A stretch of 64,000 bases of DNA, from positions 620,001 through 684,000 of the forward strand of contig NZ_JACKZY010000002.1 of assembly GCF_020833685.1 (NCBI RefSeq), read 5' to 3'. Of this stretch, positions 1 through 64,000 are shown in pieces (positions within the stretch are counted from its first letter, which is position 1; every line of letters begins with the position of its first letter). Source of the stretch: Nitratireductor sp. B36. Its GTDB lineage: Bacteria; Pseudomonadota; Alphaproteobacteria; Rhizobiales; Rhizobiaceae. The notes below the pieces were generated by a model. It was not told the DNA's origin, searched no databases, and was given only the letters and a program-made list of their open reading frames with translations. The position numbers and the translations under genes are program-made.

Positions 1-219
1 GCACGACGGGAGGCGGGTGCGAGCGTCTCGCGGTTGCTCGCACGCCGTCTGATTGACGCGGCGCGCCGTGATCTTGTCTTCACGCCCACACCTGTTCAGG
101 CGATAGCCTATTCGCTGGGCTTTCAGGATCCAGCCTATTTCAACCGCTTTTTCCGGCGTCAGACCGGCACCACGCCGAGCGTCTATCGGGAGACGCAACG
201 GCGCAGGCTGGCGTCGTGA
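1..219 (+). CDS. AraC-family transcriptional regulator, C-terminal part (5' end outside window)
   Basis: The reading frame is open from the first base to a TGA at 217-219, so this is the last 72 residues of a longer protein. It carries the second helix-turn-helix of an AraC/XylS DNA-binding domain: the stretch IAYSLGFQDPAYFNRFFRRQ followed by TGTTPSVYR is the family signature. The sensor domain is missing, so the effector cannot be inferred. It ends about 10 bases from the convergent end of the ABC transporter substrate-binding gene. A role in controlling that operon is possible but unsupported, because a RutR-like regulator sits at the operon's promoter end. Confidence 0.9.
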   Translation, partial: ARREAGASVSRLLARRLIDAARRDLVFTPTPVQAIAYSLGFQDPAYFNRFFRRQTGTTPSVYRETQRRRLAS

Positions 220-228
220 TACCGGTAA

Positions 229-1212
229 TCACATAGCTTTCTTGGTCACCTCGTGGGTGAAAGCGCCTTCCGGCTGCTTGGTGATCACCGGATCGGATCC
301 GCCCTGCAGCAATGTCTCCACCGTCTGCTGATAGGCGGCCTCATCCAGTGTGGCATCTTCACCCAAAAGCTTGGCAATTTCGCCCATCATACGCGTCTGG
401 TGCTTTTCGGTCTGCGCACCGGTTTCGTCATTATCGAGCACGATCATAGCCGCTTCTTCCGGGTTGTCCTTTGCCCACATCCAGCCCTTCATCGAAGCCC
501 TTACAAAACGCGCCATCCTGTCCACGAATTCGGGGTCCTCAAGCTTTTCCTCCAATACGTAGAGCCCGTCTTCCAGCGTCGCCACGCCTTCGTCGGTGTA
601 GTTGAAGACCACGATATCGTCTTCGGTCAGACCGGCATCAATCACCTGCCAATATTCATTGTAGGTCATAGCGGTGATGCAGTCGGCCTGTTTCTGCAAA
701 AGCGGGTCGACATTGAATCCGATCTTCTGGATCGTCACTCCGTCTTCCGAACCGTCTCGCGGCAGGCCAAGTTTCGACAGCCAGTTGTATAGCGGATACT
801 CATTGCCGAAGAACCAGGTGCCCAGCGTCTTGCCCTTGAAGTCTTCCGGTTTCTCGATGCCGGTTTCCTTGCGGCAGACCATGGTAAGGCCGGACCTGGC
901 GAAGGGCTGGGCGATGTTGACCACCGGGGCGCCCTTTTCCCGTGCGGCAAGCGCGGAGGGGAGCCAGTCCACCATAACATCGGCGCCGCCACCCACGAGG
1001 ACCTGAACCGGGGCAGCATCGGGGCCTCCCGGCTTGATCTCAACGTTCAGATCTTCTTCTTCGTAGAAGCCCTTGTCCTTGGCCACGTAATATCCGGCAA
1101 ACTGTGCCTGCGTCACCCATTTGAGCTGCAAGGTCACATCGTCTGCGGCGATTGCCTGTGAGGCGGTGAGCATCAGTACGCCGGACAATAGTCCTTTCAC
1201 TGCGTGTTTCAT
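229..1212 (-). CDS. ABC transporter substrate-binding protein, NMT1/THI5-like (pyrimidine or hydantoin import)
   Basis: This 327-residue protein starts with a Sec signal peptide (basic MKHAVK, hydrophobic core, cut near AIA-A at about residue 22). The mature part reads like NMT1/THI5-type periplasmic binding proteins: LQLKWVTQAQFAGYYVAKDKGFYEEEDLNVEI at the start and GGADVMVDW in the first lobe. Such proteins bind thiamine precursors, pyrimidines, sulfonates and related small molecules. It is the last gene of the leftward operon, after two permeases and an ATPase. The neighbouring hydantoinase and N-carbamoyl amidase suggest a pyrimidine, dihydropyrimidine or hydantoin substrate. That substrate is inferred from context only. 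A GAGGGAAG ribosome site precedes the ATG. Confidence 0.9.
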   Translation of the reverse strand: MKHAVKGLLSGVLMLTASQAIAADDVTLQLKWVTQAQFAGYYVAKDKGFYEEEDLNVEIKPGGPDAAPVQVLVGGGADVMVDWLPSALAAREKGAPVVNIAQPFARSGLTMVCRKETGIEKPEDFKGKTLGTWFFGNEYPLYNWLSKLGLPRDGSEDGVTIQKIGFNVDPLLQKQADCITAMTYNEYWQVIDAGLTEDDIVVFNYTDEGVATLEDGLYVLEEKLEDPEFVDRMARFVRASMKGWMWAKDNPEEAAMIVLDNDETGAQTEKHQTRMMGEIAKLLGEDATLDEAAYQQTVETLLQGGSDPVITKQPEGAFTHEVTKKAM

Positions 1213-1257
1213 CTTCGCTTCCCTCTTTGATTGGGCCGCCGTTCTCCACGCGGCCGG

Positions 1258-2118
1258 TTATCCACTCCTCATGGATGGATGCCAGAAGGTGACAGCGCGC
1301 TCCAGAAGCGCCACCGCACCATAGAAAAGTGAGCCTGCCAGAGCCGCCATCGCGATCTCTGCCCACACCATATCGATGTTCATGCGCCCCACCTCGGTGG
1401 AAATGCGGAACCCCATGCCCACGATCGGCGTGCCGAAAAATTCGGCGACGATGGCCCCGATCAGCGCCAGCGTGGAGTTGATTTTCAGTGCATTGAAGAT
1501 GAAGGGGGCTGCCGCCGGCAGGCGCAGCTTGAAAAGCGTCTGCCAGTAGGACGAGGCATAGGTGCGCATCAGATCGCGGTCGATGGCGGAGGAGGCTGAA
1601 AGCCCCTCGACCGTGTTCACCAGCATGGGAAAGAAGGTCATGATGATGACGACAGCGGCCTTGGAGGGCCAGTCGAAGCCGAACCACATGACCATGATCG
1701 GCGCGACGCCGATGATCGGCAGGGCGGAGACGAAGTTTCCAAGCGGCATCAGGCCGCGCTGCAGGAAGGGCGAGCGGTCGATGGCGATGGCGGTCAGGAA
1801 GCCGGCGCCGCAGCCGATGGCGTAGCCGATCAGAACCGCCTTCAGGAAGGTTTGCTGGAAATCGGCCCAGAGTGTCGGCAGGGAGGATGTGATACGGGTC
1901 CAGATGGCGCTGGGTGGCGTGAGGAGCACGGGCGAAATGTCGAAACCGCGCACCACGCCCTCCCACACCACTAGAAGCGTGATACCGAAGATCGCCGGGA
2001 TGAGCAGGCCAAGCGCACGTCTGGCGGATGCCGAGTGCGGGTTCAGCCTGGCGAGCCACTCGTTCAGCGCCCATGCGGCGGCCCAGAAAAGAAGCGCTCC
2101 GGTCAAGGCCCAGTTCAT
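1258..2118 (-). CDS. ABC transporter permease, SsuC/TauC type
   Basis: This 286-residue inner-membrane permease belongs to the binding-protein-dependent transport family. About six hydrophobic segments are visible. The cytoplasmic EAA-like loop appears as RTYASSYWQTLFKLRLPAAAPFIFNALK, which contacts the ATPase. I chose the ATG at 2118 because it overlaps the stop of the preceding permease by ATGA; the frame stays open further upstream but reads through the other permease gene. With the second permease it probably forms a heterodimeric channel fed by the substrate-binding protein downstream. Confidence 0.9.
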   Translation of the reverse strand: MNWALTGALLFWAAAWALNEWLARLNPHSASARRALGLLIPAIFGITLLVVWEGVVRGFDISPVLLTPPSAIWTRITSSLPTLWADFQQTFLKAVLIGYAIGCGAGFLTAIAIDRSPFLQRGLMPLGNFVSALPIIGVAPIMVMWFGFDWPSKAAVVIIMTFFPMLVNTVEGLSASSAIDRDLMRTYASSYWQTLFKLRLPAAAPFIFNALKINSTLALIGAIVAEFFGTPIVGMGFRISTEVGRMNIDMVWAEIAMAALAGSLFYGAVALLERAVTFWHPSMRSG

Positions 2119-3041
2119 GGCTTTGCTCCCAACCGGGCCATCACCACTCGCTGGCCGATGCCTACAAGCCCCACCAGAAGGGCCGCGAGTGCGGCAGCCA
2201 TGAAGAGGGCCGACCATATCTGCACCGTCTGGCCGTAATAGGAGCCGGCCAGAAGCCGCGCGCCGAGGCCCGAAACCGCTCCTGTCGGCAGTTCGCCGAC
2301 AATCGCACCCACGAGGCTTATCGCCACCGCCACCTTCATGGAGGTGAAGAGATAGGGGAGGGCGGCCGGCCAGCGCAGTTTCCAGAAGGTCTGAGTGCCG
2401 CTGGCATTGTAGGTGCGCATCAGGTCGAGCTGGAATGCTTCTGGGCTGCGGAAGCCCTTCACCATGCCCACGACAACGGGAAAGAAGGAGAGATAGGTGG
2501 AAATCAGCGCCTTGGGCAGAAGGCCCGAGAGGCCGATGGCGTTCAGCACCACGATGATCATCGGTGCGACCGCCAGGATCGGGATCGTCTGACTGGCGAT
2601 CACCCACGGCATGACGGACTTGTCCATCGCCCTATTGTGCACGATGCCAACGGCAAGCAGCACGCCGAGCGCGGTGCCGATCACGAAACCTAGCAGGGTG
2701 GAGGAGAGGGTGATCCAGGCGTGATAGAACAGGTTTCGCTTGGATGTGAGCCGGGTTCCGACCGTGGTTTTCCAGATTTCCGCCACCACCTGATGCGGCG
2801 AGGGCAGAACGGGACGCTCCTGCGCCATCGTATCACGCACGAGATCGGTGGCTGTCCATTCCGTCCCCGCCCGCTCATAGGCGTCGATCTGCCATGGGGC
2901 GTTGAGATAGACGGTGAAGGCGTACCAGATGAGGATTATGACGCCGAGCACGATGAGGATAGGCAGGGCTTTACCTTCCACCGCGCGACGGAAGACGGGC
3001 GTTGTGGTGCGGGTTGGGGCTGTGTCCGCCGCCGCCGTCAT
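2115..3041 (-). CDS. ABC transporter permease, SsuC/TauC type
   Basis: This 308-residue permease is a diverged relative of the next gene. It has a cytoplasmic N-terminus of about 28 residues, a first membrane segment (about 28-45), a periplasmic stretch, then the conserved membrane domain with an EAA-like loop (RTYNASGTQTFWKLRWPAALPYLFTSMK). Its stop overlaps the following permease start by four bases, so the two are translationally coupled. A long inverted repeat separates it from the ATPase gene upstream. Two different permeases with one ATPase and one binding protein is the usual make-up of these importers. Confidence 0.9.
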   Translation of the reverse strand: MTAAADTAPTRTTTPVFRRAVEGKALPILIVLGVIILIWYAFTVYLNAPWQIDAYERAGTEWTATDLVRDTMAQERPVLPSPHQVVAEIWKTTVGTRLTSKRNLFYHAWITLSSTLLGFVIGTALGVLLAVGIVHNRAMDKSVMPWVIASQTIPILAVAPMIIVVLNAIGLSGLLPKALISTYLSFFPVVVGMVKGFRSPEAFQLDLMRTYNASGTQTFWKLRWPAALPYLFTSMKVAVAISLVGAIVGELPTGAVSGLGARLLAGSYYGQTVQIWSALFMAAALAALLVGLVGIGQRVVMARLGAKP

Positions 3042-3067
3042 GGTGTCACCTGCTGGGCGGGGTGCTG

Positions 3068-3180
3068 CCCCTCATCCGCCTGCCGGCACCTTCTCCCCGC
3101 ACGCGGGGAGAAGGACGACGCGGCGACGTCTATGCCTCCTTCTCCCCGCCTGCGGGGAGAAGGTGAGGATGAGGGGCGGG
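3068..3180. repeat. Rhizobial-type intergenic palindromic element (double hairpin)
   Basis: Two hairpins with the core CCTTCTCCCCG...CGGGGAGAAGG lie at 3089-3114 and 3138-3163. They are flanked by CCCCTCATCC on the left and GGATGAGGGG on the right, so the whole block is itself an inverted repeat. Related copies occur at 19405-19566 and 21179-21226. It sits inside an operon, between the ATPase and permease genes, and may reduce or stabilise downstream mRNA. Confidence 0.85.
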
Positions 3181-3200
3181 CGCAAACGGCAATCAGTGGC

Positions 3201-4025
3201 TCAGTCATCGCCATGCCCCGCACGCAGACCCTCGCGCACCCGGTGTGCGATTTCCAGAAACTCCGGCGTTTCGCGGATGTCGAGCGGTCGTTCCCTTGGC
3301 AACGGGGAATCGATCACGTCCGTCACGCGGCCGGGCCGTGGCGACATGACGATGATGCGCGTCGAAAGATAAACCGCCTCCGGTATCGAGTGGGTCACGA
3401 AGCCGATTGTCTTGCCGGTGCGGGCCCACAGGTCTAGCAACTGTTCGTTCAGGTGGTCGCGCACGATTTCGTCGAGCGCGCCGAACGGCTCGTCCATCAG
3501 AAGGAGATCGGCGTCGAAGGCGAGCGCACGGGCAATCGATGCGCGTTGCTGCATGCCGCCGGAAAGCTGCCAGGGAAACTTCTTCTCAAAACCCGCCAGG
3601 TTCACCAGATCGAGCGTGCGGTGCACGCGCTCTTTCTGCTCTGCCTTCGAATAGCCCATGATCTCCAGCGGCAGGGCGACATTCTGCTCGATGGTGCGCC
3701 AGGGAAAGAGCCCCGCCGCCTGAAACACATAGCCATAGGCCCGCTTGCGGCGCGCCTCTTCCGGCGTCATTCCGTTGACGAGAATTTCGCCGGCGGTCGG
3801 CTGCTCCAGATCGGCAATCACACGCAGAAACGTGGTCTTGCCGCAGCCCGATGGGCCGATGAAGGAGACGAACTCACCCTTGTTGATGGTCAGATCCACA
3901 TCGGCGAGCGCACGCACCGGCCCGTCATTGGTTTCGAAGGTGAGGCCGAGCCCCTTCGCTTCCACGACGGGCTGGCTGGTTTGAGGGGAGGACGCTTCCT
4001 GGCGGATTGCTGGGTTGGCGTTCAA
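3201..4025 (-). CDS. ABC transporter ATP-binding protein, SsuB/TauB type
   Basis: This 274-residue cytoplasmic ATPase energises the importer. It shows Walker A (GPSGCGKTT), the Q-loop region (YVFQAAGLFPWRT), the ABC signature (LSGGMQQRASIARAL), Walker B with the catalytic glutamate (LLLMDEPFGALD) and the H-loop (THSIPEA). Its length is normal for the nitrate/sulfonate/taurine-type ATPases. It lies between the hydantoinase gene (13 bases away) and the first permease. The palindromic repeat block at 3068-3180 follows its stop. Confidence 0.95.
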   Translation of the reverse strand: MNANPAIRQEASSPQTSQPVVEAKGLGLTFETNDGPVRALADVDLTINKGEFVSFIGPSGCGKTTFLRVIADLEQPTAGEILVNGMTPEEARRKRAYGYVFQAAGLFPWRTIEQNVALPLEIMGYSKAEQKERVHRTLDLVNLAGFEKKFPWQLSGGMQQRASIARALAFDADLLLMDEPFGALDEIVRDHLNEQLLDLWARTGKTIGFVTHSIPEAVYLSTRIIVMSPRPGRVTDVIDSPLPRERPLDIRETPEFLEIAHRVREGLRAGHGDD

Positions 4026-4038
4026 TGGATGTGCCTCC

Positions 4039-5490
4039 TTATACGCCGCTCGCCGGAATGCCCGTCCGCTCCACCTTGCGCGGCGCGGTCACCTGCTTCC
4101 ATTGCGAAAGCGCCCGGTTCACCGCCATGTGCGGTTTGCGTCCCACGAATCTTCCGTGGCCCGGCTTCGGCTTCACCGCGCCATCCTCGACCACGATCTC
4201 GCCGCGGGACAGAACGGTCTTTGGAAGGCCCTTCACCTCAATACCCTCGAACACATTGTAATCGATGGCCGATTGCTGGCTTTTGGCGGAAATCGTCTTC
4301 GTGGCTTCCGGGTCCCAGATCACGATGTCCGCATCGGCGCCCTCAACGATCGCACCCTTTTGCGGATACATGTTCAGGATTTTTGCAATATTGGTGGAGG
4401 TGACGGCGACGAATTCGTTCATGGTCAGCCGCCCTGTATTGACCCCATAGGTCCACAGAACGGGCATGCGGTCCTCAAGTCCGCCGGTTCCATTGGGGAT
4501 CTTTGTGAAGTCCCCCACGCCGTAGCGCTTCTGCTCCGTCGTGAAGGCGCAATGGTCTGTCGCCACCACCTGCAACGAGCCGGCCTGCAGCCCTGCCCAC
4601 AGCGAATCCTGGTGCTGCTTGTTGCGGAAGGGCGGGCTCATCACGCGGCGTGCGGCATGGTCCCAGTCGGCATTGGCATATTCGCTTTCATCCAACACCA
4701 GGTGCTGGATCAGCGGTTCGCCGTAAACGCGCATGCCCTTCTGCCGCGCGCGGCGGATCGCCTCGTGGCTCTGCTCGCACGATGTATGCACCACATAAAG
4801 CGGTGTGCCCGCCATGTCGGCGATCATGATGGCGCGGTTGGTGGCCTCGCCCTCCACCTCGGGCGGGCGCGAATAGGCGTGCGCCTCCGGCCCATTGTTG
4901 CCTTCCTCCAGAAGCTTTGCCTGAAGCTGAGCGACCACATCGCCATTTTCGGCATGGACGAGGGGCAGGGCGCCCAGTTCCGCACAGCGCTGGAACGACG
5001 AATACATCTCGTCATCGTCCACCATCAGCGCGCCCTTGTAGGCCATGAAATGCTTGAAGGAGGTGATGCCCTTTTCCACCACCTCAGGCATCTCGTTGAA
5101 GACCTGCTCGCCCCACCAGGTGATCGCCATGTGAAAGGAATAGTCGCAGGTCGCCCGGGTCGACTTATTGTCCCACATTTGGATGGCCTCCAGCAGGGAT
5201 TGACCGGGCGAGGGCAGGCAGAAATCCACCACCATCGTCGTGCCGCCCGAGACGGCAGCGCGGGTGCCGCTTTCGAAATCGTCGCTCGAATAGGTGCCCA
5301 TGAAGGGCATTTCCAGATGGGTGTGCGGGTCGATCCCGCCCGGCATCACATAGCAGCCGGTGGCGTCGATCTCATGATCGCCATGAAGATCGTGGCCGAT
5401 CGCCACGATCTTGTCGTGCTGTACGAGAATGTCGGCCTTCCACGTCCGGTCGGCCGTGACGATGGTTCCGTTTCTGATGACCTTGGACAT
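4039..5490 (-). CDS. hydA: Dihydropyrimidinase / D-hydantoinase
   Basis: This 483-residue amidohydrolase opens the ring of dihydrouracil, dihydrothymine or 5-substituted hydantoins to give N-carbamoyl amino acids. The dinuclear metal site is complete: HTH (His56, His58), the lysine expected to be carbamylated (Lys152 in MAYKG), then HAENGD, VVHTSCE and ATDHCAF. The length is normal for the family. The next enzyme, an N-carbamoyl amidase, is immediately upstream in the same operon, and an aminotransferase that could take beta-alanine follows the same logic. The dihydropyrimidine dehydrogenase that would start uracil breakdown is not in the window, so hydantoins remain a possible natural substrate. 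Confidence 0.95.
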   Translation of the reverse strand: MSKVIRNGTIVTADRTWKADILVQHDKIVAIGHDLHGDHEIDATGCYVMPGGIDPHTHLEMPFMGTYSSDDFESGTRAAVSGGTTMVVDFCLPSPGQSLLEAIQMWDNKSTRATCDYSFHMAITWWGEQVFNEMPEVVEKGITSFKHFMAYKGALMVDDDEMYSSFQRCAELGALPLVHAENGDVVAQLQAKLLEEGNNGPEAHAYSRPPEVEGEATNRAIMIADMAGTPLYVVHTSCEQSHEAIRRARQKGMRVYGEPLIQHLVLDESEYANADWDHAARRVMSPPFRNKQHQDSLWAGLQAGSLQVVATDHCAFTTEQKRYGVGDFTKIPNGTGGLEDRMPVLWTYGVNTGRLTMNEFVAVTSTNIAKILNMYPQKGAIVEGADADIVIWDPEATKTISAKSQQSAIDYNVFEGIEVKGLPKTVLSRGEIVVEDGAVKPKPGHGRFVGRKPHMAVNRALSQWKQVTAPRKVERTGIPASGV

Positions 5491-5541
5491 GAGTTTCCCC
5501 TCTTATTGTGTTGTCCTCGGCGGATTTGGGGGATCGTCAGA

Positions 5542-6792
5542 TCATTCGACGATCTCCGCCGTTTCCACCACGGCATGGAAAAGAACGTCCGCACCCGCTT
5601 GCGCCCACTCCTTCGTGATCTCTTCCGCCTCATTGTGCGAAAGCCCGTCGACGCAGGGGCACATCACCATGGCGGTCGGCGCCACCTGATTGATCCAGCA
5701 GGCGTCGTGGCCGGCGCCCGAAACGATGTCGCGATGCGAATAGCCAAGCCGTTCGGCGGCGTCGCGGATCGCCTTCACGCAGCCTTCGTCGAAGGTGACC
5801 GGGGCGAAATGGCCGACCGGCTCGATCTCGAATTTGATGTCGAGCGCGTCGCAGATCGTCTCGATGCCCGCCTCGATCTTCGCGCGCATTTTGTTCAGCG
5901 TCTTCTCGTCAGGCGAGCGGATGTCGACGGTGAACACCGTCTTGCCCGGAATGACGTTGCGGGAATTGGGGTAGACCTCCACATGGCCGATGGCGCCCAC
6001 GGCGTTTGGCTGGTGGTCCATCGCCACTTCATGCACCAGCTCCGTCACCCGCGCCATGCCGAGCCCGGCATTGCGGCGCTTGGGCATCGGTGTCGAGCCG
6101 GTGTGGCTCTCCTTGCCGGTCAGCGTTACCTGCAGCCACCACAGGCCCTGCCCATGGGTGACGACGCCGATGTCGACGAGCTCGTCCTCAAGGATCGGTC
6201 CCTGCTCGATGTGCAATTCGAAGAAGGCCTTCATCTTGCGCTGGCCGACGGGCTCGTCGCCCTTCCAGCCGATGCGCTCCAGCTCGTCGCCGAAGCGCTT
6301 GCCTTCCGCGTCCGTGCGGTCATAGGCCCAGTCGCGCTCATGGACGCCCGCAAACACGCCCGACGCCAGCATGGCAGGCGCAAAGCGCGTGCCTTCCTCA
6401 TTGGTCCAGTTGGTCACCACGATGGGGTGCTTGGTCTTGATGCCCAGATCGTTCATCGAGCGGATGATTTCGAGCCCGCCCAGAACGCCGAGCACGCCGT
6501 CATATTTGCCGCCTGTCGGCTGGGTGTCGAGGTGGGAGCCCACATAGACGGGCAGGGCGTCTGGGTCGGTGCCTGCGCGCGTTGCGAACATGGTGCCCAT
6601 TTCGTCCACGCCCATTTCGAGCCCGGCTTCCTCGCACCATTTCTGAAAGAGTTTTCGGCCTTCGCTGTCTTCGTCGGTCAGTGTCTGGCGGTTGTTGCCG
6701 CCGGCCACACCGGGCCCGATCTTCGCCATCTCCATGAGTGAATCCCAGAGGCGGTCGGCGTTGATCTTCATGTTCTCGCCCGGTGCGGCCAT
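5542..6792 (-). CDS. N-carbamoyl-beta-alanine / N-carbamoyl-amino-acid amidohydrolase (M20 family)
   Basis: This 416-residue zinc-dependent hydrolase removes the carbamoyl group from the hydantoinase product, releasing an amino acid, CO2 and ammonia. Metal-binding and catalytic motifs of the family are visible: GSHLDTQPTGGKYDGVLGVL, NEEGTRF, ELHIEQGPILE and GAGHDACW near the C-terminus. Members hydrolyse N-carbamoyl-beta-alanine, N-carbamoyl-L-amino acids or allantoate, and sequence reading alone does not separate them. Context with dihydropyrimidinase favours N-carbamoyl-beta-alanine. A second possible start (MKINADR) lies seven codons in. Confidence 0.92.
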   Translation of the reverse strand: MAAPGENMKINADRLWDSLMEMAKIGPGVAGGNNRQTLTDEDSEGRKLFQKWCEEAGLEMGVDEMGTMFATRAGTDPDALPVYVGSHLDTQPTGGKYDGVLGVLGGLEIIRSMNDLGIKTKHPIVVTNWTNEEGTRFAPAMLASGVFAGVHERDWAYDRTDAEGKRFGDELERIGWKGDEPVGQRKMKAFFELHIEQGPILEDELVDIGVVTHGQGLWWLQVTLTGKESHTGSTPMPKRRNAGLGMARVTELVHEVAMDHQPNAVGAIGHVEVYPNSRNVIPGKTVFTVDIRSPDEKTLNKMRAKIEAGIETICDALDIKFEIEPVGHFAPVTFDEGCVKAIRDAAERLGYSHRDIVSGAGHDACWINQVAPTAMVMCPCVDGLSHNEAEEITKEWAQAGADVLFHAVVETAEIVE

Positions 6793-6805
6793 GTTGTGTT
6801 GTCCC

Positions 6806-7099
6806 TTACTTTAATTCCACTTCGACGAACGACATCGGTTTGTCGCCGCCATTGATGACATTGTGCTCCACACCCTCGTCGCGGCGGTAGGAAACGCCTG
6901 CTTCAAGGTTGTTGTGCACGGTCTCGCCACCCGGCATTTCCAGATGGAAGGCGCAGGGCGTGAGCGTGGTGATCACATAGTCCATGCCATGGCGGTGCCA
7001 GCCGGTTTCCGCGCCCGGCGCAAAATCCCAGCGGGTCACGCGCACGCGCTCATCGTCGATCAGCACCTCATGGGTGGCCTTTTCGCGTTCCGTTGCCAT
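6806..7099 (-). CDS. Small cupin-fold protein
   Basis: This 97-residue single-domain cupin has the first metal-binding motif (GAETGWHRHGMDYVITTL) and a later histidine in EGVEHNV. It follows the aminotransferase by one base and precedes the amidase, so it belongs to the pyrimidine/hydantoin operon. Small cupins in such operons may bind or rearrange pathway intermediates, but I cannot name a reaction. Confidence 0.85.
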   Translation of the reverse strand: MATEREKATHEVLIDDERVRVTRWDFAPGAETGWHRHGMDYVITTLTPCAFHLEMPGGETVHNNLEAGVSYRRDEGVEHNVINGGDKPMSFVEVELK

Positions 7100-7100
7100 G

Positions 7101-8429
7101 TCAGTCGATCATCCTCAAAACGTCGCGCAGATTGTCGATCAACTCGTCGATCTGGCCTTTCGAGATGATCAGCGGCGGCGAAAGGGCGATGATGTCGCCG
7201 GTGGTGCGGATCAGGAAACCGCGCTCATAGGCTTTCAGGAAGGCGGAGAAGGCGCGCTTCGTCGGTTCGCCGGGAATGCCTTCAAGCTCCACCGCGCCGA
7301 CAAGGCCGATGTTGCGGATGTCGATCACATGCGGCTCCCCCTTGAGCGAGTGCAGCGCATCGGCCCAGTGGTCGGCAAGCTCCGAGGCGCGCGTGAGCAG
7401 CCCTTCTTCCTGGTAGGTGTCGAGCGTGGCCAGACCCGCCGCACACGCAATAGGATTGCCCGAATAGGTGTAGCCGTGGAAGAACTCGATCAGGTGTTCG
7501 GGCCCGTTCATGAAAGCGTCGTGGATTTCCTTCTTCACGAAAACCGCACCCATGGGGATGACGCCGTTGGTCACGCCCTTGGCGGTGGTCATGATGTCCG
7601 GCACCACGCCGAAATAATCCGCCGCAAACGGCGTGCCAAGGCGGCCGAAACCGGTGATGACCTCATCGAAGATCAAGAGAATGCCGTGCTTGTCGCAGAT
7701 CTCGCGCAGGCGCTTCAGATAGCCCTTCGGCGGGATCAGCACGCCCGTGGAACCGGCCACCGGCTCGACGATCACCGCCGCCACCGTCGAGGCGTCGTGC
7801 AGCGTGACGATACGCTCCAGCTCGTCGGCCAGGTCGCCGCCATGCTCCGGCTCGCCGCGCGTGAACGCGTTCTGGCCGGGCAGATGCGTGTGCGGCATGT
7901 GGTCGACGCCCGTCAGAAGCGTGCCGAACATCTTGCGGTTGGCAACGATGCCGCCCACCGAGATGCCGCCGAAATTGACGCCATGATAGCCGCGTTCGCG
8001 GCCGATCAGGCGGAAGCGGGAGCCGTCGCCCTTGGCGCGGTGATAGGCAAGCGCGATCTTGAGCGCCGTGTCGACGCTCTCGGAGCCGGAATTGGTGAAG
8101 AAGACGTGGTCCATCCCCTCCGGCGCGATCGCCGCCAGTCGGTTGGCGAATTCGAACGCGATGGGATGGCCCATCTGAAATGCGGGCGCATAGTCGAGCT
8201 GTGCCGCCTGCTGCTGAATGGCCTCGGTGATCTTCGGCCGGCAGTGGCCGGCATTCACGCACCATAAGCCCGCCGTGCCGTCCATGATCTTGCGGCCGTC
8301 CTCTGCGGTGAAGTGCATGTCCTTGGCGGCGACCAGCATGCGCGGCGTTTTCTTGAACTGCCGGTTCGCGGTGAACGGCATCCAGAACGCAGACAGATCG
8401 TTCGGCCTCTTGTTGAGCCTGTCGAGCAT
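7101..8429 (-). CDS. Class III omega-amino acid aminotransferase (beta-alanine:pyruvate type)
   Basis: This 442-residue PLP enzyme reads like beta-alanine:pyruvate transaminases. The N-terminus has NDLSAFWMPFTANRQFK, typical of the subfamily. FDEVITGFGRLG carries the cofactor-binding aspartate, and TTAKGVTNGVIPMG carries the Schiff-base lysine. I chose ATG 8429 because homologues start at this point; the frame stays open upstream to 8699 but the extra residues do not look like protein. It is the first gene of the leftward operon and would convert beta-alanine from uracil breakdown to malonate semialdehyde. The RutR-like palindrome at 8513-8530 lies just upstream of its start. Confidence 0.93.
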   Translation of the reverse strand: MLDRLNKRPNDLSAFWMPFTANRQFKKTPRMLVAAKDMHFTAEDGRKIMDGTAGLWCVNAGHCRPKITEAIQQQAAQLDYAPAFQMGHPIAFEFANRLAAIAPEGMDHVFFTNSGSESVDTALKIALAYHRAKGDGSRFRLIGRERGYHGVNFGGISVGGIVANRKMFGTLLTGVDHMPHTHLPGQNAFTRGEPEHGGDLADELERIVTLHDASTVAAVIVEPVAGSTGVLIPPKGYLKRLREICDKHGILLIFDEVITGFGRLGTPFAADYFGVVPDIMTTAKGVTNGVIPMGAVFVKKEIHDAFMNGPEHLIEFFHGYTYSGNPIACAAGLATLDTYQEEGLLTRASELADHWADALHSLKGEPHVIDIRNIGLVGAVELEGIPGEPTKRAFSAFLKAYERGFLIRTTGDIIALSPPLIISKGQIDELIDNLRDVLRMID

Positions 8430-8512
8430 GACCAAGCTTCCCCTGATTGTTGTTTCGCTCGGCTTGTCCCGGTCAATGCTTGGTGCTTTGCGCGAAGATA
8501 TGCTACGCAATT

Positions 8513-8530
8513 TTTGACCGTTTGGACAAA
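8513..8530. promoter_or_regulatory. RutR-like operator palindrome
   Basis: TTTGACCGTTTGGACAAA is an interrupted palindrome with half-sites TTTGACC and GGACAAA. It closely resembles the E. coli RutR box as I recall it (TTGACCA-N2-TGGTCAA). It lies in the 245-bp gap between the divergent aminotransferase operon and the RutR-like gene, a typical place for a repressor site controlling both. Confidence 0.65.
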
Positions 8531-8674
8531 CGTTAACACCGCCATGTTGGCGGTCAAGGGGATAGTAGGGGAAATGTCCTTGCGCTGGCGCATTCCACAG
8601 TGGACTAATCGGCTGGACCAGCTTGGCCTTTCGCCGTGGGCTGGTGATGTCCGCCATGCGGGCGAGGCCACCTG

Positions 8675-9292
8675 ATGGACAAGCCCGCCGCCCGTCCAAA
8701 GCGCACCCGCATCCAGCGCGAAAAGCGCGAACTGATCGGTGAAGCCGCGCTGGAGGTTTTTTCCCAGCACGGGTTTCGGGGCTCGACCATTGACCAGATT
8801 GCCGATGCGGCCGGCATGTCGAAGCCCAATCTCCTCTATTATTTCAAGAACAAGGAGGAGATTTTTGCGACTTTGATTCACCGTCTCATGGAGACCTGGC
8901 TCGCCCCCCTGCGGGAGATGGATGCGACAGGCGATCCGCACACCGAAATCCGCTCCTATATTCGCCGCAAGATCGAGATGGCGCGTGATTTCCCGCGCGA
9001 GAGCCGGCTGTTTGCCAATGAGATTCTGCAGGGCGCACCGCGTATCCTGCCGCTGTTGGAAGGCGAGTTGAAGGAACTGGTGGACGAGAAAGCCGCGATT
9101 ATCGCCACCTGGATGCGCGCGGGACGCCTGAAAAAGAGCGATCCCTACCACTTCATCTTCGCCATCTGGGCGACCACCCAGCACTATGCCGATTTCGACG
9201 TGCAGGTGCGTGCGGTGCTGGGCGAAAACCGCGGTGGCGAGGGCCGTTTCGAGGATGCCGCGCGGTTTTTGGAGGGGCTGTTTCTGGCCTGA
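8675..9292 (+). CDS. rutR: TetR-family regulator, RutR-like
   Basis: This 205-residue regulator has an N-terminal TetR helix-turn-helix (EAALEVFSQHGFRGSTIDQIADAAGMSKPNLLYYFKNKEEIF, about residues 20-62). The ligand domain matches RutR closely: WLAPLREMDATGD, IRSYIRRKIEMARDFPRESRLFANEILQGAP, LVDEKAAIIATWM and FAIWATTQHYADFDVQV. E. coli RutR responds to uracil and represses pyrimidine-degradation genes. It is divergent from the pyrimidine/hydantoin operon and a RutR-like palindrome lies between them, so regulation of that operon is a strong inference. About 240 bases without a recognisable gene follow it. Confidence 0.88.
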   Translation: MDKPAARPKRTRIQREKRELIGEAALEVFSQHGFRGSTIDQIADAAGMSKPNLLYYFKNKEEIFATLIHRLMETWLAPLREMDATGDPHTEIRSYIRRKIEMARDFPRESRLFANEILQGAPRILPLLEGELKELVDEKAAIIATWMRAGRLKKSDPYHFIFAIWATTQHYADFDVQVRAVLGENRGGEGRFEDAARFLEGLFLA

Positions 9293-9534
9293 GAAACGGC
9301 GCTTATCGAGACGGTTCGTCATGAGGATGCGTTGGGGCTGGCCCCGTCCGGGGATAAACACGCGCTCATACCTGCAATCCTGATCTTTTTTCTTTTCCCA
9401 AGCATCCGACCAAGCATCTGAATTGTCTTCGGAACGTGCATCGTTCCTCGCATCACATCAAGAAATATGTAGGAATTTTATCCTCTCCACCCGCAGTGGC
9501 CTGATCATAGCCCCGTTGAACGAGGCGGGGGCAG

Positions 9535-10269
9535 ATGGTCAGCGAAGGCGACGAGCGAGAACTTGCCAGGGATTATGCGGCACTGCGCGCGGCCTATGCC
9601 GAAGGCGCGTTTCTGATACGGGCTTGGCATTTGCAGGTCTTGCTGGAGGCGCGGGCGAACTTCAATCCCGCTCAGCCGCGTGTTCCGCGTGGTTACCGCT
9701 ACGGTGGGCGGTGGACTGGGCCGGGCGGCGACTGGGGCGGACCTGCACGGGACGATGGCCGTGCGAAAATTGTGGCCGTCAGCGGCGATCCGGACGAGCC
9801 GAAGATCCCCCACAGAAGGCCAGCGCGGGCGCGTGAGCGCAATCGGATCGGCCGCGCTGCGGCCCGGTATCTGCGGACGCTTCCGCTTTGGCAGCAGGTT
9901 CGCTTTCTCGCGCGGGTCGGCTGGCTGGCGAACGAAGCCGGGCACACGATCCGATCCTACTCTGACGAGCCGCGCGCGCTGGAGGAACTTAAGGAACGTG
10001 CGACTGTACCGAGTCCGGGCTATGATATACACCATATAGTTGAGAGAACGCCGGCATATCGTGACGGATTTTCGCGGGAGATGATCGAGAGCCCCGACAA
10101 CAAGGTGCTGGTTCCACGGTACAAGCATTGGGAGATCACGGCATGGTACGCTAGGAACAACAAGGAGTGGGGTGGAGTTAGTCCTCGCGCGTATCTCAGG
10201 GGAAGAAACTGGGAGGAACGCGAATTGATGGGGCGATATGCGCTGAGAAAGTTTGGAGTGCTGAAATGA
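9535..10269 (+). CDS. Polymorphic-toxin-like protein with HNH-type nuclease core
   Basis: This 244-residue protein has three parts. Residues 1-42 are a short helical N-terminus without a signal peptide. Residues 43-61 hold FNPAQPRVPRGYRYGGRWTG, a motif of the PRVPxGxxxGGxWT type that I recall preceding C-terminal toxin domains in proteobacteria. Residues about 100-244 are the toxin domain with YDIHHIVE (His166, His167), Asn189 and His198. The HH...N-x8-H order fits an HNH/beta-beta-alpha-metal nuclease. Its stop overlaps the next gene by ATGA, as in toxin-immunity pairs. No secretion gene is adjacent. A nuclease activity is inferred, not shown. Confidence 0.75.
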   Translation: MVSEGDERELARDYAALRAAYAEGAFLIRAWHLQVLLEARANFNPAQPRVPRGYRYGGRWTGPGGDWGGPARDDGRAKIVAVSGDPDEPKIPHRRPARARERNRIGRAAARYLRTLPLWQQVRFLARVGWLANEAGHTIRSYSDEPRALEELKERATVPSPGYDIHHIVERTPAYRDGFSREMIESPDNKVLVPRYKHWEITAWYARNNKEWGGVSPRAYLRGRNWEERELMGRYALRKFGVLK

Positions 10270-10643
10270 AGTCCAAAGCCGCTCGTCTTGCAAACCAGTC
10301 GGACGATAGCCTCATCGCGCGTGCTGCGGAAATTGGTGTGGCACAGGACCATGCGCTGCTGGGAAATGAAATTTCCCGCTGCAACAGACTTTTCGATGAG
10401 TTGACGGCAATCGAAGAAGAACTGCGCACGCGGCCAGGAGATCGGCGGCGGCTGTTCATCAAACTCTATGAACATCGAAACATGCAGGTGCGTCTGAATT
10501 CCGCCAAGGCGACCCTTGCCGTTGCGCCGCAGGAGGCGCGGGCGCTGCTGGAGTGGATCGCGGAATCGAAGCATAATCCACAAGCTGGCGATGCCGGGAT
10601 GTGCCTCTGGGCGCTGGATGAAGGGATCTTCGTTCCAGAATAA
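10266..10643 (+). CDS. DUF2019-like probable immunity protein (type A)
   Basis: This 125-residue, mostly helical protein overlaps the toxin stop by four bases. It has NQSDDSLIARAAEIGVAQDHALL, then RPGDRRRLFIKLYEHRNMQVRLNSAKATLAVAPQEARALLEWIA, which looks like paired HEAT-like helices and resembles the DUF2019 family as I recall it. Position and coupling make it the likely cognate immunity protein of the toxin. A nearly identical copy is at 12769-13146; the duplicated block (10211-10643 and 12714-13146) is the same length with no indels. Confidence 0.72.
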   Translation: MKSKAARLANQSDDSLIARAAEIGVAQDHALLGNEISRCNRLFDELTAIEEELRTRPGDRRRLFIKLYEHRNMQVRLNSAKATLAVAPQEARALLEWIAESKHNPQAGDAGMCLWALDEGIFVPE

Positions 10644-10681
10644 GGCATCCCGGATTGGCAGCCTTGGCAGAAGGGAGTAGC

Positions 10682-11050
10682 GTGGCGAAGAAGGGAGAAA
10701 ATGTTTCCGTCGACAAGATGCTGCAACGCTTCATCGAACTGAGCCTGACGCAGCATGGAGCGCTGCTATATCTTGAGACCGGGCCTTACAATCGCGCTTA
10801 TATGAAAATCAAAAAGCTGGTTGAAGAAATGGAAGCGCGCCCCGGTGATCAGCGCCGTATTTTGACCGATCTGTTCGACCATCCAAACCCTCAAGTGCGA
10901 TTGAACGCAGCCAAATATGCTCATCCTCTTTTCCCCGAGGAGTCCATTCAAGTCGTTCAATCCATCATTGATGCCAAAAAATACCCGCAGGAAGCGCATG
11001 CCAGGAGCGCGCTTGATTATCTGATGTTCGGACCATTGCCCCGAGAATGA
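10682..11050 (+). CDS. DUF2019-like probable immunity protein (type B)
   Basis: This 122-residue protein is read from GTG 10682, which has a GGGAG ribosome site five bases upstream (10673-10677). The frame also allows a TTG at 10655. It shows the shared pattern of the island: MLQRFIELSLTQH, YNRAYMKIKKLVEE, RPGDQRR and DHPNPQVRLNAAKYAHPL. The first half is almost identical at DNA level to the gene at 12330, while the second half diverges, so the gene looks mosaic. No toxin tail is recognisable directly upstream, so it may be an orphan immunity gene. Confidence 0.68.
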   Translation: MAKKGENVSVDKMLQRFIELSLTQHGALLYLETGPYNRAYMKIKKLVEEMEARPGDQRRILTDLFDHPNPQVRLNAAKYAHPLFPEESIQVVQSIIDAKKYPQEAHARSALDYLMFGPLPRE

Positions 11051-11139
11051 TGGTTGTCCAGCGTTGTTGACGTAGGACGTCGCCCCTGAACCCACGGCAA
11101 TCCATCCGCGAGAGCGCGGTGGATATTGAGATTGCATAA

Positions 11140-11754
11140 GCAAGTTTCAACCCGCACCAACCCCGTGTTCCGCGTGGTTACCGCTACGGTGGGCGGTGGA
11201 CTGGGCCGGGGGGCGACTGGGGCGGACCTGCACGGGACGATGGCCGTACAAAAATTCTGGCCGTCAGCGGCGACCCGGAAGAGCCGAAGATCCCCCACAG
11301 AAGACCTGCGCGGGCGCGTGAGCGCAATCGGATCGGCCGTGCTGCGGCCCGGTATCTGCGGACGCTTCCGCTTTGGCAGCAGGTTCGCTTTCTCACGCGG
11401 GTCGGCTGGCTGGCGAACGAAGCCGGGCACACGATCCGTTTCTACTCGGACAAGCCGCGCTCATTGGAGGAACTTAAGGAACGTGCGACTTTTCCGAGAT
11501 CGGGCTATGATATACACCATATAGTTGAGAAAACGCCGGCATATCGTGACGGATTTTCGCAGGAGATGATCGAGAGCCCCGACAACAAGGTGCTGGTTCC
11601 ACGGTACAAGCATTGGGAGATCACGGCCTGGTAGGCCCAAAGAAATGGCAAGTTCGGTGGCCTCTCTCCTCGAGAGGCTCTCCATAATGCCACTTGGCGC
11701 AAGCGGGTAGAGATAGGACTGTCGGCATTAAGGGAACATGGAGTTTTGAGATGA
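11140..11754 (+). pseudogene. Orphan second copy of the toxin cassette, one in-frame stop
   Basis: From about 11149 the DNA nearly repeats the toxin gene from the PRVPRGYRYGGRW motif to KHWEITAW, including the HH, N and H residues. There is no start: an in-frame TAA sits at 11137-11139 and the N-terminal 42 residues are missing. Where the intact toxin has a Tyr codon after AW, this copy has TAG (11632-11634). Beyond it the same frame continues into a different tail (AQRNGKFGGLSPREAL ... SALREHGVLR) and stops at 11752-11754, overlapping the next immunity ATG by four bases. It reads as a silent or decayed recombination cassette. Confidence 0.8.
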
Positions 11755-12122
11755 CGGTGAAGAAGAGAAGTGAGCTCTCCGTCGATCAGATTATCCGGCG
11801 GTTCATCGACCTCAGCCTGACGCAGCATGAGGCTGTGCTATATCTCGAAACACGGCCCTACAATCGCGCTTATCTTAAGATTAAAGGTTTGGCGGAAGAA
11901 CTGGAAGCACGCCCCGGTGATCAGCGGCATGTTCTGGTCGATCTTTTCGACCATCCAAACCCGCAAGTGCGTTTGAACGCAGCCACATATGCCCATCCCC
12001 TTTTCCCAGGTCCGGCCATTAAGGTCGTTCAATCCATCATCGATGCCAAAAGACATCCACAGGAAGCGGATGCCAGGACCGTGCTTGACTACTTGATCAA
12101 TGGACCTCTTGAACCGGAATGA
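11751..12122 (+). CDS. DUF2019-like probable immunity protein (type B)
   Basis: This 123-residue protein starts at the ATG that overlaps the stop of the orphan toxin cassette, the same ATGA coupling as in the intact pair. It shows VDQIIRRFIDLSLTQHEA, YNRAYLKIKGLAEELEARPGDQR and DHPNPQVRLNAATYAHPL. It is similar to the proteins at 10682 and 12330 but differs from the type A proteins at 10266 and 12769. The toxin tail in front of it is also different from the tail in front of type A, which supports tail-specific immunity. Confidence 0.7.
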   Translation: MTVKKRSELSVDQIIRRFIDLSLTQHEAVLYLETRPYNRAYLKIKGLAEELEARPGDQRHVLVDLFDHPNPQVRLNAATYAHPLFPGPAIKVVQSIIDAKRHPQEADARTVLDYLINGPLEPE

Positions 12123-12267
12123 TGGAGTTGTTGCGAAGATGACATCTCGACATCATACCGAAACCCAGGCCCGTTCATTGAACATGCCGGATGGGTTGGA
12201 CGCTTGGATAGGTCTGCTGCCAAATCCAATGATTTGGGAGGATTCTTGTTTCAGCAACTTCTTCGAG

Positions 12268-12333
12268 GGCTTCAGGGCGCGGGCGGGTAGAGGCCGGTCT
12301 TTTGCGTTGCAGCGGCTCGGCACTTTCAAATGA
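12268..12333 (+). other. Possible toxin C-terminal tail remnant
   Basis: The frame just before the next immunity gene ends RSFALQRLGTFK and then TGA, overlapping the following ATG. This resembles the tails RYALRKFGVLK and GLSALREHGVLR of the other cassettes (AL, then G, then a basic last residue). Similarity is confined to about 12 residues, so the call is tentative. Confidence 0.4.
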
Positions 12334-12704
12334 TGACGAGACGCAAGAATAACGCTCCCGTCGATGAGATGCTGCAACGCTTCATAGAACTGAGCCTGAC
12401 GCAGCATGAGGCGCTGCTATATCTTGAGACCGGGCCTTACAATCGCGCTTATATGAAAATCAAAAAGCTGGTTGAAGAACTGGAAGCGCGCCCCGGTGAT
12501 CAGCGTCATGCGCTGATCGAACTGTTTGATCACGACAATCCTCAAGTGCGGCTGAACGCCGCCAAACATGCCCACCCTCTTTCTCCGGATAAGGCCATTC
12601 AGATTTTTCAATCCATCATTGATGCCAAGGCGCTTCCGCAGGACGTCTATGCCAAGGATGTACTTTCATTTCTGATGCATGGACCACGGTTTGGGCGAAG
12701 GTAG
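12330..12704 (+). CDS. DUF2019-like probable immunity protein (type B)
   Basis: This 124-residue protein begins MTRRKNNAPVDEMLQRFIELSLTQHEA and continues YNRAYMKIKKLVEELEARPGDQRHALIELFDHDNPQVRLNAAKHAHPL. Its first half is nearly identical in DNA to the gene at 10682 and the second half differs, pointing to gene conversion or recombination inside the gene. The start overlaps the stop of a short toxin-tail-like frame. A remnant of the type A toxin tail follows about ten bases after its stop. Confidence 0.7.
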   Translation: MMTRRKNNAPVDEMLQRFIELSLTQHEALLYLETGPYNRAYMKIKKLVEELEARPGDQRHALIELFDHDNPQVRLNAAKHAHPLSPDKAIQIFQSIIDAKALPQDVYAKDVLSFLMHGPRFGRR

Positions 12705-12713
12705 AAAGCCGCC

Positions 12714-12772
12714 GGGAGGAACGCGAATTGATGGAGCGATATGCACTGAGAAAGTCTGGAGTGCTGAAATGA
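12714..12772 (+). pseudogene. Remnant of toxin C-terminal tail
   Basis: This stretch copies the last codons of the intact toxin (10211-10269): it reads REERELMERYALRKSGVLK and stops at 12770-12772, overlapping the next ATG by ATGA. The rest of the toxin is absent. It shows that this immunity gene was moved or duplicated together with the end of its toxin. Confidence 0.8.
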
Positions 12773-13146
12773 AGTCCAAAGCCGCTCGTTTTGCAAACCA
12801 GTCGGACGACAGTCTCATCGCGCGTGCCGCTGAAATTGGCATGGAACAGGATCATGCGCTGCTGGGAAATGAAATTTCCCGTTTTAACAAGCTCTTCGAC
12901 GAACTGATGTTGATTAAGAATGAACTGCGTACGCGGCCAGGAGATCGGCGGCGGCTGTTCATCAAACTCTATGAACATCGAAACATGCAGGTGCGTCTGA
13001 ATTCCGCCAAGGCGACCCTCGCCGTTGCGCCGCAGGAGGCGCGGGCGCTGCTGGAGTGGATCGCGGAATCGAAGCATAATCCACAAGCTGGCGATGCCGG
13101 GATGTGTCTCTGGGCGCTGGATGAAGGGATCTTCGTTCCGGAATGA
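12769..13146 (+). CDS. DUF2019-like probable immunity protein (type A, second copy)
   Basis: This 125-residue protein differs from the one at 10266 at only a few positions, mostly in residues 25-58; the C-terminal half is practically identical. The two copies lie in blocks of equal length, so this is a recent duplication. It is preceded only by a toxin-tail remnant and so is an orphan immunity gene. It could give extra protection against the intact toxin or against a rival strain's variant. Confidence 0.72.
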   Translation: MKSKAARFANQSDDSLIARAAEIGMEQDHALLGNEISRFNKLFDELMLIKNELRTRPGDRRRLFIKLYEHRNMQVRLNSAKATLAVAPQEARALLEWIAESKHNPQAGDAGMCLWALDEGIFVPE

Positions 13147-13209
13147 GTTTCAGCAACCAGCGCGGGCAGTGATGCAGTGTCATGTCATCAGCCGGCAGAA
13201 CCCGCAAAC

Positions 13210-13851
13210 TCATCGCGCGCGATAGAGCGCATGCTGTGCGTCGAATGCGCGCTGATAGGCGGGACGGCTTGTGCCGCGCTCCATATAGGCGCAGAGGCTG
13301 GCGTGTTTCTCAATGAGTGAACTGCCCTCCAGCCGGCGCAGCACGGTCACCATCATGATGTCGGCGAGGCTGAAATGGCCGCAAAGCCAGTCCCGTTCTG
13401 CAAGCGCATCCGAAAGATCCCTGAGCCGGAGATCGACCTTTTCGTCGAGGAGGGCAAGGAGTTCACCGAACCAGGGGCGGTCCCGTACTGTATAGCCTGC
13501 AGCCTCCCGCTCGACGATGGGTGGCTCTATGGTGTTCAGGGCGGCAAAGAACCAGGAGAGTGCCATCGCGCGCCCCTGATCATCTTCCGGCAGAAGACCG
13601 GTATGTTCGCTGGCAATGTGAAGAAGGATGGCGCCCGTTTCAAACAGGCTCACCGTGCCCGTTTCAAGGGTCGGGATCTGGCCGAACGGCTGGAGCCTGC
13701 GATGACGGGGCTCCTTCATTTGCTGGAATGAAACGGTGCGGATATCATAATCCTGCCCGACCTCCTCAAGCGCCCAGCGCACACGCATGTCGCGGGCATG
13801 ACCCTGCCCACGGTCGGGTGATTTCTCAAAAACAGTCAGAATCGGACGCAT
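13210..13851 (-). CDS. Glutathione S-transferase family protein
   Basis: This 213-residue protein has an N-terminal thioredoxin-like GST domain (about 1-80) with the cis-proline and glutathione-binding region QIPTLETGTVSLFETGAILLHI, then a helical C-terminal domain with HFSLADIMMVTVLRRLEG. It would conjugate or exchange glutathione on small molecules in the cytoplasm. The substrate is unknown. It is convergent with the immunity gene array and separate from it. Confidence 0.88.
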   Translation of the reverse strand: MRPILTVFEKSPDRGQGHARDMRVRWALEEVGQDYDIRTVSFQQMKEPRHRRLQPFGQIPTLETGTVSLFETGAILLHIASEHTGLLPEDDQGRAMALSWFFAALNTIEPPIVEREAAGYTVRDRPWFGELLALLDEKVDLRLRDLSDALAERDWLCGHFSLADIMMVTVLRRLEGSSLIEKHASLCAYMERGTSRPAYQRAFDAQHALYRAR

Positions 13852-14016
13852 CCTGTTTCTCCCTTGTCACTGCCCTCAAGTTCGAAGGACGAGAAGCAAT
13901 GCCGTGATCCGACATGTTCCTTGCTCTTCAGACCCGGTTTTCAGCGACAGGACTTCAATATCGCGCAAATTGCCCCATATGCGCAGAACGCATCGTCGTA
14001 ACGAAAGGATCACTCC

Positions 14017-14499
14017 ATGCGCCCTTCCTTCATTGCCGCTTCGTTTCTGATGACCGCCCTTGCCGCGAGCCCGGCCTCTGGCGAGCAGGTGGGTGAGGTG
14101 GGCGTGGACTGGCTCGGAAACGACATCGTTATAGAGGCCGTGAGCGATCCCGAAGTGGAGGGTGTCACTTGCCACGTCACCTATTTCGATCGCGGTATGA
14201 TCGATCGGTTGCAGAAGGGGAACTGGTTCGAAGACCCCTCCAACTCCTCCATTTCCTGCCGTCAGACGGGGCCCATTGTCATTGGTGACATCGATCTTGG
14301 CGAGGATGGCGAGGAGGTGTTCAAACAGCGCCAGTCGCTGATCTGGAAGTCGGTCGTCGTCAAGCGCATTTACGACGAGAAGAACGACACGCTGATTTAT
14401 CTCTCCCACGCCCGTCAGGTGCAGGATGGTTCGGCCAAGATGGCGATCTCCACCGTGCCGCTTTACGGCACCAAGGCGCGATGGGTGAAGGAAGAGTAA
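14017..14499 (+). CDS. creA: CreA family protein
   Basis: This 160-residue protein has a signal peptide (cut near ASG-E, about residue 23). The mature part has the CreA features: EVGVDWLGNDIVIEAVSDPEVEGVTCHVTYFDRG, NSSISCRQTGPI and a C-terminal ISTVPLYG. Two cysteines could pair in the periplasm. CreA is conserved in proteobacteria but has no agreed molecular role. An AAAGGA ribosome site precedes the ATG. It stands alone between convergent neighbours. Confidence 0.9.
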   Translation: MRPSFIAASFLMTALAASPASGEQVGEVGVDWLGNDIVIEAVSDPEVEGVTCHVTYFDRGMIDRLQKGNWFEDPSNSSISCRQTGPIVIGDIDLGEDGEEVFKQRQSLIWKSVVVKRIYDEKNDTLIYLSHARQVQDGSAKMAISTVPLYGTKARWVKEE

Positions 14500-14551
14500 G
14501 GCGCAGGCGCGCGTTCTCCTGTCAGCTCGGTTTGGTCGCCTGAGGGGCTAT

Positions 14552-15763
14552 TCAAGGGACTGTTTGCGGCACCGCTTGAGGCATTGAAAACAGAAACGTC
14601 GTTTCCTTCTCGTCGCTTTCAACCTCCAGCTTGCCCTTGTGGGCGCGGGCGATTTCGGAAGCGATGAACAGCCCAAGGCCCAGCCCTTTCTGATGCGCGC
14701 GCACTTCGGCGCGGGAAAAGGGCTGGAAGAGCCTGACGCGCACGTCCGGAGGAATCGGCCCGCCGGCATTGGTGACGCGGATCGTGAGAACGCCGTTGCG
14801 GCACGCGGAGACAACGCGCACGGCTTCACCCTCGGAGCCGTGATCGATGGCATTGCCCACGAGATTGGAAACGAGCTGGCCGATGCGCCCCTCGTCACAC
14901 TCGATCGGATCCGGAAGATCGATCTGTGTTTCAACCCTCGCCTCATCGCGACCGGCAACGACCTCGTCCACCACCTGCTGGATGACGGGCCCGAGTTCGA
15001 CCCTCTTCATCTCCACCGCCATGCCTTTGCCGAGGCGGCTCGCCGCCAAGTCAAGCATGTCGTCGATGAGACTGCTCATCCGCGCAATGCTGGAGCGCAT
15101 GAGGGTGACGACTTTCTCGCGTTTCTCCGGATCGGGGTCTCGCGCCAGAATCTCCGCGCCGCTGCGGATGGAGGCCAAAGGGTTGCGCAGATCGTGGCCG
15201 AGCACGGCGACAAACTGCTCGCGCAGTTTCGCCGTCTGCTTTTCGTACCAGAGTCCCTGTTCCAGCTTGATCCGCTTTTGAACCGCATTCTCGACGCGTT
15301 CCTCCAGCGATGCGTTGAGTGTGGCGAGTTCTTCACGGGCCTTTTCGGCTGCGCGGCGCGCTTCCAGAAGTTCCCGCTCATATTGCCGGCGTTGACGCGC
15401 CCGAAACAGCGCGATGCGCACGGAGAGGGGCGCGCCATCGGCGTCGCGCACTTCGCGGGCGTTTGCAAGCACTGGCATTGTGGTGCCCGAAGCGTCGGAG
15501 AGATCGAGCGCCACCTCGTCGAAAAAACCCTGCATGCGCAGCAGGGGGGCAAAGTGGGTTTCATAGAAGATGCGACCCGGGGCGCTCAGAATGTCATGAA
15601 ACGCCTTGCCTGCCAGTTCCTCTTTCGAATAGCCGAGCCAGTCCACGAGCGTTTGATTGGCGCGCAGGATATAACCGCTGGGGTGCAACGAGACATAGGC
15701 GCAGGGAGCGTTTTCATAAAGCTCCTCCGCATCATCCACCGCGTTCTTGTAGACCACGTTCAC
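14552..15763 (-). CDS. PAS-domain sensor histidine kinase
   Basis: This 403-residue soluble kinase has an N-terminal PAS domain (about 10-125), a coiled-coil linker (about 125-170), the phosphoacceptor box FVAVLGHDLRNPLASIRSG with His190, and a HATPase domain (about 285-400) with N-box LVSNLVGNAIDHG and GLGLGLFIASEIARAHKG. No membrane segment is present, so it senses an internal signal. Its start overlaps the stop of the RsbQ-like hydrolase by four bases. That pairing suggests the hydrolase feeds the PAS domain, as proposed for RsbQ and the PAS phosphatase RsbP in Bacillus. No response regulator is adjacent. Confidence 0.9.
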   Translation of the reverse strand: MNVVYKNAVDDAEELYENAPCAYVSLHPSGYILRANQTLVDWLGYSKEELAGKAFHDILSAPGRIFYETHFAPLLRMQGFFDEVALDLSDASGTTMPVLANAREVRDADGAPLSVRIALFRARQRRQYERELLEARRAAEKAREELATLNASLEERVENAVQKRIKLEQGLWYEKQTAKLREQFVAVLGHDLRNPLASIRSGAEILARDPDPEKREKVVTLMRSSIARMSSLIDDMLDLAASRLGKGMAVEMKRVELGPVIQQVVDEVVAGRDEARVETQIDLPDPIECDEGRIGQLVSNLVGNAIDHGSEGEAVRVVSACRNGVLTIRVTNAGGPIPPDVRVRLFQPFSRAEVRAHQKGLGLGLFIASEIARAHKGKLEVESDEKETTFLFSMPQAVPQTVP

Positions 15764-16548
15764 ACGAAATCCCTCATGGCCTTGATCACCTCATCGGGTG
15801 CGCTCAGATTGGGGCAGTGTCCGTAGGCATCAATAAGGGCCAGATGCGCATCGGGTATGTGCTCTTTCACGTATTTTCCGACCTGTTGACCCGCGATGAC
15901 ATCTTCCTTGCATTGCAGCACGAGACACGCGGGGCGAACCGAGGCCAGATCGGCCCGGTTATCGGACAGGAAGGTTGCACGTGCGAATGCGCGGGCAATA
16001 TCCGGATCAGTCCGGCAGAAGCTGTTCTCAAGCTCTTCTGAAAGCTCGGGGCGATCCGCGTTGCCCATGATCAAGGGCGCCATCTGCGCCGACCAGCCCA
16101 TGTGATTTTCGTCGAGAAACTCCAGGAGTTCTTCCAGTTGCTGGCGCGAAAACCCGCCCTGATAGTCTCCGTCATTGAGATAGCAGGGGGAGGGGCAGAC
16201 CAGCACCAGCTTCTCGAAATGCTTGGGCGACTTGATCGATGCCAGTGCGCCGATCATGGCGCTCACCGAGTGTCCGACAAAAATACCGTTCTCGACATTT
16301 AACGCTTCGCAGATCTCCACCACGTCATCCGCGTAACCTTCCAGCGTGGCGTATTTCTTCTGATCATAGGCACCAAGATCAGAGCGGCCCGCACCGACAT
16401 GGTCGAACAGGATAACCTTGTGGTCGCGCTCGAATTCCGGTGCAACGAAACGCCACATGTTCTGATCGCACCCAAAACCATGAGCGAAGATCATCGGCTT
16501 CTGGCCTTCGCCGCTGACATTGATGTTGTTGCGTTTGATGATCGACAT
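15760..16548 (-). CDS. RsbQ/KAI2-like alpha/beta hydrolase
   Basis: This 262-residue protein has the Ser-Asp-His triad Ser94 (GHSVSAMIG), Asp216 (CKED) and His244 (AYGHCPN), and the oxyanion region AHGFGCDQNMWR. SPCYLNDGDYQGGF and the rest of the lid region closely follow the RsbQ / plant KAI2-D14 family. RsbQ is needed for the RsbP energy-stress sensor; KAI2 and D14 perceive butenolide molecules. The gene comes first in a two-gene unit with a PAS histidine kinase, the same order as rsbQ-rsbP. A ligand-perception role is likely, but the ligand is unknown. Confidence 0.9.
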   Translation of the reverse strand: MSIIKRNNINVSGEGQKPMIFAHGFGCDQNMWRFVAPEFERDHKVILFDHVGAGRSDLGAYDQKKYATLEGYADDVVEICEALNVENGIFVGHSVSAMIGALASIKSPKHFEKLVLVCPSPCYLNDGDYQGGFSRQQLEELLEFLDENHMGWSAQMAPLIMGNADRPELSEELENSFCRTDPDIARAFARATFLSDNRADLASVRPACLVLQCKEDVIAGQQVGKYVKEHIPDAHLALIDAYGHCPNLSAPDEVIKAMRDFV

Positions 16549-16762
16549 TCAGAACTGACCCATTGTTATCAGGGTGGACCTGCCGCCGCTGGCCAGCCAC
16601 AGGAGAAATTGTCTGCTGTCGGTGGTGGGGTGCCTCCCTCTATGCATGCTAAGCCATATTTATCATGCGCGGAAGCCGGTTGTGGTTTTTTGTGTTTCCG
16701 TTGCGGAAGGCTGAATGACCCATCGGTTCACGTGCGCTTCCGGCCAAATGAAGGGCTTCATT

Positions 16763-17194
16763 TTATTCGAGATAGGCATAGGCTCCGGTCGCGGTGAAGG
16801 CCAGGCGAGGGTCGCTTTCGCCCCGCATCTCCACCCGCACATAGGCCATGCGCCGACCATTCGACAGGATCTCGACGCGGATTGCGAGCGGACCCGGCTT
16901 CAAAGGCCGGATGAAATGCGTGGTCATGTCCACCGTGGTGCAGGTTCGAAAGCGGCCATTGGCGGCGGAAAGCGCTGCCACGGCGCAGGTGTCGGCGGCG
17001 GAAGCCGTTGCCTGCCCGCAGATCACCCCGCCCACATGCACCAGATCGGCATTTTCCGGAAGGCGGAAATCGACCCCCGTCTCGTCTGCCGATAGCGCTT
17101 CGATCGCCAGTGCTTTGATCCACGGCGCGAAGACCGATTGTAGCGTTTCCCTTGCTGCGCCGAGTGCCTGTTCGGCGTCATATTGCGTGTTCAT
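16763..17194 (-). CDS. Hotdog-fold thioesterase, PaaI family
   Basis: This 143-residue protein has the PaaI-type hotdog core: DLVHVGGVICGQATASAADTCAVAAL and TCTTVDMTTHFIRPLKPG. It is divergent from paaA, so it probably releases CoA from dead-end or toxic intermediates of phenylacetate degradation. Its motif is not exactly that of canonical PaaI, so the symbol is left open. About 210 bases between this gene and the RsbQ-like gene hold no feature I recognise. Confidence 0.82.
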   Translation of the reverse strand: MNTQYDAEQALGAARETLQSVFAPWIKALAIEALSADETGVDFRLPENADLVHVGGVICGQATASAADTCAVAALSAANGRFRTCTTVDMTTHFIRPLKPGPLAIRVEILSNGRRMAYVRVEMRGESDPRLAFTATGAYAYLE

Positions 17195-17312
17195 GTCACT
17201 TCGATCCCCAAAAACATGTTACGAAATATTGCCATGATATGTGTTTTTTGTTACATATTAAAGGCGGATTGACGCTCCGCCCTGAGCCGCGCGCGAGCAT
17301 GGAGGACAAGCG
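17195..17312. promoter_or_regulatory. Divergent promoter region of the phenylacetate genes
   Basis: This AT-rich gap separates the thioesterase and paaA. It contains two similar blocks, TGTTACGAAATATT and TGTTACATATTAAA, and the inverted pair ATATGT-N10-ACATAT. One of these may bind a phenylacetyl-CoA-responsive repressor. No repressor gene is in the window, so this is a weak call. A GGAGG ribosome site for paaA is at about 17301. Confidence 0.35.
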
Positions 17313-18308
17313 ATGTATAGCCAAGGGCTTATCGGCGCGAAGACCGATACCACGGAAGACGAGGCCTTTCTCGCCGCCTTTCAGGCGCGGATCGACGCCG
17401 AGGAAAAGATCGAGCCGAACGATCCGATGCCGGAAGGCTATCGCAAGACGCTGGTCCGTCAGATCGGCCAGCATGCGCATTCCGAGATTGTCGGCATGTT
17501 GCCGGAAGGCAACTGGATCACGCGCGCGCCGTCGCTGCGCCGCAAGGCGGCACTCCTCGCCAAGGTGCAGGATGAGGGCGGCCACGGGCTTTATCTTTAT
17601 TCCGCCGCCGAGACGCTGGGCGTTTCGCGCGAGGAGATGACCGAAGAGCTTCTCAGTGGCAAAGCGAAGTATTCCTCCATCTTCAACTACCCGACGCAGA
17701 CCTGGGCCGACATCGGCGCGATCGGCTGGCTGGTGGATGGTGCGGCCATCATGAACCAGATTCCGCTCTGCCGCTGTTCCTATGGTCCCTATGCGCGCGC
17801 CATGATCCGGGTGTGCAAGGAAGAAAGCTTCCATCAGCGTCAGGGCTACGAGATCATGATGACGCTGGCGCGCGGCACGCCCGAGCAGAAGGAAATGGCG
17901 CAGGATGCGCTGAACCGCTGGTGGTGGCCCTCGCTCATGATGTTCGGTCCTTCGGACGGCGACAGCCAGCACAGTGACCAGTCCATGAAGTGGAAGATCA
18001 AGCGTTTCACCAATGACGAACTGCGCCAGAAATTCGTCGATGCGACGGTGCCGCAGGGCGAGTTCATCGGCCTGACCTTCCCCGATCCCGATCTGAAATG
18101 GAACGAGGAGAAGGGCGGGTACGATTTCGGTGCCATCGACTGGGACGAGTTCTGGCGCGTGGTGAAGGGGCATGGCCCCATGAACCGCGAGCGCATCGCG
18201 GCGCGGCGGAAAGCCTGGGAGGATGGCGCATGGGTGCGCGAGGCGGCCCTTGCCCATGCGGAAAAACGCAAAGCCCGCCGCGAGGCGGCGAAAATGGCGG
18301 CGGAGTGA
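17313..18308 (+). CDS. paaA: 1,2-phenylacetyl-CoA epoxidase, catalytic subunit A
   Basis: This 331-residue protein is the diiron oxygenase subunit that epoxidises the aromatic ring of phenylacetyl-CoA. Metal-ligand motifs of the ferritin-like four-helix bundle are visible: [13 protein letters not shown] and [16 protein letters not shown]. The family phrases [19 protein letters not shown] and [14 protein letters not shown] are present. It opens the operon paaABCDE, with paaB five bases after its stop. Confidence 0.97.
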
Positions 18309-18313
18309 GTGAC

Positions 18314-18601
18314 ATGACGAAGAACCTGATCCCCCTTTGGGAAGTTTTCATCCGCCCGCGCAACGGGCTGGCGCACAAGCATTGCGGTTCGGTTCACGCC
18401 GCCGACGAGGTGATGGCGCTGCAGGCCGCGCGCGATGTCTATACGCGCCGGGGCGAGGGCACATCCATCTGGGTGGTGCCGTCTTCTGCGATCACCGCGT
18501 CGGACCCGGAAAACAAGGACGAGAATTTCGAGCCGGCAATGTCGAAGGTCTACCGTCACCCGACCTTCTATGACATTCCCGAAGATGTGGGGCATATGTA
18601 A
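18314..18601 (+). CDS. paaB: 1,2-phenylacetyl-CoA epoxidase subunit B
   Basis: This 95-residue protein starts at ATG 18314, where the PaaB consensus begins ([45 protein letters not shown]). It ends HPTFYDIPEDVGHM. PaaB is the small structural subunit that bridges the PaaAC heterodimers. The frame is open upstream of the ATG but that part overlaps paaA. Its stop overlaps the paaC start (TAATG). Confidence 0.95.
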   Translation: MTKNLIPLWEVFIRPRNGLAHKHCGSVHAADEVMALQAARDVYTRRGEGTSIWVVPSSAITASDPENKDENFEPAMSKVYRHPTFYDIPEDVGHM

Positions 18602-19374
18602 TGGCTGCCGCGTCTTCCATCTCTCGTGAAACGCTGACGGCGTTCCTGCTGCGCCTTGCCGACGACCATCTGGTTCTCGGCCACCGGCTTTCGGAGTGGT
18701 GCGGTCACGCGCCCATGCTGGAAGAAGATCTCGCCATGCCAAACATGGCGCTCGATCTCATTGGTCAGGCGCGGTCGCTCTACCAATATGCCGGCGAGGT
18801 CGAGGGCAAGGGCCGCGACGAGGACCAGCTGGCCTATATGCGCCGTGAACGTGAATATGTGAACTGCCTGATGGCCGAGCGCCAGAACGGTGATTTCGCA
18901 CACACCATGCTGCGCCAGTTCTATTTCGCAGCCTTCATGCAGCCGCTCTGGCAGGCCATGATGACGTCGACCGACGAGCGTCTCGCCGGCATCGCCGCCA
19001 AGGCCGAGAAAGAAGTCGCCTATCACATCCGCCATGCCGGCGAATGGGTGGTGCGCCTTGGCGACGGCACCGAGGAAAGCACGCGCCGCATGAAGGCCGC
19101 TGTCGAGGCGCTCGCGCCCTATGTGAACGAGCTGTTCGAAAGCGACGAGGTTTCGCGGGCTGTGGCCGAGGCCGGCATTGCGCCTGATCCGACCACTTTA
19201 CGGCCTGCCTTCGACGCCATTGTCGGCCCGGTCTTTGCCGAGGCAGGCCTTGAATGGGTGGAAACGCCCTATGGCCAGACGGGCGGCCGCCAGGGTCGTC
19301 ACGGCGAGGCATTGGGCTTCCTGCTCGCCGAGCTGCAATACATGCAGCGCACCTATCCGGGGATGACCTGGTGA
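18601..19374 (+). CDS. paaC: 1,2-phenylacetyl-CoA epoxidase, structural subunit C
   Basis: This 257-residue protein is the ferritin-like partner of PaaA. Family motifs include RLADDHLVLGHRLSEWCGHAPMLEEDLAMPNMALDLIGQAR, EKEVAYHIRHAGEWVVRLGDGTEES and a C-terminal GRQGRHGEALGFLLAELQYMQRTYPGMTW. It overlaps paaB by one base and paaD by four (GTGA). Confidence 0.97.
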   Translation: MAAASSISRETLTAFLLRLADDHLVLGHRLSEWCGHAPMLEEDLAMPNMALDLIGQARSLYQYAGEVEGKGRDEDQLAYMRREREYVNCLMAERQNGDFAHTMLRQFYFAAFMQPLWQAMMTSTDERLAGIAAKAEKEVAYHIRHAGEWVVRLGDGTEESTRRMKAAVEALAPYVNELFESDEVSRAVAEAGIAPDPTTLRPAFDAIVGPVFAEAGLEWVETPYGQTGGRQGRHGEALGFLLAELQYMQRTYPGMTW

Positions 19375-20036
19375 GCGCGAGGTCGGATAAGGTCGTGACA
19401 GCCTCCTTCTCCCCGCCTGCGGGGGTCCAAAGGACGGGCCGAGACCAGCGGCTCGGCCCCGGCGGGTCCCGGCAGGGGGATGAGGGGCGAGCCTGCCTCT
19501 CGGATGCTGTGCAAAGCCCCTCATCCGACCCTTCGGGCCACCTTCTCCCCGCGCGCGGGGAGAAGGAAGAGAGCGCCTATCGCGCCGCCGCCGCCGTGGT
19601 CGATCCGGAAATCCCCGCCGTCACCATTGCCGATCTTGGCATCCTGCGCGGCGTCGAGATGGATGGGGATGTCGCCGTCGCCCGCGTCACGCCCACCTAT
19701 ACGGGTTGCCCGGCGGTGCTTGCCATCGAGCTGGCGGTGGAAACGGCGCTGCGTGAGGCGGGTTTCGAGCCGCGGGTGGAGCGCGTCATCTCTCCTGCCT
19801 GGACCACGGACTGGATCACGGCGGAGGGGCGGGAAAAGCTGCGCGCTTACGGCATCGCACCTCCGGCAAAAGCCTCCAATTCCATTCGCGCCCTGTTCGG
19901 GGAGACGGAGGTGGCATGCCCGCGCTGCGGCTCGCTCGAGACCGCGCGCATTTCCGAGTTCGGCTCCACGGCCTGCAAGGCGCTTTACCGCTGCCAGAGC
20001 TGCCACGAGCCTTTCGACTATTTCAAATGTATCTGA
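19371..20036 (+). CDS. paaD: Phenylacetate degradation protein PaaD with repeat-encoded N-terminal insert
   Basis: This 221-residue protein has the normal PaaD domain from about residue 69: VVDPEIPAVTIADLGILR, TPTYTGCPA, and a C-terminal zinc-ribbon-like cysteine set (CPRCGS ... CQSCHEPF ... CI). PaaD is a DUF59/SufT-related protein thought to help mature the epoxidase metal centre. The GTG at 19371 overlaps the paaC stop (GTGA), as expected for the native start. Between residue about 12 and 65 the frame runs through an intergenic-type palindromic element and stays open, giving a tail not expected in PaaD. A later GTG at 19509 also lies inside the repeat. Confidence 0.88.
   Translation: MSARSDKVVTASFSPPAGVQRTGRDQRLGPGGSRQGDEGRACLSDAVQSPSSDPSGHLLPARGEKEESAYRAAAAVVDPEIPAVTIADLGILRGVEMDGDVAVARVTPTYTGCPAVLAIELAVETALREAGFEPRVERVISPAWTTDWITAEGREKLRAYGIAPPAKASNSIRALFGETEVACPRCGSLETARISEFGSTACKALYRCQSCHEPFDYFKCI
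19405..19566. repeat. Palindromic repeat element inside paaD
   Basis: The block opens with CCTTCTCCCCGCCTGCGGGG, contains CCCGGCAGGGGGATGAGGGG, then CCCCTCATCCGACC and closes with the hairpin CCTTCTCCCC...GGGGAGAAGG. It is the same family as the elements at 3068-3180 and 21179-21226, but here it is read in frame as protein. Confidence 0.85.
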
Positions 20037-20058
20037 CAGACCCCAGACCGAGGTGACC

Positions 20059-21138
20059 ATGGCCCCGCGTTTTCACGATCTGAAAGTGGCCTCCATCGAG
20101 CGCCAGACCCCCGATGCCGTGGCGATCGCCTTCGAAATCCCGGCTGATCAGGCCGAGGCCTTTGCCTTCACGCCCGGCCAGTATCTGACGCTTGCCACCG
20201 ACATTGACGGCAAGGAAGCCCGCCGCTCCTATTCCATCTGTTCGGCTCCGGGCGATCCATATCTGCGCGTCGGCGTGAAGAAGGTGGCCGATGGCCGATT
20301 CTCCACCTTCGTCAACGATGTGCTTTCGGTCGGCGACACGATCCGCGTGATGCCGCCGCAGGGGCGTTTTACCGCGCTCAAGGGCGAGCGCCACGATTAC
20401 CTTCTGTTTGCCGCAGGCTCCGGCATCACGCCGATGCTTTCCATCGCCCGCACGGTTCTGGCACATGAGCCCGACAGCACGATCACGCTGGTCTATGGCA
20501 ATCGCTCCACCGAGACGATCATGTTCCTTGAGGAACTGAACGATCTCAAAGACCGCTATATGAACCGCTTCACGTTGATCCACCTTCTGTCGCGCGAAAC
20601 GCAGGATGTGGAGCTTCTGAACGGTCGTATCGATGCAGAGCGTGTTGGCGAGCTGGCCGCTGGTGGTCTCATCGAGCCCGCCGCCATGGATGGGGTGTTC
20701 CTTTGCGGCCCCGGCGAGATGATCGATGCGGTTTCCGGTGCGCTTCAGAGCATGGGTGTCGAGCGCGACCGCATCCGCTTCGAGCGCTTCACGCCCTCCG
20801 GGGAGGCGCCGGCCCCGCGCAAGGCGTCGAAGGCCGCGCGTGAGGCTGTTCAGGATGGCGTTGCCATTGAGGTCGTGGTTGACGGCGTGCGCCGCAGCTT
20901 TTCCATGCAGGATACCGATGGCACCGTGCTCGACGCCGCCCACAAGGCCGGCATCGAGCTGCCTTATTCCTGCGCCGGCGGCATGTGCTGCACCTGCCGC
21001 TGCCGCGTTGTGGAGGGACAGTCGGAAATGGCCGTGAACTTTTCGCTGGAACCCTGGGAAGTGGAAGCCGGCTTCACGCTCGCCTGCCAGACCCGCCCCA
21101 CGGCGAAAAAACTGGTTCTCGATTTCGACGCCGCCTGA
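20059..21138 (+). CDS. paaE: 1,2-phenylacetyl-CoA epoxidase, reductase subunit E
   Basis: This 359-residue protein passes electrons from NAD(P)H to the PaaABC oxygenase. It has a flavin-binding domain (FTPGQYLTLATDIDGKEARRSYSICSAP), a nucleotide-binding domain (LFAAGSGITPMLSIARTVL, FLCGPGEMIDAV) and a C-terminal plant-type 2Fe-2S domain (YSCAGGMCCTCRCRVVEG, later LACQTRP). I chose ATG 20059 after the AGGTGACC stretch; the frame is open further upstream through paaD, but that is a shadow. It ends the paa operon in this window; paaG, paaZ and paaK are not present. Confidence 0.96.
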   Translation: MAPRFHDLKVASIERQTPDAVAIAFEIPADQAEAFAFTPGQYLTLATDIDGKEARRSYSICSAPGDPYLRVGVKKVADGRFSTFVNDVLSVGDTIRVMPPQGRFTALKGERHDYLLFAAGSGITPMLSIARTVLAHEPDSTITLVYGNRSTETIMFLEELNDLKDRYMNRFTLIHLLSRETQDVELLNGRIDAERVGELAAGGLIEPAAMDGVFLCGPGEMIDAVSGALQSMGVERDRIRFERFTPSGEAPAPRKASKAAREAVQDGVAIEVVVDGVRRSFSMQDTDGTVLDAAHKAGIELPYSCAGGMCCTCRCRVVEGQSEMAVNFSLEPWEVEAGFTLACQTRPTAKKLVLDFDAA

Positions 21139-21178
21139 TCGGCGGGTATCGTTTTCACACTACCTTCAATGACGCGCT

Positions 21179-21226
21179 CCTTCTCCCCGCTGGCGGGGAG
21201 AAGGTCCCGGCAGGGGGATGAGGGGC
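21179..21226. repeat. Palindromic repeat element
   Basis: This copy has one full hairpin CCTTCTCCCCGCTGGCGGGGAGAAGG followed by TCCCGGCAGGGGGATGAGGGG, directly after paaE. It could act as a transcript end for the paa operon. Confidence 0.85.
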
Positions 21227-21271
21227 GAGCGCCTGCTTTTCTCTTTTGCCGTCTTGCTCTCCATGTGGCCC

Positions 21272-21477
21272 CGCCCTTCGACAGGCTCAGGATGAGGGCT
21301 GTGTTGGTGGATGAGCTTTGTTGCGAGCAGCTCTAAGATACGAATGGCTTCAAACGGGCTGAGCAATCTTCCAGCCCGTTTCGCGCTCTATGCAGAAACC
21401 TGCTGACAGCCTCGCCCATTCGAAGCCACAACGGCTGATCTGCCTTCTCCCTCATCCTGAGCGTGTCGAAGGGCGGG
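21272..21477. repeat. Pair of inverted REP-like elements
   Basis: CGCCCTTCGACAGGCTCAGG at 21272 and its near reverse complement (CCTCATCCTGAGCGTGTCGA onward, 21450-21477) face each other about 150 bases apart. The 420-base gap between paaE and the convergent ThDP enzyme gene holds only this pair and the element at 21179; I see no gene in it. Confidence 0.75.
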
Positions 21478-21558
21478 GGAGAAGGCACACGCTGCCATGG
21501 CCGCTGGTTCAACTAGGCAGCGTCATCCGGGCCTGAACGGCCCGGCATTCAATCAACC

Positions 21559-23205
21559 TCAGCGCTTCTCGCGGATATCCGTCAGCGTCTTTGCCGGCGT
21601 GATGGCTTCCGGGTCGAGCTTGATCTCGATCAGCGCCGGCTTCCCGCTCGCCTGCGCGCGCTCGAAGGCTCCCGCAAATTCTTCCGTCTTCTCCACTGTC
21701 TCGCCATGCCCGCCATAGGCGCGGGCAAGCGCTGCGAAATCGGGGTTGTTGATCGAGGTGCCAGAAACACGGCCGGGATATTCGCGCTCCTGATGCATGC
21801 GGATCGTGCCGAAAATGCCGTTGTTCACCACCACCACGATGATCGGCAGGTTCTCCTGCACGGCGGTGGCGAATTCCTGGCCGTTCATCATGAAGCAGCC
21901 GTCACCGGCAAAGGCCAGCACCGGGCGTTCCGGAAAGAGCGCCTTGGCGGCCACCGCCGCCGGTGTGCCGTAGCCCATGGAACCGGAGGTCGGCGCGCCT
22001 TGCGTGGCGAAACGGCGGAAGCGGTGAAAGCGATGCACCCAGGTGGCGTAATTGCCGGCGCCATTTGTGAAGATCGCATCCTCCGGCAGAACGCTTTCCA
22101 GATACTCCATGATCGGACCCATCTGCACCGTGCCGGGGCCGGTCTTTGGCGGGGTCGACCAGTCGAGATAGGCTTGATGCAGGCGCTCGGTCTCCGCCGC
22201 CCACGGCGCGTCACCGGGCGCGAGCCCGGCAAACGCCTCGGCGAAGGCTGCCGACGATGCATTGATGGCAAGCGTTGGGCGGTAGACACGGCCAAGCTCA
22301 TTGGCGTCGGCGTGCACATGCACCAGCTTCTGGTCGGGATAGGGGCTCTTCATGAGCGTGTAATCGGAGGAGGGCATCTCGCTGAACCGGCCACCAACCA
22401 GCAGAACCAGATCGGCCTCCTTGATCGCGGCTGCGAGCTTTGGATTGGGGCCAATGCCCACATCGCCTGCGTAAGAGGGGTGCAGGTGATCAAACAGCAT
22501 CTGCCGGCGGAACGAGCAGCCGACGGGCAGGGACCACGCTTCCGCCGCCTTCTGAAAATCGGCCACGGCCTTCTCGTTCCAGCGCGAACCGCCGAGAATG
22601 ACGAAGGGGCGCTTGGCATCTTTCAGGAGAGCGGCAAGCTCTTCCATCTCGGCGTTGCCCGGTCGCGTCTCCACTGGTGTGTAGGGCAAGGCCGCCGGCG
22701 CATCCACCACGCTGGTCAGCATGTCCTCGGGAAGCGAAATCACCACCGGGCCGGGGCGACCGGAGGTCGCGACCGAAAAGGCGCGGGTCAGGATTTCGGG
22801 AATCCGCGCCGCATCGTCGATTTCGGTCGCCCATTTGGCGACGGGGCCGAAAAAGGCGCGGTAATCCACTTCCTGAAACGCTTCGCGTTCACGCGCGTGG
22901 CTTGCCACCTGTCCAATGAACAGGATCATCGGTGTGGAATCCTGCATGGCGATGTGAACGCCGGGCGAGGCGTTTGTTGCGCCGGGACCGCGCGTGACGA
23001 AGCAGATGCCGGGCTGGCCGGTCAGCCGTCCATGGCAGTCCGCCATCATCGCCGCGCCGCCTTCCTGACGGCAGACGATGTTGCGGATCTTGGAATCGTG
23101 AAGCGCGTCGAGCACCGCCAGGTAGCTTTCGCCCGGCACGCTGAAAATGCGGTCGACGCCATTGGCTTCAAGGCTGTCGACGATGAGCTGGCCGCCGGTC
23201 TTCAT
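21559..23205 (-). CDS. Thiamine diphosphate-dependent enzyme, acetolactate synthase-like
   Basis: This 548-residue protein has the three domains of the ThDP decarboxylase superfamily. The N-terminal PYR domain has the activating glutamate in CRQEGGAAMMADCHGRLTGQPG, followed by TRGPGATNASPGVHIA. The C-terminal PP domain has the ThDP motif GDGCFMMNGQEFATAVQENLPIIVVVVNNGIFG. Relatives include acetolactate synthases, benzoylformate decarboxylases and oxalyl-CoA decarboxylase. It overlaps a class III CoA-transferase gene by four bases, which points to a two-step acid-activation route. I cannot name the substrate; it does not look like a standard oxalyl-CoA decarboxylase. Confidence 0.88.
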   Translation of the reverse strand: MKTGGQLIVDSLEANGVDRIFSVPGESYLAVLDALHDSKIRNIVCRQEGGAAMMADCHGRLTGQPGICFVTRGPGATNASPGVHIAMQDSTPMILFIGQVASHAREREAFQEVDYRAFFGPVAKWATEIDDAARIPEILTRAFSVATSGRPGPVVISLPEDMLTSVVDAPAALPYTPVETRPGNAEMEELAALLKDAKRPFVILGGSRWNEKAVADFQKAAEAWSLPVGCSFRRQMLFDHLHPSYAGDVGIGPNPKLAAAIKEADLVLLVGGRFSEMPSSDYTLMKSPYPDQKLVHVHADANELGRVYRPTLAINASSAAFAEAFAGLAPGDAPWAAETERLHQAYLDWSTPPKTGPGTVQMGPIMEYLESVLPEDAIFTNGAGNYATWVHRFHRFRRFATQGAPTSGSMGYGTPAAVAAKALFPERPVLAFAGDGCFMMNGQEFATAVQENLPIIVVVVNNGIFGTIRMHQEREYPGRVSGTSINNPDFAALARAYGGHGETVEKTEEFAGAFERAQASGKPALIEIKLDPEAITPAKTLTDIREKR

Positions 23206-24377
23206 TCGCTGTCGTCTCCGATTTCGCGCAGGATTTCTGCCGTGTGTTCGCCAAGCCTTGGGCTTGGCCGTTCATAGGAAAGTGGTGTCTGTGAAAGGGC
23301 GATTGGCGCGCGCACCGAAGGCAGCGCCGTGCCGTGTCCGTCATCGAGCGAAAGCTGCATGCCGCGCGCCTTCACCTGCGGATCGTCGAACATTTCCTCA
23401 ATTGTGTTGATCGGGCTTGCCGGCACCGCATTGGCGTCGCACTTGCCCAAAAATTCCGCCTTTTCCCAGCCCGCCAGCGTGGCCACGATGCGTTCGCGCA
23501 AGGCGACGCGGTTGGCCACGCGCGCCGGGTTGGTTGCAAAGCGTTCGTCTTCCGGCAGGTCGCCAAGGCCGACGATCTTGCAGAAGCGCTGGAACTGGCC
23601 GTCATTGCCGACGGCGAGGATGATGTGCCCATCCTTCACCGGCAGCACCTCATAGGGCGCGATGTTCATATGCGCATTGCCCATCTGCACCGGGCTGTTG
23701 CCGGAGATGAGATAGTTCATGTTCTGGTTGGCGAGCACCGCCACCTGGCTGTCGAGCAGCGCCATGTCGATCATCTGGCCTTCGCCGGTCGCCTCCGCAT
23801 GCCGCAGGGCGGCCTGAATGGCGATCACCGAGTAGAGCCCGGTGAAGATGTCGCTCACCGCTACGCCCACCTTCTGCGGCTCGCCGCCCGGTGCGCCGGT
23901 GATGGACATCAGGCCCGACATGCCCTGAATGATGAAGTCGTAGCCCGCACGTGGCGCATAAGGGCCGGTCTGGCCAAAGCCGGTGATGGAGCAATAGACG
24001 AGGCGCGGGTTGATGGCCTTCAGGCTTTCATAGTCGAGCCCGTATTTTTTGAGACCACCCAGCTTGAAGTTCTCGATCAGAACATCGGCGGTGGCGATCA
24101 GCTTTTTCAGCTTCTCCGCCTCTTCCGGCTGCGAGAAGTCGAGCGCGATGGAGCGCTTGCCCCGGTTGCACGAATGGTAATAGGCAGCCGAGAGATTCTC
24201 GCCATCCGCACTTTCCACGAAGGGCGGTCCCCATTTGCGGGTATCGTCTCCGCCATTGGGGTTTTCGACCTTGATGACGTCAGCGCCCAGATCGGCCAGA
24301 ACCTGACCTGCCCATGGCCCGGCCAGAATACGCGCCAGTTCGATGACGCGAACGCCCTTCAGGGGTGGGTTGTTCAT
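23202..24377 (-). CDS. Class III (CaiB/BaiF) CoA-transferase
   Basis: This 391-residue protein has the family features: LKGVRVIELARILAGPWAGQVLADLGADVIKVENPNGGDDTRKWGPPF, NRGKRSIALD, and the region around the usual catalytic Asp (VAVSDIFTGLYSVIAIQAALRHAEATGEGQMIDMALLDSQ). Class III enzymes move CoA between carboxylic acids such as formate, oxalate, succinate or carnitine. I chose ATG 24377 at the conserved N-terminus; upstream starts at 24404 and 24422 are possible. It is the first gene of a two-gene unit with the ThDP enzyme. Confidence 0.9.
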   Translation of the reverse strand: MNNPPLKGVRVIELARILAGPWAGQVLADLGADVIKVENPNGGDDTRKWGPPFVESADGENLSAAYYHSCNRGKRSIALDFSQPEEAEKLKKLIATADVLIENFKLGGLKKYGLDYESLKAINPRLVYCSITGFGQTGPYAPRAGYDFIIQGMSGLMSITGAPGGEPQKVGVAVSDIFTGLYSVIAIQAALRHAEATGEGQMIDMALLDSQVAVLANQNMNYLISGNSPVQMGNAHMNIAPYEVLPVKDGHIILAVGNDGQFQRFCKIVGLGDLPEDERFATNPARVANRVALRERIVATLAGWEKAEFLGKCDANAVPASPINTIEEMFDDPQVKARGMQLSLDDGHGTALPSVRAPIALSQTPLSYERPSPRLGEHTAEILREIGDDSE

Positions 24378-24467
24378 GATCGCCCGCAGCCCTCCAAAAC
24401 TCATGCCGTTTTGAGGTAGCAAACCGCAGGGCGTGCTTCCAGATGCGCAGACAGCATTATTTTGGCA

Positions 24468-25397
24468 TTAATTGATGAGTTTTCCGGCCCAGCGACCAAA
24501 GTCCTCCATCGCCCTCTCGCGGCCGATCTCGTTGAGAGATTCGTGTCGGAAACCGTCGTAGATCGTTGTTTCAAGATTCAAAAAGCCGTTTTCTCGCAAT
24601 CGGCTTTCGAGCTTGCGGACGATCTTCCCGCCTTTGGTGGAGGGGTCTTCGCTGCCACCGACGAGCATGAAGGGCAATGACTTGCGGGCGGCCTCCAGTG
24701 CAGCATTGTCGGCTGCCTTCAGACTGAGATCGAAGAGTGCTGTCCAGATGCCGATGGATGCTTCCCATCCGGAGAGGGGGTCTGCGATATATTTGTCCAC
24801 TTCGCTCTCATCCCGAGACAGCCAGTCGGCATCGGTGCGCCGGTCGGGAAAGGCACGCGCCCAACTGGCGAAGGTGAGTTTCGGCAAAAGCCGCGAGGGA
24901 ACGTCCGAGCCCAGGCGAAAACGCTCCCACGCGAGCACGGCCTTGCCGGCCAGCGCCTCCGCCCTTGTGGCGAGCGGTGCATTCCAGATCGCCGCACCCG
25001 CAAGGCGGTGGCCGTTGCGCAGCGCGTAGTTGAGCGCGATCATACCCCCCATGGAGTGGCCGAAAATGATGATCGGAAGTCCGGCATGCTCCTTGGCAAT
25101 GTATCTGTGAACAGTCTCCACATCCTTGAGCAGCGTTCCGGCGGTCGCCTTCGGCCCGATATGGCCGAGTGGCGCGCCGGGAGCCCTGGTTTTCCCATGG
25201 CCGCGATGGTCATGCGCGTACACATAGAAACCGCTTTCGGACAGAAAATCTGCGAAACGGGCATAGCGGGCCGCATGCTCTGCCACCCCATGGTTGATCT
25301 GTACTGCAGCGCGCGCGGTTTCGCGCGCCCGGCGTGTCAAAACATGCAGATCGGACCCGGTCGGCGATGCCAGGCGGGTTTCAGCATCGAAGCCCAT
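24468..25397 (-). CDS. Alpha/beta hydrolase, monoacylglycerol lipase-like
   Basis: This 309-residue hydrolase has the nucleophile elbow FGHSMGGMIALNYAL, the family phrase NHGVAEHAARYARFADFLSESGFYVYAHDHRGHGKT, and a C-terminal DGFRHESLNE carrying the catalytic histidine. It resembles serine-aminopeptidase-type lysophospholipases and monoacylglycerol lipases. It is divergent from ettA, with about 100 bases between starts. Confidence 0.88.
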   Translation of the reverse strand: MGFDAETRLASPTGSDLHVLTRRARETARAAVQINHGVAEHAARYARFADFLSESGFYVYAHDHRGHGKTRAPGAPLGHIGPKATAGTLLKDVETVHRYIAKEHAGLPIIIFGHSMGGMIALNYALRNGHRLAGAAIWNAPLATRAEALAGKAVLAWERFRLGSDVPSRLLPKLTFASWARAFPDRRTDADWLSRDESEVDKYIADPLSGWEASIGIWTALFDLSLKAADNAALEAARKSLPFMLVGGSEDPSTKGGKIVRKLESRLRENGFLNLETTIYDGFRHESLNEIGRERAMEDFGRWAGKLIN

Positions 25398-25497
25398 CTT
25401 CCCTCCTCACGGCGGATTGCCCCGCCGCTCCGTTTGGCCTACATACGCTGCGCAACAGGTTCCCCCAATTCGAGTGAGACGGAGCGCGACGAGCCAC

Positions 25498-27147
25498 ATG
25501 GCACGCCAATTCATCTACCACATGTCCGGCCTCAGCAAGGCCTATGGCTCCAAGAAGGTTCTGGAGAACGTACACCTGTCCTTCTACCCGGATGCGAAAA
25601 TCGGCATTCTTGGCCCCAACGGCGCGGGTAAATCGACCGTTCTGAGGATCATGGCCGGCCTCGACAAGGAGTTCACCGGCGAGGCGTGGCTCGCCGAAGG
25701 CGCGACCTGCGGGTATCTTCCCCAGGAGCCCCAGCTTGACCCGGCCCTCGACGTGATGGGCAATGTGATGGAGGGCGTCGCCGCCAAGAAGGCGATCCTC
25801 GACCGCTACAACGAGCTGATGATGAACTATTCCGACGAGACGGCGGAGGAGGCGTCCCAGCTTCAGGACCAGATCGACAGCCAGAACCTCTGGGATCTGG
25901 AAAGCCAGGTGGAAATGGCCATGGAGGCACTGCGTTGCCCGCCGGGCGATGCTTCCATCGAACATCTTTCCGGCGGTGAAAAGCGCCGCGTTGCGCTGTG
26001 TCAGCTCTTGCTGCGCCAGCCCGACCTGCTTCTCCTCGACGAACCGACCAACCATCTGGATGCCGAGACCACCGCATGGCTTGAAAAGCACCTGCGCGAA
26101 TATCCAGGCGCCGTGCTCATCATCACCCACGACCGCTACTTCCTCGACAATGTCACGGGCTGGATTCTCGAGCTCGACCGCGGTCGCGGCATTCCCTATG
26201 AAGGCAACTACACCGCCTATCTGGAAGCCAAAGCCAAGCGCATGCAGCAGGAGGGGCGCGAGGAAGCCGCCCGCGAAAAGGCGCTGGCGCGCGAGCGCGA
26301 ATGGATGGCGGCCAGCCCCAAGGCCCGTCAGGCCAAGTCGAAGGCCCGTATCCGCGCCTATGACGAGCTGGTCCAGTCGGCGGCCGACCGGCGGCCCGGC
26401 GACGCGCAGATCATCATTCCCGCCGGCGAGCGGCTTGGCAATGTGGTGATCGAGGCAGAAGGGCTTACCAAGGGCTATGGCGACCGCCTTCTGATCGACA
26501 ATCTCGAGTTCAAGCTGCCGCCCGGCGGCATTGTCGGCGTCATCGGTGCCAACGGCGCCGGTAAGACGACGCTCTTCCGGATGATCACCGGCCAGGAAAA
26601 GCCGGATGCCGGCGAGATCCGCATTGGTGACACCGTCAAGCTCGGCTATGTCGACCAGAGCCGCGATGCGCTCGACCCCAACAAGACGGTCTGGGAAGAG
26701 ATCTCCGGCGGCAACGACATCATCAAGCTGGGCACCCACGAGGTGAACAGCCGTGCCTATTGCTCGTCCTTTAATTTCAAGGGCGGCGATCAGCAACAGA
26801 AGGTCGGCACGCTATCCGGCGGTCAGCGCAACCGTGTTCACATGGCCAAGCTGCTCAAGGAAGGCGGCAACGTCCTGCTGCTCGACGAACCGACCAACGA
26901 TCTCGACACCGAGACGCTGGCCGCACTCGAAGACGCACTTGAAAACTTCGCCGGTTGCGCCGTTATCATCTCGCATGACCGCATGTTCCTCGACCGCCTG
27001 GCCACCCATATCCTCGCCTTCGAAGGCGACAGCCATGTGGAATGGTTCGAGGGCAATTTCGAGGACTACGAGCAGGACAAGATCCGCCGCCTCGGTCCCG
27101 ACAGTGTCAATCCGAAGCGGGTGACCTACAAGCGACTGACGCGGTAG
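25498..27147 (+). CDS. ettA: Energy-dependent translational throttle protein EttA (ABC-F)
   Basis: This 549-residue ribosome-binding ATPase has two ABC cassettes: Walker A GPNGAGKST and GANGAGKTT, signatures LSGGEKRRVALCQ and LSGGQRNRVHMAK, Walker B LLLLDEPTNHLD and LLLDEPTNDLD. The arm and linker between them (about 215-330) and the start MARQFIYHMSGLSKAYGSKKVLENVHLSFYPDAKIGILG are typical of EttA, which gates the ribosome according to ATP/ADP. ATG 25498 was chosen because it matches the EttA N-terminus; the frame stays open to 25294. Confidence 0.97.
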   Translation: MARQFIYHMSGLSKAYGSKKVLENVHLSFYPDAKIGILGPNGAGKSTVLRIMAGLDKEFTGEAWLAEGATCGYLPQEPQLDPALDVMGNVMEGVAAKKAILDRYNELMMNYSDETAEEASQLQDQIDSQNLWDLESQVEMAMEALRCPPGDASIEHLSGGEKRRVALCQLLLRQPDLLLLDEPTNHLDAETTAWLEKHLREYPGAVLIITHDRYFLDNVTGWILELDRGRGIPYEGNYTAYLEAKAKRMQQEGREEAAREKALAREREWMAASPKARQAKSKARIRAYDELVQSAADRRPGDAQIIIPAGERLGNVVIEAEGLTKGYGDRLLIDNLEFKLPPGGIVGVIGANGAGKTTLFRMITGQEKPDAGEIRIGDTVKLGYVDQSRDALDPNKTVWEEISGGNDIIKLGTHEVNSRAYCSSFNFKGGDQQQKVGTLSGGQRNRVHMAKLLKEGGNVLLLDEPTNDLDTETLAALEDALENFAGCAVIISHDRMFLDRLATHILAFEGDSHVEWFEGNFEDYEQDKIRRLGPDSVNPKRVTYKRLTR

Positions 27148-27178
27148 ACAGACCGGTCCTTGTCGATAAAATATGGCG

Positions 27179-27206
27179 GGAGGGGCTTCGGCCCCTTCAT
27201 CTTTTT
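27179..27206 (+). terminator. Rho-independent terminator of ettA
   Basis: AGGGGCTTCGGCCCCT forms a stem with a TTCG loop and is followed by TCATCTTTTT, 30 bases after the ettA stop. Confidence 0.85.
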
Positions 27207-27213
27207 GACATTT

Positions 27214-27230
27214 ACACTCTGTTTGAGTGT
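27214..27230. promoter_or_regulatory. Short palindrome upstream of FabH-like gene
   Basis: ACACTC-TGTTT-GAGTGT is a 6-bp inverted repeat in an AT-rich setting, about 100 bases before the FabH-like gene. It could be an operator of a TetR-type lipid regulator, but no regulator is nearby. Confidence 0.3.
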
Positions 27231-27330
27231 TTAAATCAGTATCGGATCGTGAACGTCCGCAGTCGTGTTTCCTTGACACTATGGCGTTTCAGCGTAAATC
27301 CGCCCCAGAAGGCAAACACAGGCACGGACC

Positions 27331-28509
27331 ATGTTGCGCACCGGCGAGCCAGAGGCTTCAGATTTCGCACCACACCACTCCAACGCCATGACGCGGGTCT
27401 GCGTTGGCGGGATTGGTGTCGAGATCCCCGAGGCATCCATCTCAAATGAAGAGCTGGTCGACAGCTTCAATGCCTGGGTCGACATGGAAAACCCGAAGAG
27501 AGAGGCGAGGGGGCTGTCACCCTTGGCCAAGTCCGACGCGGATTTCATCGAGCATGCCTCCGGCATCAAGCGCCGCCACGTCTATGAGCGCGACGGCATT
27601 CTGGATCCGAATCGCATGGCTCCCATCATTCCGGCCCGGGCCGACGATGAGCTTTCGGTCATGGCCGAGTTCGGTGCGGCGGCGGCGCGCAAGGCGCTTG
27701 ATCAGGCCGGTGTCCAGGCGCGCGATGTCGATCTCGTCATCTGCGCCTCCGCCCATCACCAGCGGCCCTATCCGGCCATCGCCATCGAAATTCAAAAGGC
27801 GCTCGGCACCAGCGGTGCGGGTTTCGACATGGGGCTTGGTTGCTCCTCGGCGCTCGCCGGTCTGCATGTGGCAACCAATCTCGTGCGCTCCGGCGCGCAT
27901 CGCCGTGTGCTCGTGGTCACGCCTGAGCTCATCACCGCGCATCTGAATTTCCGTGACCGGCAGACCCATTTCATTTTCGGAGATGCCTCCGTGGCGGTTC
28001 TGATCGAGGCGCTGGGCGCGCGCGAAGAACGTCCCGGCCACTTCGAGATTGTCGACACGCGCAGCTGGACCCAGTTCTCCAACAATATCCGCACGAATTT
28101 TGGCTTCATGAGCCGCCTTGCGCAGGATGATCCGTCCTATCTCGCCATGGAAGGCAATCTCATCAAGCAGAACGGCAACAAGGTCTTCAAGGATGTGACC
28201 ATTGCCGGCCACAAATTCATCGTCGATTTTCTGGCCGAGCATGGTCACACGCCCCAGACCATGCGCCGTTTCTGGTTGCATCAGGCCAATGCACGTATGA
28301 ATGCCATGATCCTGAAGCTCGCTTTCGGCGGCGAGGTTGGGCAGGATCGCGCGCCCACTGTGCTCGACCGGCTGGGCAACACGGCTGCTGCCGGTGCCAT
28401 TGTCGCACTGGAAGAAAACCATCGGGACATGCAGCCCGGTGAACATGGGCTGCTGTGCGCTTTCGGCGCGGGTTATTCCATCGGCGGTGCGCTGCTCAGG
28501 ATGATGTAG
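27331..28509 (+). CDS. 3-oxoacyl-ACP synthase III-like condensing enzyme
   Basis: This 392-residue thiolase-fold protein has the complete Cys-His-Asn triad of FabH enzymes: Cys171 in GLGCSSALAG, His in WLHQANARMN and Asn in LGNTAAAGAIVALEE. It is about 70 residues longer than housekeeping FabH, with extra sequence near the N-terminus (residues 50-105). That places it in a separate subfamily of uncertain substrate. It would condense an acyl-CoA or acyl-ACP with a malonyl unit. Starts at 27331 and 27388 (MTRVCVGG) are both possible; the second fits the fold better. It stands alone after the ettA terminator. Confidence 0.85.
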   Translation: MLRTGEPEASDFAPHHSNAMTRVCVGGIGVEIPEASISNEELVDSFNAWVDMENPKREARGLSPLAKSDADFIEHASGIKRRHVYERDGILDPNRMAPIIPARADDELSVMAEFGAAAARKALDQAGVQARDVDLVICASAHHQRPYPAIAIEIQKALGTSGAGFDMGLGCSSALAGLHVATNLVRSGAHRRVLVVTPELITAHLNFRDRQTHFIFGDASVAVLIEALGAREERPGHFEIVDTRSWTQFSNNIRTNFGFMSRLAQDDPSYLAMEGNLIKQNGNKVFKDVTIAGHKFIVDFLAEHGHTPQTMRRFWLHQANARMNAMILKLAFGGEVGQDRAPTVLDRLGNTAAAGAIVALEENHRDMQPGEHGLLCAFGAGYSIGGALLRMM

Positions 28510-28523
28510 GCGCTCGCTACGCT

Positions 28524-28865
28524 TTAGCTTTGCCTGGTTTCCAGCCCGTCCTCTTCTTCCGGATCGAGCAGACGTGTGGCGCGCCAGCGCGTCAACACCG
28601 TATTGATGTCATCGACAATGAAGTGGCGTGCCGCGTCCCGGTCATAGCCATCGTCCAGCATTGCGTCATAGTCGGTATGCTCGTGGCGGATATGGGTGAT
28701 GGTGGCGAGCCAGACTGCGATGGCCGGCGGCAATGTGCGCAGCTTGCGGTCATTGGCCTTGTCGCGGATAGCCTCGGCATCGGCCATCGGTGCCCAGGGA
28801 ATCAGCAATGTCAGCGCCTTGTCGACCGATTTGCGTCGCCCGGTGGAAGCCCGCTTCATCGTCAT
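28524..28865 (-). CDS. DUF2293-like protein
   Basis: This protein of about 113 residues has the block THIRHEHTDYDAMLDDGYDRDAARHFIVDDINTVLTRWR, which I recognise as DUF2293, a small family of Rhizobiales with no known function. ATG 28865 or 28859 is the likely start; the frame is open to 28958 but that would run into the ArsR operator. It is divergent from the ArsR-methyltransferase gene and may share its control region. Confidence 0.75.
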   Translation of the reverse strand: MTMKRASTGRRKSVDKALTLLIPWAPMADAEAIRDKANDRKLRTLPPAIAVWLATITHIRHEHTDYDAMLDDGYDRDAARHFIVDDINTVLTRWRATRLLDPEEEDGLETRQS

Positions 28866-28947
28866 AAAAACCTTGTTCTGCTTGGGTTCTGGGCAATTGG
28901 CGCTCTTTGCACACTGTACTGTGCCGCCTTGCCAAGCAAGTCGAAAC

Positions 28948-28969
28948 GATATAAACATATCTTTATATC
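28948..28969. promoter_or_regulatory. ArsR-type operator palindrome upstream of the methyltransferase-metF operon
   Basis: GATATAAA-N6-TTTATATC is a perfect 8-bp inverted repeat, ending 15 bases before the ArsR-methyltransferase ATG. Its form fits ArsR-type sites. I recall similar ATATAAA/TTTATAT motifs reported for SAM-cycle control in alphaproteobacteria (SahR-type regulons), so autoregulation and control of metF is a good inference. Confidence 0.75.
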
Positions 28970-28984
28970 TATTGGGAGAAACGC

Positions 28985-30004
28985 ATGCTCATGCGTCCGG
29001 CAATTCAACTCGACCAGATGGTCGACACGTTGAAAGCGGCGGCAGAAACCAGCCGCCTGCGTATCCTTGCGCTCTTGTCGCAGGGGGATCTGACCGTGAC
29101 CGACCTGACCGAAATTCTTGGTCAGTCGCAGCCGCGCGTTTCCCGCCATCTCAAGCTTCTGCTCGAGGCCCAGCTCATCCTTCGCTATCAGGAAGGCTCC
29201 TGGGCCTATTTTCGCCTGTCCGATGCCGAGGCAGCGCGCGAGTTTGTCGACGGTGTCATTGGCAGGCTGGATCGTGCCGATGCCGTCATTGAGCGTGATC
29301 TGGAGCGGCTTGCTGCCATCAAACATCGCCGCGAAGAGCGTGCGGCAGAATATTTTGCGCAGAATGCGGCGAGCTGGGATCAGATTCGCTCTTTGCACGT
29401 GCCCGACAAGGCGGTCGAGGAAGAGCTGTTGAAGCTCATCGGTGCGCGGCCGTTCCAGTCCATGGTGGATCTCGGCACCGGCACGGGGCGCATGCTGGAG
29501 CTTTTTTCCCCACTCTATCAGCGCGCTGTCGGGATCGACCTTTCGCGTGAGATGCTTGCGGTCGCCCGCTCCAATCTCGACCGCGCGGGCATTGGCCATG
29601 CACAGGTTCGGCTTGGCGATATTTCCGCCCCGCAGCTCGAGCGTGACGCCCATGACCTGGTGACCATTCACCAGGTCTTGCACTATATCGACCGGCCAGG
29701 GATTGCCATCCGTGAAGCTGCCCGGCTGTTAAGACCGGGCGGGCGGCTGGTGATCGTGGATTTCGCGCCACATGAGCATGAGTTCCTTCGTGAGGAACAT
29801 GCGCATATGCGTCTGGGGCTGGCCGATGGCCAGATCGCCGAATGGCTTGACGAGGCCGAACTGGACCTTGCTGAAACACTTGAATTTGCGCCGCAGGGTG
29901 AGGCTGGAAGAGGTCTCACGGTCAAGCTCTGGCTTGCCCGCGACCGGCGCATGCAGATTGCCGATGGCAGAGTGCCGTCATTTGCTCAAAAGGAGACGGC
30001 TTGA
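28985..30004 (+). CDS. ArsR-family regulator fused to SAM-dependent methyltransferase domain
   Basis: This 339-residue protein has an N-terminal winged-helix ArsR domain (about 10-100; ETSRLRILALLSQGDLTVTDLTEILGQSQPRVSRHLKLLLEAQLI) and a C-terminal class I methyltransferase domain (about 145-300; VDLGTGTGRMLELFSPLYQRAVGIDLS, LLRPGGRLVIVDFAPHE). Such fusions next to metF may use the SAM-binding fold to sense SAM or S-adenosylhomocysteine rather than to methylate; that is inference. A GGGAG ribosome site precedes ATG 28985. Its TGA overlaps the metF ATG, so the two are coupled. Confidence 0.93.
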   Translation: MLMRPAIQLDQMVDTLKAAAETSRLRILALLSQGDLTVTDLTEILGQSQPRVSRHLKLLLEAQLILRYQEGSWAYFRLSDAEAAREFVDGVIGRLDRADAVIERDLERLAAIKHRREERAAEYFAQNAASWDQIRSLHVPDKAVEEELLKLIGARPFQSMVDLGTGTGRMLELFSPLYQRAVGIDLSREMLAVARSNLDRAGIGHAQVRLGDISAPQLERDAHDLVTIHQVLHYIDRPGIAIREAARLLRPGGRLVIVDFAPHEHEFLREEHAHMRLGLADGQIAEWLDEAELDLAETLEFAPQGEAGRGLTVKLWLARDRRMQIADGRVPSFAQKETA

Positions 30005-30924
30005 TGCCGCAACAGCGTTTTTCCCGCCAGCCCGATGTATCCGGAAAGCTCCGCGTATCGTTCGAGTTCTTCCCTCCGAAGACGGATGCCATGGAGGCGC
30101 GTCTGTGGGAGACGGTGAAACGGCTTGAGCCGCTTTCCCCCTCGTTCGTCTCGGTCACCTATGGTGCCGGTGGTTCCACACGTGAGCGCACGGCACGCAC
30201 GGTCAAGCGCATCCTTGAGGAAACGCAACTTACGCCAGCCGCGCACATGACCTGTGTGGACGCATCGCGCGAAGACGTCGATCAGGTGGTGGGCGAGTTT
30301 GTTGATATGGGTGTGAAGCGCTTTGTGGCCCTGCGCGGCGATCCGAGTGCCGGTGTCGGAGCAGCATACCGCCCGCATCCCGATGGCTATGCCAATGGCG
30401 CTGAGCTGGTGGGTGCGATGAAGCGTCAGGGCGATCTGGACATTTCGGTCTCGGCCTATCCGGAAAAACATCCCGAAAGCCCCGATTTCGCCACTGATAT
30501 CGACATGCTCAAGCGCAAGGTCGACAATGGTGCGACGCGCGCCATTACGCAGTTCTTCTTCGACAACGATCTTTATGAGCGTTATGTCGAGCGTGCGCGC
30601 CGTGCGGGCATATACATTCCCATCGTGCCGGGTGTCCTGCCGATACACAATTTCACGCAGGTGGCGAATTTTGCCGGGCGCTGCGGCGCCAGCATTCCCG
30701 GCTGGCTTGCAGAGCGCTTCGCCGGGCTCGAAGACGAGCCGCAGATACATGCTCTTGTGGCCTCTGCGGTCGCTGCCGAACAGGTGCTCGATCTCATGGA
30801 GCGCGGCATTGAGGACTTCCATTTCTACACAATGAACCGGGCCGATCTTGTTTATGCGGTCTGCCACATGATCGGGATTCGTCCGCGTTCCGCCTCGAAA
30901 GTGGAGCAGCCTGCCGCTGCTTGA
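30004..30924 (+). CDS. metF: 5,10-methylenetetrahydrofolate reductase
   Basis: This 306-residue flavoprotein reduces methylene-THF to methyl-THF, the methyl donor for methionine synthesis. Family motifs are visible: VSFEFFPPKTD, VTYGAGGSTRERT, VALRGDPS and YPEKHPES. ATG 30004 overlaps the upstream TGA (TGATG); a TTG three bases earlier is less likely. A terminator follows the stop. metH is not in the window. Confidence 0.96.
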   Translation: MPQQRFSRQPDVSGKLRVSFEFFPPKTDAMEARLWETVKRLEPLSPSFVSVTYGAGGSTRERTARTVKRILEETQLTPAAHMTCVDASREDVDQVVGEFVDMGVKRFVALRGDPSAGVGAAYRPHPDGYANGAELVGAMKRQGDLDISVSAYPEKHPESPDFATDIDMLKRKVDNGATRAITQFFFDNDLYERYVERARRAGIYIPIVPGVLPIHNFTQVANFAGRCGASIPGWLAERFAGLEDEPQIHALVASAVAAEQVLDLMERGIEDFHFYTMNRADLVYAVCHMIGIRPRSASKVEQPAAA

Positions 30925-30927
30925 AAT

Positions 30928-30953
30928 AAAGGGCCGGATGAACCGGCCCTTTT
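30928..30953 (+). terminator. Rho-independent terminator of metF
   Basis: AAAGGGCCGG-ATGAA-CCGGCCCTTT forms a strong stem with a 3' T-run, starting three bases after the metF stop. Confidence 0.93.
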
Positions 30954-31012
30954 CGTATCATATCAACAAACTCGGATGCGCTGCCTTCCAGGTGGCTGCT
31001 CCGATCATGGAT

Positions 31013-31099
31013 TTACGGCAACACACCCATCACAAAGGCGCCGATAAACACGAATGCCGCGCAAATCATCAGTGCATTCACAGGCCGTGTCAGTCCCAT
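31013..31099 (-). CDS. 28-residue single-span membrane peptide
   Basis: This very short frame begins MGLTRPVNALMICAAF, continues as a hydrophobic span (about residues 9-26) and ends in VLP before TAA. A textbook AGGAGG ribosome site lies eight bases upstream of the ATG. The positive residue before a single hydrophobic helix suggests an N-in inner-membrane peptide. Its function is unknown. It sits alone between the metF terminator and the EamA gene. A longer upstream frame (to 31252) exists but its extra part looks non-coding. Confidence 0.7.
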   Translation of the reverse strand: MGLTRPVNALMICAAFVFIGAFVMGVLP

Positions 31100-31258
31100 G
31101 CCAAAGCCTCCTCTGCTTATTTGCAAGCCGGATTCTACGGATGGAGCGCTATCCGACAAGCGGATTTTATGCTGCGCCGCGGCAGGTTTGTGAAAAACCA
31201 ACCCGTACTGCTCGTGCTCGTTTGAAATCATTGAGCAATTGGTCTGATTCACTTTGTG

Positions 31259-32182
31259 TTAACGGATGCGAGCCTGGAACCTTCCGTCGATGATGATCAA
31301 TCCGACGGCGATTAGCACGATGCCGGCGATTTCAGAGGGAGCCAGCCGTTCACCCAGGAACAGACTTCCAAGCAATATGGCGCTCACGGGATTTAGGAAA
31401 GTGACCAGGGATGCATTGGTCGCGCCGGCGGTTGCCAGGATCCGGAAATAGATCAGATACGCGAATGCGGTAGAAAGCACGGCCAGCCCCAGGACCGCGG
31501 ACCAGATTTCGCAGGAGAACCCGGTCAGGTTATCCGGTCCGTATAGTGCGAACACCAGAGGGATCATGATGATACTCGAGGCGGTCAGCTGGCCTGTGGC
31601 GACGATGGTTGGGGGCACGCCGCGAAAACGCCGTCCATAGATGAAGGCGAGGCCATAGGAGATCGCGCCGCCGATCAGCGCGAGTTTTGCCCATAGCGGA
31701 CCGCCAAGCCCGGAGAGGACGCCCGGGCCGATCATTACGGCAGTGCCTGTAACGCCGAATGCGATGCCGGTCAGCTTCGCCGGAGTGAGCCTTTCGTCCG
31801 CAGTAAAAAAATTGGCAAGAAGAGCGGTCCAGAAAGGTGTCGTGGCATTCAACACAGCTGCAAGCCCGGCCCCCAATTGTGTCTGCCCCGTGAAGATCAG
31901 CGAAAAGGGAATGACGTTGTTGAGGAGCGCCAACACGACAAAGCCGCCGGCGAGAGGCAGAGCCATGCGGAAGGATGGTCCGCGGACGGTCAGGAAAAGA
32001 TGGAGCACGAGGGCCCCGATCGAGACGCGAAACATGACAAGCACCAAAGGCTGCATCTCACTGACAGCAATGCGCGCGAAGAAGTAGGATCCGCCCCAGA
32101 CCGTGCCCAGCAGGATGAGAAGAGCCCAGTCTTGCGTCGACATTTGATAACCGGTCGTCTGAGCGGGCGCTTGGGAAGTCAT
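31259..32182 (-). CDS. EamA/DMT-family transporter
   Basis: This 307-residue protein has ten hydrophobic segments arranged as two EamA repeats (LLILLGTVWGGSYFFARIAV at the start of the first, LALIGGAISYGLAFIYGRRF in the second). Members export amino acids, metabolites or drugs; the substrate is unknown. ATG 32182 was chosen for its GGAGG ribosome site; the frame is open to 32320. It is divergent from the decarboxylase gene, so export of a polyamine or amino acid is conceivable but not shown. The 196-base gap between them holds no clear operator. Confidence 0.9.
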   Translation of the reverse strand: MTSQAPAQTTGYQMSTQDWALLILLGTVWGGSYFFARIAVSEMQPLVLVMFRVSIGALVLHLFLTVRGPSFRMALPLAGGFVVLALLNNVIPFSLIFTGQTQLGAGLAAVLNATTPFWTALLANFFTADERLTPAKLTGIAFGVTGTAVMIGPGVLSGLGGPLWAKLALIGGAISYGLAFIYGRRFRGVPPTIVATGQLTASSIIMIPLVFALYGPDNLTGFSCEIWSAVLGLAVLSTAFAYLIYFRILATAGATNASLVTFLNPVSAILLGSLFLGERLAPSEIAGIVLIAVGLIIIDGRFQARIR

Positions 32183-32378
32183 TGTCCCTCCTTCGGTTTG
32201 GATCATTTGTCCGCTTCCTGCGTTAAGTTGCGGGGAGGGGAGCTGCCACCCGAAACCTGCCTGAAACCCAACCGACGCGGTTTTCAACCGCAATCGCTGC
32301 GGTGGAACGTTTACATGCAACGCAAATCCACTACGCTTTCCTCCCGCCCTTTGCGTTCATTCGAACCAGGAGCTGCCA

Positions 32379-33599
32379 ATGCAGATTTTTGAGACCGCCC
32401 GAGACGCTGCCCTCAAGCTACGTCCGGATGATCCGGTCTACTGCTTTCGGCCTGAAGTGCTCAAAGCCGATGCCCGCAATTTCATGGGGCAGTTTCCGGG
32501 CAAGACTGCCTATGCAGTGAAAACCAATGGCGAGAAACTCGTTCTGAAAACGCTGGCTGAGGCGGGTGTTGATGCCTTTGATGTGGCGTCTCCGGCAGAA
32601 TTTGCCGCCGTCCGCTCCGTCGCGCCCAACGCCGAAATGCTCTACATGCATCCGGTCAAGGCGCAGTCGGATATTCGCCTTGCCCTTGAAGAGTATGGCA
32701 TTCGCGTCATCGTGGTCGACCATGAGGACGAGGTGACGAAACTGATCCGGGTCGTCCGTGCCCTCGACATCGACCCCGGCTCGCTTACTGTTTTCGTACG
32801 CATTCAGACCAAAGGCCATGCAGCTTATGAACTGTCGAAGAAATTCGGAGCCGGCCCGGCGCAGGCAGTCGAGCTCTTACGCCGTCTGGATCGTCATGGC
32901 TATAAGCTCGGCCTGTGTTTCCATGTCGGGTCTCAAATCCAGGATCCGGACACTTACGAGCGCGCGCTCGCATCAGCCGACTGGGTGCGGGGCAGGGCCG
33001 GTGTCGAGCTTGCGGCCCTCGATGTCGGCGGCGGCTTCCCGGCGGAATATGGCCACGATCCCAACCGCAGGAAGCCCGAAATGCCAAGCCTTGATGAAAT
33101 CATGGCGCGGCTGCGGGCCGACATCGTGGAGTGGGGTTTTGACGATATGCCGCTCGTGGCCGAACCTGGCCGTGTCATCGTCGCGCGTGCCTTTTCGCTG
33201 ATTGTGCGCGTACTGCTGCGCAAAGGCCGCCGGCTATACATCAATGATGGCATATGGGCTTCGCTTTCGGATTCCTGGACCGGCAAGATCACACTGCCGG
33301 CCCGCTTCATTCCCGATCCCGCGATCCGCAATCGCAACGGTGATCCTGAAAAGCTGGTTCCGTTCAAGGTTTGCGGGGCCACCTGTGATTCCGTTGACAT
33401 TCTTTCGCGTCCATTCTGGTTGCCGGAAACGGTGGATACCGGCGATTGGATCGAAATCGGCCATATTGGTGCCTATTCCCTGTCGCTAAGAACCCGTTTC
33501 AACGGGTTTTATCCCGATACGTTCGTCGAGGTAAAAACACCTTTCGATGCGGGCGCAGCGCCGGAAGGCTTTGCCAGCCTCGAAACCATGGCGGACTGA
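32379..33599 (+). CDS. PLP-dependent ornithine/lysine/diaminopimelate-type decarboxylase (group IV)
   Basis: This 406-residue alanine-racemase-fold enzyme has the cofactor lysine in AYAVKTN, the glycine-rich phosphate loop LDVGGGFPAEYG, AEPGR, and the active-site CGATCDSVDIL at the C-terminal domain. It resembles alphaproteobacterial ornithine/lysine decarboxylases that make putrescine or cadaverine. Substrate preference cannot be read reliably. A GGAGCTG ribosome site lies just upstream. Confidence 0.9.
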   Translation: MQIFETARDAALKLRPDDPVYCFRPEVLKADARNFMGQFPGKTAYAVKTNGEKLVLKTLAEAGVDAFDVASPAEFAAVRSVAPNAEMLYMHPVKAQSDIRLALEEYGIRVIVVDHEDEVTKLIRVVRALDIDPGSLTVFVRIQTKGHAAYELSKKFGAGPAQAVELLRRLDRHGYKLGLCFHVGSQIQDPDTYERALASADWVRGRAGVELAALDVGGGFPAEYGHDPNRRKPEMPSLDEIMARLRADIVEWGFDDMPLVAEPGRVIVARAFSLIVRVLLRKGRRLYINDGIWASLSDSWTGKITLPARFIPDPAIRNRNGDPEKLVPFKVCGATCDSVDILSRPFWLPETVDTGDWIEIGHIGAYSLSLRTRFNGFYPDTFVEVKTPFDAGAAPEGFASLETMAD

Positions 33600-33629
33600 C
33601 CGGGCGCAAAAGGACAAGGGGAACAGTTT

Positions 33630-35066
33630 TTGGAAGCGGAAGCACATGCCTTTCCTTTGACGGAGGTCGCCTTCGTCCTTCTCGTAGCCATTGCGCTCGG
33701 GCTTGGCCTTATGCGGTTGAAGCAACCGCCGCTTGTGGGGTTCATTCTGGCCGGCGTGGTCATGGGGCCGACCGGCTTCGGCCTCATCGGCAATTCCGAA
33801 AACGTGATAGCGCTTGCCGAGATGGGCGTCCTCATGCTGCTTTTCTTCATCGGCATGGAGTTGTCCCTCAGAGCTTTCATCATGAGCCTCAGGCCCGCCG
33901 TGCTCGTGACCGTCGGGCAATTGTCCGTGGCGCTGGCCATCGGTCTGTCCATTGCATGGATGAGCGGAACGGGGCTCGCCGAGGGCATCATCTTCGGCTT
34001 CATCATCGGTATTTCCAGCACGGTCGTCGCCATGAAAATGCTCGACGACATGGACGAACTGCGCCGTGATGCAGGGCGCATCGCCATAGCGGTTCTCATC
34101 GCCCAGGACATTGCCGTTGTGCCGATGCTCATCATCGTCTCCGCGCTGGGTGGCGCGGAGACCAGCCTCGTTGCCATCGCCGCAAAAGTGGCGCTGGCGG
34201 TCGGCTTTCTGGGATGGCTTTTGTGGTGGCTTGGCCGGCGGGGCAAGCTGCGCGTACCCTTCGCCGATGCAATCGGCGACAATGTGGAAATTCTTGCTCT
34301 TGGCGCGCTGGGTGTCTGTTTCGGTGTGGCGGCGCTATCGGGTTTCCTCGGCCTTTCGCCGGCCTACGGCGCATTCGTCGCGGGCATTCTGGTCGGCAAC
34401 TCAAACCTTCGCGCGCGCATCATTCCCGTCATCGAGCCGATTCAGAGCGTGCTCGTGGTGATCTTCTTCCTGTCCATCGGCCTGCTGTTCGATCTGGGCT
34501 ATATCTGGAACAATCTCTGGATGGTGCTGGGGGCAGCGTTTCTTGTCATCGCCGCCAAGACGCTGCTCAATGTTTTTCTGTTGCGCGCCACCGGTCATGA
34601 TCGCAACACGGCGCTGATCGGTGGCCTTTCCATGGCGCAGATCGGCGAGTTTTCATTCGTGCTGGCGGCGGCCGGGCTATCGGCCGGCGCTCTGGCGCAG
34701 GACAGTTATCGTCTCGCGATTGCTGTGACAGCAATCTCCCTTCTCTTCTCGCCTGCCTGGATGTCCGTGATGCGTCGCATCGAAGACGTCGCGGCTCAGG
34801 GTTTCTCTTCCTATCGTGAAGCCTTGTCGGAAGCTTATGCTGATGAGATCGAGAATGTCGGTGAGGGACTTTGGTGGGTGCGCGCCCGCTATCGCGCCGG
34901 CCGGATGACCCTGCGCAAATGGCGCGCGCGCCGTGCGTTGGAAAAGGCCGCCAAGGCGGCCAGGAGGGAACGGGAGGAGCCGCCCCCCGAGGCTGTTACG
35001 ATGGAAGCCACGACCCGGCAACCCGATCAACGAGAGGCCACCGGGACGTCGAAGCAAAAGGTCTAG
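33630..35066 (+). CDS. CPA2-family monovalent cation:proton antiporter
   Basis: This 478-residue protein has about 12 membrane segments in the first 385 residues. Typical motifs are LKQPPLVGFILAGVVMGPTGFGLI, FFIGMELSLR, ISSTVVAMKML and LIAQDIAVVPMLI. The C-terminal tail (about 395-478) is hydrophilic, arginine-rich and has no TrkA-N domain, so this is not a full KefB/KefC. It appears to start at TTG 33630 after an AAGGGGA ribosome site. Its last codons overlap the convergent transglycosylase gene by four bases. Confidence 0.9.
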   Translation: MEAEAHAFPLTEVAFVLLVAIALGLGLMRLKQPPLVGFILAGVVMGPTGFGLIGNSENVIALAEMGVLMLLFFIGMELSLRAFIMSLRPAVLVTVGQLSVALAIGLSIAWMSGTGLAEGIIFGFIIGISSTVVAMKMLDDMDELRRDAGRIAIAVLIAQDIAVVPMLIIVSALGGAETSLVAIAAKVALAVGFLGWLLWWLGRRGKLRVPFADAIGDNVEILALGALGVCFGVAALSGFLGLSPAYGAFVAGILVGNSNLRARIIPVIEPIQSVLVVIFFLSIGLLFDLGYIWNNLWMVLGAAFLVIAAKTLLNVFLLRATGHDRNTALIGGLSMAQIGEFSFVLAAAGLSAGALAQDSYRLAIAVTAISLLFSPAWMSVMRRIEDVAAQGFSSYREALSEAYADEIENVGEGLWWVRARYRAGRMTLRKWRARRALEKAAKAARREREEPPPEAVTMEATTRQPDQREATGTSKQKV

Positions 35067-36241
35067 AGGTTGGAAAACAGTGTCGGTGTCGGCCACCCGT
35101 CGGCGGGCAGGCCAAGGCGCAGTTGCTCCTGGCGCACGGCTTCGCGTGTTCCGGCCCCCAGAATGCCGTCGATCTTACCCACATCGTGGCCGCGGGCGGC
35201 AAGCTTGGTCTGCAGCTGTTTCATCGTCTCCGGCGCCAGGCCCTGTTCAGGCGATCCCACGTCGAAACGGGGCGCACCGGCAAGACGCGCGGCCAGATGT
35301 GCCGCCGTCAGGGTGTAGATGAGCGACTGGTTCCACTCTAGATAAATATCGTAATTGTCATAGACGAGGAAGGCTGGACCCTTGTGCCCCATCGGAAGCA
35401 CCAGTCCTGTCGGCATTCCGTCGGCTGGTAGGGGGCTTCCGTCGCGGCGCGTCACGCCCATTGCCGCCCATTCCGAACGGGGCAGTTTGTTGACGCGGCC
35501 GGTTTTCTCCCAAGCCATCTGGTCGGGCACGCGCACTTCTTCCATCCACGGCTGACCGGGTTTCCAGCCCAGCGACTGAAGGTTTTTTGCTGCGGTCAGA
35601 ATCGCGTCGGGAGAGCTGCCCTTAAGGTCAACTTTGCCGTCGCCATCGCCGTCAACACCCTTGGTGTAATAGTCGGACGGCAACATTTGCATCTGGCCGA
35701 TTTCGCCCGCCCAAGCGCCGGTTACGTCAGCGGGCACCCATCCCTGATCGATCAGGTGCAGAAGCGCGATGAGCTGCGGGCGGAAGATTTCCGGACGGCG
35801 GCAGTCATGCGCCAGCGTGGCGAGCGCGTTGAGGGTCGAGAAGTCACCCTGCACGGCGCCGAAATCCGTCTCCAGCGCCCAGAAAGAGGCGATCACCGGC
35901 CCCGGTACGCCGAACTCGTTCTCTGCCCGTGCAAAGATGTCTGCATATTTCTGCAGATTGGCCGCGCCGTTTTTCAGGCGATAATCGTTGATCATGCGGT
36001 TGGCGAATTCCGCAAACGTCTGGTTGAAGACACCCTGTGCCCGATCGCGCTCCAGAACTTTCTGGTCGATGCGCGCGCCGTTCAGCGCGGAGAGCCCGCG
36101 CTCGCTAACTCCGTCTGCGGCAGCGTCCTGACGCACACCTTCTCGCCAGGCGTTGAAATCACCACCGCACTGTTGCGACAGGGCGTTGCCGGTGAGGCCG
36201 AAGGCAAAGAGCGCTCCGAGCAAAATGGTTTTACTGCGCAT
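35063..36241 (-). CDS. Lytic murein transglycosylase, MltB-like, with peptidoglycan-binding domain
   Basis: This 392-residue exported enzyme has a signal peptide (about 1-22, ALSQ). The SLT_2 catalytic domain (about 30-320) shows IASFWALETDFGAVQGDFSTLNALATLAHDCRR with the catalytic glutamate, and GEIGQMQMLPSDYY. A C-terminal peptidoglycan-binding domain follows (about 335-392; LQTKLAARGHDVGKIDGILGAGTREAVR). It cleaves the glycan with formation of anhydro-muramic ends. No lipobox is present, so it is likely periplasmic and soluble. Confidence 0.94.
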   Translation of the reverse strand: MRSKTILLGALFAFGLTGNALSQQCGGDFNAWREGVRQDAAADGVSERGLSALNGARIDQKVLERDRAQGVFNQTFAEFANRMINDYRLKNGAANLQKYADIFARAENEFGVPGPVIASFWALETDFGAVQGDFSTLNALATLAHDCRRPEIFRPQLIALLHLIDQGWVPADVTGAWAGEIGQMQMLPSDYYTKGVDGDGDGKVDLKGSSPDAILTAAKNLQSLGWKPGQPWMEEVRVPDQMAWEKTGRVNKLPRSEWAAMGVTRRDGSPLPADGMPTGLVLPMGHKGPAFLVYDNYDIYLEWNQSLIYTLTAAHLAARLAGAPRFDVGSPEQGLAPETMKQLQTKLAARGHDVGKIDGILGAGTREAVRQEQLRLGLPADGWPTPTLFSNL

Positions 36242-36284
36242 GTCTACTCTCCTTGGAAACGCACGCCGTGGGCGCTTCGTGTTG

Positions 36285-37085
36285 TCATCTGGCGTTGGCC
36301 TTCAGCCAGTTTTTCCAGGCTGTCGCATTGCCGTTAAACACGTTGATGTCGGCTTTACCCTCTATGCCGGGGATGACACCGGTACCGGTGTATTGCCAGA
36401 AGACCCACGGATGGTTTGCATATTTGTCGTCCGGGTGTCCGGCCACCGAGCGTAACCAGAAGGGATAGCCTTTGAAACTGCTGAGGCCGTTGTCGTCAAA
36501 GAAATCGATCGATGTGTAGATAATGGGGCGCTTGCCGTAATACCGTTCCACCGTATCGAGGAAAATCCGCATCTCTGCGCGCACTTTCTCCGCTGGCGGG
36601 CGGGTCGTGCAGGTTGGCGAGAAAGGGTTCCACTCCATGTCGAGCACGGGTGGGAGTGCCGAGGCATCCCGCGGCACGTTGCGGATAAACCAGCGTGCTT
36701 GTTCGATGGCCGGCCGGCAGAAGTAGAAGAAGTGATAGGCGCCGCGGGGCACACCCGCCGCCTTGGCCTCGCGCCAGTTGCGCGCGAAAAAGTCATCCAC
36801 CCGGTCGCCGCCTTCTGTCGCTTTGATAAAAGCGAAAGAGATGTTGTTGCGCGCGACCTTATTCCAATCGATTTCAGCCTGATATTTGGCGACATCAGTG
36901 CCATGGATCGCATAGTGCCAGGGCGCCCGACCTTTCCATTCATGCGGGTCGGTGTCGCCAAACCGCAGGCCATGGCTGGTTGAAGCGGGTGTTTGCACCT
37001 TGGGAGCAATATCGGAAAAATCATAGTCGACCGTGGAGCAGCCAACGAGCAAGACGGATAGACTGGCGATGATCAAACGACGCAT
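36285..37085 (-). CDS. Lipoprotein GH25 lysozyme
   Basis: This 266-residue protein has a lipoprotein signal (LSVLLVGC, cysteine 16). The GH25 domain shows HGTDVAKYQAEIDWNKVARNNISFAFIKATEG, GAYHFFYF, PPVLDMEWNP and IIYTSIDFFDD, with the acidic catalytic pair in DxE form (DMEW). It hydrolyses peptidoglycan from a membrane anchor. It lies next to the transglycosylase, same strand, 43 bases apart, so the two may act together in wall remodelling. Confidence 0.93.
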   Translation of the reverse strand: MRRLIIASLSVLLVGCSTVDYDFSDIAPKVQTPASTSHGLRFGDTDPHEWKGRAPWHYAIHGTDVAKYQAEIDWNKVARNNISFAFIKATEGGDRVDDFFARNWREAKAAGVPRGAYHFFYFCRPAIEQARWFIRNVPRDASALPPVLDMEWNPFSPTCTTRPPAEKVRAEMRIFLDTVERYYGKRPIIYTSIDFFDDNGLSSFKGYPFWLRSVAGHPDDKYANHPWVFWQYTGTGVIPGIEGKADINVFNGNATAWKNWLKANAR

Positions 37086-37207
37086 GATGTGCAGAGACTC
37101 CCCCGGATGCGAATCAGCGAAATTGAGCGTCGCTCACAGGAATAGGCGAAGATGACAGCCCAGTCACCACGACAGGCCCGGCAGCGAGACGAAATCAAGA
37201 ACTGGAA

Positions 37208-38611
37208 GTGCGAATGTGGCTGATGTTCAGGCTTCTCAAGTGGCTCCTCAGCCTCATTTTGATCGTGCTCATCGGGGGGGCTTTGTGGCTGTATCTTGCT
37301 CCCCCCGCTCTTATCCGCGTTGGTTCCAATTACGCGGCCAAAATTATCTGCTCGAATGTCTTTGTAGCGGGCCGCGACCCGCAGACCGTGCTTGAGCAGG
37401 ATGTTCAGGCGCCGGGGCACCCGCTCCTGAAGCTCATGCGCGTACGGGTCGAGCCGTCCGATGCCACGGTTCACACCGGCCTCTTCGGTGTTTTTGGCGG
37501 GGGGCTTGCCGTCTATCGCGGTGCGACCGGCTGCGCCGCCGTGCCCGATGGCGATGTGGACGCGGCACTGGGCGCCCGTTTCGACAGGCAGGAGCCTTCG
37601 CCTCAGGGGACGGATCTGTGGCCGGATGGCCCGCGCATCGACGTAAAGGGGCATGAGCTGGTGGCCAAACTGCTTGATGATCCCGCGCTCACCGGCCCCG
37701 GCATGCGCGCCGTGGTCGTCGTGCAGGATGGCCGCATCATTGGCGAGCGCTTTGGCGAGGATGTCGCCCATTACACGCAGCCCCTGATCGGCTGGTCCAT
37801 GACCAAAACCGTTACCGCCGCCCTCATCGGCACCCGCCTCAAGGCTGGCCGCCTGTCGGTCGAGGACAGCAATCTGTTCCCTGAATGGGCGGATGACGAA
37901 CGATCGCAGATCACCGTTGCCGATCTTCTCGCCATGGAGAGCGGTCTCTACTTCAACGAGGATTACGGCGATGTGAGCGATGTCACGCGCATGCTCTATC
38001 TCGCCTCGGACATGCCGGCCTTCGCGGCTGACCAGAAGCTTGAAAGCCCGGTCGGCGAGGTTTTCAACTATTCGAGCGGCACGAGTGTTCTCCTGTCGCG
38101 TGTGTGGCAAGACACGTTCAGCGCGCCCCAGGATGCGCTGGCCTGGCCCTATGAGGCCCTGTTCGGTCCGCTCGGCATGGACAGCGCTGTCTTCGAGACC
38201 GATACGCGTGGCACTTATGTCGGGTCCTCAAACCTTTTTGCATCTGCGCGTGACTGGGCGAAGTTCGGCCAGCTTCTCCTTCAGGATGGTGTGTGGAAGG
38301 GCGAGCGCATTCTGCCCGAAGGCTGGGTGCGGTGGATGCGCACCCCCACCGAGGCTTCGGGCGGCGAATATGGCCGTCATGTCTGGCTGCACGGCCCGCG
38401 CGCCAACACACCGCGCGGTGTACCGGAAGACGAGGGTTTCGACCTGCCTTCTGATGCATTCTGGATGCTCGGCCATGACGGTCAGACCATCACGGTCATC
38501 CCCTCGCTGCGCATGGTGGTTGTGCGCATGGGCCTCACACCCTCACGCCTCGGCTACAAGCCACAGGCGCTGATCGAGGCTCTGGCGAAACTTCCGGGGA
38601 AGATGGAGTAG
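37208..38611 (+). CDS. Membrane-anchored serine hydrolase, class C beta-lactamase fold
   Basis: This 467-residue protein has one N-terminal membrane span (about 10-32) and a periplasmic penicillin-binding-protein-like domain. The active-site motifs are SMTK (Ser197, Lys200), YSSG in the usual YxN position, and HDGQ in place of KTG. It may be an esterase, peptidase or D-amino-acid amidase; resistance should not be assumed. GTG 37208 or ATG 37214 are possible starts. It is divergent from the lysozyme gene. Confidence 0.9.
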   Translation: MRMWLMFRLLKWLLSLILIVLIGGALWLYLAPPALIRVGSNYAAKIICSNVFVAGRDPQTVLEQDVQAPGHPLLKLMRVRVEPSDATVHTGLFGVFGGGLAVYRGATGCAAVPDGDVDAALGARFDRQEPSPQGTDLWPDGPRIDVKGHELVAKLLDDPALTGPGMRAVVVVQDGRIIGERFGEDVAHYTQPLIGWSMTKTVTAALIGTRLKAGRLSVEDSNLFPEWADDERSQITVADLLAMESGLYFNEDYGDVSDVTRMLYLASDMPAFAADQKLESPVGEVFNYSSGTSVLLSRVWQDTFSAPQDALAWPYEALFGPLGMDSAVFETDTRGTYVGSSNLFASARDWAKFGQLLLQDGVWKGERILPEGWVRWMRTPTEASGGEYGRHVWLHGPRANTPRGVPEDEGFDLPSDAFWMLGHDGQTITVIPSLRMVVVRMGLTPSRLGYKPQALIEALAKLPGKME

Positions 38612-38620
38612 GGTGAAGTT

Positions 38621-38745
38621 GTGCGTGGTTCGACAAGCTCACCATGAGGGATGGGATTGGCTGCACAACTGGTGAGCAAGGGCGTGGAACCGGTCTTCAC
38701 CGCGAAGCTCCACTTCCCTCATGGTGAGCTTGTCGAACCACGCAC
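38621..38745. repeat. Perfect 30-bp inverted repeat between convergent genes
   Basis: The 30 bases at 38621-38650 (beginning GTGCGTGGTTCGACAAGC) are the exact reverse complement of 38716-38745. They are separated by 65 bases and lie between the serine hydrolase and btaB 3' ends. It belongs to the TTCGACAAGCTCACCATGAG type of REP sequence and could end transcription from both sides. Confidence 0.9.
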
Positions 38746-38749
38746 CACG

Positions 38750-39427
38750 TCACTGCAACAGTATCTCGTCCACCACAGGCAGTTCCACAATCGCCTGCAC
38801 GGCGTAACCGCGAAAAAACGAGTCGAAACGCAGGCTTGCGCCCCGTTTCTCGCATTCCGATTCCAGTGCTTCACGCAGTGAATCACGCGGTGTCACGTGG
38901 AAGGCTGCAAGCCAGCGCCGCAGTCCTGCGCGGAACCAGCCGGGCAGCCGCTCCTGCCGGCCGAAATCCACGATGTGCAGCGAGCCACCCGGCGCGACGC
39001 AGTCGAGGCCGGCTGCAATGGTCTCGCGCCATGGCGGGATCATCGACAGCGAATAGGAAATGAAAACCCGGTCGAACCGGGTTTGCCCGAACAGCGCTTC
39101 GGCATGGAAAGACGATGCATCGGCCTTGGCCAGTTGGGCATCAATGCCCTCGCGCTCCATGCGCCGCCTCGCGGTCGACAGCATCTCCTGCGAGATGTCG
39201 AGGCCGAAGAGCCGCGCGCTCGGATAATGGTCGGACACGAGCGCCAGATTGCGCCCCGTTCCACAGCCCAGCTCCAGTACCGCGCCGTCTTCCGGCACGT
39301 TCAGCCCGCCGATCAGCCCGTCGCGCCCAAGCAGATAATATTTGCGCGTCAGATCATAGATATGGCGCTGGCGGCGATAGACGGCGTCCATCAGGCTGGC
39401 GTGGCCTGCGGCCTGCGGCATGGCCAT
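38750..39427 (-). CDS. btaB: Betaine lipid N-methyltransferase BtaB
   Basis: This 225-residue SAM-dependent methyltransferase has motif I VLELGCGTGRNLALV, LFGLDISQEML and VAPGGSLHIVDFGRQ. BtaB methylates diacylglyceryl-homoserine three times to give the betaine lipid DGTS. The identification rests on its place two bases after btaA and on the family phrase MDAVYRRQRHIYDLTRKYYLLGRD. DGTS replaces phospholipids during phosphate limitation. Confidence 0.93.
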   Translation of the reverse strand: MAMPQAAGHASLMDAVYRRQRHIYDLTRKYYLLGRDGLIGGLNVPEDGAVLELGCGTGRNLALVSDHYPSARLFGLDISQEMLSTARRRMEREGIDAQLAKADASSFHAEALFGQTRFDRVFISYSLSMIPPWRETIAAGLDCVAPGGSLHIVDFGRQERLPGWFRAGLRRWLAAFHVTPRDSLREALESECEKRGASLRFDSFFRGYAVQAIVELPVVDEILLQ

Positions 39428-39429
39428 TC

Positions 39430-40674
39430 TCAGGCCGCCTTCACATAGAGGTGGAAGCCGCCATAGATCGCCGAGCGATCATTGGCTGAAAGTTCGCGCG
39501 AGCGGATTTTCTCATAGTGCCACTGGTTCAGAATGTGGTCGTGTACGCGGCCCGGCAGCAGGCTCGGTGCTGCGGCTGTGCGGAAAATGACGCGCGCGCC
39601 GGGCGCTGCCGTGCGGGTTATCTCGCTCCACAGCGCGTTAAGCTGATCATCGTTCATCCAGTCCTGGGCGTCGAGCAACACATAGCGGTCCACGCTCTGT
39701 GCCGGCTTTTTACCCAGCACATCCATCAGGTTGGCGTGATGCACGGTCACATTGCCTGCTGCTGCGCGGATTGTCTCGAAGTTGCGGCGTTCCAGATAGG
39801 CGGGCAGGGCGGCCTCGTCCTGTGCGGGGTAGTGGCGTGCAAAAGCCTGCCAGGCGAAATAGTTTTCCTTGAGTGGAAAATGGCAGGCGAGTTTTTCAAG
39901 GCGGCTCGAGAGCACGTCTGCCATGCTGCCGTTGCCGGCGGTGATGAGTGAATCGTACTGTGCGGGCGGAATACCCAGGCCGAACAGGGAGGCTTTGCGT
40001 GACGTCGCCCAGCGGACCAATTTCCGCTCGAAGAGGGGCCGCAATTGCTCATCGAAGAAAAGGCGCTGGTCGCGCATAGAACGTGATTTCATGATGTCGG
40101 CAGGGTTCACGCCATAAAGTTTTGCGACCGTGTGGCCCGTGGCGATGAAGAAGCCGAGTAGGCCTTTGCGATAGAAATTCTTGCTGAATGCATCGATCCG
40201 GCGGCGCCCGAGCGGTCCACGTTTTTCCCAATGCCGGCGTGACTGGGCATCGAGTGCGGGCGCGATGAAACGTTCATAGGCCTGTTTGTTGGAGCGCTGG
40301 TTGGTGGCGCCGAAAAACCGGAGGAGGTCGCCATGGTTTGGCAATGTCTTGAAGGCTGCGAGCTTCAGCCGGTTGAGCGCCACATGCGCGGCGTTCAGGT
40401 CCACGGCGTCGATCTTCGCCGGCTGGCGGGTGAGATAGGCCAGCACATTGCAGCCGCCCGACGCGATGGTGACGACGCGATGGCTCTCATCGAGTTCCAT
40501 CGCCGCGATGTCCACGTCCGGGTCTTCCCAGATCTGCGGATAGACGAGGCCCGAGAAAAGAAGGGCGAAGAGGCGTTCGGAAAGGCCGGCGCGCGTGGTG
40601 GCCCTGTTCTGATAGACCGCCTTGCCGAGATGGCGGCGGGTGGAAAGGCCGGTGCCGGCTGAAAGATCTGTCAT
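39430..40674 (-). CDS. btaA: S-adenosylmethionine:diacylglycerol 3-amino-3-carboxypropyl transferase BtaA
   Basis: This 414-residue protein (DUF3419 family) starts betaine lipid synthesis by moving the aminocarboxypropyl group of SAM to diacylglycerol. Family phrases include LVYPQIWEDPDVDIAAMEL, VVTIASGGCNVLAYLTR and VDLNAAHVALNRLKLAA. It heads a two-gene operon with btaB. A Pho box-like site lies 45 bases upstream and a hairpin covers its ribosome site, both supporting control by phosphate status. Confidence 0.95.
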   Translation of the reverse strand: MTDLSAGTGLSTRRHLGKAVYQNRATTRAGLSERLFALLFSGLVYPQIWEDPDVDIAAMELDESHRVVTIASGGCNVLAYLTRQPAKIDAVDLNAAHVALNRLKLAAFKTLPNHGDLLRFFGATNQRSNKQAYERFIAPALDAQSRRHWEKRGPLGRRRIDAFSKNFYRKGLLGFFIATGHTVAKLYGVNPADIMKSRSMRDQRLFFDEQLRPLFERKLVRWATSRKASLFGLGIPPAQYDSLITAGNGSMADVLSSRLEKLACHFPLKENYFAWQAFARHYPAQDEAALPAYLERRNFETIRAAAGNVTVHHANLMDVLGKKPAQSVDRYVLLDAQDWMNDDQLNALWSEITRTAAPGARVIFRTAAAPSLLPGRVHDHILNQWHYEKIRSRELSANDRSAIYGGFHLYVKAA

Positions 40675-40682
40675 GGGTCTCT

Positions 40683-40705
40683 CCCCTCAATCTTTTATTG
40701 AGGGG
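40683..40705 (-). promoter_or_regulatory. Hairpin over the btaA ribosome site
   Basis: CCCCTCAAT-N5-ATTGAGGGG is a perfect 9-bp inverted repeat. On the btaA mRNA the 3' arm runs into GGGGAGAGACCC before the ATG, so the GGGGAG ribosome site is partly inside the stem. It could restrain translation. Confidence 0.6.
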
Positions 40706-40718
40706 CTACTGCGCTTCC

Positions 40719-40736
40719 ATGACAGGCGCGTGAACG
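40719..40736 (-). promoter_or_regulatory. Putative Pho box of btaAB
   Basis: On the minus strand this reads CGTTCACGCGCCTGTCAT. The second half-site is a perfect CTGTCAT and the first (CGTTCAC) matches four of seven bases at the correct four-base spacing. PhoB controls btaAB in related bacteria. Confidence 0.65.
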
Positions 40737-40764
40737 CTGAATGACCGAGTGTGACGGGGCTGTT

Positions 40765-40787
40765 AAAGGCGGGGAATATTCCCCGCC
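40765..40787 (-). terminator. Terminator of the oxoprolinase gene
   Basis: GGCGGGGAATATTCCCCGCC (40768-40787) is a perfect 20-bp palindrome, followed on the minus strand by TTTAACA, just after the oxoprolinase stop. Confidence 0.7.
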
Positions 40788-40803
40788 CGCAGTGCCGAGC
40801 GCT

Positions 40804-43800
40804 TTACGCCTTTCCGAACCCACCGGCGGTGGGCGTGGTCACGATCACCGCTTCACCGGCCTCGATGACTGTCTGGTCGCAGCCCTTGAGCGTTTCGACG
40901 TGGCCATCACGGCGGCGCACCTCGGTCTTGCCCATTTCTCCGTCTCCGCCGCCCTCTACGCCGCGTGGCGGCAGGGTGCGGTGAGAGGAGAGAATGGCGC
41001 ATTCCATGGTTTCGAGGAAGCGAATGGTGCGGCGCGTGCCGTCGCCCGCATTCCACTTGCCCTTGCCGCCAGAGCCTTCGCGGATATGGAAGTCCTCGAG
41101 CAGAACCGGGAAGCGCAGTTCAAGGATTTCCGGGTCCGTCAGGCGCGAATTGGTCATGTGGACATGCACGCCCGACGCGCCGTCAAAGCCGCGTCCGTCA
41201 TTCATGCGGCCAGCCGGAGAGCCGGAGCAGATTGTTTCGTAATACTGATATTCTTCATTGCCGAAGGTCAGATTGTTCATCGTGCCCTGGCTGTTGGCGA
41301 TGGCCTTCATCGCGCCGAACAGCGCATTGGTGACGTGCTGGGACGTCTCCACATTGCCGGCCACGACAGCCGCCGGATAGGAGGGGCGCAGCATGCAGCC
41401 TTCCGGGATCACGATGTTGATCGGCCTGAGGCAGCCCGCATTCATCGGGATCTGCCCTTCCACCATCACGCGGAAGGCATAGAGCACCGCCGCGCGGGTC
41501 ACCGGTTCGGGCGCGTTGAAATTGTTCTTTTGAACATCCGATGTGCCGGTGAAATCGACGGTCGCCTCGCGCTTTTCACGGTCGACGGTGATCTTCACCT
41601 TGATCACCTGGCCGGTATCGGTCGGATATTCATATTCCGATGCGTCCGGCAGGCGTTCGAGCACGCGGCGCACGGCTTCTGCCGCATTGTCCTGCACATG
41701 GCCCATATAGGCCTGCACCACGTCCAGACCGAACTGGTCGATCATCTTGCGCAGTTCCGCCACGCCCTTTTCATTGGCGGCGATCTGCGCCTTCAGATCG
41801 GCGATGTTCTGGTGCGGATTGCGTGCGGGGTAGGGGTGGTCGGTCAAAAGCGTGTGCAGGTCCTGTTCGCGGAACCGCCCGCCATCGACGAGCTTGAAAT
41901 TGTCGAACAGAACGCCTTCCTCGTCCACCGTGGTCGCCAGCGGTGTCATGGAGCCGGGGGCGGTGCCGCCAACATCGGCATGGTGGCCGCGCGAGGCGGT
42001 GTAGAACAGGATGGTTTCGCCGCGATCATCAAACACGGGCGTGACCACCGTGATGTCGGGCAAATGCGTGCCGCCATTATAGGGCGCGTTCAGCGCGAAC
42101 ACGTCGCCGGGGCGGATATTGCCGTTGTTCAGCCGGATGATTGTTTCAACCGAACGGTCCATGGAGCCCAGATGCACCGGCATGTGCGGGGCGTTTGCCA
42201 CCAGCGCGCCATTCTGGTCGAACACCGCGCAGGAGAAGTCGAGCCGCTCCTTGATGTTCACCGAATAGGCGGTGTTTTGCAGCGTCACGCCCATCTGTTC
42301 GGCGATCGACATGAACAGGTTGTTGAAGACCTCGAGCATCACCGGGTCGGCTTCTGTGCCAAGGGCTGCCATGCGGGCCTTTTTCTCCACGCGCCGCATG
42401 AGGATATGATCGAGTGCTGTGATCTCGGCCTGCCAGCCGGGCTCCACGACAACCGTCTGGTTGGCCTCGATGATGAGGGCAGGCCCGTTGATTTTTGCAC
42501 CGCGCGACAGGGCTTCACGCCGGAAGACGCCGGCATCATGCCATGCGCCATCGCAGAAGATGGGACGCGTTTCGCCAGGCTGTGGCATCGCTTCGGTGGT
42601 CGCCTGCTCCTGCTCCACCGGTCGTCCGTCGCCAGCGTCCAGTCCCTCGACGCTGACGGCCTCCACCACCATCGGCTTGTCGTCATAGACGAAGCCGAAC
42701 TGCGCCTTGTGCGCCGCCTCGAAGGCGGCTTTGGCAGTCTCAAGCGTTCCGTCGAAGGCAATGGGCAGCGTGGTGTCGGTGCCCTCGTAGCGGATTTCCA
42801 GCTTTGTGGCCCAGACCACCTTGTCGCCGGTGATGCCCTGATCGGCCAGTTCGGCGCGCACTTCTTCGCGCAGCGACGCCGAAAGCGCGTCGATGGCCTC
42901 CAGCGCGCTTTTTGAGAATGGCTGCATCAGCGCCTGCTGGCGCGAGGCAAAGACGGTCGCCAGCCCGATGCCATAGGCTGAAAGCAGGCCCGACATCGGA
43001 TGGATGAGCACGGCTTCCATGCCAAGCGCGTCGGCCACGAGACAGGCATGCTGGCCGCCTGCGCCGCCAAAACAGTTCAGGAGGTAGCCCGTCACGTCAT
43101 AGCCGCGCTGTACGGAAATCTTCTTCACCGCATTGGCCATGTTTTCCACGGCAATGGTGACAAAACCTTCGGCCACGGCTTCCGGAGGGCGCCCGTCGCC
43201 GAGCTTTTCGGCAAGCGCGGTGAAACGCGCGCGCACGGCGTCGACATCGAGCGGTTGGTTCTGCTCGGGGCCGAAAATGGCCGGGAAGAAGTCGGGCTGC
43301 AATTTTCCGAGCATCACATTGGCATCGGTCACGGCGAGTGGCCCGCCACGGCGGTAGCAGGCGGGGCCGGGATTGGCACCAGCCGAATCCGGACCGACCT
43401 TGAGCCGGTTGTCCTCGAAATGCAGCACCGAGCCGCCGCCGGCGGCCACGGTGTGTATGCGCATCATCGGCGCGCGAATGCGCACGCCCGCCACTTCCGT
43501 GTCGAAGGCGCGTTCATATTCTCCGTCATAATGGGCGACATCCGTCGAAGTGCCGCCCATGTCGAAGCCGATCACCTTGTCGAAGCCGGCAAGCCGCGCG
43601 GTCTCCACCATGCCGACCACGCCGCCGGCAGGACCGGAGAGGATCGCATCCTTGCCCTGAAACTTGTCGGCTGCGGTCAGACCGCCCGACGACATCATGA
43701 ATTTGAGGCTGGGGCCCTGGCCGTTCTCATCGACGCCCAGTTCTGCCGCCACGCGGCTCACATAGCGTGACAGGATCGGCGACAGATAGGCATCCACCAC

Positions 43801-44433
43801 CGTCGTGTCGCCGCGCCCAACCAGCTTGATGAGTGGTGAGGTCTCGTGGCTGACAGAGACCTGCGAAAAACCGGAATCGCGGCAAAGACTTGCCGCCGCT
43901 TTCTCATGCTCGGGATATTTCCACGCATGCATGAAGACGATGGCCACCGCATCGATGCCGTCGGCCTTGGCCGCCTCGATCTCGCCCTTCACGGCTCCAA
44001 GGTCGAGTTCCGTTTCCACCGTGCCGTCCACGCGTCGGCGCTCCGGCACCTCGATCACGCGCTCATAGAGCTGTTCGGGAAGAATGATCTCCTTGGCGAA
44101 GATGTCGGGCCGCGCCTGGTAGGCGATCTTCAGCGCATCGCGAAAACCTTTGGTGATGAGAAGCGCCACGCGGTCGCCCTTGCGCTCCAGAAGCGCATTG
44201 GTCGCCACGGTCGTCCCCATCTTCACGTCGCCGATCAGATGCGAGGGCATGGGCTCGCCCTTTTTGACGCCCAGATGATCGCGTATGCCCTGAATGCCCG
44301 CATCGGCATAGGCTTCCGGGTTTTCAGAAAGCAGCTTGCGGGCAAAGAGCCCGCCATCGGGGGCGCGGCCGATAACGTCGGTGAACGTGCCGCCGCGGTC
44401 GATCCAAAAATCCCATTTGCCTGCTGTCATCAT
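40804..44433 (-). CDS. 5-oxoprolinase / hydantoinase A-B fusion
   Basis: This 1209-residue protein joins a HyuA-type ATPase half (about 1-690; [44 protein letters not shown]) and a HyuB-type half (about 700-1209; [56 protein letters not shown]). Fused forms of this length are usually ATP-dependent 5-oxoprolinases, which open pyroglutamate to glutamate; N-methylhydantoinase is an alternative. I chose ATG 44433 with AAGGA upstream; the frame is open to 44490. It is divergent from a TRAP transporter operon, which may bring in its substrate. Confidence 0.93.
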
Positions 44434-44485
44434 CGGTTCCTTCGCATTATCCTTGCCGGAAGGAGAACCATGTCTCGGATAAAAC

Positions 44486-44502
44486 GTCAATAATTTATTG
44501 AC
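44486..44502. promoter_or_regulatory. Perfect palindrome between oxoprolinase and TRAP operon
   Basis: GTCAATAATTTATTGAC is an 8-1-8 perfect inverted repeat in the 157-bp divergent gap. The MarR-type regulator encoded at the end of the TRAP operon is the obvious candidate to bind it. Confidence 0.65.
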
Positions 44503-44590
44503 ATATTATCTGGATGTGCCACGCTGCCCAAGTCGCAGCGAAGAAGGTGAGGGAACGCCTCCGTTGCATTATAGAAATGGGAGATCAAAC

Positions 44591-45562
44591 ATGCATCATT
44601 CCGTCAAGTTCGCTTTGGCCGCAGCTGCGCTCGGCTTTGCCACATCCGCATCGGCGCAGACCAAGTGGGATATGCCGGTGCCTTATGGCGACACCAATTT
44701 CCACACTCAGAACATCGTTCAGTTTGCCGACGATGTGAAAACCGCCACCAATGGCGGGCTCGAAATCACCGTTCATTCAAACGGTTCACTCTTCAAGCAT
44801 CCGGACATCAAGAATTCCGTGCGTCAGGGGCTTGCCCAGATCGGTGAGATCCTCGGCTCGCGTCTTTCCAACGAAGATCCGATCTATGAAGTGGATTCCA
44901 TCCCCTTCCTGGCCACCAGCTATGACGACGCGAAGAAGCTTTATGATGCGTCGAAGGACCAGCTTGCCGCAAAGCTTCAGGAGCAGGGGCTTCAGCTGCT
45001 TTTCTCTGTGCCCTGGCCGCCGCAGGGCATCTACACCAAAAAGGAAATTTCCTCGGTTGACGACCTCAAGGGCCTGAAGATGCGTGCCTACAATGCGGCG
45101 ACCGAACGGCTCGCCCAGCTTGCCGGGGCATTGCCCACACAGGTCGAGGTGCCCGATTTGCCCACAGCCTTTGCCACGGGGCGTGTTGAAGCCATGATCA
45201 CCTCACCGTCGACAGGCGCAAACTCCAAGGTCTGGGATTTCCTCTCTCACTACTCCGATGCGCAGGCGTGGCTGCCGCGCAATATGGTCTTCGTGAACAA
45301 GGCAGCATTCGATGCCCTGCCGGAGGATCAGCAGGCAGCCGTGCTCGAGGCGGCCGCTACCGCGGAGACCCGTGGCTGGGAGGCTTCCGTCAAGGAAACG
45401 ATGGAGAAGACGCAGGTCCTGAAAGACAACGGCATCACCGTGACGGCGCCCAGCGCTGAGCTCAAGGAAGGGCTGGCAGCGATCGGTGCTGAGATGTCGG
45501 CGGAATGGGCCGAAAAGGCCGGCGACGAAGGCAAGGCCGTCCTGGACGCCTACAAGAACTGA
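44591..45562 (+). CDS. TRAP transporter substrate-binding protein (DctP family)
   Basis: This 323-residue periplasmic protein has a signal peptide (cut at ASA-Q, about residue 21). It shows DctP features: VHSNGSLFKHPDIKNSVRQGLAQIGEI, VDDLKGLKMRAYNAATERLAQLAGA and the arginine that usually binds the substrate carboxylate (MRAYN). ATG 44591 was chosen because the signal peptide starts there. The paired oxoprolinase suggests 5-oxoproline or a related acid as substrate. Confidence 0.93.
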   Translation: MHHSVKFALAAAALGFATSASAQTKWDMPVPYGDTNFHTQNIVQFADDVKTATNGGLEITVHSNGSLFKHPDIKNSVRQGLAQIGEILGSRLSNEDPIYEVDSIPFLATSYDDAKKLYDASKDQLAAKLQEQGLQLLFSVPWPPQGIYTKKEISSVDDLKGLKMRAYNAATERLAQLAGALPTQVEVPDLPTAFATGRVEAMITSPSTGANSKVWDFLSHYSDAQAWLPRNMVFVNKAAFDALPEDQQAAVLEAAATAETRGWEASVKETMEKTQVLKDNGITVTAPSAELKEGLAAIGAEMSAEWAEKAGDEGKAVLDAYKN

Positions 45563-45580
45563 TCGCTTTGACAGGCGCTG

Positions 45581-45606
45581 CAGGCGACGGAACATTTCGT
45601 TGCCTG
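45581..45606 (+). other. Intercistronic stem-loop between dctP- and dctQ-type genes
   Basis: CAGGCGACG-N8-CGTTGCCTG is an imperfect 9-bp stem in the 99-bp gap, without a T-run. Such hairpins can stabilise the upstream mRNA so that the binding protein is made in excess of the membrane parts. Confidence 0.5.
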
Positions 45607-45661
45607 TAGACGCGTTGCCGCGTGCAACCGCAATCTGACCGTCGGAGCGGAGACGACGACA

Positions 45662-46213
45662 ATGAGAAAGACATTAAACGGGCTCTATGGCGCGGCCGAA
45701 TGGCTGGCCATGGCTGCTCTCGGCGTGATCGCTCTTATGGTGTTTGCGCAAGTGCTCGGACGTGTCATCGACACTGTGATGGGCCTTTTCGGTCTGCCAC
45801 CCTTCGGATTTCTTGTTCCGTCGCTGGCGGAGATCGCTGGCTTTCTGCTGGTGGGAGCCTCGTTCATGGCGCTCGCCGGCTCGCTTCGCGGCGGTGCGCA
45901 GATCCGCGTGACGTTGGGATTGACAGCCATGCCCGACCGGATGCGGCAAATGGCCGAGGTATTCGTGCTCGTCATAGGTGCCGCGCTGTCGGGATTCTTC
46001 TTTTACTATGCGTCAAAGCTCGCCTTCGACAGCTACCGTTTCAACGAACTGTCCTATGGCATTATCGCCGTTCCGCTCTGGATCCCACAGGCGGTCATGG
46101 CGCTCGGGGTTGGTGTTTTCACCCTTGCCCTTCTGGACGACCTCTTTGCGGCTCTCGCCGGGAGGCCTCCATCCTATCTGGCAAATGAAGATGGCGCGGC
46201 GGAGGAGGTGTGA
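45662..46213 (+). CDS. TRAP transporter small permease (DctQ family)
   Basis: This 183-residue protein has four hydrophobic spans (about 15-35, 50-75, 95-120, 140-165), as usual for the small membrane subunit. VPSLAEIAGFLLVGASFMALAGSLRGGAQIRV is typical of the family. Its TGA overlaps the large permease ATG (TGATG). Confidence 0.92.
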   Translation: MRKTLNGLYGAAEWLAMAALGVIALMVFAQVLGRVIDTVMGLFGLPPFGFLVPSLAEIAGFLLVGASFMALAGSLRGGAQIRVTLGLTAMPDRMRQMAEVFVLVIGAALSGFFFYYASKLAFDSYRFNELSYGIIAVPLWIPQAVMALGVGVFTLALLDDLFAALAGRPPSYLANEDGAAEEV

Positions 46214-47517
46214 TGGATCTTCTGACCATTTCCCTCACACTCGGCGGCCTGCTCCTCGTTTTGCTGGCGGCAGGACTGTGGGTCGCGTTGGCGCTCATGA
46301 TTGCCGGTCTTGCCGCCATCTTCTTCATGGTGCCGGTGCCGCCCGGCGCGGTGATGGCCACCACGGTATGGGGTTCCATCAACTCCTGGGACCTTGCCGC
46401 TCTCCCGATGTTTATCTGGATGGGGGAGATTCTCTTTCGCACGCGGCTCGCAGAAGACATGTTCGCCGGGCTGGCGCCGTGGATGCGGCGTCTGCCGGGA
46501 CGGCTTCTGCACGTCAACATTCTTGGCTGTGCCATTTTCGCCGCTGTGTCGGGTTCGTCCGCCGCCACCACGGCCACCATTGGGCGCATGTCTCTCCCGG
46601 AACTCAGAAAGCGTGGCTACGACGAGCGCATGGCCATCGGCTCGCTCGCTGGTTCAGGCACGCTCGGCCTGCTTATTCCTCCCTCGATCATTCTGATCGT
46701 CTACGGTGCGGCCACCGAGCAGTCGATCGCGCGACTTTTCATCGCCGGGGTTATTCCCGGCCTGATGCTCGCAGCGCTCTTCATGGGCTATACGGCAGTC
46801 TGGTCTCTGATCAATCGCAGGCGCATGCCCGAAGCCGATGCACGCGTGCCCTATCTTCAGCGCATCTGGCAGACCCGTCGCCTTTTTCCGATCCTTGCAC
46901 TCATCGCCGGGGTTATCGGTTCCATTTATGGGGGCTTTGCTTCTCCCACGGAGGCGGCAGTCGTGGGAGTGGTGCTTGCGCTGGCGCTCTCTTGGTTCAC
47001 CGGCACGCTCAATCGTGTGACGTTTGCTGATGCGTTGCGCAACGCTTCACGTACCTCCTGCATGATCGTGCTCATTCTGGCTGGAGCATCGGTGTTGACG
47101 GTGGCTATGGGCTATACGGGCATTCCCCGGGCGCTGGCGCAGTTCATCGCAGAACAGGGATATTCGCCCTATGCGCTGCTCGCGGCGCTGACATTGTTCT
47201 TCATCGTTCTCGGCTGTTTTCTGGATGGCATTTCGATCGTCGTGCTGACCGCCTCCGTCATTTTGCCCATGGTGGAGGCTGCGGGGCTCGACATCATCTG
47301 GTTCGGCATCTATCTCGTCATCGTGGTCGAGATGAGCCAGATCACACCGCCGGTGGGTTTCAACCTGTTCGTCATTCAGGGGCTGACCGGCCACAACATT
47401 CTGAAGGTCGCCGGCATGACACTGCCGTTCTTCCTCATGATGATCGTTGCCGTGGTGCTGATCATCATGTTCCCGCAACTGGCGCTGTGGCTGCCGCAAA
47501 CCATGCTCGCGAGGTGA
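46213..47517 (+). CDS. TRAP transporter large permease (DctM family)
   Basis: This 434-residue protein carries the transport path, with about 12 membrane segments. Family phrases are ALPMFIWMGEILFRTRLAEDMF, GSSAATTATIGRMSLPELRKRGYD, LAGSGTLGLLIPPSIILIVYG and ITPPVGFNLFVIQGLTG. A GTG three bases upstream is an alternative start. Its stop overlaps the MarR-type gene (TGATG). Confidence 0.95.
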   Translation: MDLLTISLTLGGLLLVLLAAGLWVALALMIAGLAAIFFMVPVPPGAVMATTVWGSINSWDLAALPMFIWMGEILFRTRLAEDMFAGLAPWMRRLPGRLLHVNILGCAIFAAVSGSSAATTATIGRMSLPELRKRGYDERMAIGSLAGSGTLGLLIPPSIILIVYGAATEQSIARLFIAGVIPGLMLAALFMGYTAVWSLINRRRMPEADARVPYLQRIWQTRRLFPILALIAGVIGSIYGGFASPTEAAVVGVVLALALSWFTGTLNRVTFADALRNASRTSCMIVLILAGASVLTVAMGYTGIPRALAQFIAEQGYSPYALLAALTLFFIVLGCFLDGISIVVLTASVILPMVEAAGLDIIWFGIYLVIVVEMSQITPPVGFNLFVIQGLTGHNILKVAGMTLPFFLMMIVAVVLIIMFPQLALWLPQTMLAR

Positions 47518-48041
47518 TGATGTCGAACGCGGAAAAGAAAGTCGGTCCGGTGGTCTCTGCTGCCCATCTGGCCGCCGGTGCCATGCCGGCATTGTCGGAG
47601 ATCGAATTTGCGATGACCGTGATGAACCATTCCTTCGAGCGCTGGATGGTACGCTGCATGGCGGCTGCAGGTGTTCCGGGACTGCAGCCCACCGCCGTGC
47701 AAATCCTGCACGCGGTCAATCATCGGAACCGGGAGAAGACGCTTTCGGAATTGTGCATGATGTTCAACATCGAGGATGTGCACGTCGCTTCCTATGCTAT
47801 CAAGAAACTTGCTGCGCTCGGCCTGGTCAAGACTGGGCGCAGAGGCAAGGAGAAGACCGTCAAGGCCACGGCGGAGGGCGCTGCGGCTTGCGAGCGCTAT
47901 CATGAGGTTCGCGAGGCTCTGCTTGTTGCCAGCACAAAGCGGCTCAAACTCGATGAGGAGGCGCTTTCTGGCATCGCAGCGGTTATGCACGCACTTTCTG
48001 GCCAGTACGATCAGGCTGCGCGCAGCGCGACCAGTCTTTAG
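47517..48041 (+). CDS. MarR-like winged-helix regulator
   Basis: This 174-residue protein has a winged-helix core: QPTAVQILHAVNHRNREKTLSELCMMFNIEDVHVASYAIKKLAALGLVKTGRRGKEKTVKATAEGAAACERY. It is coupled to the TRAP permease, so it probably controls uptake and the divergent oxoprolinase, possibly at the palindrome 44486-44502. The ligand is unknown. Confidence 0.85.
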   Translation: MMSNAEKKVGPVVSAAHLAAGAMPALSEIEFAMTVMNHSFERWMVRCMAAAGVPGLQPTAVQILHAVNHRNREKTLSELCMMFNIEDVHVASYAIKKLAALGLVKTGRRGKEKTVKATAEGAAACERYHEVREALLVASTKRLKLDEEALSGIAAVMHALSGQYDQAARSATSL

Positions 48042-48170
48042 CCCTCTCTTCTGATCCCGCATCGTTACCGACAGTCACTCAACGTGACGAAACTCCGTGC
48101 CGGCGCGCGCATTTCCCTCTTGTGAGCGCGGCGACGCGCTTTTGAGATGCGCTTTGTATGGAGAGTGGAT

Positions 48171-48356
48171 ATGAAAAAGTTTCTAGCCGCCACCGTTTCG
48201 GGCCTTGCCCTTCTTGGACTTGCTGCCTGCAGCGAAGGCGACAACACGACCACCCAGAGCATCGAGCCCGAGCAGCAGGATGCGACCCCGATGGATCCGC
48301 CGGCTGCAGCGCCGGAAGCTGAGCCGATGCAGGATCAGGATACGACCAGTCAGTAA
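48171..48356 (+). CDS. Small lipoprotein
   Basis: This 61-residue protein has a lipoprotein signal (MKKFLAATVSGLALLGLAAC, cysteine 20). The mature 41 residues are rich in Pro, Glu, Gln, Asp and Thr and probably unstructured. It is tethered to a membrane; function unknown. A GGAGAG ribosome site precedes the ATG. After the stop, AATAAAGG-type short repeats occur up to about 48392. Confidence 0.8.
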   Translation: MKKFLAATVSGLALLGLAACSEGDNTTTQSIEPEQQDATPMDPPAAAPEAEPMQDQDTTSQ

Positions 48357-48521
48357 GGGCCAGCCAATAAAGGCCATCAAAGGCCAATAAAGGTATGACC
48401 CGTCAGGCTGCGTATTGAGTGCCTGAGACCAAAGACCGGATGGCGCAAAAGGTGCCGTCCGGTTTTTGCTTGCGCCAAACTGCGCCTCGAAATCCAAAGC
48501 GTTTGCGGTTACAAAACCGAC

Positions 48522-49232
48522 ATGACGTTTTGGGATCGGATAACAGACTTTATCACGCGCGCGCCGGGCAATGCGCTGTCGGCGATGGTCGAGGCCATCC
48601 GCACGGTTTTCGAAGGCGACCCGCAACTGCGTCGGCGTGTTGCCTTTTCGATCGCCATCATTGCTCTGTCGGCGAAAATGGCTAAGGCAGATGGTGTCGT
48701 CACGCAGGACGAGGTGCGGGCGTTTCACGAGATTTTCTCGGTTCCGCGCAATGAACAGGCCAATGTTGCGCGTCTATACAGCCTCGCTCAGCAGGACGTG
48801 GCCGGCTTTGAAGCCTATGCGCATCAAATGGCCAATCTATGCGGATATGGCGGACCCAATTGCATGGTCCTCGAAGACATTCTTGATGCGCTCTTCCATA
48901 TCGCAAAGGCCGATGGTGTGATTCACGAGCGGGAGACGGCGTTTTTGCAGCGCGTCGCAGAGATCTTTGATATTGGCGAAGATCATTTCGAGCAAATTCT
49001 GTCACGTCACGCCATTAAGGGAGATGGCAATCCCTATCTGGTTCTGGGCGTTGATCAGGATGCACCGTTCGAGGACATCAAGCGTCATTATCGCAAGCTG
49101 GTCGCCGAGAACCACCCAGACAGGCTGATCGCGCGTGGGGTTCCCGAAGAATTTCTGGCCATCGCCAACACTCGTCTTGCCGCGATCAATGCCGCCTATG
49201 AGAGCATCGAGAAAGTGCAGGTGCGCGCTTGA
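48522..49232 (+). CDS. DnaJ-like protein with TerB-like domain (DjlA type)
   Basis: This 236-residue protein has a TerB-like helical domain (about 40-150; AKMAKADGVVTQDEVRAFHEIF and IAKADGVIHERETAFLQRVAEIF, two acidic metal-site repeats) and a C-terminal J-domain (about 165-232; NPYLVLGVDQDAPFEDIKRHYRKLVAENHPDRL) with the HPD motif. It should stimulate DnaK ATPase. E. coli DjlA has an N-terminal membrane span, which is not evident here. Its stop overlaps the start of the amidase gene. Confidence 0.92.
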   Translation: MTFWDRITDFITRAPGNALSAMVEAIRTVFEGDPQLRRRVAFSIAIIALSAKMAKADGVVTQDEVRAFHEIFSVPRNEQANVARLYSLAQQDVAGFEAYAHQMANLCGYGGPNCMVLEDILDALFHIAKADGVIHERETAFLQRVAEIFDIGEDHFEQILSRHAIKGDGNPYLVLGVDQDAPFEDIKRHYRKLVAENHPDRLIARGVPEEFLAIANTRLAAINAAYESIEKVQVRA

Positions 49233-49996
49233 GTGTGGACGTCCTGAAAGCTGCCTCATTTGAGCCGGATTTCCAAGGCGCAGAGGTTTGTCCATCTCCC
49301 AATTTTGGCGAGCGGCGGAATGGCTGCACTCCCGATGCTCTTATCCTTCACTACACTGGAATGGAGACCGGCCAGAGCGCGCAGGACTGGCTTTGTGCGT
49401 CAGAGAGCGAGGTTTCAAGTCATTACCTCGTTCATGAAGATGGACGCATCGTGCAGATGGTCCGTGAGGCGGACCGCGCATGGCATGCAGGCCGGGGCAC
49501 CTGGCAGGGCCGCGATGATGTGAATTCCTGGTCCATCGGCATCGAAATTGCGAATGCGGGGCATCCCATGGGGTTACCGGAATTCCCGGAGGCCCAAATC
49601 GAAGCGGTTTTGAGACTTGGGCGCGATATCTGTCGGCGTCACGGTATTCCACCAAAACGCGTTCTTGCTCACTCCGACATTGCCCCTGGCCGAAAGGTAG
49701 ATCCAGGGGAACGTTTCCCATGGAAGCGCCTGGCGGAAGCAGGACTTGGCCATTTTGTCGCAACAGTGTCTGTTTCAGGCGGACGTGTCCTCGGCCCGGA
49801 GGACGACGGGCCAGCCGTTGAGGCGCTGCAGAGATTGTTGAAACGCTATGGCTATAACATCGATGTCAGCGGTGTTTATGACGAAAAAACCCAAACTGTT
49901 GTCCGGGAATTTCAAAGACATTTCAGACCTTTAGAGGTTAGTGGTCTGGCTGATGCGACAACATGCATAATTCTGCGGGAATTGTTGTATAATTGA
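49229..49996 (+). CDS. N-acetylmuramoyl-L-alanine amidase (AmpD/AmiD family)
   Basis: This 255-residue protein has the zinc amidase_2 domain (about 20-160): ALILHYTGMETG, SSHYLVHEDGRIVQMV, WHAGRGTW, and AHSDIAPGRKVDPGERFPW. The peptidoglycan-binding domain (about 185-252; EALQRLLKRYGYNIDVSGVYDEKTQTVVREFQRHFRP) follows. No signal peptide is evident, so it may act in the cytoplasm on recycled anhydro-muropeptides. TTG 49229 (overlapping the upstream TGA) and GTG 49235 are both possible starts. About 210 bases after it hold no gene. Confidence 0.9.
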   Translation: MSVDVLKAASFEPDFQGAEVCPSPNFGERRNGCTPDALILHYTGMETGQSAQDWLCASESEVSSHYLVHEDGRIVQMVREADRAWHAGRGTWQGRDDVNSWSIGIEIANAGHPMGLPEFPEAQIEAVLRLGRDICRRHGIPPKRVLAHSDIAPGRKVDPGERFPWKRLAEAGLGHFVATVSVSGGRVLGPEDDGPAVEALQRLLKRYGYNIDVSGVYDEKTQTVVREFQRHFRPLEVSGLADATTCIILRELLYN

Positions 49997-50205
49997 TCTG
50001 TGATTGATTCTTCTCCCTGACGATCACTCACTCCCAAGATTGGCGCAAAATTACATCGATTCATATTTATTGAATTGAAGCGCCTTTTTTGTTTCCCCTT
50101 CGCCTGCAAAACACCGCCCGTGTTGAGGTCGTGGGACCCTTGTCCCGGCCTCTTGAAAAAGCAAAACCGCCGCGCGAATGCCGCGGCTCAGAGTTACGGG
50201 TCGAA

Positions 50206-50895
50206 ATGAAAATCAAAACCTTACTCGCGGCAGCGATCGCTGTCGGCGCTGCAACGTCTTTGTCCAACGCTGGCGAGAAGACCAACTACGCACAGGAAAT
50301 TGCTCTGCATTCCGCCAAGAAGAGTGCTGAGAAAACCACCAAAGGCGAAGATGCTCCTAATCTGCTTCGGACAATTCTTCGCGGCGGAAATGGTTCCCAG
50401 GCGAGCAAGGTCGATATGACCACCACCGCGTCCGTCAAGCCGGCGAAAGCCACCAAGAAGACCGCTTCAAAGTCGAGCAGGAAGAAAACCACGGTGAAGA
50501 CGACCGTCCGTTCAAGCGGGAAGGGCGGTTCCTATCAGACGATCATCGCTCAATACGCTTCGGCTTACGGGGTGCCGGTTTCCCTGGCGAATGCGGTGGT
50601 CCGGGTTGAGAGCAACTACCGGGCCAATGCACGGGGAGCGGCAGGCGAAATTGGCCTCATGCAGATCAAGCCGGCCACGGCACGCATGATGGGTTACCGC
50701 GGTTCGGCCAAGGGGCTCTACAATCCCGACACCAACATCAAGTATGGCATGAAGTATCTCGCCAAGGCGCACAAGCTTGGTGGAGGCACGACCTGCGGGA
50801 CGATTCTGAAATACAATGCAGGCCATGGCGCAAAGCGCATGAACCCGATCTCTTCGCGTTATTGCTCGAAGGTGAAGCGCATTCTCGGACACTAA
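50206..50895 (+). CDS. Exported lytic transglycosylase (SLT family)
   Basis: This 229-residue protein has a signal peptide (about 1-22, SNA-G), then a basic Lys/Thr/Ser-rich linker (about 60-105), then an SLT domain (about 110-229; YGVPVSLANAVVRVESNYRANARGAAGEIGLMQIKPATARMMGY) with the catalytic glutamate in VES. The basic linker may hold it to the wall or outer membrane. ATG 50206 was chosen because the signal peptide begins there. Confidence 0.93.
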   Translation: MKIKTLLAAAIAVGAATSLSNAGEKTNYAQEIALHSAKKSAEKTTKGEDAPNLLRTILRGGNGSQASKVDMTTTASVKPAKATKKTASKSSRKKTTVKTTVRSSGKGGSYQTIIAQYASAYGVPVSLANAVVRVESNYRANARGAAGEIGLMQIKPATARMMGYRGSAKGLYNPDTNIKYGMKYLAKAHKLGGGTTCGTILKYNAGHGAKRMNPISSRYCSKVKRILGH

Positions 50896-50974
50896 GTTCG
50901 GGAATACGGGGTTTCGTGTGCAAACGCATGCGTTTTGAGTTGCGTTTTGTCGCACGAAACCCTTTATACGTCCT

Positions 50975-51413
50975 GCCAGCCGGTCGGACGGCCGCGCGAA
51001 CGAGAGCCGAAAGGCTGTTTGCGAGGAAAGTCCGGGCTCCACGGAAAAACGGTGCCGGATAACATCCGGCGGGGGCAACCCCAGGGAAAGTGCCACAGAA
51101 AGCAGACCGCCCCGCCTGTTTTTCGGTTGTTTTTCAGCTATTTGCCGAGAACCGAAAAACTGGCGGGGTCAGGGTGAAAGGGTGGGGTAAGAGCCCACCG
51201 CGTCGACGGTAACGAAGACGGCATGGTAAACCCCACCGGGAGCAAGACCGAATAGGAATGGCGCGAGGGGCGACCCTCAGGGCGTTTCCGGCCCAGCCGT
51301 TCGGGTAGGTTGCTTGAGGCCGATGGCAACATCGGACCCAGAGGAATGGCCGTCACGTTGCATCGTTTTCGGGCGTTGCAGCCATACAGAACCCGGCTTA
51401 CAGACCGGCTGGC
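50975..51413 (+). ncRNA. rnpB: RNase P RNA (type A)
   Basis: The 5' end GCCAGCCGGTCGG pairs with the 3' end CCGGCTGGC (P1). The conserved core strings GAGGAAAGTCCGGGCTCCAC, ACAGAAAGCAGACCGCC, GGTAAGAGCCCACCG, GGTAAACCCCACC, GAGCAAGACCGAATAGG and ACAGAACCCGGCTTACAG occur in the right order. The long helix around 51110-51160 is typical of alphaproteobacteria. This RNA trims the 5' ends of tRNA precursors. Confidence 0.97.
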
Positions 51414-51490
51414 ACCGATTTTCCGAAATTCGCCGATTTCTCCGGAATTCGACGGATTTTCGGCTCCTTTTCAGAAAATTCCGAACAGTT

Positions 51491-52600
51491 TCACGCCGTT
51501 TTCAATGCAGCGTCGATCGCCTGCCAGAGGGCGTCTGTCGGCTCGCATCCGACCGACAGACGAACGAAACCTTCGGCCACATCATCACCCCATCGCGCGC
51601 GCCGTTCGGCCGAGGTGTGAACGCCGCCGAACGAGGTGGTCGCCTCAATGAGCGGACAGGCATCGATGAAGCGCTCTGCCTGTTCTTTCGAGCCGAGCGT
51701 CAGTCCGACGAGCGAACCGAAACGGAGCATCTGGGTTTTGGCAAGGGCGTGCGAGGGATCATTCTTCAGGCCAGGATAGCGCACCGACCGGACCGCTGGA
51801 TGATCTGCGAGACGTGTTGCAATGCTCTCGGCGGATGAGCACATGCGGTCGAAGCGCACTTCGAGCGTTTCGAGCCCGCGCAGGACCAGCCATGCTTCGA
51901 AGGGGCCGGGGATGACACCGGCAAGTTTGCGCCACTCGCGGATCGTTTCGATCATCGTTGCGTCGCGGCCTGCGACGTGTCCGAAAAGCACGTCGGAATG
52001 TCCGTTGGGGGCCTTGGTGTCGGCGGCAAGCACAAGATCGACGCCGAGATCCAGCGGCCGCTGGCCATAGGGCGTCATGGTGGTGTTGTCGGCGACAACG
52101 ATTGCGCCCGAAGCATGGGCAGCCTTCGTGATCAATTGAATGTCGCACAGATCAAGGCCGGGATTGGACGGCGTCTCGATGAGCACCATGCGGTATCCGG
52201 CAAAACCACCTTCTGCGAATGACGCGGTCGGGCGGGTGTCGTAGCTGATGCCAAGACGGGTGAGGTGCTTTTCCAGAAGAACTCGGGGTGTGTAGTAGCC
52301 GTCCGAGGGCAGGAGTATCCGATCGCCGGCTGAAAGCAGGGCCAGGAGAACCGACGAGATGGCCGCCATGCCCGATGGGAAGACGATGGCTTCGGCATCC
52401 TCCAGATGTGCGAAGGCTGCCTCCACCGCCTCCCAGGTGGGGTTGTCAAACCGGCCATACTGACGCGCGCCCGCCGGGTCGCCGGGCAGATGAAACACCG
52501 AGCTCATGACGATCGGTGTAGAGAGCGGGTCGCCTTTTGAAAGGTTTCCCGAATGAAGGTGTGAGAGGCTTGCTGCACGGGCATTCTGACTTTCGGACAT
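51491..52600 (-). CDS. Cys/Met-metabolism PLP-dependent enzyme (cystathionine gamma-lyase-like)
   Basis: This 369-residue enzyme has the trans-sulfuration fold: YGRFDNPTWEAVEAAFAHLEDAEAIVFPSGMAAIS, VLIETPSNPGLDLCDI, VVADNTTMTPYGQRPLDLGVDLVLAADTKAPNGHSDVLFG with the Schiff-base lysine in DTK. The usual STTKY is replaced by ADTKAPNGH, so the reaction (gamma-lyase, gamma-synthase or another) is uncertain. ATG 52600 has a GAGGAG ribosome site. It converges on rnpB. Confidence 0.9.
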   Translation of the reverse strand: MSESQNARAASLSHLHSGNLSKGDPLSTPIVMSSVFHLPGDPAGARQYGRFDNPTWEAVEAAFAHLEDAEAIVFPSGMAAISSVLLALLSAGDRILLPSDGYYTPRVLLEKHLTRLGISYDTRPTASFAEGGFAGYRMVLIETPSNPGLDLCDIQLITKAAHASGAIVVADNTTMTPYGQRPLDLGVDLVLAADTKAPNGHSDVLFGHVAGRDATMIETIREWRKLAGVIPGPFEAWLVLRGLETLEVRFDRMCSSAESIATRLADHPAVRSVRYPGLKNDPSHALAKTQMLRFGSLVGLTLGSKEQAERFIDACPLIEATTSFGGVHTSAERRARWGDDVAEGFVRLSVGCEPTDALWQAIDAALKTA

Positions 52601-52745
52601 TGGGCTCCTCACGATGAATTTGGATGGATGCTGGCCGGACGGCACGAGGCTCTTCCTAACCTTTTGTTAGCCTTAATGCACGATAAATGACCATGGCCCG
52701 ATGCATGTCCAAAACGCCTGTCATTGCGGCATTTGTGAAGCTTAA

Positions 52746-52780
52746 TCCCGTTGACGCCCATATCGGCCCATGGTACCCCA
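52746..52780. promoter_or_regulatory. MraZ-type operator array upstream of mraZ
   Basis: On the minus strand this reads TGGGG-N5-TGGGC-N5-TGGGC-N5-CGGGA: three perfect TGGGN repeats and one degenerate copy at exact 10-bp spacing. E. coli MraZ binds TGGGN direct repeats with 5-nt spacers at its own promoter. The site is about 180 bp before the mraZ ATG. The 362-bp gap (52601-52962) shows no gene. Confidence 0.75.
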
Positions 52781-52962
52781 TATAACAAATCAGCGTTTCG
52801 TTGCAGTTGGAGTACGGGTTCCTCCCATGTCGGCCTCTTTTTCCGGGCGGCGTGGAAGCTGGGATTCACCCTTGCAGGGGGGCGGGCAAATGTTCGGAGA
52901 GCCGCAGCTGAGCGCGGCTGAAGAGATGCAGAGGGGCATGGGCCTTTTGGCCACAACGCGTC

Positions 52963-53430
52963 ATGGACCGGTTTCTGTCGAATGCAGTAAACAAGATCGA
53001 CTCCAAGGGTCGGGTCTCGGTGCCGGCGCATTTTCGCTCCGTCGTTCAAAAACGTGGCTTTACCGAACTCTATGCGCTGCGAGCGCTCGACATTCCTGCG
53101 ATGGATGTGGGCGGTCTCGATCTGCTCGACCGCTACGAAGAGCGGATCGCGCAGGAGGACCCTTTTCTGCAGACTGCGGACGATATGTCGTTTTTCGTGC
53201 ATGGCGACGGCGCGTTCCTGAAACTGGATCAAGATGGGCGCATCACCGTGACGGATTTCATTCGCGAGCACACCGGCATCACGAAGGATGTGGCCTTCGT
53301 CGGGCGCGGGCATTTCTTTCAGATCTGGGAGCCGGAGCGGCTGAAAGCCCATGGGCAGGCGGTGCGCGAACGGCTTCTCAAGCTTCGGCAGGCGGCCACA
53401 TCGGCCCGTACTGCCGGACAGTCGGAATGA
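52963..53430 (+). CDS. mraZ: Transcriptional regulator MraZ
   Basis: This 155-residue protein has two SpoVT-AbrB-like repeats: [16 protein letters not shown] at the start and [20 protein letters not shown] in the second half. MraZ forms rings, binds repeated sites at the dcw promoter and represses the cluster. It is slightly longer than the usual 140-150 residues because of a C-terminal extension. Its stop overlaps rsmH by four bases. Confidence 0.96.
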
Positions 53431-54446
53431 TGGCGGGCCCCGGCGGCGAAAGCCCGGCCGGTGGCGGACCGGCCCGCCACATTCCGGTTCTTTTGCGTGA
53501 AGTTCTCGACGCTCTTCGGCCTCTCGACGGCCAGCATTTCATTGACGGCACGTTCGGTGCCGGCGGCTACACAACCGCGCTGCTTGAAGAGGGTGCATCG
53601 GTCACGGCAATCGACCGCGACCCGACCGCCATCGAAGCAGGTCAGGGACTTGTGGAGCGATGGGCTGGACGTCTCAGACTGGTGGAGAACCGGTTTTCCA
53701 GGCTCGACGAGGTGGTTGAGGGCCAGGTCGACGGTGTTGTGCTCGACATCGGCGTGTCCTCCATGCAGATCGATCAGGCCGTGCGCGGTTTCTCCTTCCA
53801 GAAGGATGGCCCCCTCGACATGCGCATGGAGCGCTCGGGTTTGAGCGCGGCCGATGTGGTCAACACGATGAAGGCGGGCGATCTGGCGCGCATATTCGGA
53901 ATTTTGGGCGAGGAGCGTCAGGCAGGGCGTATCGCGCGTGGTCTTGAGAGACTGCGCGCCGAAAAACCTTTCGAGACAACGCTGGAGCTGGCGCGTGCCG
54001 TCGAAAAAATCGTTGGCCGTCGACCGCAGGAAAAAATTCATCCCGCAACGCGCGTCTTTCAAGGGTTGCGTATCTACGTCAATGACGAGCTCGGTGAACT
54101 GGCGCGGGCGCTTTTTGCGGCCGAACGGGCTTTGAAGCCCGGCGGGCGGCTGGTGGTGGTCACGTTTCATTCTCTGGAAGACCGGATCGTGAAGCGCTTC
54201 ATGGTTGAGCGGGCCGGTGGCCAGGGCGGTTCCCGCCATCTGCCGGAGGTGCATGACGCCGCTCCCACATTTCACAAACCGGCCAAGCCCGTTGCGCCAA
54301 CACGGGAAGAGACGGAGCAAAACCCCAGGGCGCGCTCGGCGCGGCTCAGACTGGCGGTGCGCAGTGAGGCACAAGCCGGAGAGGTTGATTTCGACATTGT
54401 CGGTCTTTCGCGCTTTCCGCAGCCGACACGTGCTGGTGAGAGGTAG
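53427..54446 (+). CDS. rsmH: 16S rRNA (cytosine-1402 N4)-methyltransferase
   Basis: This 339-residue enzyme methylates C1402 in the ribosomal P site. It has [29 protein letters not shown] (SAM site), [31 protein letters not shown] and [12 protein letters not shown]. Two adjacent ATGs (53427, 53430) can serve as start; both overlap mraZ. The frame is open far upstream through mraZ, which is a shadow. Confidence 0.97.
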
Positions 54447-54454
54447 AGGCAAAG

Positions 54455-54823
54455 ATGTTTCGCACGAGCGATATTGTGCTGATCACGGTCATGATGGCGG
54501 CGGCAGCGTTTACCTACAAGACCAAGCACGATGCCGAAGCCAAATATGAGGAGCTGCGCAAGATCGAGCGACAGGCAGAGCTCGAGGAGGATTCGATCGA
54601 TCTCCTCAAGGCCGACTGGAGCCTTCTGACCCAGCCAGCGCGCCTGCAGCGATTGGCCGAGACCTATAAGGACGAATTGGGACTGCAGCCGGTGGAGGCG
54701 CCTCAGATAGCCGAATTCTCCGACCTTCCGGAAAAATCCTTGACCATTGAAGGGCTCGTCGGCGGCATGGCGGATGCCGGCGGCGAAGCGGATCAGACGA
54801 CAACCGGGGCGGTGCAGCCATGA
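54455..54823 (+). CDS. ftsL: Cell division protein FtsL
   Basis: This 122-residue bitopic protein has a membrane span near the N-terminus (about 5-20) and a coiled-coil periplasmic stretch (DAEAKYEELRKIERQAELEEDSIDLLKADWSLLTQPARLQRLAE). It joins FtsB and FtsQ to activate FtsWI. It is identified mainly from position between rsmH and ftsI and from the LLKADWSLLTQPARLQ motif. It overlaps ftsI by four bases. Confidence 0.92.
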   Translation: MFRTSDIVLITVMMAAAAFTYKTKHDAEAKYEELRKIERQAELEEDSIDLLKADWSLLTQPARLQRLAETYKDELGLQPVEAPQIAEFSDLPEKSLTIEGLVGGMADAGGEADQTTTGAVQP

Positions 54824-56544
54824 TGAGCTCGAGCGGATATGCAGACGACCTGGCTTCCTCGGCTGTTCGCCGAGGGGCCGCAACCATCGTGATGGACGGA
54901 ACCGGCAAATCCCGCGGCGGGCGGGCCCAGAACCGGGTGGTGATGGCGATGGCCGTCATGTTCGGTATTTATGCGGCACTCGGCGGGCGGCTGGTTCATC
55001 TCGCCTTGCAGGATGAGCCCGAGCCAAGCGTTCCCGCCGCGCGCGTGACCGCCTCACGGCCCGATCTTGTGGATCGCAATGGTGAAGTGCTCGCGACCGA
55101 CATCAAGACAGCTTCGCTTTTCGCTGAACCACGGCGGATCGTGGACATCGATGAGGCGATCGAAAAGCTTTCGACCGTTCTTCCCGATCTCAACTATCAG
55201 CAGACCTATCGGAGGCTCGACAGCGATGCGGGCTTCGTGTGGCTGCGCCGTCAGCTGTCGCCGCGCCAGCAGGCGGACATTCTGGCACTGGGCGTGCCAG
55301 GGCTTGGTTTTCGCACGGAAAAGCGGCGTTTCTATCCGGGCGGACCGACCGCATCGCATATCCTCGGGCTCGTGAACATCGACAACAAAGGCATCGCGGG
55401 CATCGAGAAATTCGTCGATGACCAAGGCCTTGCAGACCTGCAGGCCACGGGGCTTGCGGTGGAGGGGCATCTGGAGCCCGTCAAGTTGTCGATCGACCTG
55501 CGTGTACAGCATATCATCCGCGATGAACTGGTTCAGGCACTTGACCGGTATCAGGCGATTGCAGCCGGTGCTGTGGTGTTGAACGCCAATACCGGCGAAG
55601 TGGTGGGGATGGCATCCGTGCCCGATTACGATCCCAACAATCCGGTGAACGCGCTCGACAAGGACCGGTTGAACCGCATGTCGGCCGGCGTGTTCGAGAT
55701 GGGCTCGACCTTCAAGATCTTCACGACCGCGATGGGGCTCGATTCGGGCCTGGTGAGCATCAATGACAGTTTCGACGCGACACGCCCCATTCGCATCGGC
55801 GGTTTCACAATCAACGACTTTCACGGCAAACGTCGCGTCTTGAGCGTGCCCGAGATTTTCATCTACTCTTCCAACATCGGCACAGCAAAGATGGCCGATG
55901 TGGTTGGTATCGAGGGGCACAGAGCGTTTCTTGAGAAGATCGGTCTTCTGGGGCGGATGTCCACGGAATTGCCCGAAGTTGCCTTGCCGACGGAACCCAA
56001 GGAGTGGAAGAAGATCAACTCGATCACGATCTCCTACGGTCATGGTGTGGCCACGACACCGCTGCAGACCGCGGTGGCGGCCGCGGCCATGCTGAACGGT
56101 GGCAAGCTTATTCCGCCAACGTTCCTGCCGCGCTCGGAGGCAGAGGCAGACGAAATCGCAAAACAGGTGATCTCGCCCAAGACAAGCGCCCAGATGCGGT
56201 ATCTCTTCCGCCTCAACTCTGAAAAAGGTTCCGGCCGGCGGGCTGAGGTCGAAGGCTATTATGTGGGTGGTAAAACGGGCACGGCTGAAAAGGTCGTCAA
56301 CGGCCGCTACTCCAAGAATGTTCGGTTCAACGCATTCATTGCCGGTTTCCCGGTCGACGATCCCGAATATATCGTGCTGGTATTCGTCGATGAACCCAAG
56401 CCGGAGCGGGACGGGATCGGTGCGACCGCGGGTCTGAACGCCGCGCCTATGGTGCGCAACATCATCCGCCGTTCGGCGCCGTTGCTTGGCGTCAAGCCTG
56501 AATTCGGTCAAGAAAGTGATGCCTTGCTGATTTCGCAGCAGTGA
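54820..56544 (+). CDS. ftsI: Septal peptidoglycan transpeptidase FtsI (PBP3)
   Basis: This 574-residue class B penicillin-binding protein has a cytoplasmic N-terminus, a membrane span (about 43-65), a pedestal domain, and a transpeptidase domain with EMGSTFKIF (SxxK), YSSNIGTAKM (SxN) and GGKTGTAEKV (KTG). It crosslinks septal wall with its partner FtsW. The active-site set is complete. Confidence 0.97.
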   Translation: MMSSSGYADDLASSAVRRGAATIVMDGTGKSRGGRAQNRVVMAMAVMFGIYAALGGRLVHLALQDEPEPSVPAARVTASRPDLVDRNGEVLATDIKTASLFAEPRRIVDIDEAIEKLSTVLPDLNYQQTYRRLDSDAGFVWLRRQLSPRQQADILALGVPGLGFRTEKRRFYPGGPTASHILGLVNIDNKGIAGIEKFVDDQGLADLQATGLAVEGHLEPVKLSIDLRVQHIIRDELVQALDRYQAIAAGAVVLNANTGEVVGMASVPDYDPNNPVNALDKDRLNRMSAGVFEMGSTFKIFTTAMGLDSGLVSINDSFDATRPIRIGGFTINDFHGKRRVLSVPEIFIYSSNIGTAKMADVVGIEGHRAFLEKIGLLGRMSTELPEVALPTEPKEWKKINSITISYGHGVATTPLQTAVAAAAMLNGGKLIPPTFLPRSEAEADEIAKQVISPKTSAQMRYLFRLNSEKGSGRRAEVEGYYVGGKTGTAEKVVNGRYSKNVRFNAFIAGFPVDDPEYIVLVFVDEPKPERDGIGATAGLNAAPMVRNIIRRSAPLLGVKPEFGQESDALLISQQ

Positions 56545-56606
56545 GTCGGCGCAGTGAGACGGCCATGTGCCGAGACAACAAACGCAAATGAAAGTACCGG
56601 GGCCTC

Positions 56607-58061
56607 ATGAAGTTCAGTGAATTGGCGGAGATTCTTCCTCAACAGGGATTGTTGTCTGCGGAAGCGGAAGTCTCGGGGATTTCCGCGGATTCGCGAAAGG
56701 TAGAGGCGGGGGATCTGTTTTTCGCCCTGGCGGGGACAAAGGCCAATGGTGCGGCATTTGCGGCAGAAGCTGCCAGCAAGGGGGCAGCCGCCATCGTTGC
56801 TGCACCCGGAGCGCTTTCTTCCGATCCCGGCGTTCCTGTCATTGAAGCAGAGGACCCCCGGCACGCTCTTGCCCTGTGCGCGGCGCGTTTTTTTCCGCGC
56901 CAGCCCGATACGATGGTTGCGGTGACCGGGACCAGCGGCAAAACCTCTGTGGCCTCATTCACGCGCCAGATCTGGGAACACGCGGGCCTGGCGGCAGCCA
57001 GCATCGGCACGACCGGCGTGGTGGCACCGGGGCGCGACGAGTATGGTGAACTGACGACGCCCGATCCGATCGCGCTGCATCGGCTGCTCGACGAACTGGC
57101 AGGTGAGGGTGTTAGCCATGCCTCCATGGAGGCATCGAGCCATGGCCTAGACCAGCGCCGTCTTGATGGGGTGCGGCTATCGGCTGGTGGTTTTACCAAT
57201 CTGGGCCGCGACCATATGGATTATCATCCAACGGTTGAGGAATATCACAAGGCCAAGCTCCGGCTCTTCGACACGCTCCTTACGAAGGGAGCGCCTGCGG
57301 TGGTCTTTGCCGACGATCCCTGGACCGAACCAACGGTAGCAGCCGCGCAAGCTGCGGGTCTCGACGTGCGCACGGTGGGGCGGCGGGGGACATTCCTGAC
57401 GCTGAAGCGGGTTGAACACGAGCGTCACCGTCAGCGGGCGGAAGTGGATGTCGACGGGGTTATCTACGAGGTTGACCTGCCGCTTGCCGGCGATTTCCAG
57501 GTGGCCAATGCATTGGTTGCGGCCGGGTTGGCAATCAGCACCGGAACGGCGGTTGAGACGGCGTTTACGGCCCTGGAGACCCTCAAAGGGGCGTCGGGTC
57601 GTCTCGAGCTCGTGGGGACGGCCGAAAACGGCGCCCAGGTCTATGTGGATTATGCCCACAAGCCGGATGGGCTGGAGAACGTGCTGAAATCTGTCCGCCC
57701 CTTCACGACAGGGCGGGTGATCGTCGTCTTCGGCTGTGGCGGTGACCGCGACACGGGAAAACGCCCGATCATGGGTGAGATCGCGGCGCGACTGGCGGAT
57801 GTGGCGATCGTGACGGACGACAATCCGCGATCGGAAGATCCGGCAACCATCCGGGGCGCCATCATGGCGGCAGCGCCGGGAGCGCGTGAAATCGGGGACC
57901 GCCATGAAGCTATCCGGTTTGCCGTGTCGATGCTTGAAGAGGGCGATACATTGATTGTCGCCGGCAAGGGGCACGAAACCGGACAGGAAATCGCCGGCGA
58001 AAAACATCATTTCTCGGACCATGAGGAAGTGCGGGCCGCACTCGCGGAGCGGGCCCGATGA
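56607..58061 (+). CDS. murE: UDP-MurNAc-L-Ala-D-Glu:meso-diaminopimelate ligase
   Basis: This 484-residue ligase adds the third residue of the stem peptide. It has the ATP loop [46 protein letters not shown] and DNPRSEDP, the last being the motif tied to meso-diaminopimelate choice. It overlaps murF by four bases. ATG 56607 matches the family start. Confidence 0.97.
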
Positions 58062-59482
58062 GCGTTTTGTGGACACATGATGCGCTGGTACAGGCAACGG
58101 GGGGCAGACCGCTCGGCCAGCCGGTCGCGGCGATTACCGGCATCTCCATCGACACGCGGACGCTGCAGCCGGGCGATGCCTTTTTCGCGATTCAGGGCGA
58201 GCGGTTCGACGGACATGATTTTGCCACCGCAGCCATGGCGGCGGGAGCCTCCGTTCTGGTGGTTTCCGAGGCGAAGCTGCCGGCGCTCGGGCGGTTGGCT
58301 GTTCCGAAAGTTGTTGTGCCGGATGTACAGACGGCCATGGAAGATCTGGGCCGCGCCGCGCGCCTGCGCAGCCGCGCCAAGATCGTGGCGGTGACCGGTT
58401 CGGTTGGCAAAACGTCTACCAAGAACATGATGCGGCAGGCCTTTTCGGCTTGCGGGAGCGTTCATGCAGCGGACCGTTCTTTCAACAATCATTGGGGGGT
58501 GCCCCTGACGCTCGCCAGGATGCCGGCCGATTGCGATTTCGCGATTTTCGAGATCGGCATGAACCACCCGGACGAAATTCGCCCGCTGGTGAAGATGGTG
58601 CGCCCGCATATTGCCGTTGTCACGCTGGTGGCGGCGGCGCATCTCGGCTTCTTCAAGAGTGTCGATGAGATCGCGCGTGCCAAGGGCGAGATTTTCGAAG
58701 GTGTCGTGAAGGGCGGTGCTGCGCTCGTCAACCGCGACGACAAGCGCTGGAAACTGCTTTCGGCGATTGCCGGGGAAGCCGGTGTGAAGACCATTGCGGG
58801 ATTTGGCGAGAATGCGCGCGCCGATGTCCGGTTGATGCATGCTGAATGCGGCGCGCAATCCTCCACCTTTGCCGTGAAGATCGAAGGCCAGGAGACTGAG
58901 GTGCGGCTCGGTGTTCCGGGGCGGCATATGGTTCAGAACGCGCTTGCCACACTGGGTGCTGTGCATCTGGCGGGCGCGGATGTGGAGAGGGCGGCGATGG
59001 CGCTGGGCTCTTTCGGCACGGAAGCGGGGCGTGGCGCGCGGCACCGGCTGATGCTGGAGGATGGCGCGTTCACGCTGATCGATGAGAGCTTCAACGCCAA
59101 TCCGGCCTCGATGGAGGCCGCGTTTGATCTGCTGCAGCGCGCGGACGTGGGCGAGGGCGGGCGGCGCATCGCCATTCTCGGAGACATGGCGGAGCTTGGC
59201 ACCCACGCGCCCAAACTGCATGCGGGGCTGGCGGATCTTGTCACGGGGGCGGGAACGGACTGTGTGTTTCTGGCCGGACGCGAAATGAAGGCGCTGGCTG
59301 AGGCGCTGCCGGAGGGGCTGCCGGTGGAATATCGCGAGACGACGGACGAATTGCGCGAACTTGTGATCAACGCGGTGAAGCCGGGCGACGCCGTGATGAT
59401 CAAATCTTCGAAGAGCATCGGCTTCAACAAACTGGTCGACGCCTTTATCAACACCTATCCGGGCGCGGCGACGGGGGACTGA
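58058..59482 (+). CDS. murF: UDP-MurNAc-tripeptide:D-Ala-D-Ala ligase
   Basis: This 474-residue ligase adds D-Ala-D-Ala to the UDP-MurNAc-tripeptide. It has [59 protein letters not shown] and ILGDMAELG. Its stop lies three bases before mraY. Confidence 0.97.
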
Positions 59483-59485
59483 TCC

Positions 59486-60568
59486 ATGCTCATGATGCTC
59501 GTTGAACTGGCCGATGAAGTTTCGGTCTTCAACGTATTCCGTTACATCACTTTCCGCACCGGCGGCGCGCTGATCACCTCGGCGCTGATCGTTTTTCTGT
59601 TCGGGCCGATGATCATCGCATCGCTCAGGGTGCGGCAGGGCAAGGGACAGCCGATCCGTGCCGACGGGCCGCAGACCCATTTCAAGAAGGCCGGTACGCC
59701 GACCATGGGCGGGCTCATGATGCTGTCGGGCATTCTGGGCTCGTGCGCGCTGTGGGCAAACCTTTCCAGCGTTTATGTCTGGGTGGTGCTGATGGTGACG
59801 GTGGGGTTTGGCGCCATCGGATTCTACGACGATTATCTGAAGGTGACGAAACAGTCGCATCTTGGATTTTCGGGCAAGGCGCGACTTTCGGCGGAATTCC
59901 TGATCGCGGGGCTTGCGGCATGGACCATCATGCAGGCGGGGCAGGCGCCATTTTCCTCGTCGCTCACTTTTCCGTTTTTCAAGGATTTCCTGCTCAATCT
60001 CGGTATTTTCTTCATCCCGTTCGCGGCTTTCGTGATCGTCGGGGCGGGCAATGCGGTGAACCTGACGGACGGGCTCGACGGGCTTGCCACCGTGCCGGTG
60101 ATGGTGGCGGCGGCTTCATTCGGCGTGATCGCCTATCTCTCCGGCAACGCCATTTTCGCCAACTATCTGCAGATCCATTTCGTGCCCGGCACGGGTGAGC
60201 TGGCGGTGATCCTCGGAGCCGTGATCGGCGCGGGGCTCGGCTTCCTGTGGTTCAACGCACCGCCGGCGGCGATCTTCATGGGGGACACCGGATCACTGGC
60301 GCTGGGTGGCCTGATCGGCTCGGTGGCCGTGGCCACCAAACACGAGATCGTGCTCGCCATTATCGGCGGGCTGTTCGTGGTGGAAATCCTGTCGGTGATC
60401 ATCCAGGTGGCGGTCTTCAAAATGACCGGAAAACGCGTGTTCCTGATGGCGCCGATCCACCATCATTTCGAAAAGCTCGGCTGGACGGAAAGTCAGGTGG
60501 TGATCCGGTTCTGGATTATCGCCGTGCTGCTTGCCCTCATCGGGCTCTCCACGCTCAAGCTGCGTTAG
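59486..60568 (+). CDS. mraY: Phospho-MurNAc-pentapeptide transferase
   Basis: This 360-residue membrane enzyme forms lipid I. Ten hydrophobic spans are visible, with [29 protein letters not shown] (DDY), [25 protein letters not shown] and [12 protein letters not shown], all conserved active-site loops. It follows murF directly. Confidence 0.98.
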
Positions 60569-60577
60569 GGGTCGCGA

Positions 60578-61975
60578 ATGATCCCGGCCACGGTTTTCAA
60601 CAACAGGACCATCGCCCTTTTCGGGCTCGGCGGTTCGGGTATCGCCACCGCCCACGCGCTGATGGCCGGCGGGGCGCGGGTGACGGCGTTCGACGACAAC
60701 CCCGACAGCGTGGCGCGGGCGGCGGGTGAAGGAGTGCCGACCGGAGATCTGCGCAACATCGACTGGAACAGGCAGGAGGCCTTCGTCCTTTCACCGGGTG
60801 TGCCGCTGACGCATCCGCGTCCGCACTGGAGTGTGGATCTGGCGCGGGCAGCGGGAGTGGAAATCATCGGCGACGTGGAGCTTTTCGCACGCGAGCGCCG
60901 GGTCCATGCATCTGGGGCACCGTTTGTTGCCATTACCGGCACCAACGGCAAGAGCACGACAACGGCTCTGATCGCACACATTCTCAAAAGTGCGGGACGC
61001 GACACGCAGATGGGCGGCAATATCGGCCGGGCCGTGATGACGCTCGAACCTCCTGCTGCTGATCGATACCACGTGGTGGAATGTTCCTCCTATCAGATCG
61101 ATCTTGCTCCGACGCTTGATCCTTCCGTTGGCATTCTGCTCAATCTTTCGCCCGACCATCTGGACCGGCACGGCTCCTTCGAGAATTACGCGGGTATCAA
61201 GGAACGTTTGGTGGCCAGGAGCGGGCTGGCGATTGTCGGTGTCGACGATCCCGACTGCCGGCACATCGCCAACCGGCTTGAAAAGCAGGGTCGCAGGCTT
61301 CAGCGCATCTCGGCGACCTCATCGCTCTCTGACGGGTTTTATCTCAAGGGTTCCGATCTCATGCGGGCTGCTCGTGGCGTTGCGGAGAAACTGGCGACGC
61401 TTGAAGGCATCGGATCTCTGCGTGGCGCACACAACGCTCAGAATGCGCTGGCGGCCCTCGCGGCCTGTCTCGAGTGCGGCCTGACGGCCGATGAAATTCA
61501 GGCCGGTTTCAACAGTTTTCCGGGGCTCGCCCACCGGATGGAGCAGGTGGCGCGCCGGGGGCGGGTCCTCTTCGTCAATGACTCGAAAGCCACCAATGCC
61601 GACGCGGCAGAACGAGCATTGGCGAGTTTTGAGCGCATCTACTGGATCGCCGGCGGACTGCCCAAGGAAGGCGGGATCGACACGCTGAAGAGTTTCTTCC
61701 CGCGGATCGCCAAGGCCTACCTCATTGGCGAGGCGGCACCGGCTTTCGCTGCCACCATCGGGGAGGCGACGACGTTCGAGATTTCGGGTACGATAGACAA
61801 AGCCGTAGACCATGCGGCGCGCGATGCGGCGGGCGATCCCGCGCCGGAATCTGTTGTTCTGTTTTCGCCAGCCTGTGCGAGTTTCGATCAGTTCAGAAAT
61901 TTTGAGGTGCGTGGCGATGCCTTCCGCGAAGCGGTGCGTTCGCTCGCCGGTACCGAAATGATGGGGAGCAAGTGA
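60578..61975 (+). CDS. murD: UDP-MurNAc-L-alanine:D-glutamate ligase
   Basis: This 465-residue ligase adds D-Glu. It has an N-terminal nucleotide fold ([19 protein letters not shown]), [60 protein letters not shown] and a C-terminal [22 protein letters not shown]. All key family motifs are present. Confidence 0.97.
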
Positions 61976-61976
61976 C

Positions 61977-63131
61977 ATGGTGAGCCGCACCGATCGCAGC
62001 CCGGTGGCTAACTGGTGGTGGACCATTGACCGGTGGTTTCTCGCGGCCTTCCTCATGCTGATGGGGCTGGGCGTGGTCCTGTCGTTTGCGGCAAGCCCCG
62101 CCGTGGCGGAGCGCATCGGCTTGTCGAGTTTTCATTTCGTCACGCGCCAGATCGTTTACATGCTGCCTGCGTTGGTGGTCATGATCGCGATTTCCTTCCT
62201 CAGTCCGCGTCAGGTACGTCGGGTCGCCCTCGTCATGCTTGCGGGCGCGCTGGTTCTGATGGTGGTCACCCTTTTTGCGGGCATGGAAGTCAAGGGTTCG
62301 CGGCGCTGGCTCTATGTATTCGGAGTGTCCGTCCAACCTTCCGAATATCTGAAGCCGGCCTTTGTGGTGATCTGCGCGTGGCTCTTTCATGAGCACGCCC
62401 GGCAGCCGGAGATCCCGGGCAACCTGTTCGCAATGCTTCTTCTGGGGCTCGTGATCGCGCTTCTGGTGGCCCAGCCTGATCTCGGCCAGACCATGCTGGT
62501 TCTCGGCACCTGGGGGGCGATGTTCTTCATCGCCGGAATGCCATGGCTGTGGATTGCGGTGCTTGGTGCATTGGGTGCAGGCGGGGCATTTCTTGCCTAC
62601 ACGATTTTCCCTCACGTGGCCGACCGCATCGACCGCTTCCTGACCGGTGAGGGTGACACCTATCAGGTGGATATGAGCATCGAGGCGATAACCCGCGGCG
62701 GCTGGTTTGGACGTGGTCCTGGCGAAGGGACCGTCAAACGTATCCTGCCTGACAGCCACACGGATTTTGTCTTTGCGGTTGCCGGTGAGGAGTTCGGCAT
62801 CATCCTGTGTCTGATCCTGCTTGGGCTGTTTGCCTTTGTGGTCTTGCGCGGGCTGACGAAAGCGCGGCGTGAGGAGGATGACTTCACACGCTATGCGGTG
62901 AGCGGCCTCGTTATCCTGTTTGGTTTTCAGTCAATCATCAACATGGGTGTGAATGTCCGTATGCTGCCGGCCAAGGGTATGACGTTGCCCTTCATCTCCT
63001 ATGGCGGTTCGTCGCTGATCGCCATGGCCATTTCCATGGGTTTCGTGCTGGCGCTGACGCGCCGCAAACCGGAGAAGCGCCGCCCTGTGGCCTATGCGCC
63101 GGCATCGGGACACGAGGCGATCGCGAACTGA
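61977..63131 (+). CDS. ftsW: Septal peptidoglycan glycosyltransferase FtsW
   Basis: This 384-residue SEDS protein has about ten membrane spans. Conserved parts are [58 protein letters not shown], and [27 protein letters not shown]. It polymerises lipid II at the septum together with FtsI. It begins one base after murD. Confidence 0.97.
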
Positions 63132-63132
63132 T

Positions 63133-64000
63133 ATGAAACGTGGCACGATCCTTCTTGCCGCCGGTGGGACCGGCGGTCATCTCTTTCCGGCTGAAGCGCT
63201 GGCACATGCGCTACACGCGCGTGGGTGGCAGGTGCATCTGGCGACAGACAAGCGGGCAGCGCGCTTCTCCGGCGATTTCCCCGCCGAGGAAACCCATGTC
63301 ATTGAGAGCGCCACATTCGGTTCGAAAAACCCGATTGCGCTTCTGAAAGCGGGCTGGACCATCTGGCGTGGCGTCAAGCAGGCCTCGGCGCTGATGCAGC
63401 GGCTGAAGCCCGCCGCGGTGGTCGGCTTCGGCGGGTACCCGACCCTGCCGCCGCTCTGGGCGGCGACGCGAAGAGGTATTCCCGCGTTGATCCATGAGCA
63501 GAACGCCGTGATGGGGCGTGCCAACAAGGCGCTGGCATCGCGTGTGGAGGCCATTGCCGGTGGCTTTCTGGCCGATGAGGGACCGTTTGCCGACAAGATT
63601 TTCATGACGGGCAATCCGGTCCGTCCGGCAGTTATTGAGGCGGCTGGCGAGGCTTACCGAGCGGCAGATTCGCAGGCCGCATTTCGTTTGCTTGTTTTTG
63701 GCGGCAGCCAGGGGGCGCAGTTTTTTTCCGATGCCATCCCTCCTGCCATCGCGAAGCTCGCGCCGAAGCAAATCAAACGCCTTCGCGTCACTCAACAGGC
63801 GCGACCGGAAGACGAAGCGGAAGTTCGTGCCGCTTATGACAAGCTTGGTGTGCCGGCAGAGGTTTCGACATTTTTCAACGATATGGCGCGGCGCATTGCC
63901 GAGAGCCATCTGGTGATATCGCGTTCGGGTGCCTCGACCGTTTCGGAGATTGCAGCGATTGGCCGACCGGCCTTTCTGGTGCCCTACCCGCATGCGCTCG
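63133..64000 (+). CDS. murG: Lipid II synthase MurG, 3' end beyond window
   Basis: The frame starts at ATG 63133, one base after ftsW, and runs open to the last base, giving 289 residues of an expected 360-380. It has [68 protein letters not shown] and [26 protein letters not shown]. MurG adds GlcNAc to lipid I at the inner membrane face. murC, ddl and ftsQ would be expected next. Confidence 0.97.

Follow-up and report, generated by a model that had tools for sequence, protein, structure and literature searches.

We analyzed a 64-kb stretch of Nitratireductor sp. B36 (NZ_JACKZY010000002.1, assembly GCF_020833685.1, positions 620,001-684,000 of the forward strand), referred to here as the window. 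An island at positions 9535-13146 contains a full-length gene for a predicted toxin (TOX) and five DUF2019 genes, the latter arranged around a shortened copy of the TOX cassette and a separate TOX tail. The features of the island and its flanks are as follows:

8675-9292, + strand: TetR-like regulator (named by eye), left flank; the island's neighbor gene within the genus
9535-10269, + strand: TOX, full-length predicted toxin of 244 aa (ORF, homologue comparison)
9661-9717, + strand: linker F-N-P-x-Q-P-R-V-P-x-G....GG-x-W-T (also as NPxQPRVPAG..GGQWT), common to portal-fused and other toxins
10266-10643, + strand: DUF2019 gene of subtype A, overlapping TOX by ATGA (Pfam, 116 bits)
10682-11050, + strand: DUF2019 gene, subtype B (Pfam, 90.3 bits); the GTG start is uncertain, the ORF list starting at TTG 10655
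11146-11754, + strand: orphan toxin cassette, consisting of linker and toxin domain with a B-type tail and lacking the N-terminal segment (homology to TOX)
11751-12122, + strand: DUF2019 gene of subtype B, overlapping the frame of the orphan cassette by ATGA (Pfam, 93.4 bits)
12330-12704, + strand: DUF2019 gene, subtype B, no recognizable toxin tail before it (Pfam, 95.1 bits)
12713-12772, + strand: remnant toxin tail of the A (full-length) type (homology to the TOX tail over 12713-12769)
12769-13146, + strand: DUF2019 gene of subtype A, overlapping the remnant tail by ATGA (Pfam, 122.1 bits)
13210-13851, - strand: glutathione S-transferase-like gene (named by eye), right flank

A sequence-only reading of the window had proposed a 244-residue toxin and five small immunity-like genes, with clear ATGA overlaps at 10266, 11751 and 12769. 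The 244-aa frame at 9535-10269, small frames starting at 10266, 10682, 11751, 12330 and 12769, and the three overlaps are all present. The five small proteins all matched Pfam DUF2019 (PF09450) at 90-122 bits, against a cut-off of 23.3. Subtype A comprises the 10266 and 12769 products, which are 93% identical, and subtype B the 10682, 11751 and 12330 products; identity between subtypes is 34-35%. Since all five belong to DUF2019, the "two kinds" of immunity-like gene proposed earlier are two subtypes of one family. One subtype B gene pair gave a dN/dS of 0.94, a value based on four changes. The PDB structure 2i9c (RPA1889) matched the DUF2019 proteins of the window at E 4e-45. The single paper that we found on DUF2019 assigns it no function.

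TOX consists of an N-terminal segment (approximately codons 1-42), the linker (codons 43-61) and a C-terminal toxin domain (approximately 143-244). In an alignment of 13 diverse rows, the pattern H166 H167 .. N189 .. H198 of this domain was invariant. TOX had no match in Pfam, NCBIfam or PADLOC at E<=1, nor in PHROGs at E<=0.01. Two toxin profiles searched against PDB sequences gave no credible match for the toxin domain; matches to protein A, PBP4 and polarity-suppression protein were taken as chance. The AHH profile matched the domain weakly (2/22 members, best E 0.1). The earlier description of TOX as HNH-like is thus based on the H-H..N..H pattern and this weak AHH match, not on a fold. 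An Xre/MbcA/ParS C-terminal match of the toxin tail (6/22 members, best 2.2e-5) was rejected as a sign of an antitoxin. Compared with N. aquibiodomus (L004), TOX has a dN/dS of 0.15. TOX is probably a DNA- or RNA-cutting toxin; toxicity, nuclease activity and delivery are what we infer for it.

Partial toxin copies had been proposed between the immunity-like genes, and two were borne out, at 11146-11636 and 12713-12769. The first is 93.5% identical to 9661-10151. Homology of the orphan cassette to TOX begins at codon 43, within the linker, and stops just after HWEITAW; the remainder is a divergent tail that terminates by ATGA at 11751. Its frame contains an in-frame TAG in the window and is open in the sister locus L004. 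A tentative toxin end had also been suggested before 12330. We detected no similarity between this stretch and either of the toxin tails, the best local match being 17 bp, and rejected a toxin tail there. In Nitratireductor, tail type goes with immunity subtype; a Mantel correlation on this match, which ignores shared descent, gave r 0.40 (0/5000 permutations).

Repeats in the island form 300-nt families with 79-94% identity, and the five DUF2019 genes are the only DUF2019 matches in the 4.19-Mb genome. The array repeats and the clustering of DUF2019 are beyond chance. GC content at 11.5-13.0 kb is 52-53%, versus 57-64% in flank windows. In an island-free relative (L168), the glutathione S-transferase-like gene lies directly behind the TetR gene. 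An Rfam search of 8.0-14.5 kb and a tRNA scan found nothing, and a promoter/terminator scan gave no excess over shuffles. For secretion genes near the island, the ORFs of 7-16 kb were read by eye.

TOX and DUF2019 are closely paired in relatives. In a survey of 397 genomes of the order, TOX occurred in 12, all among the 13 with DUF2019; in the 13th, the DUF2019 gene starts at base 269 of its contig. A DUF2019 gene lies within 700 nt behind TOX in 60 of the 63 loci with a TOX ORF (30/31 from genomes and 30/32 from IMG/VR), the exceptions being L063 and two loci whose contig ends at TOX (L208 and L211). L005, in which the TOX frame is masked, was excluded from TOX counts. Conversely, no TOX was seen in 4/27 IMG/VR loci with DUF2019. 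In a Priestia relative, the TOX domain is preceded by a Pfam PT-TG pre-toxin domain (40.6 bits, cut-off 23.5); the gene behind it resembles HEAT and DUF2019 proteins, with the HEAT and DUF2019 models both below their cut-offs. Among plasmids, the TOX search found two distant relatives and the DUF2019 search none; INPHARED phages gave no match. A broad toxin profile run against 299 genomes of the phylum recovered the B36 genome itself and one weak match.

The linker is common to TOX and proteins carrying other classes of C-terminal toxin, and was present in 69/397 genomes at E<=0.01. A set of 40 linker loci was selected among the stronger hits of the linker search other than TOX. Among the C-termini of 50 linker proteins, RNAse_A_bac occurred in 7/50 and deaminase models in a few. 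In some clusters the linker also occurs on the C-terminus of the portal protein of gene transfer agents (GTAs). We examined 92 portal ORFs, a few genomes being counted twice, and searched ten fusions, hand-chosen from a larger set, for domains. Portal-linker-RNAse_A_bac fusions (L150, L276, L316) and portal-linker-CdiA_C fusions (L288, L291) were all over the Pfam cut-offs. L185 is a portal-linker-TOX fusion in a single frame with one in-frame stop, and the orphan cassettes of L026 share DNA with the portal 3' end. The PRxPxG motif, sought in capsids as a protease hint, was found in 0/91.

The earlier proposal of a polymorphic toxin-immunity layout that gathers silent toxin ends and additional immunity genes is well supported by the TOX-DUF2019 pairing, the linker boundary, the match of tail and subtype, the pre-toxin domain in a distant relative and the known toxins on the same linker. 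The observations also bear on whether the pair acts inside the cell, as an undelivered toxin-antitoxin or phage-defence module that also stabilizes a GTA cluster. Toxin and partner do overlap like a toxin-antitoxin operon. PADLOC, with no match for TOX and one weak match for DUF2019 (E 0.032), leaves some room for defence. However, the linker is common to unrelated toxin classes and the portal, orphan cassettes are bounded by it, and extra immunity genes and a pre-toxin domain are present. These features are marks of exported polymorphic toxins, and we consider an intracellular module improbable.

We determined the genomic surroundings of TOX in its relatives, counting a locus as GTA when two or more of the terminase, portal, protease and capsid genes matched below 1e-15. 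Merging identical toxin ends reduced 63 TOX loci to 59 distinct ones; L053, L058 and L064, duplicates of L012, L022 and L008, were removed before counts. The contig of L020 starts within TOX, and this locus was admitted by hand on its capsid. RcGTA-type head genes surround 29/59 distinct TOX loci. Note that some loci were collected by sequence patterns, so the sample is not unbiased. In the order survey, 6/12 TOX genomes carry TOX among GTA genes (binomial probability 1.4e-11, taking the target as 20 kb out of 4 Mb). In four TOX clusters searched with NCBIfam, TIGR02217 was found beside TOX (L011, L015, L019, L026), and TIGR02218 in L011. That roughly half of the detected relatives sit among GTA genes suggests a possible carriage of toxins by such particles. 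A number of the clusters may be related prophages rather than GTAs, the IMG/VR contigs in particular.

The linker-toxin trait is accessory. Among 60 GTA clusters taken as capsid hits in rank order, several short contigs being skipped, a linker toxin occurred in 2/60 and a portal fusion in 0/60, with a few stretches cut by contig ends (L215, L265). The B36 genome has an RcGTA cluster on another contig, without TOX; its megatron matched NF048004 at 1663 bits. Of nine GTA proteins from B36, none matched an ORF of the 64-kb window, which places the window TOX outside GTA genes. The sequence-only reading had left the delivery route open, with phage defence as one option; the evidence now favors phage-like GTA particles over phage defence.

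Two other explanations bear on the GTA location. Phages encode HNH proteins beside terminase genes, and TOX might be an HNH nuclease that belongs to the GTA head genes, serves in packaging and is regulated by DUF2019. The HNH-like pattern and the position near terminase, portal and protease genes would fit. Against this explanation stand the RNase-A-like and CdiA_C domains carried by the same linker, the copies away from GTAs that have as many as five DUF2019 genes, and the 58/60 ranked GTA clusters without such a gene; we consider it very improbable. Alternatively, the island could be a polymorphic toxin-immunity system delivered independently of GTAs, by another exporter or by lysis, the GTA location reflecting a prophage-like cargo hot spot. 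In 30/59 distinct TOX loci, including the window and its genus, a GTA locus was not found within the stretch fetched, some of these being short contigs, and the Priestia relative has a different carrier. In contrast, TOX is co-oriented with GTA head genes in 29/29 GTA cases (15/15 and 14/14) and placed among them, the same linker occurs on portal C-termini, and portal 3'-end DNA is shared by the L026 cassettes. Delivery unrelated to GTAs is the less likely reading, though the most serious of the alternatives.

The explanation that we favor as probable is a family of polymorphic toxins associated with GTAs, for which DUF2019 provides the immunity and whose toxins are carried in GTA heads. The array, the pairing, the sharing of the linker, the GTA location and the portal-toxin fusions are observed; toxicity, nuclease activity, binding, loading and delivery are inferred. 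TOX would be a modular antibacterial toxin, in which a short N-terminal segment is followed by the conserved linker and, at the C-terminus, by an HNH-type, nuclease-like domain. Its immunity proteins would be the HEAT-like DUF2019 proteins, which often start at an ATGA overlap and would bind the toxin domain and block it. New toxin ends would be imported with their immunity genes by recombination at the linker, and displaced pairs would persist as silent tails and spare immunity genes. Because the pair lies among GTA head genes in many relatives and linker-borne toxins occur on the portal C-terminus in some clusters, we propose that GTA heads incorporate the toxins, either as built-in parts or by loading. 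They would enter recipients along with DNA, and recipients with a matching DUF2019 would survive. The window TOX might be loaded in trans into the GTA particles of its own genome, or the island might serve mainly as an immunity store against the armed GTAs of relatives.

The more specific claim, that some GTAs are armed with DUF2019-neutralized HNH-like and CDI-type toxins which ride in heads on the portal or via the linker and are delivered with DNA, we hold tentatively, at slightly under an even chance. If true, transfer would reward immune kin and kill or stall non-immune recipients, a direct benefit maintaining costly GTAs in genomes. The portal-fused toxin domains make kin-selective killing or discrimination by GTAs directly testable, and DUF2019, a Pfam family whose structure has been solved, gains a testable role as an immunity protein.

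Among known systems, the MuF toxins of temperate phages, for which head loading has been predicted (PMC3482391, Zhang et al. 2012; PMC5576092, Jamet et al. 2017), are similar in that varied C-terminal toxins are encoded near phage head/portal genes, as holds for 29/59 distinct TOX loci but not for the window copy, with a small immunity ORF behind. In contrast, TOX lacks a MuF domain (PF04233/PF06152), and MuF membership was rejected as no MuF model matched TOX; none was among the matches of the 50 linker proteins either (E<=0.01). Moreover, the carrier in the TOX family is a short linker, or the portal protein in some clusters, and sits in GTA clusters. The searched text of these sources names no GTA clusters: "gene transfer" had 0 hits in that of PMC3482391 and "gene transfer agent" 0 hits in PMC5576092. 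According to its abstract (PMC11699363), the Bxa polymorphic toxin of Bacteroides is encoded by a prophage, combines a shared N-terminus with differing toxins and has two immunity proteins; it resembles the TOX family in these respects. Bxa differs in being an ADP-ribosyltransferase of another lineage, with an abstract that draws no link to GTAs.

RcGTA shares with the TOX clusters of relatives the terminase, portal, protease, capsid, and Rcc01695-type tail and hub genes around TOX; its described role, in contrast, is DNA transfer, and the literature searched contained no toxin carried in GTA particles. In CDI (CdiA-CT/CdiI) and Rhs systems, cassettes are cut at a constant junction, silent tails remain and immunity genes are hoarded, as in the TOX island. 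CdiA_C and RNAse_A_bac domains occur on the TOX-type linker. However, no CdiA or Rhs model matches TOX, the toxin has 244 aa, and the GTA portal carries some of the linker relatives. Three hallmarks of polymorphic toxins are present, namely a shared part with exchangeable C-termini, an immunity gene behind the toxin, and orphan cassettes with spare immunity genes (also in L026), and the finding ties polymorphic toxins to gene transfer agents.

The window (G000:C2:620001-684000, contig C2 of a 4.19-Mb genome) carries a putative toxin gene, TOX, followed by five small genes. Its closest relatives with a name belong to Nitratireductor. All five matched DUF2019 (PF09450) in Pfam with 90-122 bits, against a cut-off of 23.3.

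Features of the toxin-immunity island (window coordinates)
9535-10269, TOX, 244-residue ORF
10266, DUF2019 gene, subtype A
10682, DUF2019 gene, subtype B
11146-11754, orphan cassette, a TOX copy without the N-terminal segment
11751, DUF2019 gene, subtype B
12330, DUF2019 gene, subtype B
12713-12772, remnant TOX tail
12769, DUF2019 gene, subtype A

The sequence-only reading had counted two kinds of small immunity-like genes, repeated five times. The five genes stood, but as two subtypes of a single family. The Pfam search it proposed named the small proteins and not the toxin: TOX matched nothing in Pfam, NCBIfam or PADLOC at E ≤ 1, or in PHROG at E ≤ 0.01. Apart from these five, the window's genome contained no DUF2019 gene, and TOX searches of it matched only the gene itself, the orphan cassette and the remnant tail.

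From codon 43 (FNPxQPR, in the conserved linker preceding the toxin domain) to just past HWEITAW, TOX and the orphan cassette share 93.5% identity; beyond that point their tails differ. The A-type tail, found in full TOX and in the remnant at 12713, precedes subtype A genes, and the B-type tail precedes the subtype B gene at 11751; the same pairing is present in loci L004 and L174. A further toxin end, tentatively placed ahead of 12330, was not recovered; the stretch there showed no detectable toxin similarity. An in-frame TAG interrupts the cassette, while its L004 counterpart is an open frame of 204 residues lacking the start segment. Compared with L004, the window's TOX has a dN/dS of 0.15. 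Two subtype A genes gave 0.14 and 0.23, two subtype B genes 0.43 and 0.94 (on few changes), and the cassette, measured as far as its stop, 0.37.

We surveyed 397 genomes of the taxonomic order. TOX occurred in 12 and DUF2019 in 13, including all 12 (hypergeometric 5e-22, relatedness ignored); in the 13th, the DUF2019 gene starts at base 269 of its contig. DUF2019 lay within 700 nt behind TOX in 60 of 63 fetched loci with a TOX ORF. The converse pairing was looser, with four of 27 IMG/VR DUF2019 loci (L343, L345, L346 and L347) lacking TOX in the stretch covered; spare immunity genes, or a contig end in the case of L347, would account for this. In L010 the DUF2019 gene behind a GTA-embedded toxin (10743-10982) is open over only 80 residues and may be an immunity gene in decay. 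PDB 2i9c (RPA1889), a DUF2019 protein whose structure is solved but which has no assigned function, offers a model for the putative immunity proteins.

Seven residues (H166, H167, V169, N189, H198, R218 and G233 in window numbering) were invariant across 13 diverse aligned rows, a pattern that resembles HNH toxins. Of 22 members, only two matched the AHH model, and weakly (best E 0.1). The Xre/MbcA/ParS C-terminal toxin-binding domain gave weak matches in the toxin domains of 6 of 22 members (best 2.2e-5) and none in the window's own (9961-10266). On a Priestia plasmid, a PT-TG pre-toxin domain (over the Pfam cut-off) lies ahead of the TOX domain, and the next gene scored 20.3 bits for HEAT_2 and 18.4 for DUF2019, both below cut-off. 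On an Azospira plasmid, two genes with HEAT-like matches, also below cut-offs, lie behind a TOX-like ORF.

At E ≤ 0.01, which lets in weak matches, a 33-position linker profile matched 69 of the 397 genomes. P, R, P and G of PRxPxG occurred in all 77 aligned stretches, largely by construction, the motif having been used for picking. Among 50 linker proteins (49 linker ORFs plus TOX), Pfam identified RNAse_A_bac in 7, Phage_portal in 3, MafB19-deam in 2, and Deam_C and dCMP deaminase in one each, the MafB19 and dCMP matches compared with their cut-offs falling below them. The majority of C-termini had no Pfam name, and NCBIfam added little. At least one gene of gene-transfer agent (GTA) type matched in 13 of 40 linker loci picked (in L130, protease only). 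In IMG/VR loci L187, L192, L193, L195, L196, L201, L203, L204 and L207, a second N-terminal type precedes the linker by eye (e.g. RILTAVPQ..RLEI.KAIR), with no GTA gene matches in the stretch.

The linker is also fused to GTA-type portals. Among the loci surveyed before a directed scan, it occurred on 5 of 92 strong portal ORFs (L026, L150, L151, L152 and L185), none within 60 ranked GTA clusters. L150 encodes portal, linker and RNAse_A_bac in a single 655-residue ORF; in L185, a single frame with one in-frame stop runs through portal, linker and TOX domain. Hyphomicrobium zavarzinii (L026) has a portal that carries the linker and an unnamed C-terminus. Behind it lie orphan cassettes whose DNA partly repeats the 3' end of the portal and the linker at 67-82% identity, including a TOX split across two frames upstream of DUF2019. 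In the directed IMG/VR scan, 17 of 48 new loci had portal-linker ORFs; one of the 17, L315, is the contig of L185. Ten ORFs chosen from these all matched Phage_portal. Two of them matched RNAse_A_bac as well and another two CdiA_C, every match exceeding its cut-off, and no toxin family matched the C-termini of the remaining six at E ≤ 0.1. An unnamed C-terminal domain of about 90 residues recurs behind the linker on GTA-type portals (L152:8967-10277; L279:2887-4596 and 5210-5704; L283:2392-3333). In L151 (reverse strand), a portal ends in the linker; next comes an ORF that by eye resembles a nucleotidyltransferase, and then a pair of similar small ORFs.

TOX relatives have terminase, portal, prohead protease and capsid among their flanking genes. 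Scored with the GTA proteins of the window's genome as queries, TOX lay among GTA head genes at 15 of 31 distinct loci from genomes and at 14 of 28 from IMG/VR, co-oriented with them in every case (15/15 and 14/14), and in 6 of the 12 TOX genomes of the order survey. The commonest slot was protease-capsid (9 genome and 7 IMG/VR loci); others were portal-protease, after capsid and terminase-portal. GTA-type tail genes were present in all four TOX clusters tested. However, only 2 of 60 GTA clusters, chosen by capsid rank, carried TOX. The window's genome has its RcGTA cluster on contig C1 (portal 771579-772703; prohead protease, distal tail, hub and megatron genes by NCBIfam), and its TOX and linker matches were confined to C2, with none on C1.

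A profile search found TOX in 7 of 10 genomes of the genus Nitratireductor. In the loci examined it has the same TetR-like gene within about 4 kb, with the opposite orientation in G400 and G403. Masked contig L005 (probably G402) holds the first 154 residues of TOX. Two genomes lack it: G405 (L168, 90% complete), where the TetR-like and GST-like genes are about 65 bp apart, and G398, viewed over a short stretch. Given this presence and absence beside a shared neighbor, the island is a variable block at one site.

The pairing of TOX with DUF2019, the linker-bounded orphan cassette, the remnant tail and the spare immunity genes support the earlier proposal of a polymorphic toxin-immunity island. 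Judged by sequence, the island is predicted to belong to a family of polymorphic toxins that counts GTA portals among its carriers and has DUF2019 proteins as its putative immunity partners. The window copy may be loaded in trans into GTA particles or may serve as an immunity store.

The literature searched, with coverage short of most subscription papers, contained no report of toxins carried in GTA particles. The passages available of PMC13236601, PMC9632790, PMC11841831 and PMC3610622 contain nothing on this, and the word 'toxin' is absent from the searched text of PMC10883770. According to the passages of PMC3610622, the Bartonella GTA shares a chromosomal region with toxin and secretion genes, a case concerning transferred genes rather than proteins inside particles. 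In the portions of the literature accessible here, the nearest precedent for a GTA-linked toxin family is the MuF toxins.
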